NCBI GenBank assembly: GCA_037447655.1
Contig: JBBHKE010000403.1
Coordinates: 190,501 to 254,500, forward strand
Length of the DNA stretch: 64,000 bases
Direction: 5' to 3'
Source: Zygnema cylindricum
Taxonomy: Eukaryota; Streptophyta; Zygnematophyceae; Zygnematales; Zygnemataceae
The translations under genes were made by a program, and so were the position numbers. Below are positions 1 through 64,000 of the stretch, one piece after another. Within the stretch, counting starts at the first letter, position 1, and each line of letters begins with the position of its first letter. Below the pieces are notes generated by a model. The model saw only the letters and a program-made list of their open reading frames with translations, made no database searches and was not told the DNA's origin.

Positions 1-805
1 CCGGTCATTTGGAACAAGTAAGACCGCGGTTACGCCAAGGCAAACTTTTCCAGCTTTGTGCCAAAGTGGAAGCTTAAAATCGGCGCTAAGGCCACCATTG
101 GAGCCTTGCAGGCTGCACATTTGGACTTTTTTTCCTAGTAGGGGGAGGAGTCCCTCACTACTGGGAGGGCGTTTCCCCAAGCCGGTCATTTGGAACAAGT
201 AAGACCGCGGTTACGCCAAGGAAAAGGTGTTTGCCCCAAGCATTTCGGGAGCACTTTTCCGGCTTTGTGCCATAGAGTAAGCTTCAAATCGGCGATAAGG
301 CCACCATTGGAGCCTTGCAGGCTGCACATTTGCATTTTTTTTTCCTGGTAGGGGGAGGTGGTTCACTACTGGGAGGGCGTTTGCCCCAAGCCAGTCATTT
401 GGAACAAGTAAGACCGCAAATACGCCAAGGCAAAGGCGTTTGCCTTAAGCATATTTGGAGCACTTTTCCGGCTTTGTGCCATAGAGGAAGCTTTATATCG
501 GCGCTAAGGCCACCATTGGAGCCTTGCAGGCCACACATTTGCACTCTTTTTTCCTAGTATATGGAGGAGTCCCTCACTACTAGGAGGGTGTTTGCCCCAA
601 GCTGGTCATTTAGGACAAGTTAGACCGCGGTTACGCCAAAGCAAAGGCGTCAGCCGGTCATTTAGGACAAGTAAGACCGCGGTTATGCCAAGGCAAAGGC
701 GTTTGCCCTAAGCACTTTGGGAGCACTTATCCGGCTTTGTGCCATTGAGGAAGCTTTAAATCGGCGCTAGGGCAACCTTTGGAGCCTTTTAGTCTGCGGT
801 ATAAC
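1..805. repeat. Satellite with about 209-bp unit
   Basis: Diverged tandem copies begin at about 1, 182, 391, 602 and 654, each opening with CCGGTCATTTGGAACAAGTA or a close variant. Spacings are 181, 209, 211 and 52 bp, so the full unit is about 209 bp and two copies are shortened. Each unit contains a CTTTGTGCCA word, an AAGCTT site and a GGGGGAGGAG-like tract. The array runs off the left edge of the window. Small open frames inside it are not credible genes. Confidence 0.85.
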
Positions 806-890
806 TTTTTCCAATTTTCAGTATTCAAAATTAACTAGATATTTAATCAAGTATTTCTATCTTTTTTTGTGGGTTGCCGTTTGACCCCTC

Positions 891-1045
891 CGAAATTTGG
901 CTAAGAGTTGAAATCCGTGTACGCGCCGTTTGAAACACCCCGAAATTTGGCTAAATACCGGAATCCGTGTACAAGCTGTTGCCAAGAACCCAAAATTTGC
1001 CTAAGTATCAGAATTTGTGCACGTCCATTTTGGCTTAGTGTTGGA
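891..1045. repeat. 50-bp tandem repeat
   Basis: The word CGAAATTTGG followed by CTAA recurs at 891, 941 and 991 (the last degenerate), an exact 50-bp period. Each unit continues with AATCCGTGTAC and a short variable part. Related units return after the neighbouring 63-bp array. Confidence 0.8.
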
Positions 1046-1059
1046 AAACCTTTGATATT

Positions 1060-1374
1060 GGGGCTTATAAAACCCGAACTAACGAAATAAGCTTAATACC
1101 CAAATCGGTGTATTTTGATTTTGGGGCTTATAAAATCCAAACCCGAAAATTGGGCTTAATACCCAAATCGGTGTATTTCGATATTGGGGCTTATAAAACC
1201 TAAACCTGGAAATTGGGCTTAATTCCCAAACTGGTGTATTTCGATATTGGGGCTTATAAAACCTAAACCTGGAAATTGGGCTTAATTCCCAAACCGGTGT
1301 ATTTCGATGTTGGGGCTTATAAAACCCAAACCCGAGAATTCAGTTTAATACCTAAGCCGAGTCAAAAAACTTCA
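1060..1374. repeat. 63-bp tandem repeat, five units
   Basis: The word GGGGCTTATAAAA occurs at 1060, 1123, 1186, 1249 and 1312, an exact 63-bp period without indels. Units 3 and 4 are nearly identical. The unit carries a TTATAAAA box and a TTGGGCTTAAT motif. No coding potential is seen. Confidence 0.9.
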
Positions 1375-1530
1375 AAATTTGGCTAAGTACCGGAATCCGT
1401 TTACGCGCCATTTGAAACACCTCGAAAATTTCACTAAGTACCAGAAACTGTGTACGCCGAGTCAAAAATGTTCGAAATTTGGCTAAGTTCCAGAATCCTT
1501 GCTCATCAAATCAAATATTTCGAAATTTTG
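1375..1530. repeat. Diverged copies of the 50-bp repeat
   Basis: AAATTTGGCTAAGTACC-like units reappear here, with spacing near 50 bp but more mismatches. The 63-bp array therefore sits inside, or was amplified from, the 50-bp array. Confidence 0.6.
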
Positions 1531-2700
1531 GCCAAGGGTTGCATCTTTTTGTGTCATGTCAAAAGGCTGTCCGACGCATATATGACCTTTTTCATAAGGT
1601 AAAGGGGGAAGAGGAGAGGGAAGAAAAAGTGATGGAAAGCATTTGGCCCAAGCAAACAAATCACGTGTGAAATACAAGAGTTTTCACTAAGGTTTTTTGG
1701 TGATCTCATGATGTTAATCCCCTTGCCCACACTTCTCCTCTTCGGCTTTAACAGGCTCAAAATACTATGCCTTGCACTCCGGTTGTATGTATGCACTGAA
1801 TCAAACATGTTTTTTAGGCAGATTTTACAACAAGTTGGCATTTTCACCCGAGCGATTGGTGATGTTGGAAAACTGTTCAACGTTTCATTGTTGATATAAC
1901 TTAGTAAATTTGTTGATAATTTTATTTTGTAGTCCGTGTGTGGCACCATCCTATCGGAGTGGCACCTCGATAGGTTCGATCCCCCAAACGGACACAGCAA
2001 GACAACAATTCGCTCAAGTAAGACTAATGCGAGATAAATGAATTTAACCTTATGACTGATGCGAGATAAATGATTTCGAACTTTCTCGTTGTCTTGCGGT
2101 TAAGGTATACTAAGGTATTATGCGAAGGTAACCAGTGCCAAAGGTATTATGCTAAGGTAACCGGTGCAAAAATCTAGGCTATCTCGTGCGTTTAAGACGA
2201 ACCTTTCAGTAAAAGCATACATGATAGTAACCTACTAGAACATCGATATTGACATCGCACACGAGTAACTTTGTACTGCAGGCAAATAAGATTAACCCAC
2301 ACCCCTCTGCCAATGCTAACAAAAGGTTTGCTTTCGTGTGTGTAGAAATAACAATTTTTTTCTCCACAATCTAATATACCAACTTCTTCTATATAGCATT
2401 GCTGATTAGCTTTGAAAATAATCAGTCATATTTAGAAAATTTTGGATAAATGTGCAAAAGCAAGGAGGACACCCTTTCTATCTACATGTGAATGCGTGAA
2501 CCTCCAAATGGTTCACGACTTAAAATAGTCCAATGACGTCGCTTCGACAGAACTGACAGTCGATTTGTTTGTCACTTGCGTCGACGGTCCAGATCTGATA
2601 TTACAAAAATCGCATAGTTTGTGTCGACGGTCGAGATGCTACTCCACCCGAAATTATTAAAATTTGATGTCGGCCGGGATTCAAGGGAATGGAAGCTTGT
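1531..2700. other. No recognisable gene
   Basis: Short open frames on both strands show no family motif. The only structure seen is a two-unit 29-bp duplication at about 2112-2170 (AAGGTATTATG repeated). Confidence 0.4.
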
Positions 2701-2705
2701 ATGGT

Positions 2706-3075
2706 AGGACCGCAGATGCGGTCCACTTTGTCGTCGCGCGAATTCCAGATAATATAAGTCGTACGGTCGACGTGAAATGATCAAAATTGTCGTCGGCGAG
2801 AATCACGGAAAATGTATATAGTACGATAAGTTGTCGGTGAAAAATCCTGGAGAAATAAACAAGGTACGGCAGGACCGCAAGTACGGTCCAATTTGTGGCC
2901 GCGGGAATTCCGGTCGATGTAATTCGTACGGTCTACACGAAATAATCAAATCCGCCGTCAGCGGAAATCGCGGAAAATATACGTCGTACGGTTGGACCGC
3001 GAGTACGGTCCAAATCGTCATCTTGGGAATTACGGAAAATGTAGGTCGTACAGTACACGTCGTACAGTCCTACGA
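2706..3075. repeat. Diverged tandem repeat with palindromic heads
   Basis: Units start near 2706, 2871 and 2995 with GGACCGCNNNTNCGGTCC-like palindromes. They continue with a GAATTCC or GAATTAC word, then AATNNCGGAAAAT and GTCGTACGG. Unit length is about 125-165 bp. Long internal palindromes suggest cruciform potential. Confidence 0.65.
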
Positions 3076-3099
3076 AACCCAAATAACACCCAAATACAA

Positions 3100-4226
3100 A
3101 TTAGTGTAGCGCTTGCCCTTCCTAACACCTAAATATAAACAACTAAAATGGCCGACGAGATGCGGCATGACACAGGCAAAAAATCTGACGGACTACACCC
3201 CTGTGTAGCATAGACTCGCGTGAGTCCGCAGCAACAAGAATCACTGAATTTGGTCAACTGAATTGATAGTCATGGCTGGCGAAAGTTTGCCTTTTGTACA
3301 AATGCTCTCTGGAGAGAGGTGGCTACCTACCTGAAATATTCTAAGTCCTAAACCCCTCTCTAATCCCTCTTGTACTGAGGTACGCACTAATCATATTTAT
3401 GTGTAGTACATAAAGGTACAGGTGTCGGTGTACCTTTTGTACGGCCATCATACGACAGGCCAAAAACCAGTACGTGTCTTATCCGGACTCGTTCTTTCAA
3501 TTCCCAAATTCGTGCTGCCAAATATTATCTCTCCACCTGGCTCCAGGTCATGCCAGAAAAACGCTCCAGTACAAAAAAGTACAAGTGTCGGAGTACTTTC
3601 TGTATGTGCATTGTACGAAATCGCCATATTGCGACATTTGTCACTTCCGAACTTGTTTTTTTCCGTTCCGAAAATTCCGTAAACCCGTATGATGGTGACA
3701 CGTGTCATCCGGAGTGGCGGCGTCTGCAAAATGCCAAATTGTCCTTTCCGCGATGTCGGCGCTAACCACGAGCGTCCGATTAACATCGTCATTTAAAACG
3801 GACCGTCGAAATAAATGTCCGTACTATTTATTTCGTCCGGTACTAGAAATACAGTTGTTTCTATGCCCTATATAGCGTAATCCAGCTAAATGGAAAAAAC
3901 CCTACTTGTAACTATTTATATATCTATCAAACACCATATGTCTTAGCATTAGTTGTAGACTAAATGGACAAAGCTATTGGCTACGGGAAGTTTGACGGAC
4001 GATAGGTACCAGGATCAATTCCTGAGTTTGTCAAATATCCTTTTATAAACATACCTATTATCTACTCCTGTCTCTCTAGAGAGCTTAGGCAGCCATGGCT
4101 CTAGCTCCCTCTCCAGTCTTTAGTGAGTACAACAAGTGTGGGGGCTTGGAGAAGGAAGTTAGAAACAGACTGCCTCTGCTACTTTTCTATCCTAAAACAG
4201 ACCTAGAAAATACATAAATATCAACA
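3100..4226 (-). mobile_element. Solo copia-type LTR, related to families C/D
   Basis: Read on the minus strand this begins with TGTTGATATTTATG at 4226 and follows the order of the C and D LTRs further right: TTTTCTAGGTCT, an AGCCATGGCT block, a tRNA-like AGGATCAATTCCT segment near 4015, GTACGG-rich stretches, and a CTACACAGGGGTGTAGTC-like hairpin near 3190. The inner (left) end is diverged, so its limit is uncertain. No internal coding region is attached and no target duplication was identified. It abuts the piggyBac relic. Confidence 0.65.
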
Positions 4227-4285
4227 GCTATGTGGAATTGTTGGAGCTACCAGAGGACAAAAGAAATGATGAGACATAGTACTTT

Positions 4286-5895
4286 ATGTCAGATATTCCT
4301 TGTAGAGAAGCATTGGCAAAAAAAATGAGAAATTTGAGAGTAAGGGGTTCTAGTGTAAACTATGATGACAAAGATATCACATTATTGGCGCGAAGATTGG
4401 GTCAGTGCATCAAAATATTAACCTTCGATGATAAAAAACGTTTCCCGAAGTTAGTGAAAGAGTATAACTCTTGGACCCTCTCTAATTATATCTCTGCGGT
4501 TGTCCCTCCTAAGAGTTGGAAAAAAGTAATGCCTATCTCTCTCATAGATTTTGAAGGAAATTATTTCCCATATCGTGGGCCGGAGATAACCGAAAACACT
4601 GGGATGCCCGCTCCCGCAATGAAAGCAGAGGTACATTTATCGTCTTTCTCAACAGTCTGAAAACGTATATAATATCAAAAATAATGCATCATAAAAAAAG
4701 TTTGACATTGACATTTGTTGGGTGTGATTGGCAATCTCAATTAGTGGCGGAAGAGAAAAGGCATGGGACATGGATAGACTTTCCACAAGGAGAAAAAAAA
4801 GAGTTTGTAGTGCAAGTAAAGAATCTTCGAGGGAGACATCGGTGACAGAAGAGTTGCAAAAGATTGATGAGGAAAAATGTGGAGTTGGAGAAAAGTATAT
4901 TTAAAAGCAAACGCGGCCGTCCTAAAAAAGTACGAAGGGGGCCTAAACCCCGTCCATCACCGAGTTTCGAAGGCGCTGAAGAGGAAACTGAGACACCGAG
5001 GAAGACAAGGACGAATGGGATAGAAATGCTCTTATTGAAGAGAGTTAAAGCGAGTGGGAGGATGATTCGTCAGCGGACGAAAACGAAGACAAAAAAGATG
5101 AGGCGAGTGGAGAGTATTCAAGGGACTTGAAAAATGTAGATGAGTGGCTTCGACCTTTTCACTACTTGCAAAGCAAAATCACTTGGAATAGACTGAAAAT
5201 TTTTGATCGGGAAGAGAGGCTCATAGAGGTAGAACGACAGCTCCAACTGCCAGAAAAAATAGAGGTGGGGAAAGTGCTCTTAATGAATGGTTGGAAAAGC
5301 ACAAAGAAAACGGCTGCAAGTATATTTCTAGCGTTAACTCGTATGTCTTTTTGGAAAAACTTTGAAAATCAATGTAACGCTTATGGGCAGGAAAGATACT
5401 CACTCAAATTAGCTGCGTACCAGAGGAAAGAGAGGGCGACTACACCGCAACAGTGGAAAGACATTAAAATGGGAGAAATGTTCGCATTTCTGTGCATGCT
5501 GATTTGCAATGGGATTGAAAGGTCGTCTTCTGACTCAAAGACGTTTCGTAAAGGGACCAGCGGAGATTTAGAGTACCCAAACAAAGGTAGAATAATACTA
5601 GAGAAGAGATTTTCTCAAATCAAGAGGAATTTACACAGAAGGTCTAATAAGTACAGACCGTCAAAGCAACAAGATCCGCAACGTTGGGCGTTATGGCAGG
5701 TAAGGTGTCTGTTGCATTTGTGTGGTATGACCATATGCATGTTTGATGTTTATTTTAGCCAACAACACAAAACTGTTGCATAACGATTAAACTCTGCAAA
5801 GTTTGCGCGTTGGACATGTTGAACAGTTGATGAAGGAGCATAAAGAAACTTTTATGCAGTATTATCGGCCAGGAAATTTATGTATTTTCTAGGTC
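4286..5895 (+). pseudogene. piggyBac-type transposase, N-terminal part (broken)
   Basis: This is the first of three pieces of one DDE_Tnp_1_7 (piggyBac) transposase. An unrecognised 124-residue frame opens at 4286. A basic AT-hook-like segment (KRGRPKK, near 4906) follows, then an acidic linker near 5040-5100 and the transposase N-terminal region from 5127. The WKDIKMGEMFAFLCMLI stretch near 5457 and a YYRPGNLCI stretch at 5854-5883 match the family pattern that leads into the first catalytic aspartate. Several stops and frame changes are present. A possible GT-AG intron lies at 5701-5759 (CAG before GTAAGG, TTTATTTTAG at the end), but the frames do not join cleanly. The gene is cut at 5895 by a solo LTR exactly where the first catalytic Asp should follow. 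The family call is firm; whether 4286-4660 belongs to it is not. Confidence 0.75.
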
Positions 5896-7104
5896 TGTAT
5901 TGGAAAAATAAATAGTGTACGTCAGCAAAGGCAGCCTGCTTCTCGCTCAACTCTCTCTGGTCCCCATACTTGTTGCAATCAGTGAAGACCAGAGAGAGAG
6001 CTAGAGCCATGGCTGTCTGAAGAGGATGGGCTAATTCGTAGTTTGTACCAAAGGAGGACTGCCAGAATTAGGTTTTGATCTTCGTACCTACCATCCTCAA
6101 GAGCCGTTAGCTTTAGCGTATAGCTAAGAGTCAACGATGAAGTGCGTCGGGTATAATAGGTATTTATAAATGTACAAGTAGAGAATTCTAAACAACAAAC
6201 AAATAACCAAAAGCTGCTCTAGACCAGATTTGAACAAGGATCTAAGTAAGTAGTTGTAGTGGTATGCCTTATCCAATAAGGCATTAACGAAACGATACAC
6301 GTGACGGGTTTCAAAGAAATATATTCATTAACGCAACAGCTAATTAACACCAGACTAACGAAGAGGAACAATTCATGCATCTACGTGAATCTGAACCGTG
6401 TAAAATATGTTTTTATCAAACGGCCGGCATTATAGCCGCCACGTGAAGTGAGCTTTTGGCGTCATTCGAAGATAGCATCACCCGGTGCCACGTGGCGTCA
6501 CATTATTTGATACCGAAGAAGATGGGAGGAGGAATCATGGCTCCCGATTTGACAAGTGTCACCTTGTAGACCATGTCGTACAATGGCCGTACAATAAGTA
6601 CATCTCCCATTGTACCTTCTTGTACTATATAGTGTTCTTATTGGACTAAGGTTTAGTAGTAGGTAGTCATGATTAGGCAGACCAAGACTTAGTGATATTT
6701 AGGTACCTCTCTCTAAGAGAGCTTGTAACTATAAAGGTCATCTTTGACCAGCCATAACTTAATGCTCAAGTGAGCAAATTCAGTGATTCTTTTTGCTGTG
6801 GACTCAGGGGAGTCCAAGCTACACAAGGGTGTAGTCGGTCTGAGTCTTTGCGTGCCAGGGTGGCACTTATTGAGTAGGAAACTCAAAGTGGGGAACATAG
6901 TCCAGAACACGTATTCAAGCTTTGCATTCTGTGGTGGAACTGAGCACACAAAAGGTCTTCTCTGCACAAGGGTGAAGGTGTATAGGGGTTCTGATTTTCA
7001 AAATATCATTCATTTGGGTTTATATCAACTTGGAGTCAGCACTGTCTAGATTAGCTTCTTTTAGATCTGCGAACTTTGTGGGCAATAAAGCCCATAGAAT
7101 TTCA
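5896..7104 (+). mobile_element. Solo LTR, copia type (family D), inside piggyBac
   Basis: It starts TGTATTGGAAAA and ends GAATTTCA, the same terminal form as the B (AAATTTCA) and C (GAGTTTCA) LTRs. About 6285-6750 is closely related to the B LTR, while both flanks of that segment are different, so the LTR is a mosaic. The last about 170 bp match the inner end of the fragment at 22179-22955. The flanking sequences are consecutive parts of the piggyBac frame, showing that this is an insertion. The flanks AGGTC and AGTCT are not an exact target duplication. Confidence 0.8.
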
Positions 7105-7366
7105 AGTCTGGAAGAGAGTTGGATTCCGGACAATAGTATGCTGAACCCCATAAAACGTTTCTCTTCTAGTAAACCGAAGTCTAAACACGGGATGCAACAA
7201 TTCGCGCTAAATGACGCGGTGACAATGTAACAGTTGACCTACGAGATAGACGTTAAAGGTGGATTATTTAGTGGAGTTGGTGCCCGAGCAAGGATAATAA
7301 GGGCGTTATGTGAATCAGTAAACGAGGACAAGAGGGTCGTTATGATGGATAGAATGTACACATGGG
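7105..7366 (+). pseudogene. piggyBac-type transposase, middle part (broken)
   Basis: This continues the transposase after the solo LTR. LEESWIP corresponds to the DES-MIP region around the first catalytic residue, where Asp is replaced. KPKSKHGMQQFAL fits the family's KP-K-GIK block. LFSGVGARARII is followed by VVMMDRMYT, which carries the second catalytic Asp. An in-frame TAA stands at 7228-7230. The piece ends at about 7366, where copia family A sequence begins. The next residues of the transposase are found 10.9 kb away at 18221. Confidence 0.8.
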
Positions 7367-7698
7367 TTGTGGATTTGAGGCAGCTAGTGCCTCTGAAGAA
7401 GAATAAGAAGCAGTAGCAGCAGCAGTTGCCATAATCATAATCAAAGTACAAAGAGGAAACTCTCACGAATACCCACAAATAACCAACTTCACAATGAAGC
7501 TCCAAGCAAATAAAACACACACTAGGTCTGCAAATTTCCACAATGAAGTAAATACACCAAAGAAAACACATGCAGAATTTTACACAATTCTGCCAAAAGA
7601 TCAGAATGATCTTATAATTAAAAAGACCCAAAAATTGCTTCGCATTTTTTCATACAAAGAAAAACCTAACTTCCAAAATATTCTAAGTCCAACATATA
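7367..7698 (-). mobile_element. Copia family A unit A0: gag start, leader and LTR part
   Basis: Read on the minus strand, this is the start of family A gag (ATG followed by an Ala/Ser-rich stretch, cut after roughly 20 codons), its leader and the inner part of the LTR. It is collinear with 11935-12238 and 17215-17520. The rest of gag-pol is absent because the copy joins piggyBac directly. The LTR is interrupted by the N gap. Confidence 0.8.
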
Positions 7699-7708
7699 NN
7701 NNNNNNNN
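7699..7708. other. Assembly gap (10 N)
   Basis: Ten N. By comparison with the intact A1/A2 junction, the left edge corresponds to about 12238 and the ordinary sequence resumes (about 7785) at the equivalent of about 13042. Roughly 0.8 kb, the outer LTR plus the RNase H tail, should lie here. The gap length is therefore nominal. Confidence 0.95.
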
Positions 7709-7783
7709 ACCTGGAGTTTATCACACCACACTGTTGGTCCGTCGATATCGCTAACGTAGATTGGGTTCAGTAGTGAAGTTTTC
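7709..7783. other. Exact mirror-image copy of 7835-7909
   Basis: Reading this segment backwards, without complementing, gives 7835-7909 exactly over 75 bases. It starts at the first base after the gap. It replaces the genuine end of the A1 RNase H region and produces a meaningless C-terminus. It is most likely an assembly or gap-filling artefact. Confidence 0.95.
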
Positions 7784-9289
7784 CTGTTCATCACCTTCTC
7801 TCTTACAAAATGCAGCTTGATATCAATGTGCTTGCTTTTGAAGTGATGACTTGGGTTAGATGCAATCGCTATAGCTGCCTGGTTGTCACACCACACTATT
7901 TGAGGTCCAGATTGCATGAAATGAAGTTCTTGAAGGAGAGACTTTACCCAAAGTAACTCCTTAACAGTTGAGCTGGCTGCCATGTATTCAACCTCCATTG
8001 TAGACTGAACTGTGACTTTCTGAAGCTTGCAGCTCCAGCAGCATGTTCCACTTCTAATCTTCAAAATGAATCCGGTAGTGGAGTGGCGGCTTGGCATGTC
8101 TCCGTAACTCGCATCGCTCCAAGTCTAAATTTTTACTTCACCTCCACCGAGAGCAAGTCGCAAATTCCGTGTCCCTGCAAGATACCGCAGAACCCTCTTT
8201 GCTGCCTCCCAATCCGATCTCCTCCGATTTTGTAAACTATGGCTTAAAGCACCGACTGCTGCCGCAATATTCGGACGTGTGCAATTCATGAAGTAGATTA
8301 GACTGTCGAGAATATGACGATATGGAATGGCAACCATAAAATCTGCCTCCCATGATTCCAAGGTGTCATCAAAAATGACTCCTCCATCGGTCTCCGTGCC
8401 TTCCACCTTTTGCTTAAATTCCATGGGAGTGGCACTTCCCTTGGCCTCTCCCATGCCAAACTTTTCAAGCATGTTCCCAATCGCTTCCCGCTGCGTTAGA
8501 TAAATCATTCCCCGATGTCTATCCCTTTCTACTTGAATTCCAAAAATGTACTTTGCCTCCCCTAAATCTTTCATCTCAAATCTGGAATTCAAGGCTGCCT
8601 TTATTTTGTTAATCTCATTTAATAACTTACTTAGTAGCATCAAATCATCTACATACACGGCAATGTAAATAATCCCATCTTCCCCTTCCATAACATAGAC
8701 TGAGTGATCCGAACTAATCCTCACAAAGCCGAGACTAGTTAGAAACTCATCTAGTTTCAGATTCCACTGACGTAGAGCCTGCTTCAGTCCGTACAAGGAT
8801 TTCAACAGCTTACACACCAGATTTTCTTTTTCGGTCTCTGTATACATTTCAGGTTGTTTTATATAGATCACTTCCTCTAAATTTCCATGCAAAAAGGTTG
8901 TCTTAACATCCATTTGATGTAATTCCATATTCTCAATGGCTGCTAAAGACAACAAAATTCTAACAGTTGGAAAACGGAGAACCGGTGAGAAAGTCTCTTC
9001 ATAGTCAATTCCCTCCTTTTGACTATAGCCTTTTGCAACAAGCCTAGCCTTATATCTTTCAATTGAAATATCCGGATTCAGCTTAACTTTAAAAACCCAC
9101 TTACACCCGATGGCTTTCCGATCCGGTGGAAGCTCCACAAGCTCCCAAGTTTGAGCCTCCATAATCGATCTCATTTCATCATTCGCCGCAGAAATCCATT
9201 GATCCTTTTCCGGGGCTGAAAAGGCTTCCCGTATGGTGACCGGCTCTATCGTAGTGGCAAAAAATAGAGCATGTTCCACCAGTTCACTT

Positions 9290-9384
9290 TGCAGTGTCGC
9301 AGCATCGCAGCGTCGTAGCAACATCGCAGCTTTGCAACTTCGCAGCTTCGCAGTTTCGCAGTTTCGCAGTTTCACAGTTTTCAT
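9290..9384. repeat. 8-bp minisatellite inside A1 pol
   Basis: Imperfect repeats of CGCAGCTT / CGCAGTTT with an 8-bp period, lying in the linker between integrase and RT. Because 8 is not a multiple of 3, changes in copy number shift the pol frame. The A2 copy (14544-14658) has a different repeat composition. Confidence 0.8.
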
Positions 9385-9496
9385 CTAGATCTAACGTGCT
9401 GACAGAAAGGAGAGCAGCTTCGCAGTTCCGCAGCCTGGTGCTTTGCCTTCTTCCCCCCGGAAAATTTGAGGAGAACTGTTGGAGCCAACCGTGTCC

Positions 9497-9531
9497 GCCG
9501 AGGAGGAGGAGGAGGAGGAGGAGGAGGAGGT
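9497..9531. repeat. GGA triplet run (polyproline on minus strand)
   Basis: An uninterrupted GAG-GAG-GAG run encodes about ten consecutive prolines in the A1 integrase-RT linker. The A2 counterpart at about 14776-14822 is longer and interrupted. Confidence 0.85.
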
Positions 9532-11971
9532 GACCGAGTAGGTCCTACCGGCTGAATCACTGAAATGTCCAGAGATGATCCTCCGCTGACAGATGAGGAA
9601 GAACTTGTCGCAGATTGAAGAGGAACATTTTCAAAAATTACATATTCTTGAATTTTGGCATTTTTCTCAGAATCTGTCATGCCAAAAACATCAACCGAGT
9701 GACTCTCTTCCTTAACTTGAATATTCCTACCAGCTTGAAAAGTGTTTTTATCCGTATTGTTACCCTATAGCCTACGGAATCATCATCATATCCCATAAAA
9801 ATTTCAAGAACGGATTTAGGATGAAGCTTAGAAATATAAAGATTGTCTAAAATAAAGCATTTGCTACCAAAAACCCGAAAGTGACTCACATTGGGTTTCT
9901 TTCCGGTCCATACTTCATATGGTGGTTTTCCTTTTACTGCTCTAGTTTCTATTCTAATCCTAATATAAGATGCACAGGAGAAAGCTTCACCCCAAAATTT
10001 AAAATCTATCCCTTTATCCAACATCATAGATTATACACTTTCCGTTAAGGTTCGGTTAAGTCTTTCCAATACTCAGTTTTGCTTCGGAGTATAGGGAACT
10101 GTAAATTGACGAGAGATGCCATTTTCTTTTAAATAATATGAAAATGCATTAGAAATATATTCTCCTCCGTTGTCGGATCGAAGGGAGAGAATTGGCTTCT
10201 TATGAAGTTTTTCCGCCCAAATCCGAAAGTGCTTCAAGTGGGTAAACACTTCACTTTTCTCCTTCATAGAGTAAACTTTGTTGTATTGGGAGAAATCTTT
10301 TGTAAAAGTGACTAAAAACCGGCTGCCACTAAGTGAAGGGACTTTTGACGGTCCCCACACATCTGAATGAATTACTTGCAATAAATATGTGGCCCGGTTA
10401 TCCGCGGTCTGAGGTAGGGGCAGCTTGTGAAGCTTTCCCGAAACACAGCCATCACATACATGAGAATCTTTTTGTCCTAATTTGACACCATCTTTCATAT
10501 TTTGCTTTACCATTTTATCAAGCTTTTCATAATGAACATGACCGAGCCTCTTATGCCACAAAACATTTTCCGGAAGGACAGTGGAGTATGCAAATTCAAT
10601 TTCATTAGCCAAGTCTATCTAGTACAACAAGTTTGGGCCTCTAGTTCCTACCAAGGCTACTCTCCCATCTTTGCTTACTACCTTTTTCCCATTCTTTTGC
10701 AAAATTTCAAAACCTTTCATTTCAGCTACTAAAGTGGAAAACAATTTTTTTTTTAATTTTGGAATATAGAGAACATCATGTAAGGTCCTCTTTACAATCT
10801 GACCATTGATGTCACATTCTAACTCCACGCTTCCCTTTGCCGTAGCTTCCACACCATTGTCATCTGCATAATAAATCCGACGAGTGGGAATTGGATTGAG
10901 GGTTTTGAAGTAAGCCCGGTTGCCGCACATGTGGGAAGAGCACCCAGAATCCATAATCCACCCGTTCTCTTAAGATCCTTCCATGAGATCTTTCGCAAGA
11001 GCAAAGAATTCATCGTCATTCGATTGCGGAAATCTGACCTCATTGTCCTTTTCTTCCGTGGGATTATCTTGCTCCATCTCGTCGATTGCAAAAAAAACCG
11101 CATTTTTAACCGGCAGTTTTGATGCCGGAAATATAGGTGATGAAGTCTCCAATCGCACCTTCCATCACGCACGATAAATTCCTGTTTCACATGCTTTTAT
11201 AAATGCCGGACAGAGCCGGAAAACATGACCTTGACCAAAACAATAGACACATCTATCAAATTGCTTATAATTTGGATTAGGCGAAAAATTCTTATTTCCT
11301 GAAAATCCAGGCGGCCTAAATGTCTGAGCATTGTAAGCTACTGCTGTATGTCCTCCATTCAATGCTATGTTGTTTCCCTCTTCCTCTAGAATGTAAGCTT
11401 CAACTACAGCTATATTCCATTTACTCTTCTCTAACCTCTTTAATTGTTCCGAGGCTCCTTTATATTCAATAAGAAGCCCTCTCATTAAAATCATTGCATA
11501 GGGAGGAAAATTCCCCCCGGAACATGCATTTTCCGATAACAAAAGTTTGAAACCACTACAGTATGATTTCATATCACCCCCGGTATATTTATAATCCCAA
11601 ATTTTTCCAGCAGTTATAACCTCATTTTGCTCAGTAGCTATGACATGAGATTCTCTCAAACTCTTCCATAATTCAGATGCCGTAGTGATACTGATATACG
11701 TCATGTTTAAATCTTCCAACAAAATAAACTTGAGAACATGTAAAGCATCCTCATTTTTCTTTTCAAAATCTGGGTCCGTATCGAAAAGAACACTAGAGAC
11801 CACATCATACAACTTTACTTGCTTAAGGTAAGATTTAGTCAAATCAGCCCAATGCATATATTTTTCCCCATTAAACACCGGGATCCGTGAGGACGAGCCC
11901 GTGACATGTGGATTTGAGGCAGTTGGTGCCCCTGAAGAAGAAGAAGAAGTAGCAGCAGCAGCAGTTGCCAT

Positions 11972-12902
11972 AATCACAATCAAAGTACAAAGAGGAAACT
12001 CTCACGAATACCCACAAATGACCAACTTCACAATGAAGCTCCAAGCAAATCAGACACACACTAGGTCTGCAAATTTGCCACAATGAAGAAAATACACCAA
12101 AGAAAACACATGCAAAATTTCACACAATTGTGCCTAAAGATCACAATGATCTTATAATTAAAAAGAACCAAAAACTGCTTCGCAGTTTTTCATACAAAGA
12201 AAAACCTAACTTCCAAAATATTCTAAGTCCTACATATACAAGTGAGCCTACAACTGATCTAAACCGTACCACAATTACCGTGGTCCACCGCTACACTAAA
12301 TCTTTACCAAACCAAACCTTCGCCGTCTGCCGTACAAATTATTTACATCAATCTTTAACTCTAGCCGCCGCTAAAGTGTGCAGCAAAAGTTCTTTCACCG
12401 AAATGACGGCGCACTTCAATATTTCACTTTCAAAAATGACGGCGAACTCCGTCCGCCGTCCACGCATTTGTTCCCACTGAAGATGAACCTCTACGTGTAA
12501 ATCGAGTCACCAAATGACTAATACTTCGTCGTCCAGATCAACCAACCTTGACTACCCCCACATAGCGACACGTGTGCCTGAGATGTACCAAGTCTGTGTA
12601 CTCTCTTTGGAGTTACATAAACACTAAATCCTGCCTACGATAGTTTAGCTTTCATACGAACTGCTATGGCTGCGGTGCTCTATCTGCGCAGCTGTAATGT
12701 TTAAAGCAGCGCAACTGTTTACTCAAGCTGCTATGACTGCGGTGTTCTACCAGCGCAGGTGCGACATTAGAGCAGCGCAGCATGGCAGCATAACAACGAA
12801 GTGTAGAGAGGATTACAGGTTTCCAGCTGCGACGTCAGACTTAGCGCAGCATGGCAGTTTAGCAACGAGATATAGAGAGGACTGAAGGTTTCCAAAACAA
12901 CA
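11972..12902 (-). mobile_element. Family A LTR plus leader, shared by A1 and A2
   Basis: The LTR begins at 12902 on the minus strand with TGTTGTTTTGGAAACC, directly after the A2 polypurine tract (AGGGGAG, read from 12909 to 12903). It therefore serves as 3' LTR of A2 and 5' LTR of A1. A1 gag begins at 11971. The LTR/leader boundary could not be fixed because every copy is followed by gag; no standard primer-binding site was seen. GCAGCGCAGC-rich repeats occupy the outer part (about 12660-12880). Confidence 0.75.
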
Positions 12903-15900
12903 CTCCCCTAAACCTTTAGACTCTCTCAGTCACTAAGTCCACATTCCTCTGTACAAAATTTCAATTCAGGTGCAGGTAAAGCCTTTGTCATCATATCTGC
13001 TACCATCATCTCATCCGGCATATAACTTAGTTTCAAAATTGTGTTCATCACCTTCTCTCTTACAAAATGCAGCTTAATATCAATGTGCTTGCTTTTGAAG
13101 TGATGACTTGGGTTAGATACAATCAGTATAGCTGCCTGGTTGTCTCACAACACTATTTGAGGTCCAGATTGCATGAAATGAAGTTTTTCAAGGAGAGACT
13201 TTACCCAAAGTAACTCCGTGACAGCTGAGCTGCCTGCCATGTATTCAACCTCCATTGTAGACTGAGCTGTGACTTTCTAAAGCTTGCTGCTCCAAGAGCA
13301 TGTTCCACTTCCAATCTTCAGAATGAATCTTGTAGTGGAGCTGCGGCTTGGCATGTCCCCGTAACTCGCATCGCTCCAAGTCTGAATTTTTACTTCACCT
13401 CCACCGAGAGCAAGTCGCAAATTCTGTGTCCCTGCAAGATACCGCAGAACCCTCTTTGCTGCCTCCCAATCGGATCTCCTCGGATTTTGTAAACTCTGGC
13501 TTAAAGCACCGACTGCTGCCGCAATATTCGGACGTGTGCAATTTATGAGTAGATGAGACTGCCGACAATCTGACGATATGGAATGGCAGCCATAGAATCT
13601 GCTTCCCATGATTCGAAGGTGTCATCAAAAATGACTCCTCCATCGGTCTCCGTGCCTTCCACCTTTTGCTTAAATTCCATGGGAGTGGCACTTCCCTTTG
13701 CCTCTGCCATGCCAAACTTTTGAAGCATGTTCCCAATCGCTTCCCGCTGCGTTAGATAAATCATTCTCCGATGTCTATCCTTTTCTACTTGAATTCCAAT
13801 AATGTACTTTGCCTCCTCTAAATCTTTCATCTCAAATCTGGAATTCAAGGCTGCCTTTATTTTGTTAATCTCATTTAATGACTTACTTAGTAGCAGCAAA
13901 TCATCTACATACACGGCAATGTAAATAATCCCATCTTCCCCTTCCATAACATAGATTGAGTGATCCAAACTAATCCTCACAAAGTGGAGAATAGTTAGAA
14001 ACTCATATAGTTTTAGATTCCACTGAAGTGGAGCTTGCTTCAGTCCGTACAAGGATTTCAACAGCTTATAGTCCATATGTTCTTTTCCGGTCTCTACATA
14101 CATTTCAGGTTGTTTCATATAGATCACTTCCTCTAAATCTCCATGCAAAAAGGCTGTCTTAACATCCATTTGTTGTAATTCAATATTCTCAATGGCTGTT
14201 AAAGACAACAAAATTCTAACAGATGGAAAGCGGACAACCGATGAGAAAGTCTCTTCATAGTCAATTCCCTCTTTTTGACTATAGCCTTTTGCAACAAGCC
14301 TAGCCTTATATCTTTCAATTGAATTATCCGGATTCAGTTTAACTTTAAAAACCCACTTACACCCGATGGCTTTCCGATCCGGTGGAAGCTCCACAAGCTC
14401 CCAAGTTTGAGCCTCCATAATCGATCTCATTTCATCATTTGCCGCGGAAATCCATTGATCCTTTTCCGGGGCTGAAAAAGGCTTCTTGTATGGTGACCGG
14501 CTCGATCGTAGTGTCACAAAATAGAGCATGCTCCACCTGTTAACTTCGCAGTGTCGCAGCATCGCAGCTTCGCAGCGTCGTAGCAACATCGCAGCATCGC
14601 AGCTTCGCAGCGTCGTAGTAGCTTCGCAGCTTCGCAATTTCGTAGTTTCACAGTTTTCATCTAGATCCAGCGTGGTGATAGAAAGGAGAGCAGCTTCGCA
14701 GTTCCGCAGCCTGCTGCTTTGCCTTCTTCCCCCCGGAAAATCTGAGGCTAGAATTGTTGGAGCCAACCGTGTCCGCCGAGGAGGAGGAGAAAGAGGAGGA
14801 GGAGGAGGAGGAGGAGGAGGTGACCGAGTAGGTCCTACCGGCTGAATCACTGAAATGTCCGGAGATGATCCTCCGCCGACAGATGAGGAAGAACTTGTCG
14901 CAGATTGAAGAGGAACATTTTCAAAAATTACATATTCTGGAATTTTGACATTTTTCTCAAAATCTGTCATGCCAAAAGCATCAACCAAGTGACTCTCTTC
15001 CTTAACTTGAATATTCATAGCAACTTGAAGAGTGTTTCTATCCGTATTGTATACCCTATAGCCTACAGAATCATCATCATATCCCATAAAAAGTCCGGGA
15101 ACGGATTTGGGATGAAGCTTAGAAATAGGAAGATTGTCTAAAATAAAGCATTTGCTACCAAAAACCCGAAAGTGACTCACATTGGGTTTTTTTCCGATCC
15201 ATACTTCATATGGTGTTTTTCCTTTTACTGCTCTGGTTTCTATTTTATTCCTAATATAAGATGCACAGGAGAAAGCTTCACCCCAAAATTTAAAATATAT
15301 TTCTTTATCCAACATCATTTATTTTGCACTTTCTGTTAAGGTTCGGTTAAGTCTTTCCGATACTCTGTTTCGCTCCGGAGTATAGGGAACTGTAAATTGA
15401 CGAGAGATGCCATTTTCTTCTAAATAATATAAAAATGCATTAGAAATATATTTTCCTCCGTTGTCGGATCGAAGGGAGAGAATCGGCTTCTTGTGAAGTT
15501 TTTCCGCCCAAATCCGAAAGTGCTTGAACTGAGTAAACAATTCACTTTTCTCCCTCATAAAGTAAAATTTGTTGTATCGGGAGAAATCATCTGTAAAAGT
15601 GACTAAAAATTGGCTGCCACTAAGTGAAGGGTTTTTTGACGGTCCCCACACATCTGAATGAATTACTTGCAACAAATCTGTGGCCTGGTTATGTGCGGTC
15701 TGAGGTAGGGGCAGCTTGTGAAGCTTTCCCAAAGCATAACCATCACATACATGAGAATCTTTTTGTCCTAATTTGACACCATCTATCAAATTTTGATTTA
15801 CCATTTTATCAAGCCTTTCATAATGAACATGACCGAGCCTCTTATGCCACAAAACATTTTCCCGAAAGACACTGGAGTATGCAAATTCAATTTCATTAGC

Positions 15901-17268
15901 CAAGTCTATCAGGTACAACAAGTTTGGGCCTCTAGTTCGTACCAAGGCTACTCTCCCATCTTTGCTTACTACCTTTTTCCCATTCTTTTGCAAAATTTCA
16001 AAAACTTTCATTTCAGCTACCGAAGTGGAAAACAAATTTTTCTTAAATTTTGGAATATAGAGAACATCATGTAAGGTCCTCTTTACAATCTGACCATTGA
16101 TGTCACATGCTAGCTCCACGCTTCCCTTTGCTGTAGCCTCCACACTGTTGTCATCCGTATAATAAATCCGACGAGTGGGAATTGGATTGAGGGTTTTAAA
16201 GTAACCCCGGTTGCCGCACATGTGGGAAGAGCACCCAGAATCCATAATCCACCCGTTCTCTTGAGGTCCTTCCATGAGTTTTTTCGCAAGAGCAAAGAAT
16301 TCATCGTCATCCGATTGCGGAAATCTGACCTCATCGTCGTTTTCTTTCGTGGGATTATCTTGCTCCATCTTGTCGATTGCAAAGAAAACCACATTTTTAA
16401 CCGGCAGTTTTGATGTCGGAAATTTAGGTGATGAAGTCTTCGATCGCACCTTCCATCTCGTACGATAAATTCCTGTTTCACATGCTTTTATAAATGCCGG
16501 ACACAGCCGGAAAACATGACTTTGACCAAAACAATAGACACATCTATCAAATTGCTTATAATTCGGATTAGGAGAAAAATTCCTATTTCCTGAAAATCCA
16601 GGCGGCCTAAATGTCTGAGCATTGTAAGCTACTGTTGTATGTCCTCCATTCAATGCTATGTTATTTCCCTCTTCCTCTATAATGTAAGCTTCAGCTACAG
16701 CTATATTCCATTTACTCTTCTCTAACCTTTTTAATTGTTCCGAGGCTCCTTTATATTCAGTAGAAAGCCCTCTCATTAAAATCATTCCTTGATGATAGGG
16801 AGGAAAATTCCCCCCGGAGCATGCATTTTCCGATAACAAAAGTTTGAAACCACTAAAGTATGATTTCATATCACCCTCGGTAAATTTATAATCCCAAATT
16901 TTTCAAGCAGTTATAACCTCATTTTGCTTAGTAGCTATGACATGAGATTCTCTCAAACTCTTCCATAATTCAAATGCCGTAGTGATACTGATATACGTCA
17001 TGTTTAAGTCTTCCGACAAAATAAACTTGAAAACATGTAAAGCATCCTCATTTTTCTTTTCAAAATCTGGGTCCGTATCCAAAAGAACACCAGAGACCAC
17101 ATCATACAACTTTACTTGCTTAAGGTAAGATTTAGTCAAATCAGCCCAATACATATATTTTTCCCCATTAAACACTGGGATCCGTGAGGGCGTACCCGTG
17201 CCTTGTGGATTTGAGGCAGTTGGTGCCCCTGAAGAAGAAGAAGAAGCAACAGCAGCAACAGTTGCCAT
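12903..17268 (-). pseudogene. Copia family A unit A2 gag-pol (best-preserved A copy)
   Basis: A single gag-pol frame runs from ATG 17268 to about 13543 with only two in-frame stops: a Gly-to-TGA change at about 16900 in gag, and TAA at 15319-15321 in integrase. It contains a CCHC knuckle (CVYCFGQSHVFRLC, about 16500-16545), protease MDSGCSSHMC (about 16236), the integrase HHCC region and HSDVWGPS, RSDNGGKY where GGEY is usual (about 15455), RT YVDDLLLL (about 13900) and RNase H with SDASYGD. A frameshift near 13545 separates RT from RNase H, and the CDNQ motif is broken by a stop near 13145. A polypurine tract follows the RNase H end at 12903-12909. The copia type and domain order are clear. 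Confidence 0.9.
14544..14658. repeat. 8-bp minisatellite inside A2 pol
   Basis: Repeated CGCAGCTT / CGCAGCGT / CGCAGCAT octamers between the integrase and RT segments, translated on the minus strand as a Cys/Arg/Ala-rich stretch. Here the frame stays open, unlike in A1. Confidence 0.8.
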
Positions 17269-18220
17269 AATCAGAATCAAAGTACAAAGAGACACTCTCA
17301 CGAATACCCACAAATGACCAACTTCACAATGAAGATCCAAGCAAATCAAACACACACTAGGTCTGCAAAATTTCCAGAATGAAGAAAATAGACCAAAGAA
17401 AACACATGCAGAATTTCACACAATTGTGCCAAAAGATCACAATGATTTTATAATTAAAAAGCCTTAAAAACTGCTTCGCAGTTTTTTATACAAAGAAAAA
17501 CCTAACTTACAAAATATTCTAAGTCCTACATATACAAGTGAGCCTACAGCTGATCTAAACGTACCACAATTATCGTGGTCCACCGGTACACTAAATCTTT
17601 ACCAAACCAAACCTTCGCCGTCTGCCGTACAAATTATTTACATCAATCTTTAACTCTAGCCGCCGCTAAAGTGTTTAGCAAAAGTTCTTTCACCGAAATG
17701 ACGGCGCACTTTAATATTTCACTTTCAAAAATGACGGCGAACTCTGTCCGCCATCGACGCATTCGTTCCCACTGAAGATGAACCTCCACGTGTAAATCGA
17801 GTCACCAAATGACTGCGTATTTCGTCGTCCAGATCAACCAACCTTGACTACCCCCACATACCGACACGAGTGCCTAAGGTGTACCAAGTCTGTGTACTCC
17901 CTTTGGAGTTACATAAACACTAAATCGTGCCTACGACAGTTTAGCTTTCATACGAACTGCTATGGCTGCGGTGCTCTACCTGCGAAGCTGTAATGTTTAA
18001 AGCTGCGTAGCTGTAATGTTTAAAGCAGCGCAACTGTTTACTCAAGCTGCTATGACTGCGGTGTTCTACCAGCGCAGTTGCGACATTAGAGCAGCGCAGC
18101 ATGGCAGTATAGCAACGAAGTATAGAGAGGTTACAGATTTCCAGCTGCGACGTCAGACTTAGCGCAGCATGGCAGTTTAGCAACGAGATATAGAGAGGAT
18201 TGAAGGTTTCCAAAACAATA
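17269..18220 (-). mobile_element. Family A 5' LTR plus leader of A2
   Basis: Collinear with 11972-12902. The outer end at 18220 reads TATTGTTTTGGAAACC, so the terminal TG is changed to TA. It borders the piggyBac relic directly, and this is the right end of the A insertion. No target duplication can be tested because the left end (A0) is truncated. Confidence 0.75.
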
Positions 18221-19215
18221 GGGGTTCCCAATTTCTGGTGGTTAAGGAGTGAGAAAGGGTGGGGGGCTTTGGGAACAATGTTGGAGGGAAAGTGTAGCAG
18301 AACAAGGAAAAGTTTAACCTCTTTGGGCTACCCGGATGAAAAATTGCTAAACGGGATGAAAAAACAAAGAGACGGGGTGACGAAAAGGGTGCCTAAGTTG
18401 GGGGATTTTAGTTTCGAGTAATGCGACCAACAGGGTATGATGGCATGTGCGTGGGTAGACAAACGGAACGTTGTGCCCTCGGTGTGGATGTTGTCCACCT
18501 GTTTCGGAGCGCGTCCTGAACTTGTTCAACGACGTAGAGGAGGTAACCCAATAGAGCGACCAGATGTGTAACCATGTATAACAAATACAAAGGAGGAGTA
18601 GACAAGTTTAATCGAGCATGTTTGGAAAAAGGGACTCTGCAAAGGACCTCCAAACATCAGCGTCAATGATGGTTGAAGCTCTTTATGGGATTAATGGACG
18701 GAACAATGACAAACGCTTCGATCCTGTACAACACGCTATTGGAGCCAGAAGGAAAGCCTCACACCAGAAGGGAAGATTTCCTTCACTTGCTTCAAAAATA
18801 ATTATTGGAAAGAAAAGCGATTGGTGAATACTGCTTTAAGTTGGCCGCGGGGGGTCCATCTATGGCGGGGGAAAAACATGTATCCGTGCCGCTGCACGAA
18901 ATCCCCAAATACGTCGAGCGAGCTCGCGGCCGTGAGGAATTTAATGCAAATTGTATTGAATGCGCGTTTGCTCACTCAAACGGGCTAGAGTGTTCCCACA
19001 AAAATTGTCGCGTGAAAGGAAAAAAATAGAAAGGGAAGTCTACGGGAAGGCATCCGACTAAGTACAATTGTAAAAAGTGTGAAGTGTCATTGTGTCGTAC
19101 CGCCTGCTTTGACAAACACCACGAATCCGAGAGTAAAAAAGAAAAAGATCAGCTGAAAATGATAAGGAAATCGCAAATGCTAGACGAAAAATGGGAAAAC
19201 GACTTGTAAGATATA
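18221..19215 (+). pseudogene. piggyBac-type transposase, C-terminal part (broken)
   Basis: The transposase resumes at GVPNFWW after the A array. SEKGWGALGTM fits the family pattern after the second Asp, and ACAWVDKRNV matches the CKWxDKxDV block. YNKYKGGVDKFN near 18577 holds the GGVD catalytic Asp region. The C-terminal cysteine-rich zinc ribbon (Tnp_zf-ribbon_2 type) is visible as CIEC, ECSHKNC, CKKCEVSLC and CFDKHH at about 18950-19125. Stops lie at 18419 and 19027, with a frameshift near 18563 and two stops near 18666 and 18800. Together with 4286-5895 and 7105-7366 this makes one decayed gene whose parts now span 15 kb. Confidence 0.85.
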
Positions 19216-19931
19216 TCAAACACGTTTTGAAAGAGTGAGCAGCGAGAAAACGAAAACGGATGAGTCTAAACATCACCAGTCTACGGTTCGCACTGTCTCA
19301 TCGAAAGAGGACGTGTGATTGTTGCACTTTTACTCGTGCATCGTATTATTTGGCAACACTCAATTACAGTGTGTTGTCTATTCGGAAAATCCAACTCTGA
19401 GTCTGCATTTATCTTGTTAATGCGGTTCAGTTTCAGGCGAATCAATATACAACAACAATTTTGGGCGGCATGCGGCAACAATCCACGCAGGTTATACGAG
19501 TGGTTTTTTAAAAGTTTTTGAATGAGGTATCAACAGAAAGAATCATTCAAAAAATAGTAGGAAGACAATGATGATAATTGATTGAGACCCTAACATGGGT
19601 GACCGGGCCGTATTTCGGCAGTGTATTTGCAACAAGACATTCGAATCAAACATCGTCACCGTACTAGTTGCTAAAAGAAGAAGACTTACGTTTAGAAAAA
19701 GATTTGGGTACCCACCTCTTTACATTTTTTCCTTTGTTAAGGATAACAATCGACAACCACGTCTTATTCAAGTACTCCGTTTGTATTAGGAAAAAACTTA
19801 CAGAGGACAAACTGGAATTGTGCGCTGCTAATTTTTGCATGAAAAAGACATCCAAAACTACGAAACGTGGTGGTTCAAGTCAAAAATTCGACAAACGAAT
19901 GTGTAGAATCATTTTCTCATAGTTAATGGTC
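19216..19931. other. No recognisable gene
   Basis: Sequence between the piggyBac zinc ribbon and the B 5' LTR. It may include the piggyBac 3' terminal region, but no terminal repeat or TTAA duplication could be identified. Short frames show no known motif. Confidence 0.4.
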
Positions 19932-20817
19932 TGTTGAAAAGAGGTAATTAATAGTTCACTTCTCTAATTTATTTCCACTTTAAAGAGAGAGAGTGAGGAT
20001 CAAAGGCACGCCATGGCTGCCGCAATATTTAGAAAGTGGCAAAGTTAGAAGTAGAGGATATTTTACCAAAATAGTGCCTAGGTCCAGATTTGAACCTGGG
20101 TCTATTAACCTCTATATAGTCGTATGCCGTACACTAAAGCGTTATTCAAACGATACACGGGACGGGTTTCAAAGATATATAAACATTAACGCAACAGCTA
20201 ATTAACACCAGACTAACGAAGAGGAACAATTCATGCATATACGCAAATCTGAACCGTGTAAAATATGTTTTGATCAGACGGCCGGCATTATAGCCGCCAC
20301 GCGAAGTGAGCTTTTGGCGGCATACGGAGATAGTGTCACGCGGTGCCACTTGGCGCCACATTATTTGATACCGGAGAAAATGGGAGAAGGAACCATGGCT
20401 TCCGATTTGACAAGTGTCACCTTGTAGACCTTGTCCTACAATGGTCGTACGATAAGGACATCGCCCATTGTACCTTCTTGTACTGTATAGTGTTCTTATT
20501 GGACTAGGGTTTAGTAGTAGGTAGTCGTGAGAAGGCAGACCAAGTCTTAGTAACATTTAGGTACCTCTCTCTAAGAGAGCTTGTAACAGTAAAGGTCATC
20601 TTTGACCAGCCATAACTTACTGCTCAGGGGAGCAAATTCAATGATTCTTTTTGCGTTTTACACAAGGGAGTCTTGTCCTCATAGGGGTAAGGGTGGTTAT
20701 AATTATTTTGTGCCTGGACCGCGCTTAATCAGAAGGAAAGTGGAAGGGGCAAATATTATCCTTCAGGCTTTACATAGGCTGCTCATTCTGTGGGACAATG
20801 GAGACCACAAAATTTCA
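19932..20817 (+). mobile_element. Copia family B 5' LTR
   Basis: TGTTGAAAAGAGG start, AAATTTCA end, 886 bp. It matches the 3' LTR that is now in two parts (41635-42183 and 47612-47958). It contains an antisense tRNA-like B-box (reverse complement GGTTCAAATCTGG near 20085-20100). The ATG at 20798 inside the LTR opens the gag frame. Confidence 0.9.
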
Positions 20818-22178
20818 AGTTATGGGCCCACCCTCTAGGGTGCCCATATTTAATGGATCAGACTTTTTTTATTGGGAAATGATGATGGAGGGAGATCTAT
20901 TTGAGAAGCATCTATGGGGCATAGTGTCAGGACAAATTTGATGCCCACCTCCACCTTGGTTTGGAGGGACCCGTTTTTCTGGCACCTTTGTCACTATAGT
21001 AGCCAAAAAAGCTGCCACCATCACTGAGGATGAAGATGAGGAAGGAGAGGAGATTTTCATGGAAGGAGAAAAGGGAGGAGTTGCAACTCAAGTGACACAA
21101 TTGTCGAAGGCGATACCGGCAGCATCACCACTTGCAACGTTGAAAATGGTTCAGACCGACAGATCAGAGTATGAAAAGTGGAACTACAAAATAAAGGTTG
21201 CTAAGCTCTTAATTATTTAAAAGTGTAGCAAAACGCATTGCCATTCCCCTTATGCATGTCAAATCTTCATCTCATATTTGGGTATCACTAGTTAACAAAT
21301 ATAAGAGTGGATCATTGCAGCAGCAACAGTTGGAAAAAAATGAGATCGCAGCTTATACTTATAAGGGAGGAAACATGAATAATTATTGCAATAATTTAGG
21401 AGCATTGTTTGGAGAGCTACAGAGTGCAGGTAACTCATGGTGTGAGAGACAAAGAGTGAATAAATTAATGATGAAACTACCTGAAGAGTATAAGAATATC
21501 ATTAACCGATTGCAGGAAATAGGAGATAGCAATTGGAATTGGGATGACACAAAATGGGAATAATTTTGGTGAAAGAAAGCACCATAAAGCTTAAGAGAGG
21601 GAGTCCAAGTGTTCAAGCATTGTCTGCACGAGCTAATTGGCGGAAGCGTGATGAGGAGAGAGGGAAAGATCCCTATCGAAACTTTGGTCGAAGTGGACAA
21701 GGAGGTGGCTGATTTGATAGACAAGGGAGAGGAACTTCTCGAGGAGGATTATGTCACTTCTTCAAGAAACCGGGACACTATATCGCAGATTGTGTCAAAC
21801 TTGCACATCTTCGACTGAAAGATGGACAAGGAACCTCAAAGGATGGAGGAAAGAAAAAAGGCTTTCGTGACTCAAGTTCATGATGAGGTAGAGGACGAAG
21901 AAACAGAACAGGAAGCAGAGCTTGAAAAGCTTCTTCATAATCCAAAAACCACTGAAAAACATGTCAACATTCCATGAAGACAAAAGTGTGCTTTCGGAGG
22001 TAAGAGGGATCCACCCGAGGATGGGTGGATCATAGACTCAGGGGCCTCAATGCATATGTGCAAAGATAAGAGGTGGTTCACTAAACTGAGAAAGATCCCA
22101 ATAGTTGAAATAGAGTATGGAGATGGTAGATTAGAAACCAGAAGTCTTGTTGGAACTGTTGACTTGAAGGTTTTAGAA
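20798..22178 (+). pseudogene. Copia family B gag and protease start (broken)
   Basis: The gag frame starts at ATG 20798 in the LTR and runs through the primer-binding site (FQVMGPPSRVPIFNG). It stops at about 20939, and further stops and frame changes follow. A gag middle segment is open at 21252-21563. The knuckle near 21750 reads CHFFKKPGHYIADC, so the second Cys is replaced by Phe. The protease motif WIIDSGASMHMC is near 22023. The sequence ends at VDLKVL (about 22178), where an LTR fragment of family D begins. Integrase and most of RT of this element are missing from the window; the element resumes at 40805. Confidence 0.85.
20818..20832 (+). promoter_or_regulatory. Primer-binding site for initiator tRNA-Met anticodon arm (family B)
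   Basis: AGTTATGGGCCCACC directly follows the LTR CA. Apart from its first base it is complementary to the GGTGGGCCCATAACC anticodon-arm segment that I recall for plant initiator tRNA-Met. This is the half-tRNA arrangement known from Drosophila copia. Confidence 0.7.
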
Positions 22179-22955
22179 AACTCTGTGTGCTCCATTGCCC
22201 ACAAAAATCGCAGATCCAAAAGAAGCTTATCTAGATAGTGTCGACTCCAAGTTGATATAAACTCATATGACTGACCCCTTGAAAATCAAAAACCCATTAT
22301 ATCTTCACCCCAGTAAAATTAGACTTTCTGTGTGCTCAGTTCCACCACAGAATGCAAAGTTAGAATAAGAGGTTTGGACACATTCACCCACTTTGACTTT
22401 CCCTTAGAACTGCAACCACCCTGGCAAGCAAAAACTCTGACCGACTACACTTTTGTGTAGCCTGGACTCCCTTGAGTCTGCAGCAAAAAAAATCACTAAA
22501 AATGGTCAAGTAAATTGATAGTTATGGCTAGCCAAAGTTCACCATTTATAGAAGGTGCTCTCTGGGAGAGGCAGCCACCTACCCAAAATTTTCTAAGTCC
22601 TATTCCCCCTCTAAAACTCTATCTACTGAAGTACGGCACCAATCAAATAACTGTGTTGTACAAAAAGCACATGTGCCTCTGTACTTTATGTACGGCCATT
22701 GTACAACATGGCCAAAATGTCGACATGTGTCAAATCAGGATTTGTTCCCATAATCTCCGGAGTTCCCATAATCCAATGTTATCACGCCACGTGTCATATG
22801 ACGTGGCAAAGAACATAAAACACCAAAAGTACCTCTTCCTTGATCGCTGCGCTTATCGCGGCCGTCCGATCAAAAATCGGCAATAATCCTAGCCTCTGAA
22901 ATTCAAGGCGCGGTATTTGTTTCGCTATCAAAACAAATGTGCGGTATCCGTTCCG
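22179..22955 (-). mobile_element. Partial LTR of family D inside B
   Basis: On the minus strand this is the inner about 775 bp of an LTR ending GGGCAATGGAGCACACAG. Its last part matches the end of the solo LTR at 5896-7104, and the rest is parallel to the 3100-4226 LTR. The outer part is missing because a family C LTR starts at 22956. Confidence 0.7.
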
Positions 22956-24011
22956 TGAAACTCTGAGACCTCCATAAGTCCTCCGAGTGGACAGCTTCCA
23001 AGAAGCCTCTAGGATAACCCTGACCCCTTTGTGTTTCAGCAAAATTAACTGCCACCCTGCCAGACAAATACTCTGACAAACTTCACCCCTGTGATGACAA
23101 GACTCTGCTGAGTCGATAGCAAAAAGAATCTATGAATTTGATCCCCTGAGCAGTAAGTTATGGAGGGTCAAAGTTGACCTTTTGTACAAAAGGTCTCTAG
23201 GAGAGAGGGTCCTATCTTCTAATTTTTCTAAGTCCTATCTCTCTCACAGACACTATCTACTCATGTACGGAGCCAATCAGATTTCAGTTTCGTACACAAA
23301 AGTACAACTGTCGGTGTACTTTATGTACAGCCATTGTATGACATGGCCTAAATGTCGACACGTGGTATGTCCAGATTCGCTCCCTTAATCCTCGGAGATG
23401 TCGCGATCCAATGTCATTCTGCCATGTGTCTTCCGATGTGGCGATGACCACAAACCGCCGAAATCCTCTTCCGCGATCTCGGCGTTAATTCCGGCCGTCC
23501 GATTAAATTCATATTTAATCGTAGCCGTAATAAATACATGTGGGTATCCATTTCACTAAAGAAAGAAATGCGCGGTATTGGTTTCTTATCCGTACCGGAA
23601 TCCTTACTTTTACATTTATTGGATATATGTCTCCCGTAAGCAGTTATAGTTAAATGAAATTTTCTACGTATAAATGTTTAAATAATTATCAAACTCCATA
23701 ATACCTCGCAGTACTTCTAGAGTTAACGGCTAAGGCAACCGGCTACCGGCTGTTTGCCGGCCGGTAGGTACTAGGATCAAATCCTGTCGCCAACAATATC
23801 TTTTAGTAAATTAAACCCCTAACTAAAATATATTTCCCCGTAAACCTCTGGATAGTCTAGGTAGCCATGGCTCTAGCTCCCTCTCCAATATCTTAGTGAC
23901 TGCGACAAGTTTGAAAAGTTGGAGAGAGAAGTTAGAGGTAGACTGCCTCGGCTTCTTTCTATATTTCTATTCAGACCTAGAAAATACTTAAAAAGACCAT
24001 TAATTTCTACA
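22956..24011 (-). mobile_element. Family C LTR (3' LTR of C1)
   Basis: 1056 bp; it starts TGTAGAAATTAATGG at 24011 and ends GAGTTTCA at 22956 on the minus strand. A tRNA-like segment lies on the opposite strand at about 23721-23795. Confidence 0.85.
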
Positions 24012-27000
24012 CTCCTCTTATTTTCTAGTCAATCTTTAATTTCAGACCACACTTCTCCCTAGAGAAAATTAGCTTAAGGGAAGGCACTGGTTTGGTCATC
24101 ATATCTGCTACCATCTCACTATCAGGTCGGTATTCTAAACTGATTATTTTATTTTCTACTTTTTTTCTGAAAAATCTCGGTATAATGTCCATGTGTTTAG
24201 CTTTAAAATGATGTTTAGAATTGACAAAAATAGCGATTGCTGCCTGATTATCACAAAATATTTTTTGCACACCACTCTTAAGGTGACCAAGCTCACCAAG
24301 CAAAGACTTGACCCACATCAATTCTTTTACAACAGAGCAAGAGGCCATATTCTCAGCCTCCATGGTGGACTGAGCAATAACTTTTTGCTGTTTGCTACTC
24401 CAACAGCAAGCCCTATCACCCACATATAATACATATCCAGAAGTGCATCTCCTCATCGGAGTATCACCATAACTAACATCCCTCCAAGTAGTGATGTCAA
24501 TATTCTCCCCACCCAAATGCAACGATAGATCCTTAGTTCCTATCAAATATCTAAAGACTCTCTTAGCTGCCTCCCAATCCTTCTTAGTGGGAGCATTTAG
24601 ACTTCTACTCAGCACTCCTACAGTTGCAGCTAAATCCGGCCAGATACAATTCATAAAATAGATTAGACTTCCCACTACTTGCCTGTAAGGAATAGTCTGC
24701 ATGAACTTCTGTTCATCAGGAGATAATTCCTCGTCTAAGACTATGACTCGTTCTTCCTCACTCCCCTCACTTCCCTTCTTCAACTCCATTGGAGTTGTAC
24801 AACTATTAGCTTTATCCATTTGAAATTTTTCAAGTATGTTCCCTATTGCTTCCTTTTGAGTCAATCTTATAATTTTTCTTTTTTAGTCTCTCTCTACTTG
24901 AATTCCTAAAATATATTTTGCTTCCCCCATATCATTCATTTCAAATCTCCCTTTAATTTCACTTTTGAGTTTATTAATTTTTTCCATTTATTTACTAAAA
25001 ACAAGCAAATCATCAACATAAATTGCAATAAATATAAAACCTTCCTATCTTCGAAAACATAGATTGAGTGATCTGAGCTGATCCAGATATATCCAAGACC
25101 AGTAAGAAACTCATCAAGCTTCTTATTCCACTGTTGAGGCGCTTGTTTCGAACCATAAAGAGATTTAATTAGCCGGCATACCTTACTCTCCTCTCCTTCC
25201 TCCACAAACCCTTCGGGTTGTCGCATGAAGATCTCTTTTTCCAATTCTCCATGCAAAAAAGCTGTCTTGATGTCCATCTAGTGCACTTCCATGTCTTCCG
25301 CTGGTGCCAGGCTGAAAGTATGCGGACAAAGGGAAATCTGACCACCGGGGCAAAGGTTTCCTCGTAGTCAATTCCCTCCTTTTGTGTAAATCCCTTTGCC
25401 ACTAATCGGGCCTTGTAGCGCTCCATTCTGTTATCTGGGTTTAGTTTTAATTTGAAAACCCACTTACAATCGATTGGTTTTCGGTTAGTGGACAATCCAC
25501 CAGCTCCCAAGTATCGGCTGCCATAATTGAGGCCATCTCCTCATTGATGGCTGTCTTCCACCGGTTTTTTTTTGGACACGTGATCGCCTCTCCATAAGTT
25601 TGAGGTTCATCTTGATGAGATAATTTAGTTACCTTGTTATTAACGTGTTTTTCTTGTAGTCTTTTGCTACTTCTCCTTCCCCCCTCAAAATCTGAGGCCA
25701 GAATAGATGGTTCTCGTGGATTCTTTCGAACAAACTCGGCTTTTTTTCCCCTATCCGTTGATTCCGAATCAATTTCCACCACGTCTTCCGCTTCGGGTAA
25801 AGTTGTCACTGGAGTTTCCACAGCCGAGTCCTTTTCGGTCTGATTTGTATCTGCAAGAATGTCATCTTCTCTAAAACGTGGATAGTTAGGAAGCTCAAAG
25901 TCATCGGAATTTTTTGACTCAAATCTGATTTTTACTGACTTTGTATATTTGAAGGGATCCACAGACTTTCCTTCATCCATAACTACTAGATGCTTTACTA
26001 AGATTATATCTTCTCTTTTTAGATCATAAACTCTATATCTTTTAACATCCTCGTCATATCCTAATAAGTATCCCGGTTTTCTTTTATAATCTAGCTTCCA
26101 ATTAGACCGAACTGTATCTAGACTGAATACTTGACAGCCGAAAACCTTTAGGTGAGATATGTCTGGTTTTTGGCCTATCCATCTCTCATAAGTTGTTTGA
26201 TCTTTTATAGCTGAAGTAAGAACTCTATTTTTGAGGTAATTAGCACAGTTCATTGCTTCTGCCCAAAACCTTTTTCCTATCTTCTTATCTGTCAACATAC
26301 TTCTACCACTATCACTTGGTGTTCTATTTAACCTATAGCTACCCCATTCTGATCCGGGTTTTGTAGAATTGTCTTTTGGTGTTGGACCCCATCTTCCCTC
26401 AGAAAATCCTCAAACTGGTTAGAAGTATACTCTCCACCATTATCACTCCTTATTCTCTTGATTGGAGTTTCATGGAGTTTTTTGCTCCTTGCTTTATATT
26501 GTTTAAACAATCCTGAGCTTCGGACTTGTTTTTCAAAAAATACACTCGCGAATACCGAGACCAATCATCAGTGATAGTCATCATAAATCTCTTCCCCCCC
26601 GGTGAGGGCACTTTAGCCGGTCCCCAAATATATGTGTGTACTAAATCTAGAATTTTTTCTCCCTTATAGGTGGCTATTTTGGGAAAGGGTAATCTGTGTG
26701 CTTTACCTTGAGCACATCCACTAGAATCACTTATATTATCACTCTCAGTGAATTAAATCCCTTCTACCACTCCCATCTTTTTCATCTCTTTTAACTTATC
26801 TAGATTCACATGCCCAAGCCTCTTATGCCACATCATAATATCATGAACACCAGCATAATAAAGTTTCTTTGTTTCATTACTTAAAATCAGCATTAACATC
26901 CCTTGGCTACCTTTCTCAGCAAAAAAATAGACCTCCTCCTCAAAACTAGCAGTAAAGACTCCTTCCCAAGTGCTAGTGAAAAAATCCTTATCATCTAATA

Positions 27001-28362
27001 CAAATGTAGAGATGAGGTTTTTTTTCAGTTCCGAAATTAACAATACACCGGAGAACGTTACGATAGATGTCTTTCCTTCTACTAGCACTTTCAGATCTAC
27101 TGATCCTACAAAAGTAGTAGTGACTATCCTCCTATCCCCGTACTCTATCTCTACGGTGGGAATCTTTCTTATCTTAGTGAGCAGGTGCTTATCCTTACAC
27201 ATGTGCATGGAGGCACCTGAATCTACAATCCAGCGTGCTTCACCTTTCAATCCACCGTAAGCAGATTTCTACCTTTGTGGAATTTCGACCTCGTTTTTCG
27301 CCTACAACTCCTCATCCAATAGGAGCTCATCGTCCTCGTCCTTGGATTCTGCCTCATGCACCTGTGTCACAAAGGCCTTTTTTTTCCTCTCGGGGTTCCA
27401 ACGGTCTGTCCCTCCTTTAACCGAAGCTCGATTAGCTTAGTGCACTCCGCCAAATAGTGCCCCATTTTCTTACAAAAATGACATAAACCTTTGGGAGCCC
27501 TTGTTCCGAACTCGTCAGTTTGATATTTCTGCTCCCTCCCCCCATAGGTTTCCGACCGGTTTCCGAGAATCCTTGTTCCTCCAATTGGTTGAAGTTGCCA
27601 AGGCTTGGCCACTCTTTCCTCCCCTTCGGATCTCAATCGTATTCTCCCCAACGAGAATCATCCCTACCACTGAGTTCCATATCCACCTTGAGTCCGGCAA
27701 GTCCTGCACACGGTTGACTATCTTCTCGAACTCATCGGGTAACTTCATCAGTAAACAGTTAACCTTTTTCTTTTCACTAAAATCTTTTCCCGCACTCTCT
27801 AGCTCCATGAAAAGTGTAGCAAGCTCATTGCAAAAATCCAACATCTTCCCCCCCTTCTATACATACTCCTTAACTTTCTGATCAGCCAACTGTTGTTGCT
27901 GAATCGTACCACTTCCGTACATCTCTATGAGAGCCATCGAATGATCGGATGCCCTTTTTACCTGCAAATGATGACATGCAAGCCCTTGAGTAAGATGGCG
28001 GAGGATGAAGTGCTTTGCCGCCATATTGTTGAAGTCCTAGGTATCACTATCATTTTCCTCGTTCCTCGGAATTGGTGACATGAATGCTGAAACCACTTGC
28101 TATTGGTGTGGTCGTCTCCTTCTCCGTTCCTTTGTCCACCACCTCTCTTTCCTTTGTCTCTTCCGTTGGAGATGGATTTGCTTTCCTTGTGAATCTGCTT
28201 CCTCCAAACCCTAGAGGGATTCCAAGACTTGATGGACGCCCCACTTGTCCACTCACTATCCCCCAAAACCTTTTCTCGCATAGAGCTCCTGTCATCATAC
28301 TTTACCAGTATATAAAGCCAGTTCTATTAAATATTGGTACCCTAGAGGGTGGGCTCATAACT
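24012..28362 (-). pseudogene. Copia family C unit C1 gag-pol (broken)
   Basis: Full domain order. Gag starts at ATG 28382 in the LTR. The knuckle CHFCKKMGHYLAEC is near 27440-27485, and protease WIVDSGASMHMC near 27210. Integrase has HKRLGHVNLDKL near 26815 and RSDNGGEY near 26440, with WAEAMNCANYLKNRV near 26250. RT runs from about 25480 with FAPVVRF and [13 protein letters not shown] near 25265. The YVDDL region near 25010 is frameshifted. An open RT C-terminus and RNase H (279 residues, 24864-24025) contains CDNQAAIAI and ADMMTK. Many frameshifts occur in gag and RT. A polypurine tract with one change is at 24012-24019. The unit is inactive, and RNase H is its best-preserved part. Confidence 0.85.
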
Positions 28363-28672
28363 TGAAACTCTGAGACCTCCATAGATCCTCAGAATAGACA
28401 GCCTGCAAGAAGCCTCTACGATAACTTGACCCCTTTGTGTTTCAGCAAAATAACTGCCGCCTTAGCAAACAAAAACTTTGACAAACTTCACCTCTGTGAA
28501 GACAAGACTCCCCTGAGTCGATAGCAAAAAGAATCTCTGAATTTCCTCCCCGAAGCAGTAAGTTATAGAGGGGTCAAAGTTGACCTTTTGTACAAAAGCT
28601 CTCTAGGGAGAGAGGGTCCTATCTTCTAATTTTTCTAAGTCCTATCTCTCTCACAGACTCTATCTACTGATG
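28363..28672 (-). mobile_element. Truncated family C LTR (inner 310 bp)
   Basis: The inner end of a C LTR, cut at GATGT (about 28672) and fused to a gag fragment. It provides the LTR end directly before the C1 primer-binding site (28348-28362, with two changes from the consensus). Confidence 0.8.
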
Positions 28673-28862
28673 TGAATCCTCTTTCCTGGTGAATCTGCTT
28701 CCTTTAAACCCTGGAGGAATTCCAAGACTTGATGGACGCCCCAATCGTCCACTCACTATCCCCCAAAACTTTTTTTCGCATAGAGCTCCTATCATCATAC
28801 TTTCCCAGTATATGAAGCCAGTTCCATTAAAGATTGGTACCCAAGAGGATGGGCCCATAACC
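28673..28862 (-). pseudogene. Family C gag stub between two LTRs
   Basis: About 62 codons of gag with the VPIFNGTGFIYWESMM motif, joined to a truncated LTR at 28672. It represents a fourth unit of the array from which nearly all of the interior was deleted. Its primer-binding site at 28848-28862 differs from the consensus by one base. Confidence 0.8.
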
Positions 28863-29914
28863 TGAAACTTTAAGACCTCCATAAGTCCTCAGAGTGGACA
28901 GCTTCCAAGAAGCCTCTAGGATAATCCTGACCCCTTTGTGTTTAAGCAAAAATAACTGCCACCCGTGGCAGACAAAAACTCTGACCAACTTCACCCCTGT
29001 GAAGACAAGACTCCCCTGAGTCGATAGCAAAAAGAATCTCTGAATTTGCTCCCCTGAGCAGTAAGTTATGGAGGGTCAAAGTTGACCTTTTGTACAGAAG
29101 CTCTCTGGGAGAGGGGGTCCTATCTTCTAATTTTTCTAAGTCCTATCTCTCTCACAGACTCTATCTACTGATGTACGGAACCAATCAGAATTGAGTTCCG
29201 TACGCAAAAGTACAGCTGCCGGTGTACTTTATGTACGGACATTGTACGACATGGCCAAAATGTCGACACATGTCAAATCCGGATTCGGTGCCATAATCTC
29301 CGGAGATTCCACAATCCAACGGAATTTCGCCACGCGTCATCCGATGTGGCGATGGCCACAAACCGCCGAAATCTTCCTCCGCGATCTCGGCGCTAATCCC
29401 GGCCGTCCGATTAAATTCGGCTTTAATCGTAGCCGTAATAAATACATGCGCGGTATTTGTTTCATTTACGAAACAAATGCGCGGTACTGATTTTTGTCCG
29501 TACCGTAAGTCGTACATTATATATTACTGGATCTATGTATCCCGTAATTCATTTCAGTTAAATGGTTTATCGCACGTATACATATTTAAATAAATATCAA
29601 ACTATATGATACGTAACACTACCGCTAGACTAAACGGCTAAGGCTACCGGCTATTTCCTGCCTGCCGGCCGGTAGGTACAAGGATCAAATCCTGCCGCCG
29701 GCACATGACTTTTACTTAAATAAATAAACCCTAATCTACTACCCGTAAATCTCAGGATAGCATAGGCAACCATGGCTGTAACTTCATCTCTGATTTTCAG
29801 TGACTGCAACAAGTGTGGGAGTTGAAGGGAGAAGTTAGAGGCAGACTGCCTTGGCTTCTTTTCTGCATTTTATTTTAGACCTAGAAAATACTAAACGAAT
29901 CATCAATTTATACA
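28863..29914 (-). mobile_element. Family C LTR (3' LTR of C2, 5' LTR of the gag stub)
   Basis: 1052 bp, starting TGTATAAATTGATG after the polypurine tract AAGGGGAG (29915-29922 on the plus strand as CTCCCCTT) and ending in TTTCA at 28863. A tRNA-like segment on the plus strand is at about 29625-29705. Confidence 0.85.
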
Positions 29915-32900
29915 CTCCCCTTATTTTGTAGTCAATCTTCAATTTCAGACCACACTTCTCCTTGAAGAAAATTAGCTTAGGGGAAGGCATAAGTTTGGTC
30001 ATCATATCTGCTCCATCTTGCTATCTGGTTGATACTCTAAACTTAATATTTTGTTTTCTACTTTCTCTCTTACAAAGCTGAGTCTAATGTCCATGTGTTT
30101 GGCTTTAAAATGATGTTTATGATTTGCAGAAATAACGATTGTTGTCTGATTATCACAAAAACAATTCTGCACACCACTCTTAAGGTGACCAAGCTCACCA
30201 AGCAAAGACTTGACCCACATCAATTCTTTTACAGCAGAGCAAGAGGCCATATACTCAGCCTCTGTGGTGGACTGAGCAATAACCTTTTGTTGTTTGCTAC
30301 TCCAACAGCAAGCCCCATCACCCACATATAATACATATCCAGAAGTACATCTCCTCATCGGTGCATCACCATAACTGGCATCACTCCAAGTAGTAAGGTC
30401 AATATTCTCCCCACCCAAATGCAACCATAAATCCATAGTTCCTATCAAATATCTAAGGACTCTCTTAGCTGCCTCCCAATCCCTCTTAGTGGGAGCATTT
30501 AGACTTCTACTCAGAACTTCTACAATTGCAGTTAATTCGGCAGGGTACAATTCATAAAATAGATTAGACTTCTAACTACTTGCCTGTAAGGAATATTCTG
30601 CATGAAATTCTGCATGAGCTTTTGTTCTTCAGAAGATAGTTCCTCGTCTAAGATTATGACTCCTTCTTCCTCACTCCCCTCACTTCCCTTCTTTAACCCA
30701 ATTGGAGTTGTACAACTATTAGCTTTATCCTCTGAAATTTTTCAAGCATGTTCCCTATTGCTTCATTTTGAGTCAATCTTATAATCTTTATTTTTCGGTC
30801 TCTTCCTACTTGAATTCCCAAAATATATTTTGCTTCCCCTATATCCTTCATTTCAAATCTCCCCTTAAGATCGGTTTTCAGTTAGTTTATTTTTTCCATT
30901 GATTTACTTAAAACAAGCAAATCATCAACATAAATTGCAATAAATATAATACCTTCCTCATCTTCGACAACATAGATTGAGTGATCTGAGCTGATCCGAA
31001 TATATCCTAGACCGGTAAGAAACTCATCAAGCTTCTTATTCCACTGTCGAGGCGCTTGTTTCAAACCATAAAGAGATTTAATCAGCCGGCATACCTTACT
31101 CTCCTCTCCTTACTCCACAAACCCTTCGGGTTGTCCATGAAGATCTCCTCTTCCAATTATCCATGCAAAAAGGATGTCTTGATGTCCATCTGGTGCACTT
31201 CCATGTCTTCCGCTGGTGCCAGGCTGAGAAGTATGCGGACGGAGGGAAATCTGACCACTGGGGCAAAGGTTTCATCGTAGTCAATTCCCTCTTTTTGTGT
31301 AAATCCCTTTGCCACTAATCGGGCCTTGTAGCGCTCGATTGTGTTATCTGGGTTCAGTTTTAATTTGAAGACCCACTTATAACCGATTGGTTTTCGGTGA
31401 GGTGGACAATCCACCAGCTCCCAAGTATCGGCTGCCATAATTGAGGCCATCTCCCCATTGATGGCTGTCTTCCACCGGTTTCTTTTTGGACAAGTCATCG
31501 CCTCTCCATAAGTTTGAGGTTCATCTTGATGAGATAGTTTAGTTACCTTGTTATTAACCTGTTTTTTTTGTAGTCTTTTGCTACTTCTCCTTCCCCGCTC
31601 AAAATCTGAGGCTGGGATAGATGGTTCTCGTGGATTCATTCGAACAAACTCGGCTTCTCCCCTATCCCTTGATTCCGAATCAATTTCCACCATGTATTCC
31701 GCTTCGGGTAGAGTTGTCACTCGAGTTTCCACAGCCGAGTCCTTTTCGGTCTGATTTGTATCTTCAAGAATGTCATCTTCTCTAAAACCTGGATAGTTAG
31801 GGAGCTCAAAGTTATCGGAATTTTCTGACTCAAATCTGATTTTTAGTGACTTTGTATATTTGAAGGGATCCATAGACTTTCCTTCATCCATAACTACTAG
31901 ATGCTTTACTAAGATTATATCTTCCCTTTTTTATATCATAAACTCTATATCTTTTAACATCCTCATCATATCCTAATAAGTATCCCGGTTTTCCTTTATG
32001 ATCTAGCTTCCAATTAGACCGATCTGTATCTAGACTGAATACTTGACTGCCAAAAACCTTTAAGTAAGATATGTCTTGTATTCGACTGGTCCATCTCTCT
32101 TAAGGTGTTTGATCTTTTATAGCTGAGGTAAGAACTCTATTTTTGAGGTAATTAGCGCAGTTCATTGCTTTTTCCCAGAACCTTTTTCCTATCTTCTTAT
32201 CCGAAACATACTTCTAGCACTATCACTTAGTATTCTATTTAACCTTTCATCTACCCCATTCTGTTCCAGATTTTCTGGAACTGTCTTTTGGTGTTGGACC
32301 CCATCTTCCCTCAGAAAATCCTCAAACAGGTTAGAAGTATACTCTCCACCATTGTCACTCCTTACTCTCTTGATTGGATTTTCATGGAGTTTTTCGCTCG
32401 ATGCTATATATTGACTAAAACAATCCTGATCTTCTGACTTGTTTTTCAAAAAATACACCCGGGAATACCGAGACCAATCATCAGTTATAGTCATCATAAA
32501 TCTCTTTTTCCCCGTTGAGGGCACTCTTGCCGGTCCCCAAATATCTGTGTACTAGATCTAGATTTTTTTCTCCCTTATACGTGGCTGTTTTAGGAAAGGG
32601 TAATCTGTGTGCTTTACCTTGAGCACATCCACTACAATCACTTATATCATCATTCTCACTAAACTGAATCCCTTCCACTTCTCCCATCTTTTTCATCTCT
32701 CTTAACTTATCTAGATTCACATGCCCAAGCCTCTTATGCCACATCATAATATCATGAACACCAACATAATAAAATTTCTTCTTTTCATTATTTAAGATCA
32801 GCCTAAACATCCCATGGCTACCTTTCTCAGCAATGAAATAGACATCCTCATCAAAACTAGCAGTAAAGACTCCTTCCCTAGTGCTAGTGAAAAAATCCTT

Positions 32901-34271
32901 ATCATCTAATAGAGATGTAGAGATAAGGTTTTTGTTCAGCTCCGGAATAAATAATACATCGGAGAATGTTAATATGGATGTCTTTCATTCTACTAACACT
33001 TTTAGATCTACTGATCCTACAAGAGTAGTGGTGACTATCCTCCCATCTCCGTACTCTATCTCTACGTTGGTAATCTTTCTTATCTTAGTGAACAGGTGTC
33101 TATCCTTACACATGTGCATGGAGGCACTTGAATCTACAATCCAGCGTGCTTCACCTTTCAATCCACCGTAAGCACATTTCTGCCTTCGTGGAATTTCGAC
33201 CTCATTTTTCGCCTCCAACTCCTCAATCAAAAGGAGCTCATTGTCCTCGTCTTCGGATTCAGCCTCAAGTACCTGTGTGACAAGGGCCTTTTTCTTTCCT
33301 CTCAGGGTACCACCGGTCTGCCCCTCTTTTAACCAAGCTCGGTTAGCTTAGTGCACTCTGCCATATAGTGCCCCGGTTTCTTACAAAAATGACATAAACC
33401 TTTGGGAGCCCTTGGTTCGAACTCGTCAGCCTGTTTTTTTTGCTCCCTACCCCCATAGTTTAAGACTGGTTTCCGAGAATCCTTTTTCCTCTAGTCAGTC
33501 GCTGTTGCCAAAGCTTGGCCACTCTTTCCTCCCCTTCGGATCTCAATCGTATTCTCTCGAACGAGAATCATCCCTACCATTGAGTTCCATATCCACCTTG
33601 AGTCAGGCAAGTCCTTCACACGGTTGACTATGTTCTCAAACTCATCAGGTAACTTCATTAGTAAACAGTTAACCTTTTCTTTTTCACTACAAACTTTTCC
33701 CGCACTCTCTAGCTCCATGAAGAGTGTAGCAAGCTCATTGCAAAAATCCAACATCTTCCCCCCTTTGTATACATACTCCTTAACTTTCTGATTAGCCAAC
33801 TGTTGTTGCGTAATTGTACCAGTTCGGTACATCTCTATGAGAGCCATCCAAAGATCAGATGCCATTTCTACCTGCAAATGAGGACATGCAAGTCCTTCAT
33901 TGAGAAGGCGTAGGATGAAGTGTTTTGTCGCCATATTGTTGAAGTCCCAAATTTCAGTATCATTCTCCTCGTTCCTCGGAATAGGTGACATGAATGCCGA
34001 ACTAGATGTTATTGGTGTGGTCGCCTTCTTCTCCTTTCCTTTGTCCACCACCTCTCCTTCTTTGGTTTCCTCCGTTGAAGTTGGATCCTCTTTTCTGGTT
34101 AATCTGCTTCCTCCAAACCCTGGAGGAATTCCAAGACTTGATGGACGCCCCAACCGTCCACTCATTATCCCCCAAAACCTTTTTTCGCATAGAGCTCCTA
34201 TCATCATACATTCCCAGTATATGAAGCCACTTCCATTAAAGCTTGGTACCCTAGAAGGTGGGCCCATAACC
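29915..34271 (-). pseudogene. Copia family C unit C2 gag-pol (broken)
   Basis: Gag is open for 266 residues from ATG 34291, which lies in the LTR, to 33491. It includes VPSFNGSGFIYWE and the CNELATLFMELESAG gag segment. The knuckle region is near 33390, and protease WIVDSSASMHMC (Gly to Ser in the DSG motif) near 33140. Integrase HKRLGHVNLDKL is near 32720 and RSDNGGEY near 32350. A linker plus RT is open for 244 residues (31891-31157) through MDIKTSFLHG. IAIYVDDLLVLSK is intact near 30930. RNase H (30550-30002) contains CDNQTTIVI. Several frameshifts separate these blocks. Confidence 0.85.
34257..34271 (-). promoter_or_regulatory. Primer-binding site, initiator tRNA-Met half-tRNA type (C2)
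   Basis: The minus-strand sequence GGTTATGGGCCCACC directly follows the LTR end. All 15 bases are complementary to the initiator tRNA-Met anticodon-arm segment as I know it from plants. The same 15 bases encode part of QVMGPP of gag. Confidence 0.75.
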
Positions 34272-35426
34272 TGAAACTGTGAGACCTCCATAAGTCCTCA
34301 GAGTGGACAGCTTCCAAGAAGCCTCTAGGTTAACCCTGACCCTTTTGTGTTTCAGCAAAAATAACTGCCACGCTGGCAGACAAAAACTTGACCAACTTCA
34401 CCCCTGTGAATACAAGACTCTCTGAGTCGATAGCAAAAAGAATCTCTGAAGTTGCTCCTCAGAGCAGTAAGTTATGGAGGGTCAAAGTTGACCTTTTGTA
34501 TAGAAGCTTTCTGGGAGAGAGGGTCCTATCTCCTAATTTTTCTAAGTCCTATCTCTCTCACAGACTCTATCTATTGATGTACGGAGCCAATTAGAATGCA
34601 GCTCCATACACAAAAATACAGCTGCCGGTGTACTTTTTGTACGAACCTCGTACGACATGGCCTAAATGTCGACACGTGGTTATCCGGATTCGCTCTTTTA
34701 ATCCTCGGAGATGCTGCGATCCAATGTCATTCCGCCACGTGTCATCCGATGTGGCGATGACCAAAACCGCCGAAATCTTCCTCCGCGATCTCGGCGCTAA
34801 TCGCGGCCGTCCGATTAAATTCGGCTTTAATCGTAGCCGTAATAAATACATGCGCGGTATTTGTTTCATTTACGAAACAAATGCGCGGGTACTAATTTGT
34901 GTCCGTACCGTAAGTCGTACATTATATATTACTGGTTCTATGTATCCCGTAATTCATTGCAGTTAAATGGTTTTTCGCACTTTATACATATTTAAATAAC
35001 TATCAAACTATATGCTACGTAACACTACCTCTAGACTAAACGGCTAAGGCTACCTGCTATTTCCTGTCTGCCGGCCGGTAGGTACCAGGATCAAATCCTG
35101 TCGCCGGCACATAACTTTTACTTAAATAAAAAAAACCCTAATATAAATTTCCCGTAAACCTCAGGATAGCCAAGGTAGCCATGGCTCTAGCTTCCTCTCC
35201 AATTAACTGCGACAAGTTTGAGAGTTGGAGAGAGAAGATAGAGATAGACTACCTCGACTTCTATATTTCTTTTCAGACCTAGAAAATACTAATAAAACCA
35301 TTAATTTCTCAGTGACTGCGACAAGTTTGAAAAGTTGGAGAGAGAAGTTAGAGGTAGACTGCCTCGGCTTCTTTTTTATTTCTATTTAGACCTAGAAAAT
35401 ACTTTTAAAGACCATTAATTTCTACA
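34272..35426 (-). mobile_element. Family C LTR (3' LTR of C3, 5' LTR of C2), with internal duplication
   Basis: 1155 bp, about 100 bp longer than its siblings because of a tandem duplication of the outer end (about 35207-35309 and 35310-35423; both begin GACTGCGACAAGTTTG or a variant and end ACCATTAATTTCT). A tRNA-like segment is at about 35035-35110. Confidence 0.85.
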
Positions 35427-38400
35427 CTCCCTTTATTTTCTAGTCAATCTTTAATTTCAGACCACACTTTTCCCTGCAGAAAATTAGCTTATGGGAAGGC
35501 ACTGGTTTGGTCATCATATCTGCTACCATCTCACTATCTGGTCGGTACTCTAAGCTGATTATTTTGTTTTCTACTTTCTCTCTAACAAAGCTGAGTCTAA
35601 TGTCCATGTGTTTAGCTTTAAAATGATGTTTGGGATTGGCAAAAATAGCGATTGCTGCCTGATTATCACAAAAAAATTCCGCACACCACTCTTAAGGTTA
35701 CCAAGCTCACCAAGTAAAGACTTGACCCATATCAATTATTTTAGAGAAGAGCAAAAGGCCATATACTCAGCCTCCATGGTTGACTGAGCAATAATTTTTT
35801 GATGTTTGCTACTCCAACAATAAGCCCCATCACCCACATATAATACATATCTAGAAGTGCATCTCCTCATCAGAGTATCACCATAACTGGCATCACTCCA
35901 AATAGTGATGTCAGTATTCTCCCCACCCAAATGCAACCATAGATCCTTAGTTCCTATCAAATATCTAAGGACTCTCTTAGTTGCCTCCCAATCCCTCTTA
36001 GTGGGAGCATTTAGATTTCTACTCAGCACTGCTACAGCTGCAGCTAAATCCGACCGGGTACTATTCATAAAATAGATTAGACTTCCCACTACTTTTCTGT
36101 AAGGAATAGTCTGCATGATCTCTGCATGAACTTCTGTTCTTCAGGAGATAATTCCTCGTCTAAGACTATGACTCCTTCTTCCTCACTCCCCACACTTCCC
36201 TTCTTCAACTCCATTGGAGTTGTACAACTATTAGCTTTATTAATCTGAAATTTTTCAAGCATGTTCCCTATTGCTTTCTTGTGAGTCAATCTTATAATCT
36301 TTCTTTTTCGATCTCTTTCTACTTGAATTCCCAAAATATATTTTGCTTCCCCTATATCCTTCATTTCAAATCTCCCCTTAAGATTGGTTTTCAATTTATT
36401 ATTTTTTTCCATTGATTTACTTAAAACAAGCAAATCATCAATATAAATTGCAATAAATATAATACCTTTTTCATTTCAAAAACATCGATTGAGTGATCTG
36501 AGCTGATCCGAATATATCCCAAACCGGTAAGAAACTCATCAAGCTTCTTATTCCATTGTCGAGGCGTCTGTTTCAAACCATAAAGAGATTTAATCAGCTG
36601 GCATACCTTGCTCTCCTCTCCTTCCTCCACAATTCCTTCGGGTTGGCGCATGAAGATCTCCTCTTCCAATTCTCCATGCAAAAAGGTTGTCTTGATGTCC
36701 ATCTGGTGCACCTCCATGTCTTTCGCTGCTGCGAGACTGAGAAGTATGCGGAAGGAGGGAAATCTGACGACCGGGGCAAAGGTTTCCTTGTAGTCAATTC
36801 CCTCCTTTTGGATAAATCTCTTTGCCACTAATCGGGCCTTGTAGCGCTCGATTGTGTTATCTGGGTTCAGTTTTAATTTGAAAACCCACTTACAACCGAT
36901 TGGTTTTCGGTTAGTTGGACAATCCACTTGCTCCCAAGTATCGGCTGCCATAATTCAGGCCATCTCCTCATTGAAGGCTATCTTCCACTGGTTTCTTTCT
37001 AGACAAGTCATTGCCTCTCCATAAGTCTGAGGTTCATCTTGATGAGATAGTTTTGTTACCTTGTTATTAACCTATTTTTCTTGCAATCTTTTGCTATTCT
37101 CCTTCCCCCCTCAAAATCTAAGGCCGGAATAGATGGTTCTCGTGGATTCTTTCGAACAAACTCGGCTTCTCCCCTATCCGTTGATTGCGAATCAATTTCC
37201 ACCACGTCTTCCACTTCGGGTAGAGTTGTCACTGGAGTTTCCACAGCCGAGTCCTTTTCGGTCTGATTTGTATCTGCAAGAATGTCATCTTCTCTAAAAC
37301 CCGGATAGTTAGGGAGCTCAAAGTCATTGGAATTTTTTGACTCAAATCTGATTTTTACTGACTTTGTATATTTGAAGGGATCCACAGACTTTCCTTCATC
37401 CATAACTACTAGATGTTTTACTAATATTATATCTTCTCTTTTTAGATCATAAACTCTATATCCTTTAACATCCTCATCATGTCCTAATAAGTATCTTGGT
37501 TTTCCTTTAGGATTTAGCTTCCAATTAGACCGATCTGTATCTAGACTAAATACTTGACTGCCAAAAACCTTTAAGTGAGATAAGTCTGGTTTTCGGCCTG
37601 TCCATCTCTCATAAGGTGTTCGATCTTTTATAGCTGAAGTAAGAACTCTATTTTTGATGTAATTAGCACAGTTCATTTCTTCTGGCCAAAACCTTTTTTC
37701 CTATCTTCTTATCTGACAACATACTTCTAGCACTATCACTTAGTGTTCTATTTAACCTTTCAGCTACCCCATTCTGTTCCGGGTTTTGTGGAACTGTCTT
37801 TTGGTGTTGGACCCCATCTTCCCTCATAAAATCCTCAAACTGGTTAGAAGTATACTCTCCACCATTGTCACTCCTTACTCTCTTGATTGGAGTTTCATGG
37901 AGTTTTTCGCTCCATGCTTTATATTGTCTAAAACAATCCTGAGCTTCAGACTTGTTTTTCAAAAAATACACTCGGGAATACCGAGATTAATCATCACTGA
38001 TAGTCATCATAAATCCCTTCCCCTCCGGTGAGGGCACTTTAGCCGGTCCCCAAATATCTGTGTGTACTAGATCTAGAATTTTTTCTCCTTTATAGGTGGT
38101 TGTTTTAGGAAAGGGTAATCTGTGTGTTTTACCTTGAGCACATTAACTACAATCACTTATATTATCATTCTCACTAAACTTAATCCTTTCCACCATTCCC
38201 ATCTTTTTCATCTCTCTTACTTTGTCTAGATTCACATGCCCAAGCCTCGTATGCCACATCATAATATCATGAACACGAGCATAATAAAGTTTCTTCTTTT
38301 CATTACTTAAATCCAACCTAAACATCCCATGGCTACCTTTCTCAGCAATGAAATAGACATCCTCCTCAAACCGAGCAGCAAAGTCTCCTTCCCTAGTGCT

Positions 38401-39748
38401 AGTAAAAAAACCTTATCATCTAATACAGATGTAGAGATGAGGTTTTTGTTCAGCTCCGGAATAAACATTACATCAGAGAATGTTACTATGGATGTCTTTC
38501 CTTCTACTAACACTTTCAAATCTACCGATCCTACAAAAGTAGTGGTGACTATCTTTTTATCTCCGTACTCTATCGCTACTGTGGGAATATTTCTTATCTT
38601 AGTGAACGGGTGCCTATCCTTACACATGTGCATGGAGGCACCTGGATCTACAATCTAGCCTGCTTCACCTTTCAATCCACCGTAAACACATTTCTGCCTT
38701 CGTGGTATTTCGACCTCGTTTTTCGCCTCCAACTCCTCATCTAAAAGGAGCTCATCGTCCTCGTCCTCGGATTCCGCCTCATGCACCTGTATCACAAGGG
38801 CCTTTATCTTTCCTCTTGGGGTACCACCGGTCTGCCCCTCCTTTAACCGAAGCTCGGTTAGCTTAGTGCACATTGCCATATAGTGCCTTGGTTTCTTACA
38901 AAAATGACATAAACCTTTTGGAGCGCTTGGTCCGAACTCGGCGGTCTGATTTTTCAGCTCCCTCCCCCCATAGTTTCCGACCGGTTTCCGGGAATCCTTG
39001 ATCCTCCAATCGGTCGCAGTTGCCAAGGCTTGGCCACTCTTTCCTCCCTTTCGGATTTCAATTGTATTCTCCCGAACGAGAATCATCCCTACCACTGAGT
39101 TCCATATCCACCTTGAGTCCGGCAAGTCCTGTACACGGTTGACTATGTTCTCGAACTCATCGGGTAACTTTATCAGTAAACAGTTAACCTTTTCTTTTTC
39201 ACTAAAATCTTTTCCCGCACACTCTAGCTCAATGAGAGTGTAGCAAGCTCATTGCAAAAATCCAACATCTTCCCCTCTTTGTATACATACTCCTAACTTT
39301 CTGATCAGCCAACTGTTGTTGCTGAATCGTACCCACTTGGGTACATCTCTATGAGAGCCATCCAAAGATCGGATGCCCTTTCTACCAGCAAATGAGGACA
39401 TGCAAGTCCTTGAGTGAGATGGCGTAGGATGAAGTGCTTTGCCGCTATATTGTTGAAGTCCCAGGTTTCATTATGATTCTTCTCGTTCCTCGGAATATAT
39501 GACATGAATGCCGAACCAGTTGTTATTGGTGTGGTCGCCTCCTTCTCCTTTCCTTTGTCCACCACCTCTCCTTCTTTTGTTTCCTTCCTCCAAACCGTAG
39601 AGGAATTGGAAGACTTGATGGACACCCCAACCGTCCACTCACTATCCCCCAAAACCTTTTTTCGCATAGAGCTCCTATCATCATACTTTCCCAGTATATG
39701 AAGCTAGTTCCATTAAAGATTGGTACCCTAAAGGGTGGGCCCATAACC
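35427..39748 (-). pseudogene. Copia family C unit C3 gag-pol (broken)
   Basis: Gag starts near the LTR end with VPIFNGTSFIYWESMM. The knuckle reads CHFCKKPRHYMAMC near 38890, with His present but Gly lost. Protease has lost WIVDSGAS and reads IVDPGASMHMC near 38640, changing the catalytic triplet DSG to DPG. Integrase WHTRLGHVNLDKV is near 38240, RSDNGGEY near 37870 and an open stretch of 206 residues follows at 37676-37056. RT is open at 36951-36421 through FAPVVRF, with YVDDL frameshifted near 36440. RNase H starts at 36116 and is cut by a stop near 35736. Frameshifts are frequent. Confidence 0.85.
39734..39748 (-). promoter_or_regulatory. Primer-binding site, initiator tRNA-Met half-tRNA type (C3)
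   Basis: Minus-strand GGTTATGGGCCCACC adjacent to the 5' LTR of C3, identical to the C2 site. Confidence 0.75.
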
Positions 39749-40804
39749 TCAAACTCTGAGACCTCCTTAAATCCTTAGAGTGGACAGCTTCCAAGAAGCC
39801 TCTACGATAACCCTGACCCTTTTGTGTTTCAAGAAAATTAACAGCCACCCTGGCAGACAAAAACTATGATAAACTTCACCTCTGTGAAGACAAGACTCCC
39901 CTGAGTCGATAGCAAAAAGAATCTCTGAATTTCCTCCCCGGAGCAGTAAGTTATGGAGGCTCAAAGTTGACCTTTTTTATCGAAGCTCTGTGGGAGAGAG
40001 GGTCCTATCTTCTAATTTTTGTAAGTCTTATCTCTCTCACAGACTCTATCTACTGATGTACGAAGCCAATCAGATTTCTGTTTAGTACACAAAAGTACAG
40101 CTGCCGGTGTACTTTATGTTCGGCCATTGTACGACATGGCCTAAATGTCGACACGTGGTATGTCCGAATTCGCTCCCTTAATCATCGGAGATGCCGCGAT
40201 CCAATGTCATTCCGCCACGTGTCATCCGATGTGGCGATGACCACAAACCGCTGAAATCCTCTTTCGCGATCTCGGCGTTAATTCCGGCCGTCCGATTAAA
40301 TTCATATTTAATCGTAGCCGTAATAAATACATGCGCTGTATTCGTTTCACTAAAGAAAGAAATGCGCGGTATTGGTTTCTTATCCGTACCGGAATCCTTA
40401 CTTTTACATTTATTGGATATATGTCTCCTGTAATCAGTTATAGTTAAATGAACTTTTCTACGTATAAATGTTTAAATAATTTTCAAACCCCATCATATGT
40501 AACACTACTTCTAGACTTAATGGCTAAGGCAATCGGCTACCGGCTGTCTGCCGGCCGGTAGGTACCAAGATGAAATCATGTCGCCGACAATATCTTTTAG
40601 TAAATTAAACCCCTAACTAAAATATATTTCCCCGTAAACCTCTGGATAGCATAGGTAGCCATGGCTCTAGCTCCCTCTCCAATTTCTCAGTGACTACGAC
40701 AAGTTTGAGAAGTTGGAGAGTGAAGTTAGAGGTAGACTGCCTGGGCTTCTTTCTTATTTCTATTCAGACGTAGAAAATACTTTAAAAGACCATTAATTTC
40801 TACA
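39749..40804 (-). mobile_element. Family C LTR (5' LTR of C3)
   Basis: 1056 bp with TGTAGAAATTAATGG at the outer end (40804). The inner end reads TTTGA instead of TTTCA, one change. Beyond 40804 the family B RT coding sequence begins immediately. Confidence 0.85.
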
Positions 40805-41622
40805 TAATATGCTACAAATATTTCAGATGGAAAAAGCAAATGGATGTACTACTCCGATGGATTTGAAGAAATTGTTTAACGAGAGTGAAGAGAGAGGAAT
40901 ATTGACTTTTAATGATGAGATGGATGAGATAGAAAGATTTTTTATGGAAAATATCCCGTAAAGACAGATTGTAGGCAATTTAATCTATTTTATGAACTTC
41001 ACCCGTCCGGATATAGCCGCAACTGTAGGTGTCCTTAGTAGGATTCTAAATGAACCAAGAAAGAGGGACTGGGAGGCTGCCAAAAGGGTGATGAGGTATC
41101 TGGTGGGAACAAGGGAATTGTAGTTGCATTTAGGAGGGAAGCACATTGACATTACCACCGGGAGTGATGCCAGTAATGGAGATGTGCCTTTAAGGCGGTG
41201 TACCACTGCATATGTGTTGCAAATTGGATCCGGTGCATGTTGTTGGAGTAGCAAGCAACAAAAAGTAGTTGCTCATTCCACTATGGAGGCTGAATACATG
41301 GCTTCCTGTGCTGCAACCAAAGAATTAATGTGTGTTAAATCTCTTCTTGAAGAACTTGGGTTCATGAAGTTTGGAACTCAAAATGGTTTTTGTGATAATC
41401 AAGTTGCTATCTCTATTGCTGCTAATCCGAAACATCACTTCAAAGCTAAACATATGGATATTAGACTAAGCTTTGTCAAAGAGAAGGTAGAAAATAAAAT
41501 AATTAAACTGGTTCATAAAACTGAAAAAGAAATGACTGCAGACATGATGACAAAACTGGTGCCTTCCCCTAAGTTGATTTTTTTCAGAGAAAACTGTGGA
41601 TTAAAATTAAAAAGTGACTAGG
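40805..41622 (+). pseudogene. Copia family B RT C-terminus and RNase H
   Basis: Family B resumes in the middle of a codon before NMLQIFQMEKANGCTTPMDL. One stop is seen before RQIVG (about 40960) and one before LHLGG (about 41121). RNase H is then open for 165 residues to 41621. It has SDASNGD, STMEAEYMA and CDNQVAI, which carry the expected acidic residues, and ADMMTKLVPSPKL at the end. The polypurine tract follows. About 2.5 kb of B (integrase and most of RT) is missing between 22178 and here, so more than simple nested insertion has happened. Confidence 0.85.
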
Positions 41623-41626
41623 AATT

Positions 41627-41634
41627 AAGGGGAG
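41627..41634 (+). promoter_or_regulatory. Polypurine tract of family B
   Basis: AAGGGGAG immediately before the TG of the 3' LTR at 41635; it is the expected primer site for plus-strand synthesis. Confidence 0.85.
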
Positions 41635-42183
41635 TGTTGAAAAGAGGTAATTAATAGTTCACTTCTCTAATTTATTACCACTTTAAAGAGAGAGAGAGTG
41701 AGGTTCAAAGGCACGCGATGGCTGCCGCAATATTGAGAAAGTGGCAGAGTTAGAAGTAGAGGATATTTTACCAAAATAGTACCTACGTCCAGATTTGAAC
41801 TTGTGTCTGTTAACCTTTATATAGTCATATGGCTTAAGCACTAAGGCATTATCGAAACGATGCACGTAACAGGTTTCAAAGATATATAAACATTAACGCA
41901 ACAGCTAATTAACACCAGACTAACGAAGAGAAACAATTCATGCATGTACGTGAATCTGAACCGTGTAAAATATGTTTTGATCGGAAGGCCGGCATTATAG
42001 CCGCCACACGAAGTGAGCTTTTGGCGGCATACAGAGGTAGTGTCACGCAGTGCCACGTGGCGCCATATTATTTGATACCGGAGAAGATGGGAGGAGGAAC
42101 CATGGCTTCCGATTTGACAAGTGACACATTGTAGACCTTGTCGTACAATGGTCGTACAATAAGTAAATCGCCCATAATACCTT
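41635..42183 (+). mobile_element. Family B 3' LTR, first part
   Basis: Matches 19932 onward from TGTTGAAAAGAGG to GTAAATCGCCCAT and beyond. It is interrupted at 42183 by the family E element, and the remainder is at 47612-47958. Confidence 0.9.
42179..42183. other. Target site duplication of element E, left copy
   Basis: ACCTT, repeated at 47612-47616 on the other side of E. The uninterrupted B LTR has the matching GTACCTTCTTG at the same place, confirming a 5-bp duplication. Confidence 0.9.
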
Positions 42184-43188
42184 TGCAATTTTGTGTCCTC
42201 CATTGGACCACAGAATACAGGAAGCCTCTAGATAGTATTTAACTAAACCACTTTAAGCCACAACCACTGCTGCCGAAGAAGGCAAACTGACAATTTGACT
42301 GCACCCCTGTGTAGCTTGGACTCCTTTGAGTCTGTAGCAAAAAGAATCGCTGAAAACGGCCAACCAGCCGATTAGTTATGAGTCAGCAAAGATGCCAAGT
42401 TTATACAAACTCTCAAAGAGAGAGAGGTTCCTATCTACCAAAATTCTCTAAGTCCTAAATCCCTCTCACAAACCCTATCTATTGAAGTACGAACCAATCA
42501 GATCACTGTAGAGTACAAAAACGTACTATGGCCGATGTACTTTTCGTACGGGTCATGTACGGCAGCGCCAATAAGTGGACGCGTGTCCACATTTTACTTG
42601 TCCTTATGTTCGCCGGAATTCCTGCGACCAAATGTTATCCCTCCGCGTGGCGCCACGTCACGCCACGTCCATAAACGCCAAAAATGACCATTCCGTGATC
42701 TCGGCATTGATGTACGCCGTCGGATCAGATTCGATATTAAATTTCTGCCGTCGAAAACAAATGTCCGATTCATTTGTTTGCCTGCGAGATAATATTCGCA
42801 CTATATAATACTTGGTTCCATGTTCTTTCGTTCGTAATTCCGTTAATCGAATTCATAGACGTAACATTGTTTAAATAAATATCAAACCTAATATATCCTA
42901 ACGGACTTTCTACTACAGACTTGTTTAGAGCTAACGGCTAAGCCGCGCTCCACCAGTCGGAGGTTCGAGTCCTGCCGGACTCAAACTTTTGTTGAGAGTG
43001 ACATAAGTCACTCTTTAGCCCTGTCTGCTTAAGCTAGGACAACCATGGCTCAGCCACCCTCTCTATCCCTCAGTGACTACGACAAGTATGGTGGGAAGAG
43101 AGAGGAGGCGAAGGCAGGCTGTCCACCTTTTTCTATTTGTACTAAATTCAGACCTACAAAATACCATATAAAAATAATAATTTCAACA
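42184..43188 (-). mobile_element. Family E 3' LTR
   Basis: 1005 bp, from TGTTGAAATTATTATTT at 43188 to the terminal CA at 42184. It is preceded by the polypurine tract AAGGGGAG (plus strand 43189-43196). Confidence 0.95.
42925..42983 (+). other. tRNA-like segment in E 3' LTR (antisense to the element)
   Basis: GCTAACGGCTAAGCC resembles a D-arm/A-box and GGTTCGAGTCC is a perfect B-box consensus, followed by CTGCCGGACTCA like an acceptor 3' side. No matching 5' acceptor strand is seen, so it is not a functional tRNA gene. Confidence 0.6.
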
Positions 43189-46100
43189 CTCCCCTTATTT
43201 TCTAGTCTAATTTAAATTTCATTTTTAATCCACAGTTTTCCCTGCAATATTTTAACTTGGGAGAAGGCACCGATTTTGTCATCATATCAGCTACCATTTC
43301 CTCATCAGATCTATATACAAGATTCACGATTTTATTCTCAACCTTTTCTCTTACAAAACTTAATCTTATGTCCATATGTTTTGCTTTAAAATGATGTTTT
43401 AGATTGGCTGCAATTGCTATGGCCGCTTGATTGTCACAAACACTTCATGCACTCCCTCCTTCATATACCCCAGTTCTTGCAACAAGGACTTGACCCACAT
43501 CATCTCTTTCACAGCAAAACAAGAGGCCATGTATTCAGCCTCCATAGTGGACTGAGCAACCACATTTTGTTGCTTACTGCTCCAACAGCATGCACCTTCC
43601 CCAACATACAACACATACCCAGAAGTGCATCGTCTCATAGGTGCGTCCCCAGAACTGGCATCATTTCCAGTAGTGATGTCAGTGTGCTCCCCTCCCAAAT
43701 GCAACTATACTTCTCTAGTTCCAACCACATATCTCATGACTCTCTTGGCTGCCTCCCAGTCTCTCTTCCTATGATCATTAAGACTCCTACTGAGTACTCG
43801 ATTTGATGCCGCTCTGTCCGGCCTGGTATAGTTCATAAAATAAATTAAACTTCCTAAGACCTGTCTATAAGGGATAGACTTCATAAACTCTCTCTCCTCT
43901 GGACTCATCTGGTCATCTAAGATCATCACTCCTCCTTCTACACTCCCATCACTTACTTTTTTCAAGTCCATGGGAGTGGTACAACTGTTAGCATTTTCCA
44001 TGTGGAATTTCTCAAGCATATAACCTATAGCTTCTTTATGAGTAAGTCTGATAATCTTCTTCCCCCTATCTCTCTCCATTTGGATCCCGAAAATATATTT
44101 TGCCTCCCCTAAATCCTTCATATCAAATCTGCCCCTAAGATCATTCTTTAGCCTATTGATATTCTCCAAAGACTTACTTAACACAAGCAGATCATCCACA
44201 TAAATTGCAATAAAAATGACACCATTCTCATCTTCAAACATATAGATAGAATGGTCAGAGCAGATCCGGATGTATCCCAGATCGGTGAGAAACTCATCCA
44301 GTTTCTTATTCCACTGTCGGGGAGCTTGTTTCAGTCCATATAAGGACTTTATGAGCCTGCAGACTTTGCTCTCTCTTCTCCTTCTTCCACAAACCCCTCG
44401 GGTTGCCTCATAAAAATTTCTTCCTCTAACTCACCATTAAGAAAAGCAGTCTTAATGTCCATCGAGTTTATTTCCATGTCTTCCGCTGCAGCCAGACTGA
44501 GGAGAATCCTTACCGATGGGAACCGAACAACTAGAGCAAAGGTCTCCTCATAGCCAATCCCCTCCTTTTGGGTGAACCCCTTCGCTACCAATTGAGCCTT
44601 ATACCTCTCAATTGTATTATCTGGGTTCAGTTTCAGTTTAAATACCCATTTATATCCAATAGGTTTTCTGTCTGGAGGGCAATCCGCTAGTTCCCAAGTA
44701 TTTGCTTCCATGATTGAAGCCATCTCATCATTTATGGCTCTAATCCATCTTTCTTTCTCTAGAATATTCACTGCCTCTAAGTAAGACTGAGGCTCATCTG
44801 AGTGTGATAGCTTAGTTACCTTATGAGCAGCTTGTTTTTCCTGTATCCTTTTGCTGCTCCTCCTTCCTCCCTCAAACTCTGAAGCTGGAATGGATGGAAG
44901 TCTTGGATTTCTTCTCACTGTCTCATCGGCTCCCATGTCCATAGAAACCGGTTCTTGTCGCGCTTCTTCTATCTCCTCGAAGTCCATAGGATAACGTGAG
45001 GTTTCCGGTGAGTCTCCTGTATCTTGGATCTCCCCTGAATCTGTAATCACGGTTTCACTCATATCCCTTTCGGGAACGACCAAATTCTCATCATTTTCGG
45101 ACTCAAATTTGATCCTTATCTTCTTTGTATATTTGAAGGGGTCAAATGACTTCCCTTCATCCATGACAACTATGTGTTTGACTAGAATGATATCTTTCTT
45201 TGCTAAGTCATCGACTATATATCCTTTAACATCCTCATCATATCCCACAAAGTATCCAGGTTTTCCCTTAGCATCTAGTTTCCAGTTTTTCCTATCCGTG
45301 TCAAGACTGTAAACTTGGCTACCAAATACTTTAAGGTGTGAGATATCTGGTTTCCTTCCAACCCATCTCTCATAAGGTGTCACTCTCTTTATAGCTGAGG
45401 TAAGGACTCTATTGTTAATGTAGTTGGCACAGTTCATTGCTTCTGCCCAAAACCTCTTCCCTATTTTCTTCTCGGCCAACATACTGCATACACTATTTCG
45501 TAGTGTTCGATTCAACCTCTCAGCTACCCCATTTTGTTCCGGGTTATATGGTACAGTTTTTTGGTGCTGCACTCCCTCATCTCTCAGATATTCCTCAAAC
45601 TTGTTAGAGGTATAATCCCCCCCATTATACTTCCTTATCCTTCTAATGGGGGTTTCATGCAACTTCTCACTCCAGGCTTTATATTCTTTGAAGTAAGTTG
45701 GTGCTTCAGACTTTCTTTTCAGAAATTAGACTCTAGAGTATCTAGACCAGTCATCAGTTATGGTCATCATGAACCTCTTTCCTCCAACCGAAGGTACTTT
45801 TGCAGGTCCCCAAATATCTGTGTGGACCAAATCTAACACTTTCTCACCTCTATATGTGGCGGCTTTGGGAAAGGGAAGTTTGTGAGCCTTACCTTGAGCA
45901 TAACCACTACAATCATCCATCATTTCATTATCCCCAAACTGAATGCCATCTACTACCCCAAGCTTTTTCATTTCCCTCAACCTATCAAAATGCACATGCC
46001 CCAACCCCTTATGCCAAATCATCACCTTAGGAACACCAACATAGTAAGCATTCTTCTTTTCATTACTCAGGTTAAGCCTAAACATTCCTTGGCTACCCTT

Positions 46101-46634
46101 ATCTGCTGTAAAGTAAAATTTATTCCCATACTTAGCTGTAAAGACTCCTTTTCTGGTGAAGGTATCAAACTCTTTGTCATCTAACACAGACGTAGAGACA
46201 AGATTTTTACTCAGCTGAGGAATGTAAAGTACATCTGAGAATGTAAGTATAGAAGTCTTACCCTCTACTAACACTTTCAGATCTACTGATCCCACTAGAT
46301 CTGTGGTAACCACTCTCCCATCCCCATACTCTATCTCTACAGTAGGAATCTTTCTTAGCTTAGTGAAGAGTTCTTTATCACGACACATATGCATGGATGC
46401 ACCTGAGTCGATGATCCATCCTTCCTGTGGAGCTTCCCGAATTGCTCCCAGGGCACACTTCAGCCTCCGAGGGATCTCCTTCTCCTCCAGACTCTCGTCA
46501 AGAAGAAGCTCCCCATCCTCCTCAGAGGACTCATCCTCGGTTTCCGAATAGATGAACCCAGATCCATTAAAGGTGGGCACCCTAGAGGGTGGGCACATTA
46601 TACCTTTGGAATTCTGTGTCCTCCATTGGACCAC
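43189..46634 (-). pseudogene. Copia family E pol with internal gag deletion
   Basis: The frame starts at ATG 46634 in the 5' LTR and passes the primer-site region to VPTFNGSGFIYSE. It then jumps in frame to TEDESSEEDGELLLDE (about 46545), so most of gag including the zinc knuckle is absent. Protease WIIDSGASMHMC is near 46410, integrase HKGLGHVHFDRL near 45990, and GVAERLNRTL near 45510. [15 protein letters not shown] is near 44450, IAIYVDDLLVLSK near 44190, and RNase H QSTMEAEYMAS near 43540. Breaks: a nonsense codon at about 45726, a 2-bp slip in a GAGAGA run at about 44372, a stop at 43705 and loss of frame at the CDNQ motif near 43420. Pol is otherwise well preserved. Confidence 0.9.
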
Positions 46635-47611
46635 AGAATACAGGAAGCCTCTAATTAGTATTTAACTAACCCACTTTAAGCCACAACCACTGCTACCCAA
46701 GAAGGCAAACTGACAATTTGACTGCACCCCTGTGTAGCTTGGACTCCTTTGAGTCTGTAGCAAAAAGAATCGCTGAAAACGGCCAACCAGCCGATTAGTT
46801 ATGAGTCAGCAAAGATGCCAAGTTTATACAAACTCTCAAAGAGAGAGAGGTTCCTATCTACCAAAATTCTCTAAGTCCTAATTCCCTCTCACAAACCCTA
46901 TCTATTGAAGTACGAACCAATCAGATCACTGTAGAGTACAAAAACGTACTATGGCCGATGTACTTTTCGTACGGCCCATGTACGGCAGCGCCAATAAGTG
47001 GACGCGTGTCCACATTTTACTTGTCCTTATGTTCGCCGGAATTCTTGCGACCAAATGTTATCCCTCCGCGTGGCCCCACGTCACGCCACGTCCATAAACG
47101 CCAAAAATGACCATTCCGTGATCTCGGCATTGATGTACGCCGTCGGATCAGATTCGATATTAAATTTCTGCCGTCGAAAACAAATGTCCGATTCATTTGT
47201 TTGCGTGCGAGATAATGTTCGCACTATATAATACTTGGTTCCATGTTCTTTCGTTCGTAATTCCGTTAATCGAATTCATAGACGTAACATTGTTTAAATA
47301 AATATCAAACCTAATATATCCTAACAGACTTTCTACGACAGACTGGTTTAGAGCTAACGGCTAAGCCGCGCTCCACGGGCCGGAGGTTCGAGTCCTGCCG
47401 GACTCAACCTTTTATTGAGAGTGACATAAGTCACTCTTTAGCCTTGTCTGCTTAAGCTAGGACAGCCATGGCTCAGCCACCCTCTCTATCCCTTAGTGAC
47501 TACGACAAGTATGGTGGGAAGAGAGAGGAGGCGGAGGCAGGCTGTCCACCTTTTTCTATTTGTACTAAATTCAGACCTAGAAAATACCATATAAAAATAA
47601 TAATTTCAACA
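46607..47611 (-). mobile_element. Family E 5' LTR
   Basis: 1005 bp, collinear with 42184-43188. Following it (minus strand) is AAGGTATAATGTGCCCACC, a degraded relative of the initiator tRNA-Met primer site of families B and C. Confidence 0.95.
47348..47406 (+). other. tRNA-like segment in E 5' LTR (antisense)
   Basis: Same position as in the other LTR. It keeps GGTTCGAGTCC while the preceding loop differs (CACGGGCC here, CACCAGTC there). Confidence 0.6.
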
Positions 47612-47958
47612 ACCTTCTTGTACTATATAGTGTTTTTATTGGACTAGGTTTTAGCAGTAGGTAGTCGTGAGTAGGCAGACCAAGACTTAGTAATATTTAG
47701 GTACATCTTTGTAAGAGAGCTTGTAACTATAAAGGTCATCTTTGACCAGCCATAACTTACTGCTCAGGGGGAGAAAATTCAGTGATTCTTTTTGCGTTTG
47801 ACTCAACGGAATCTTGTCCTCACAGGTGTGAGGGTGGTCATAATACTTTTTTGCCTGGGCTGCGCTTATTCAGTGGGAAAGTGGAAGGGGCAAATGTTAT
47901 CCTAAAGGCTTTACATAGGCTGCTCATTCTGTGGGTCAATGGAGACCACATAATTTTA
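47612..47958 (+). mobile_element. Family B 3' LTR, second part
   Basis: Continues the B LTR from the ACCTT duplication (47612-47616) to AATTTTA, the expected AATTTCA with a C-to-T change. The flank ATCCA does not match the TGGTC before the 5' LTR, so no target duplication of B remains. Confidence 0.9.
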
Positions 47959-48440
47959 ATCCAACTTAGTGGATTTTTTGTACACTATTTGGATGCCCAA
48001 CAACCATTGTGGTGAAAATGTTCCGATTCATGGTTTTTCATTTTTTTTGTGTAGAAGACTTTAAAAAAAAAACTTTTATTAAAAGTGTTTTTGATAAAAT
48101 GCAAGAATCAGATGAAATAACTAGTCTTAAAAATGCTCCACTTAAATGGACTTTTTTAAAAATTGTCCACTTAAATGGACTTTTGCTTCGCGATTTTGTT
48201 TATTCGTCCGTTCCCACTCTACTTGCATCCAAAATTAGCTAAAAGAAAGCCAAAAGAAATATATTTTATATATCTTTCATTTGATACCTTTCTTGCCTTT
48301 TTTCATTGCAAAATTTGTGAGATATACGCGTTAGTGGGAGAGGGAGAGAGAGAGAGAGGCGCTTTCAAGGACTTCGCTTTTGCGATATGGCGTCCTTTGG
48401 TCATAACCCCCTCCACAACTCCCGTACGGAAAAAAACGTA
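47959..48440. other. No gene; small repeats
   Basis: Contains a two-unit 29-bp repeat (CCACTTAAATGGACTTTT at about 48138 and 48167), a GA-rich microsatellite at about 48334-48360 and two ACGTACGGAAAAAA words near 48430. No coding motif is seen. Confidence 0.5.
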
Positions 48441-48689
48441 CGGAAAAAAGTCACGCACAGCCTGGTAACGTGAAGTGGGGTTTTTTTTTTGTACACCGCG
48501 CACAAAAATTGTTAAAAACTTTCGACACGTGCGACAGCATCTACCTATTCGTCATCTCATGTAACTATATTTAAAATCACCTCGCGATGTGATTTTATAT
48601 AAAGTTTGAAGATAAGCTGAAGGGAAGCAAAATTGGGTCGAAACGCGCTAGACGACAAACTATATCGCGCTAGTCTACAAACTGTAGTA
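48441..48689 (-). repeat. Dispersed repeat, inverted copy, first half
   Basis: The reverse complement of 55600-55840 aligns here: CGCGCACAAAAA, CGACACGTGCGACAG, TCACCTCGCGATGTGA and GGGTCGAAACGCGCTAG are shared. The second half lies at 49755-49925, after the inserted LTR. Confidence 0.7.
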
Positions 48690-49754
48690 TGTTATATTCA
48701 TTGTTGAATCGCGCGAAGTGACGCTTCAATTAACCGCAATGTATTTCGCGTTCGCATACGAAGCGTTCGACTTCGATTCCGTCTATGTATTGATATGGAG
48801 ATATTTGGTGCGAGTACTCCACACTGGTGAATTTGTGTCTCTTTGATTTGGACGTCACTTGTATATCGCGTTCGCGTACGAAGCGATTGGCTTCGATTCG
48901 CGAGTACACTTTTTGTGTACATCTAGAGTTTTGTCCTTTTGAAGTATCAAGGTTTGGCGATGTGCCTACGTGTACGTATGGAGTTTGGTACCTTTGGAGT
49001 ATTGGCGTTTGACGCTGAAACGTTTTACTTAATTTCAGGTTAATATTTGTTGAGTTAGCGAACGAAATGTACGATTTCTTTTTCGCTTCACTTTTATTTC
49101 TATGTGCAGGTGTATTATTCCGTGTGGAGGTGTCCGTGCGCACAGAAATCACGTACGAAACTTCTATTTTGGTGTTTCGCTGACTTGAGGAGAAGGCGTG
49201 TACGCCTTCTTTCGTGGAAGTTTCTTTTCGGTGTTTTCCGCCAAGAGGGAGACAAGTGTTTGCCGCCATGCTAGCTTTGCTTGATTTGCTTTGTAAGCTA
49301 GCTAGAGAGGCTATATAGGCAGCAAAGTTATCCTTGCATTAGCTTTGGATCAATTGAAGAGTAAAGATGTAGATCCTTTGTGATCAGTTAAGAGAGAGGA
49401 GAAGATCCTTTGTGATCGATTAAGAGAGAGAGAGAAAGATCCTTTGTGTTCAATTAAGAGAGAATGATCCTTTGTGGTCAATTCAAAGGTGTAGAGGATC
49501 CTTAGAGATCCATTTGGAGAATAGTGTTTTGAAGGAAAGTGATCATTATTGAGTGATCTTTTAAGAGTGTAGAGTTTCTCTTTGAAGAGAGATGAAGAGG
49601 AGAGAAGAGTTGTGGTGAAGAGGCTTCGGCTAAAACACTTATTATCCTTTTGGCCGATTATCCTCTTGCCTTTTATGAGCTTTCGTTGTGTAATGTTTTA
49701 TGTTTTTTGAGCATTTATTTTGAGTGGGTATTTTATTTATTTTAAGATCCAACA
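48690..49754 (+). mobile_element. Solo LTR of another retrotransposon family
   Basis: Starts TGTTATATTC and ends GATCCAACA (TGTT/AACA ends), 1065 bp. It interrupts a dispersed repeat whose halves are contiguous at 55400-55840. A TATA-like GGCTATATAGGC lies near 49308. The flanks TAGTA and ATATA are not a clear duplication. The superfamily cannot be told without an internal region. Confidence 0.75.
49372..49500 (+). repeat. GATCCTTTGTG repeats in the solo LTR
   Basis: GATCCTTTGTG recurs at 49372, 49404, 49438 and 49466, separated by AATTAAGAGAGAGA-like spacers; period 28-34 bp. Confidence 0.8.
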
Positions 49755-49925
49755 ATATAAAGTTTCAGGGTAACACAACTTGTACGGTGGTAATTCCAAT
49801 TTTTTGGTAAGGCTGCGGATTTTGATGTTTTTTTCTAAGTTATGGAGGAAAACGACAAAAAAAATTTGTAACTTTAGCACATACGAAAGTACCCTTACTT
49901 GTAGGGTTTGGAAAAGGTACGAAAC
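49755..49925 (-). repeat. Dispersed repeat, inverted copy, second half
   Basis: Reverse complement of about 55440-55595. TATAAAGTTTCAGGGTAAC, TACGGTGG, GGCTGCGGATTTT and GGAGGAAAACGAC are shared. Confidence 0.75.
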
Positions 49926-51790
49926 ATACAAATTAGTAAACTTTAGTAAAATGTAACAATATTTTAGGTTCCTTTACACAATTTTATGGTTTATAATAAC
50001 TAATATCTGCGCTATGTTTGGCTTGAGCATGCTCTAGAAAGAATATGATCGACGCGTAAAGAATCTTTGGCCAAATTGGACGCTCCAGTGGCTCACAAAA
50101 AATAGAAGCAAGAATAAAAGCTCCATAAAGAGGCGATTATTAATCGTCAGTACAGTTTTGTCCGCGCGTTCTCAAACCGTCCGACCAGGCTCCTCTCAAC
50201 ATCAGACGGTCAAGATTAAAAAATAGCGATGTCGCTAGATCAAAATCCGATGAAGACTGGTCGGGAGTCCCCTTTCTTCGGTCAAACAAAAATTGCTAAA
50301 TCGTTGTCGTATCTGTTTACAAAAACCCTGGTTGACTTTATTAACTGTTGTTTTGAAAAGTTTGTTTCGTGAGTACGCGACATTTTGTACGCTTGTGACA
50401 GTTCGTGCGCATTGGAATTAAATGTGGAGGTTTGAATGGATTCATGGATTGGGGGAGCCAACGAACGGATATAATATAAGTGACGTAAAAGACTCATTGA
50501 GTGGCGTGAACAAACATTGACAAATGGGCGGTTCGCGATCCGATATGGAGTAAACGAAAGGTTGAAATATGCACCGCCGGTACGGCGTAGCTGCGACGTA
50601 GACAGGACAACGGTGCTGCAGTTATTTTGGATAAATACGCGCCGCCGTTACGTAGCAGTTGCGATGCAAACAAGTCAACTTAACTGCGAATAATTTGAAT
50701 GATCCGTACAGGCAAAGCAGCTGTCGTAGCTGCGGATAATATGAATAGTTTAGATTCTGAGTAATGATATTTGTTTAGTGGTTGCTTAGTGGTAGCTTGT
50801 TTTTTGACGTACGAAGATTGTGGAGGTGTCGGTGTAAATATTGTGTACAACATAGGTTTGTTTTTTTGCTAATTAGTATATTTGTGTAGATTTGTTCAGG
50901 CTGACATACCTCGAACTATTCGGGTATACTTACAATAGTTTAGGTAGATGGTAGATACTGTACGGCTGGTATGCCTCCGTACATTGAGTAGCAAACTCTC
51001 TGAGTATAACTTGTAGGACTTAGAGTATTTTGAGCATCACAGTCAAGTTTATCAAAGCAATGGCATACTGTTTTCTGCATCTTTGACCTGTTGGTGTGAT
51101 CACCTTGTTTGGTTTTTTTAATGTGAAACTTTGTGAATTTATTCTATGATAAAGAATCTATTTGTGTGTGCAATTTCATTATTTTCTGTTGTTTCTGTAA
51201 GATTCTGTGAGAGGTCTAAGTGGTTAGTTTGTGAAGCTGTCAACTGTTTTTGTGAAAATCTGGAGCTTATATCTTCTAGATTCCTTGGTGGATTTGGCTG
51301 TAACTTTGGGAGCTCACACTGTTTATAATATACTGCCTATTGGTGCAGTTTGAAGGGATTTCATTGTTTGTGGAGTAATCTGTGCTGTCTGAAACACAGC
51401 TGTTTGAGGGGTAGTATGTGGTGCTTCGAGAGTCCATGGCTGAAATAGGCTATGGACAACATTAACAAGCGCGATGGTACACCGTTCGTTAACACGTTTG
51501 GTATGGAATGTGGTACGGTACAGAGCCTGGTCGTACCTATCTGTCCATAACTTTAATTGTTATTCTGTATAGTAATTTGTCGGGACTGAGAAGCTTGTCA
51601 CCCTTGTAGGCTTTGCCAATCCGACCGAGTCTCCTTCTTCGGTCAAACGAACGTTTATATTCAATTCATAGTTCAAAAGTAGGCGTTTCTATTGTAGGCC
51701 TTTTGTAGGCACCTTTATCGTAAGTTGTGTTATGGGCTTTTCATGTGATCTTCTTAAATAACTACTTTGATCAGCGACCGTCCGATCGTC
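49926..51790. other. No recognisable gene
   Basis: AT-rich sequence without a convincing coding frame or known element. Short GTACGG words and two TTCTTCGGTCAAAC words (about 50275 and 51640) recur. It ends at the N gap. Confidence 0.4.
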
Positions 51791-51800
51791 NNNNNNNNNN
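51791..51800. other. Assembly gap (10 N)
   Basis: Ten N, directly followed by the mirror-image segment. Confidence 0.95.
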
Positions 51801-52081
51801 TTAACATTATATCCAAGCAAAATTTATCACACCTCATGCCTGCTGCAAGTTGGCACGTTTTGACATGAAAAAATTCATTTTTTCATGTTTATCACTAAAT
51901 TATGTTAGCGCGAGCGTGCACTTTAGCCTGATTCGCTTTTAAGTTAGTGTAGCTTTTTTTCGGCAAGCGTATTCCCACGCAGAGATACATGAAGTTTGAA
52001 TCTCTAAAAAAAAACAAAAAATCGCGTCTAGGCCGCCTGGGCCTAAAGCCCACAGGGATACACATGGTTTGCTTTAACAGT
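51801..52081. other. Exact mirror-image copy of 52097-52377
   Basis: Read backwards without complementing, these 281 bases equal 52097-52377 with no mismatch, including the homopolymer runs (seven T, nine A, six A). The 15 bases between the arms (52082-52096) are ordinary. The right arm has true relatives on the other strand (near 59150-59230), so the left arm is the abnormal one. Confidence 0.97.
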
Positions 52082-52096
52082 TCGTCACGCCCTAAG

Positions 52097-52377
52097 TGAC
52101 AATTTCGTTTGGTACACATAGGGACACCCGAAATCCGGGTCCGCCGGATCTGCGCTAAAAAACAAAAAAAAATCTCTAAGTTTGAAGTACATAGAGACGC
52201 ACCCTTATGCGAACGGCTTTTTTTCGATGTGATTGAATTTTCGCTTAGTCCGATTTCACGTGCGAGCGCGATTGTATTAAATCACTATTTGTACTTTTTT
52301 ACTTAAAAAAGTACAGTTTTGCACGGTTGAACGTCGTCCGTACTCCACACTATTTAAAACGAACCTATATTACAATT
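52097..52377 (-). repeat. Copy of the dispersed repeat (source of the mirror)
   Basis: The minus strand reads TTTTTTAGCGCAGATCC, CCCGGATTTC and GGTGTCCCTATGTGT, which also occur at about 59175-59220. It is thus a genuine member of the dispersed repeat. Confidence 0.7.
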
Positions 52378-53063
52378 CTGATACGCTAATTAAACTTACC
52401 TAAATTAGAATAATGAAAAAGTTAGAATCATTTACTCTACTTGATGTGATAGAGTCGAAATTTCGAGCGACCGAATTAGAGTAATTTACTCTAATTACGA
52501 TTCGCGGTGGTACTGTAATAGCGATTCGCGGTTTTAAAGAATGTAAAAACTAAAAAGTAAAAACCGATCTCACGGCCCGGCTGGAATGAATGAAGACAAA
52601 CCAGTACGGCTGAAACATAGACAGCTTGAAAGAACTGAATCTGTTAGAACAGTAAACGGGAGCATAGAAATAAAATGGTACAAGAATCGACGTGAAACTG
52701 AGTCATAGAAACAGGAAATTTGACGCACGTGCGCCTTGTGTGAGTCTCCAGCCGGCTAAACTGTGACTGGAAATAACAAAAGTCCAGCTTTGACCGTTAA
52801 TAAGAGTCAAACGTAACAAAAGAGTCCGGCGCAAGAAGCCCAACACGTGGCCAGTTACTGACATCGTAACTGCGTGTTTCTATGCTCGAATTTTTCCTAT
52901 ACTGGGTCAACCTGCGGTCAACTATTCTTGTTTACCTGTAATTCTTCGCTAAGCGGGATGATTTCAAAAGTCAAAGGTAGTCAAACATTGAATATTGTTT
53001 ACCGTTGGCAGGTTAGGTAAGGTGGAGAATACTGTTGATCATTTTTTTCGAAAAGGTCAAAGG
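52378..53063. other. No recognisable gene
   Basis: Contains GATTCGCGGT words at about 52499 and 52522 that resemble the MITE ends just to the right. No coding motif is seen. Confidence 0.4.
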
Positions 53064-53065
53064 TA

Positions 53066-53292
53066 CAGTACACCGTGAATCGCTATTAGGGTTAATGTTC
53101 TTTTCGCCACTTAAAACATCTTTTATCCGTACACACTTGTCGGAATCTGGATTTGACAGTTGCGATTGAAAGCTAACATTCTCAGCTTCCGATTGGCGGT
53201 CTCAAACTGAAAAGCCAACAATTGTGTACAGAGAAAAGATGTTTTAAGTGGCAAACAAAACATTAACCCTAATAGCGATTCACGGTGTACTG
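53066..53292. mobile_element. Tc1/mariner-like MITE, copy 1 (227 bp)
   Basis: Flanked by TA on both sides (53064-53065 and 53293-53294). Terminal inverted repeats of about 50 bp start CAGTACACCGTGAATCGC and end GCGATTCACGGTGTACTG. There is no coding capacity. TA duplication and a CAGT start are typical of Tc1/mariner-derived MITEs. Confidence 0.85.
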
Positions 53293-53294
53293 TA

Positions 53295-54017
53295 GTCAAA
53301 CGTGGTCACTACAGTACAGGACTGTACTTTTCCATCAACTCATACGGTCGTACAAGATTTCGAAAAGATTTTGCGTGACTCAAATAGTTAAATTTGTACA
53401 TTTGCGAAGAAATGTTTGAAAAAAAGTGATATGTAACATTTTTTTGTGCCAATCACGTTCTTACCTCCGCTTCACCCGGCGCATTGGCCGGATCGCCACT
53501 TGTCGTTTGTGCTCGCCTCACGAACTGACGCAAATGGAGCACCATTTCCAGTTACATAACTGGAAAGTACAAAAACTGACGAGCTGAGCCAATGGATATC
53601 CACCCTAACCTCGGTACAGTTCAAAAAGCAATGGTTTTGAAATGATTGAAAAGGTCGGCATGTACTTGAAACTTAGAGAAAAAACTTTGTTTTTTAGCGC
53701 AGATCGGGGGGGGGGGGGGGAGGGGGAGAGGGAGAGGGGGAGGGAGAGTCGGAGGAGGGAGACAAATAAATCAATTGCAAACTCAGTGGTAAAAGAATAA
53801 TACTTCATCAAGAATAAAACTTGTAAAAACTAAGAGTAGCAACTGTCGATAACTAGGATCGAAAACAAGTCAAAAGTAATAATACAATAGCAATAATAAA
53901 AACAAATTATTGCAAACATATATTGAAAACAAATAAAACGCTGGCTCAAATTTCTTCCTCACTGGCATAGTAAAGGTGGTGTAATTTTATTGTTTATATT
54001 TGCTGTGAAAATGAAGG
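53295..54017. other. No gene; G-run
   Basis: Non-coding by inspection. Includes a run of 15 G at 53706-53720 within a purine-rich GGGAGAGGG tract to about 53765. Confidence 0.45.
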
Positions 54018-54039
54018 CAATTAAAAATAATAACAATAA

Positions 54040-54417
54040 CAGCAACATGACAATGACAATGACAGAACCATGGCAATTACCATGACCATGACAATGTTTG
54101 TGACAAATGACAATGAAAATGACGGCAATGCCACTGACAATGTCAATGACAATGACAATAGAAATGGAAATGGAAATGACTATGCCAATGACAATGATAA
54201 TGACAATGAAAACGACTCATGGAGATGACGATGCCAACACTGATGCCAACGCCAATGACAGTGGAAGGACATTGATTACAAAGAAGACAATGACAATCAC
54301 TACACTGACAATGGAATGACAATGACAATGAAAATGAAAATGACAACGACAATGACAATGACAATGGCAATAACAATGACAATAAAAATGACGGTGACAA
54401 GGACAAGGACAAAGGAC
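54040..54417. repeat. Degenerate AATGAC hexanucleotide satellite
   Basis: Nearly 400 bp of imperfect AATGAC units with GGCAATGAC- and GAAAATGAC-like variants. Apparent Met/Thr-rich frames are a by-product. It abuts the left copy of the 1580-bp direct repeat. Confidence 0.9.
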
Positions 54418-54577
54418 AATGGAAAAAAAACCATGAAAACTTGCATTGTTCTGAACCACTTAGAAAAAATATTCAAACATGTTCATAAGAAACTTATGCA
54501 TTACTGCACAAAAAATCAAAATTGTTGCGTCGGAGAACCAAATTAGCGCGGATGCAATTGTTTCTCACCCTGGTTTC

Positions 54578-54626
54578 AGACTCACCAGCCTGATTGGACG
54601 GAACCATCCCTAGTATTTTGTATCAA
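54578..54626 (-). pseudogene. Diverged duplicate of the end of the translocator exon
   Basis: The minus strand reads a degraded version of the exon 1 end (TCCAATCAGGCTGGT against TCCAATCAGGTTGGT) about 100 bp downstream of it. A local duplication of the exon end plus donor site is the simplest reading. Confidence 0.5.
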
Positions 54627-54716
54627 AAAAAACTAGGAACAAAAAAAATCCAAGCATGTTTTAAACATACAAGTGCTGTACGGAAATATCAACATTAGTA
54701 CGGATGATGTACCAAC

Positions 54717-54907
54717 CTGATTGGATAGGACCAGCCGTAGAGTTTTGCATCCAGTATATACTTATTGTAAATAATGACTGCAAAGCTGAGAGAAATCCAA
54801 ATAATGACATAAAAGTAACTCACTAGAGCAGATCCTAAAAGAGATTGTTTGCCGCCGGACATCTCAGATTTTGCTATGGCTTGTACACTTTTTATGGCTT
54901 TATCCAT
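54717..54907 (-). CDS. First exon of a TPT-family sugar-phosphate/phosphate translocator (copy 1)
   Basis: ATG at 54907 opens 63 codons plus two bases, ending at a GT donor (AG before GTTGGT). The segment [25 protein letters not shown] followed after a few residues by YGWSYPI matches the conserved first membrane segment of plant probable sugar phosphate/phosphate translocators of the drug/metabolite transporter superfamily, where the next residues are usually SLTMIHM. These proteins have about ten membrane helices in Golgi or plastid-type membranes; only the first is encoded here. No second exon was found to the left, where the hexanucleotide satellite lies, so this may be an orphan exon. The substrate cannot be told. 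An identical copy lies 8003 bp to the right. Confidence 0.75.
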
Positions 54908-54915
54908 GGCTTCTA

Positions 54916-54980
54916 CTAGGGTTTTCCTGGGAGTTTTACAGGTTATTTATAGTTTATTTATAGTAATAGGGTTTTACCTC
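54916..54980 (-). promoter_or_regulatory. Two telo-box-like AAACCCTA motifs upstream of the exon
   Basis: Minus-strand AAAACCCTA occurs near 54916-54924 and 54966-54975, just upstream of the ATG. Such motifs are common in plant promoters and 5' leaders. Function here is inferred only from position. Confidence 0.45.
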
Positions 54981-56447
54981 CCAGTTTTCACTAGGATTGT
55001 TACTAAGGTTTTAAAAAGGGTAATAATAATAGCTTATAATAGCTTTATTGCAGAACGTTGGACATCTTTTGATCCATGGTATTACTTAAAAGCAGAAACC
55101 CTAAAAAAAAGTCAAAAAATGTCTTAAAAACTCCTAAAGAATACTAAAAAAAGAGTAGGAAAACTAAGAAAAACACTACAAAACACTGAAAAAAGAGTGG
55201 ACAAGGTTAAGAAACGACAAACTGTAAAAGATTATAATTTGCTGAAAAAAGGAAGTACTTTGAATTAAAATCAAAAAATCTTGAGTAAAAACAAACAAAA
55301 ACGGAAAAATAACAGATATGGTTGTAACGGATAAAATGTACACTGAAACGCACGTGAGAACAGGAAAACAAAAAAAAATGTGACTTATTTTTGGTCCAAA
55401 GTACAAATGGGCCTGGAATCTATGTAATACCGTACGTCATTATTGAGCATAGGTATTTTCGCATGTGCTAAAGTTATAGTTATTTTCTGTCGTTTTCCTC
55501 CATAACTTAGAAAAAAACGAGAAAATCCGCAGCCGTACCAAAAAATAGAAATTTCCACCGTACAGGTTGCGTTACCCTGAAACTTTATACATACAGTAGT
55601 TTGTCGTCTAGCGCGATATAATTTGACGTTTAGCGCATTTCGACCCACTTTCGCGTCCTTTCAACACATGTTCAAACTTTACATCAAATCGCCTCGCGAG
55701 GTGACTTGAAATAAAGTCCAATAAAGTGAGCGAATAGGCAGACACTTTCGCACGTGTCTGCATTTTTTTACATTTTTTGTGCGCTGAGTACCAAAAAGAA
55801 ACACACTGCACGTTTCCAGCATGTGCGTAATGTTTTGCGTGCGCTGATCCGTACAGGGGGCGTCTCTCTCAAAAGCACGTGTCTTCACACATACGGCGTA
55901 TGAAAAACATTGGCCACTTGTCGGCAAGTGGGAAGACGATAAACGAAACCGCAAATTCTGTGCGACAGCGAAAGGTATTTAGGGTTTCGACACGTCGACA
56001 ATGTGGCGTACGGACATTACGAAGTCACAAAAATTGTACAGCGTGCGGAGAAACGCCTCAAATTGAAGGCGAGTGGAAGTTTCGCCTCATTTTATGTACC
56101 ACTTCATCTGTCACAATTCTTCGTACACGTCTACGTAAGTCACTTTTTTAAGTGACATGTTATTTGCGTGTACATTTGAATGCTCTGAAAGTTGTACGGA
56201 GAATATTCGCTAAAAAAAAAAGTAACAAGACTAAGTTTCGGTTACATGCGAAAATACCCTGGCAACGACGTAGTTACTTAAGCGTGTGACGATTGTATAC
56301 GCTGACAATGCCCGTGACGGCTATCGACGTCTACAATCTGTGATGACGCACGTTTTTTTTTGTAGCATCTTGTGACGTCGCATGAGTTTTCGTGACATTG
56401 TAGACGTACCGCCATCCAGTCTGTGCCCTTTTACGGTTGAAGAAGAT

Positions 56448-56455
56448 GCATTTTG
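56448..56455. other. 8-bp target duplication, left (hAT-like 1)
   Basis: GCATTTTG, repeated exactly at 57402-57409. Confidence 0.9.
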
Positions 56456-57401
56456 TAGTGTTGTGTATCGGTAAGGATTTGCCGATAACCGATATGGGCC
56501 TTTTTTTCGGGTATCCGATAATCGATATATTGGTACGATATATTGTTATCGGTGTTATCGCCGACAAATAACCAATATTTATTGGTTATTATCAGCGATA
56601 ACCCTGATATCGATAACTATCGGCGATAACTGTACGGAGGGTACAGATAAATGTACGGCCAAAACACTCAACGGTACGTGTTATTCCCCGGACGTGTACA
56701 AGCACAAAAAGTACACTCAACGGTATGTGTTATTCCCCGGACGTGTACAAGCACAAAAAGTACAGTAGCCGCCATGATATGTACGGTTTTGATACGGATC
56801 CAATAAAAACGATGTACCTTTCACATGCGACGCCATGGCTTTATCCCTTTATTCTTTGAGATCCACTGGGGACCTGCCACGTGTCAATTTGTCGGCTTTT
56901 TTGGCATAAGCTGCCAAAAGAGCCATTCCGAGCCATTCCGAGATGCTGGCGTTGGCTGTCCGCTCGTGTTTTCTCATTCAAAGGTGTCCGTTCGATTCCG
57001 GCGGCACACATAATGTTATTTTGCGCCTGTTGGACTTCGTGTCCGCCGTTCTTTTTCCGTTCCATGTTGACCAGTTCGTCAGCAAAATTCCGTACGTTGA
57101 TATAAAATTTATGTTCAGTTAACCGGCCAACGTTTATGTGCTGCGCTTTCTGTAATAAATTGTTGTTAAACGGAGACGGAACAAATTCTTCTACGTGGCA
57201 TGCCACGCTATACAAAGTCAATAATATAATACAGTATGTTATAAAGTACTATTGTATGCATACTATATATATTTTTAAGTTATCCCCGATATGGAATTTG
57301 TTGGTCTTAGACCGATATATCGGAACCTCTAAACGTTCGATAACCGATAACTATCGGTAACGGTGTTATCGCTATAATCTTTTTACCGATACACAACCCT
57401 A
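56456..57401. mobile_element. Non-autonomous hAT-like element 1 (946 bp)
   Basis: Terminal inverted repeats TAGTGTTGTGTATCGGTAA and (reverse complement) TAGGGTTGTGTATCGGTAA, with perfect 8-bp duplications GCATTTTG. The subterminal regions are rich in ATCGGTNNTCGATAA-like short palindromes. No transposase motif was found in the frames inside. Confidence 0.9.
56664..56761. repeat. Two-unit 49-bp tandem repeat inside hAT-like 1
   Basis: ACACTCAACGGTA/TGTGTT starts at 56664 and 56713. The units differ at one position by eye. Confidence 0.85.
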
Positions 57402-57897
57402 GCATTTTGCCTTTGCGTCGCTTCTCCGCTCGACGTGAAATGGGATCGGAATCTTGAGACCCCTGGCAAAATAAAATCCGTAACCGGCGCAAACGGACAA
57501 AACTTAACAAATGTGTACTTTGCCTCGTCATACCTGAACGCAAACGGACAGAAAATAACGAATAGTGTACCTTTTGCCGTCGATTGAATTCGTTTGAAAT
57601 TTTTGTAATTTTTTTTACACGTGCTGTGTTCCTATTTGCTTTTTCGAACACACTTTGTTTTAAAACACATCGTCACTGTTTTTTAAAGAAAAGTTTGAAG
57701 ATGACGTTTTTTGGCATGGCCGTGGGTCTAACAACAAAAGACGATAACATGTAGTACATTCTAAATTCAATGATGACGCAAAATGTACTTCTCTCTTTTT
57801 CATTTTTTTTGTACGGCAGAAACTTACGCGGTACGGCTCTATGTTTTTCAGGAAAACGACAGAAAAAAACCCTTACTTAGGCACATGGAGACGCACC

Positions 57898-58099
57898 CTT
57901 AGTGTCAATGTTTTTTTCGCCACTTAAAACATTTTTTCTTCGTATACATTTGTCGGATTTTGGATCTGACGGTTGCGATTGAAAGGTATGAATTTCAGCT
58001 TCCGATTGGCGGTCTCAAATTGAGAATCTGACAAGTGTGTACGGAGGTTGTTTTAAGTGGCGAAAAATTATTAGTCCTAATAGCGATACGCGGTGTACC
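57898..58099. mobile_element. MITE copy 2 (diverged)
   Basis: Shares CGCCACTTAAAACAT, the TTGCGATTGAAAG middle and CCTAATAGCGATACGCGGTGTAC with copy 1. The left end is degraded, joined to the dispersed repeat end CCCTTAG. Confidence 0.7.
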
Positions 58100-58365
58100 T
58101 TGAACTGACCGATGAAGCGTAGCGTCACGTCACTTCATGACAGAAGTGACGTGACAAGACATCTCCCTTAATGTGAAAGCGCCTTGACTCAAATGATGTT
58201 TCGTCTTTACAAGGTTTGACACGCAAAATTTTAGTTGCCCGATTTTTTTTTGCAATTGAGAAGCACAGTATAGTACAGTCCGTACAAATACAATTCGTCT
58301 CGAGCGCCTTTCTTTGCCCTAACATCGGGAAGCCGGCGGGTATCGTCAGTGGATATGCTTTCGAC

Positions 58366-58929
58366 CAGAGGTCGCAAACGGTCAACCAAAACCGTGACCG
58401 ACCGTTAACTGACCGCTCGCGCTGGATCCAGAACGGATTCGGTTGCCAAATTTTGGGGGCTGGGCGGTTGCGGTCGGTTGATTCACCAGAAAAAAAAATG
58501 GTCGGTTACGGTTGGTTAACCAAAAAACAAAAAAAAAATGAAAATTCTGTACTGCCCATACAATCCAACATTATTGTACTTTGTACTCTTTGGTATCGTG
58601 GAAGTACGTGACATCATGATTAGTGTCACAAATCTGACATGGTAGTAAACACTATTCATTTCGCAAATCTTAGGGAATGCGACAAATCGTAATTATTGGC
58701 TTATTCATACGTCGTACATTAATTAAATATGTACTTTTTCGGTTACGGTCGGGCACGATTAGTCGCGAGAAATCGAGTTTCGGTTAACTTTTATTTTTGT
58801 AAACGCCGGTCGGTTAACGGTTAACAATTTGGAGCGTGACATAACCCGATCGGGCGTCGGTTACTTAGATTTTGAAAAAATAAAACGGTCGGTTTCGGTT
58901 ATGTAAAATTTTGACTTTTGCGACCTCTG
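58366..58929. mobile_element. Non-autonomous hAT-like element 2 (564 bp)
   Basis: Ends CAGAGGTCGCAAA and TTTGCGACCTCTG, flanked by perfect 8-bp duplications CTTTCGAC (58358-58365 and 58930-58937). The interior is rich in GGTTAACGGTCGGT-like short repeats, and there is no transposase. Confidence 0.9.
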
Positions 58930-59149
58930 CTTTCGACTGACTGAGAAAACGACAAAAATCGTTAGTAATTTTGGCCAGAAATTTTGGCGTACAAAAATTA
59001 TTGCCTTGTCACACCAAAAAATCCCCGATGACCAAAAACAGATTTGAAACTTTGGGGAGAGTACACACGAAAGTGTACCTATCATTTGTAGAATTAACCA
59101 TTCTAATTTCAACCCAAAATTATGACTTAAGGTACGGCGCCATGTACTT

Positions 59150-60371
59150 GTAACTTAGTGAGCTTACTTTGTATTTTAGCGCGGATCCGTCGGATCCGGA
59201 TTTCAGGTGTCCCTATGTGTTTGCTCGAAATTGTTACTTAAGTTTCTGACGACTGTATACGTCGACAACACCCGTGACGGATGTCACCGTGTTCAATTTG
59301 TCTTTACCGCACCATATTTTTTCGAAACTTTTTAAAGCCTTGTTGTTCAAATCGATTTTTTCCTTTTTTGCGATTGAAACATATAATTCGTGACTTTTGA
59401 AAAAATTGCAAAAAATCGTGATGTACTTTTTGTCCGGTAAACTGAACGGCTAATTTACGGAAAGTGTACGGTATTTTACGATAGCTGTATAATTTTGTAC
59501 GATAAATGTACGGAATTTGACGAAAAGATACGTTGCACTTCGTAGTACTTTCTGTCTGGTAATCTGAACATAAATTTTACGGAAATATACGGAATTGTAC
59601 CAAAAATGTACGGACTATTACGAAAAGATACGGAAAATGTACGAAAAATTGTACAAACTGCGGTATATGTGAAATTTATTTTTGTTTACATGTACGGAAT
59701 AGTACGGACAAAAATTCATTAACGATTTTTACGATTTTAAAGGTTCAATGCGTTTGTTACGTATTATTCGTCGCGATTCAATCGTTCGCACTAAAATCTG
59801 TGAACAACTATGTTTTGAAGCGCCGCAAGACGCATCGTAATTTTTGAAACGATTTGGCATGTCGCATGTCATTGCGTGACATCGAAGACGTATAACCTTG
59901 CAGACGTGGCTGTACGACATGCCTTTGCGTAAACCTCTCCTGTTCGGCCGCCATGACTTCGCAAATTTTTCACCTTTACGTGATATGACACTGCACCGTC
60001 GAGACCCCTTCAAACAAAAAACCGTACAAAGCGCATGCGGACAAAAATGAACAGCCCTGTACTTTTTTCAGTCGTCAAAAACTTTTGAAAAAAAATCACG
60101 TGGGAACATGTTTTCCTATTTGTGTAAACGATTCTACTTTGCTTAAAACACATTGCTGATATGGTTTATGATAAGTTTGAAGATGACGTGACACTGGGTC
60201 GAAAAAACACAAGACAAATTTTCGTACATACTAAGTTCGAGAAATGACGCAAATTGTACTCTACAAAATTGCCATTTCTTCGTACGGTTTAACTTAGGCG
60301 GTACGGCGCTAAGTTTGAAAGGAAAACGACAGAGAAAAACCCGAACTTAGCCACATGGGGCCGTACCCTTA
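59150..60371 (+). repeat. Dispersed repeat copy b
   Basis: Begins with TTTTAGCGCGGATCC and GGTGTCCCTATGTG (also at 52097-52377, inverted) and ends CCCTTAG next to MITE copy 3, as copy a ends next to MITE copy 2. Confidence 0.65.
59423..59666. repeat. 122-bp duplication rich in GTACGGA words
   Basis: GTACTTTNTGTCNGGTAA recurs at 59423 and 59545, a 122-bp period. The units are diverged and full of TACGGAA/TGTACGG words continuing to about 59720. Confidence 0.75.
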
Positions 60372-60384
60372 GTCCTAACAATAC

Positions 60385-60607
60385 TACTCCGTGTATCGCT
60401 ATTAGTGTTGATATTTTTTTCGGCGCTTAAAACATCTTTTCTCCGTACACATTTGTCCAATTTTCAATTCAAGACCGTCAATCGGAAGCTGAGAAACTTA
60501 CCTTTCAATCGCAAACTTCATATTTAAAAACCGACAAGCGTGTATGGAGATAAGCTTTTTAAAGAGACGAAAAATACATTAACACTAATAACGATTCACT
60601 GTGTAGT
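60385..60607. mobile_element. MITE copy 3 (opposite orientation)
   Basis: Ends CTCCGTGTATCGCTATTAGTGTT and AACACTAATAACGATTCACTGTG. The centre is the reverse complement of the centre of copy 1. Confidence 0.75.
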
Positions 60608-61700
60608 TAAGTAAATCAGCCACAATACGGCACGGTGGAAGACGTAAATTAGTGTAGTTAACAGTAATAATTGTGTTAGTGCCTATAATACACCTACACT
60701 AATGACGATTGGCTTATGTTTCTTATATGGATGATCTTCTTGACATTATCATTTTTTTGTATGTTCCATTTGTTCAATCAAGTATATGTGTTGATATTTG
60801 ATCCGAGAACATCAGTTCATATGAAAAAGAATATTGATGTGATAAGAGTAATATCACATAGACTCAACTTATTTTTGTCACATAATAAAAATTCAAATTA
60901 CTGGCAGATACCATCATATCAAAAAATATAGAATACACTTAATGAAATAATGCACGATGATAAACCATCTAATACATGGAAAAGAGAAAAAGAAAAGGCT
61001 GAAACGGAGGTGAAAATTGACACACAAGATTGAAAAAAACATTAAAGAAAAAACAACTGCGAAAAGAAAATGACATACAAAAAAGACAAACTCGAGGACC
61101 AATGAACAACATAAAAGACAAAATCAAGGACTCGGAAAAAAAGAAAAGCGCTTACCCAAAACCAATGGCAATAAATTGAAATTTAACAAAGCCACCAAAC
61201 TAAAATACTCTCGAAATCTTTATGCAAACATTAAACACAATTTGTGAAACAAAGAAAAATCAACCACCGAAACAACCAATAAAACATTCGAACAGGGATT
61301 CTTTTTAGATGTTTTTTTAGGTTTTAAGGGTTTTTAGGATTTTTAGGGTTTCAACAGAGTTTTCTTTTGCAGTCTTTCCCTCAAGAGCCTTTTTTCTTAA
61401 AAACCAAAAAGAAGTAAAAAAATAAGAAATTATTCTGCATGATTTCATTAGTATCCAATTTTAATAAGAAAACTCACATCTATACAAAACCTCATACAAC
61501 GTTTCGAATAAAAAAGGAAAGACGAAAAAGTATAATCAAATAATGATCGTCTTTTACGTCAGTAAATTTTATTTTTACAAACCTAAACTAAAATTGCATT
61601 AATTGCACAAAAAAAGACTACAACATTCGTAATCGAATAATAATAGTACATTTAAACCAGAGATTTAAAGGCAAAAAAAAATTACCTATTTAGGATAATT
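60608..61700. other. No recognisable gene
   Basis: AT-rich. Contains TTTTTAGG / TTTTTAGGGTTT words at 61310-61350 that resemble plant telomere units but are too few and irregular to call a telomeric array. Confidence 0.4.
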
Positions 61701-62060
61701 TCTTTACTTTCTACTTCTCTTGGTAGAATGCTTTTATTTCCAAACTTTTTTACCTTTCAAAATTACTGACTTATTTGACTTCCAAATTTAGCAATTTCGA
61801 GTAACAACTTTCCAACCACTACTTTTCGAAAACTACTTTCATATTGGCGCTTTCAATTTACAACATTCAAAAGTAAAACTTCTCAAACTAAAACTTTCAA
61901 ATTTTAAAAATTAAAAACTAGAACTTTCAACTTTCCACCTCAAGTTATCGAATTACGACTTCCAAATGACTGTTTTCAAACAGAAAAAAGTCAAAATCAC
62001 AACTTTTGACTTCCATCCAATTTTTGAATCATCGCCTTTCAAATTCCCAAACGATATTTC
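61700..62060. repeat. Low-complexity region of CTTTCAA/ACTTCCAAA words
   Basis: Irregular repetition of AACTTTCAA, GACTTCCAAA and TTTCAAA words with no fixed period. It is an old, degenerate simple-sequence region. Confidence 0.6.
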
Positions 62061-62104
62061 GAAAAAATAGTACGATTCAACTTACGAAATTTGAATCGAA
62101 TTAT

Positions 62105-62305
62105 TTTCCATTCTATAACAATCCAACGGCACCGAACACCCGAGATCACTTCCTATAGTCTCCGGTATTGTAAGGGCTTCAGACATGACACGTGTCACAT
62201 CCTTATTTTGGTTTTCCATGAGTTCCTCTAAAGCTTCAAGACCGAAATTTGGTATTTCTTTGACTCTTAAGTCGAGAGAGTCACATGAGAAACCCTGGAG
62301 GGTGA
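62105..62305 (-). other. Possible orphan exon, unknown protein
   Basis: On the minus strand a frame runs from an acceptor-like TTTCACCCTCCAG near 62295 through SLDLRVKEIPNFGLEALEEL with a sequence composition more like coding DNA than its surroundings. I do not recognise the protein. It lies downstream of translocator exon copy 2 on the same strand but does not look like the next translocator exon. Confidence 0.3.
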
Positions 62306-62339
62306 AAGAAAAAAAAAGGGCAAAAAATTTTAAGGGAAA

Positions 62340-62420
62340 AAAGAAAAAAAAGAGGCAAAATGTTTGAGGATGAAAGAAAAAAAGACAAAACGTCGGGGAG
62401 GAAGAAAGAAAAAAAAGGAA
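62340..62420. repeat. GAAA-rich purine tract
   Basis: Runs of GAAAAAAAG and GAAGAAAG end exactly where the right copy of the direct repeat begins. Confidence 0.7.
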
Positions 62421-64000
62421 AATGGAAAAAAAACCATGAAAACTTGCATTGTTCTGAACCACTTAGAAAAAATATTCAAACATGTTCATAAGAAACTTAT
62501 GCATTACTGCACAAAAAATCAAAATTGTTGCGTCGGAGAACCAAATTAGCGCGGATGCAATTGTTTCTCACCCTGGTTTCAGACTCACCAGCCTGATTGG
62601 ACGGAACCATCCCTAGTATTTTGTATCAAAAAAAACTAGGAACAAAAAAAATCCAAGCATGTTTTAAACATACAAGTGCTGTACGGAAATATCAACATTA
62701 GTACGGATGATGTACCAACCTGATTGGATAGGACCAGCCGTAGAGTTTTGCATCCAGTATATACTTATTGTAAATAATGACTGCAAAGCTGAGAGAAATC
62801 CAAATAATGACATAAAAGTAACTCACTAGAGCAGATCCTAAAAGAGATTGTTTGCCGCCGGACATCTCAGATTTTGCTATGGCTTGTACACTTTTTATGG
62901 CTTTATCCATGGCTTCTACTAGGGTTTTCCTGGGAGTTTTACAGGTTATTTATAGTTTATTTATAGTAATAGGGTTTTACCTCCCAGTTTTCACTAGGAT
63001 TGTTACTAAGGTTTTAAAAAGGGTAATAATAATAGCTTATAATAGCTTTATTGCAGAACGTTGGACATCTTTTGATCCATGGTATTACTTAAAAGCAGAA
63101 ACCCTAAAAAAAAGTCAAAAAATGTCTTAAAAACTCCTAAAGAATACTAAAAAAAGAGTAGGAAAACTAAGAAAAACACTACAAAACACTGAAAAAAGAG
63201 TGGACAAGGTTAAGAAACGACAAACTGTAAAAGATTATAATTTGCTGAAAAAAGGAAGTACTTTGAATTAAAATCAAAAAATCTTGAGTAAAAACAAACA
63301 AAAACGGAAAAATAACAGATATGGTTGTAACGGATAAAATGTACACTGAAACGCACGTGAGAACAGGAAAACAAAAAAAAATGTGACTTATTTTTGGTCC
63401 AAAGTACAAATGGGCCTGGAATCTATGTAATACCGTACGTCATTATTGAGCATAGGTATTTTCGCATGTGCTAAAGTTATAGTTATTTTCTGTCGTTTTC
63501 CTCCATAACTTAGAAAAAAACGAGAAAATCCGCAGCCGTACCAAAAAATAGAAATTTCCACCGTACAGGTTGCGTTACCCTGAAACTTTATACATACAGT
63601 AGTTTGTCGTCTAGCGCGATATAATTTGACGTTTAGCGCATTTCGACCCACTTTCGCGTCCTTTCAACACATGTTCAAACTTTACATCAAATCGCCTCGC
63701 GAGGTGACTTGAAATAAAGTCCAATAAAGTGAGCGAATAGGCAGACACTTTCGCACGTGTCTGCATTTTTTTACATTTTTTGTGCGCTGAGTACCAAAAA
63801 GAAACACACTGCACGTTTCCAGCATGTGCGTAATGTTTTGCGTGCGCTGATCCGTACAGGGGGCGTCTCTCTCAAAAGCACGTGTCTTCACACATACGGC
63901 GTATGAAAAACATTGGCCACTTGTCGGCAAGTGGGAAGACGATAAACGAAACCGCAAATTCTGTGCGACAGCGAAAGGTATTTAGGGTTTCGACACGTCG
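62421..64000. repeat. 1580-bp direct repeat, right copy (cut by window end)
   Basis: Same sequence as 54418-55997 as far as read, offset 8003. The true right boundary is outside the window. Confidence 0.95.
62720..62910 (-). CDS. First exon of a TPT-family translocator (copy 2)
   Basis: The same 191 bp as 54717-54907, with ATG at 62910 and the GT donor at 62719-62718. The downstream context on the minus strand differs after about 300 bp (GAAA-rich tract and the unknown possible exon, instead of the AATGAC satellite). The two copies therefore cannot both sit in their original gene context. No second exon was recognised here either. Confidence 0.75.

Follow-up and report, generated by a model that had tools for sequence, protein, structure and literature searches.

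Exact letter-for-letter mirrors at both N gaps of a 64,000-nucleotide stretch and their probable origin in the processing of gap edges

Introduction

How can a stretch of DNA be followed, after a short centre, by the same letters read backwards on the same strand and not complemented? This question is raised by positions 51801-52377 of a stretch of 64,000 nucleotides, the whole of which was analysed here and is called the window. An initial annotation had described at this locus a perfect 281-bp mirror with a 15-bp centre, the left arm of which begins at the first base after ten N, and had named as the likely cause an error of gap filling or scaffolding in which sequence was reversed but left uncomplemented. 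We compared the arms letter by letter, searched the window for further mirrors, and compared each arm with its relatives in ordinary orientation.

Results

Exact mirrors at the right edges of both gaps

The locus was examined by direct letter comparison. The segment 52097-52377 and the segment 51801-52081, reversed without complementing, were identical at 281 of 281 positions, and the perfect mirror around a centre of 15 bases is therefore borne out. The centre, 52082-52096, is not its own mirror. There is no outward extension of the repeat, since its left end abuts the N run at 51791-51800, which agrees with what had been stated about the first base after the gap.

The whole window was also searched against its own reversed text (E 1e-3), and a second exact mirror, absent from the initial annotation, was detected at 7709-7909 (mirror 2; the mirror at 51801-52377 is called mirror 1). 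Its left arm, when reversed, equals its right arm at 75 of 75 positions, and the two arms are separated by a centre of 51 bases. At this threshold mirror 2 was the sole self-mirror besides mirror 1. The remaining rows of the search were the left arm of mirror 2 against a sister copy of the locus and two matches in complement only, which are accounted for by the relatives of mirror 1 described below.

Only two N runs are present in the window, each of ten N, and at both of them (2/2) an exact mirror begins at the next base on the right edge. In the 500 bases to the left of each gap, no mirror match was found (E 1e-3). When the two mirrors are combined, 356 of 356 letters are identical between the arms. 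For comparison, exact mirrors in 20 order-2 Markov simulations of the window reached no more than 16-18 bases. In the window itself, mirrors 1 and 2 are followed in length by an exact 28-base pair consisting of GGA repeats and then by exact pairs of 27 bases, one of which pairs the left arm of mirror 2 with the sister copy, the rest being GGA repeats as well. Because the mirrors stand at the right edge of both gaps, the pattern is the one that would be expected from a program that edits gap edges. The coordinates of the features are listed in Table 1.

Table 1. Positions of the two mirrors, the adjoining gaps and the sister copy in the window
Feature	Position	Strand	Description
Ten-N gap 1	51791..51800		
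Left arm, mirror 1 (probably false)	51801..52081		backwards text of 52097-52377; 281/281
Centre, mirror 1 (15 bases)	52082..52096		putative true start of the right-hand contig
Right arm, mirror 1 (probably genuine)	52097..52377		ordinary relatives at 59131-59220 and 53660-53711
Ten-N gap 2	7699..7708		
Left arm, mirror 2 (false, as judged from the sister copy)	7709..7783		backwards text of 7835-7909; 75/75
Centre, mirror 2 (51 bases)	7784..7834	-	Copia coding sequence, judged genuine; putative true start of the right-hand contig
Right arm, mirror 2 (judged genuine)	7835..7909	-	Copia coding sequence
Sister copy	13042..13166	-	shows the normal orientation and how the sequence normally continues

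Retrotransposon context of mirror 2

The element that contains mirror 2 is a minus-strand retrotransposon of Copia type, one of several in tandem. Beside the mirror, RVT_2 (PF07727) was found in the ORFs 8125-9384 (E 6e-75) and 13543-15318 (E 8e-72). In the Copia-type elements RVT_2, SH3-like, GAG-pre-integrase and Pol_BBD scored above their cut-offs, the last two within 15319-16869, where rve (31.5 against a cut-off of 32.6 bits) and Retrotran_gag_2 (22.1 against 27) were both just below theirs. Among the best 120 of 7671 protein matches, the names given were mostly those of flowering plants, but they also included Phytophthora ramorum and a metagenome record labelled gammaproteobacterial; identities were 33-54% over the aligned part. 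The presence of Copia-type elements suggests that the window is eukaryotic.

Over 7356-47959 as a whole, the minus strand carries several Copia-type elements, arranged in tandem or nested. Neighbouring elements are 88-93% alike at offsets of about 5.3-5.9 kb, and LTR-like stretches are apparently common to the neighbours.

The sister copy distinguishes the two arms of mirror 2

On the minus strand, the centre and the right arm of mirror 2 translate to GPQIVWCDNQAAIAIASNPSHHFKSKHIDIKLHFVREKVMN, which we take to be the RNase H region of a Copia element. The segment 7785-7909 aligned to the sister copy at 13042-13166 with 95.2% identity over 125 bases, and the alignment does not stop where the right arm ends but runs on, pairing 7785-12900 with 13042-18218. 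At the other side, the homology to the sister ends at the border between the centre and the left arm. The ungapped identity to the sister was 119/126 to the right of this border, as against 17/75 to the left of it. When the left arm was aligned to the sister with gaps, 186 of 500 shuffles of the arm itself scored as high. After reversal, the left arm matched the sister at 13092-13166 in 70 of 75 positions, the same as the right arm.

Since the left arm matches the sister solely when it is reversed, and the homology breaks at its border, it was derived letter for letter from the right arm. The arm is identical to 7835-7909 at all of its 75 positions, as against 70/75 to the sister at 13092-13166, and this difference indicates that its source was its own neighbour and not another copy of the family.

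The same border is seen in the reading frame. The minus-strand frame that reads ...SKHIDIKLHFVREKVMN diverges from the sister at this point, where the sister continues with TILKLSYMPDEMMVADMMTKALPAPELKFCTEECGL, a continuation that looks like the C-terminus of a Copia protein. Further upstream, a stop codon interrupts the frame of the sister itself. The frame of mirror 2 stays open across the 75-base left arm with unrelated residues, and no stop marks the break. On the evidence of homology, comparison with the sister shows the left arm to be the false member of mirror 2.

The reuse of 20-mers in the window was counted for the same arm. None of its 56 20-mers recurred outside the arm in the direct, the reverse-complement or the complement-only sense (0/56 in each case), and the reversed 20-mers gave 64 matches. 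The 8 matches beyond 56 are the number expected from the exact match of 27 bases to the sister.

The sister copy also provides a view of what gap 2 may hold. The left flank of the gap, 7356-7698, has one homologue at 17192-17534 (90%) and another, matching from 7368 onwards, at 11907-12238 (94%). In the sister, about 800 bases (12238 to 13042) lie between the homologues of the two flanks of gap 2, and 663 of the 805 bases of 12238-13042 align to 17534-18218 at 92%. This interval appears to be the sort of repeat from which gaps result, and it may be called LTR-like by its position and recurrence only. If the arrangement at gap 2 is the same, the true sequence there would be an LTR-like repeat of roughly 800 bases, as against the 10 N and 75 letters that now occupy the place.

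Relatives of the arms of mirror 1

The right arm of mirror 1 has ordinary relatives in the window at E values up to 0.01. A reverse-complement match was found at 59131-59220 (82%, E 5e-21), a second one at 53660-53711 (83%, E 1e-9), and a weaker direct match at 57859-57919 (E 3e-4). The alignment with 59240-59131 enters the centre of the mirror, as far as 52093. At E 0.01, no ordinary relatives of the left arm were found in the window, its own internal hairpin of 26 bases excepted, which is common to both arms. The earlier remark that the right arm has relatives near 59150-59230 and the left arm has none holds in this search.

Outside the left arm, its 262 20-mers recurred in the window neither directly (0/262) nor as reverse complements (0/262), and the reversed 20-mers gave 262 matches. 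One of the 262 was reused in complement only, which is most likely explained by the reverse-complement relative of the right arm at 59131-59220. No relative in the window extends across the boundary between left arm and centre, or across the far end of the right arm. The assignment was therefore made by analogy with mirror 2 and from the relatives of the right arm, and both point to the left arm of mirror 1 as the probable false one.

The direction of the arms was also compared by composition. With models of order 3, 4 and 5, the right arm scored above the left in 6/6 comparisons, although too weakly to be decisive; this test favours the true direction in 77, 80 and 84% of 224 ordinary windows, and its training set for mirror 2 included the sister copy.

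Discussion

The left arms of both mirrors are almost certainly software artefacts of gap-edge processing and not real DNA. The suggestion of a gap-filling or scaffolding step that reverses without complementing is supported by these results, and it has become much stronger because a second case exists at the only other N gap, on the same side, and because the sister copy tells which arm is false.

A simple series of steps could give both mirrors. The genuine right-hand contigs would start at the first base of each centre, at 52082 and 7784. A computer step working on the letters of the final assembly may have aimed to extend the right-hand contig leftwards into the gap, using a string that straddles the contig start with an overhang of h letters and an overlap of h+c letters (h=281 and c=15 for mirror 1, h=75 and c=51 for mirror 2). 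This string, of 577 or 201 letters, would have been reversed as plain text, and its first h letters placed between the N run and the contig. With p as the start of the centre and the string covering p-h to p+h+c-1, the positions p-h to p-1 carry the text of p+c to p+c+h-1 backwards in both mirrors. Within the class of artefacts, we lean towards this reversal of a single string.

Alternatively, a routine meant to extend the contig to the left, with its anchor 15 or 51 bases (c) within the contig, may have stepped inwards and not outwards for h letters and prepended each of them. Such an inward walk reproduces both mirrors exactly, giving the same letters as the reversal of a single string, and needs no overlap that is at least as long as the overhang. 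The two cases hold no evidence against it and do not distinguish it from single-string reversal; we consider it possible, but on balance doubtful. Among titles and the beginnings of abstracts, no published description of an assembly program with such a fault was found, and the papers matched by their wording concerned codons, influenza haemagglutinin and reporter assays.

Errors of related kinds are familiar in assemblies. False gap fills in draft assemblies also place wrong sequence at a gap, but the error here is a pure text reversal of the adjoining contig. In fold-back (inverted-repeat) assembly chimeras, the end of a contig carries a copy of the sequence next to it, in the form of the reverse complement. 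The mirrors resemble these chimeras in having the neighbour's copy at the end of a contig, but their arms are not reverse complements. An inverted repeat was rejected for both loci, as reverse-complement 20-mers outside the arms were 0/262 and 0/56.

It is very improbable that the fault arose at the level of the reads, from a nanopore molecule that moved backwards and was called as the natural sequence followed by its reverse. A backwards passage through the pore would yield a reversal without complement, but the identity of the arms at all 356 positions and the location of both mirrors at the right edge of ten-N runs are against it. In addition, one aberrant read should be lost when the consensus is made, and pore levels that are read backwards should not decode as a clean reversed sequence.

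Both mirrors would be real if a polymerase or repair route had copied DNA with reversed polarity. Both arms are present in the given sequence, and a failure of the assembler at the junctions, which would then have been marked with N, would also explain the contact with the gaps. Nevertheless, the mirrors coincide with the two N runs and only at their right edges, the arms do not differ at all, and the sister locus has other sequence at the same place, which leaves such copying with a minute probability. Published ideas such as nucleotide-exchange RNAs do not concern the edge of a gap.

H-DNA and other polypurine mirror repeats have mirror symmetry within a single strand in common with both mirrors, and long examples exist. 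In PMC11879447, H-DNA is characterised by an AG/CT content of at least about 90% and a spacer shorter than 8 bp, and the longest mirror repeat of the human T2T genome has arms of 797 bp and a spacer of 1 bp. As this repeat is H-DNA, according to the same paper, it is no precedent for a mirror of complex sequence. Real long mirrors of this kind were rejected for both loci as a reading of minute probability, since the right arms of mirrors 1 and 2 have purine fractions of only 0.48 and 0.47 and contain unbroken purine or pyrimidine runs of at most 9 and 5, the centres of 15 and 51 bases are too long, and the arm of mirror 2 is complex protein-coding sequence, in which a mirror by low-complexity expansion is not expected.

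The artefact at the gap edges has no significance as biology and a small one as data hygiene. If other gaps of the assembly carry such arms, plausible but non-existent sequence would be scattered through it, and false arms, having no relatives in ordinary orientation, could pass for orphan or species-specific sequence. A scan for the pattern is easy: the few hundred bases that follow each N run on its right need only be compared with the same bases read backwards.

Other features of the window

A direct repeat of at least 1587 bases, 54411-55997 and 62414-64000, reaches the end of the window; its copies are 8003 bases apart and differ by one mismatch (54417). It may represent the two LTRs of an element that inserted very recently or else a duplication made in assembly, and no ORF of at least 150 aa was found between the two copies. 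Scans of the window for tRNA genes and for Rfam families gave 0 genes and 0 matches, respectively. An imperfect palindrome of 231 bases at 53064-53294, 80% identical to its own reverse complement, is MITE-like and has two further copies in the window, at 57899-58098 and 60385-60605. Tandem arrays are located at 44-650 and 1054-1359, with periods of 209 and 63 bases.
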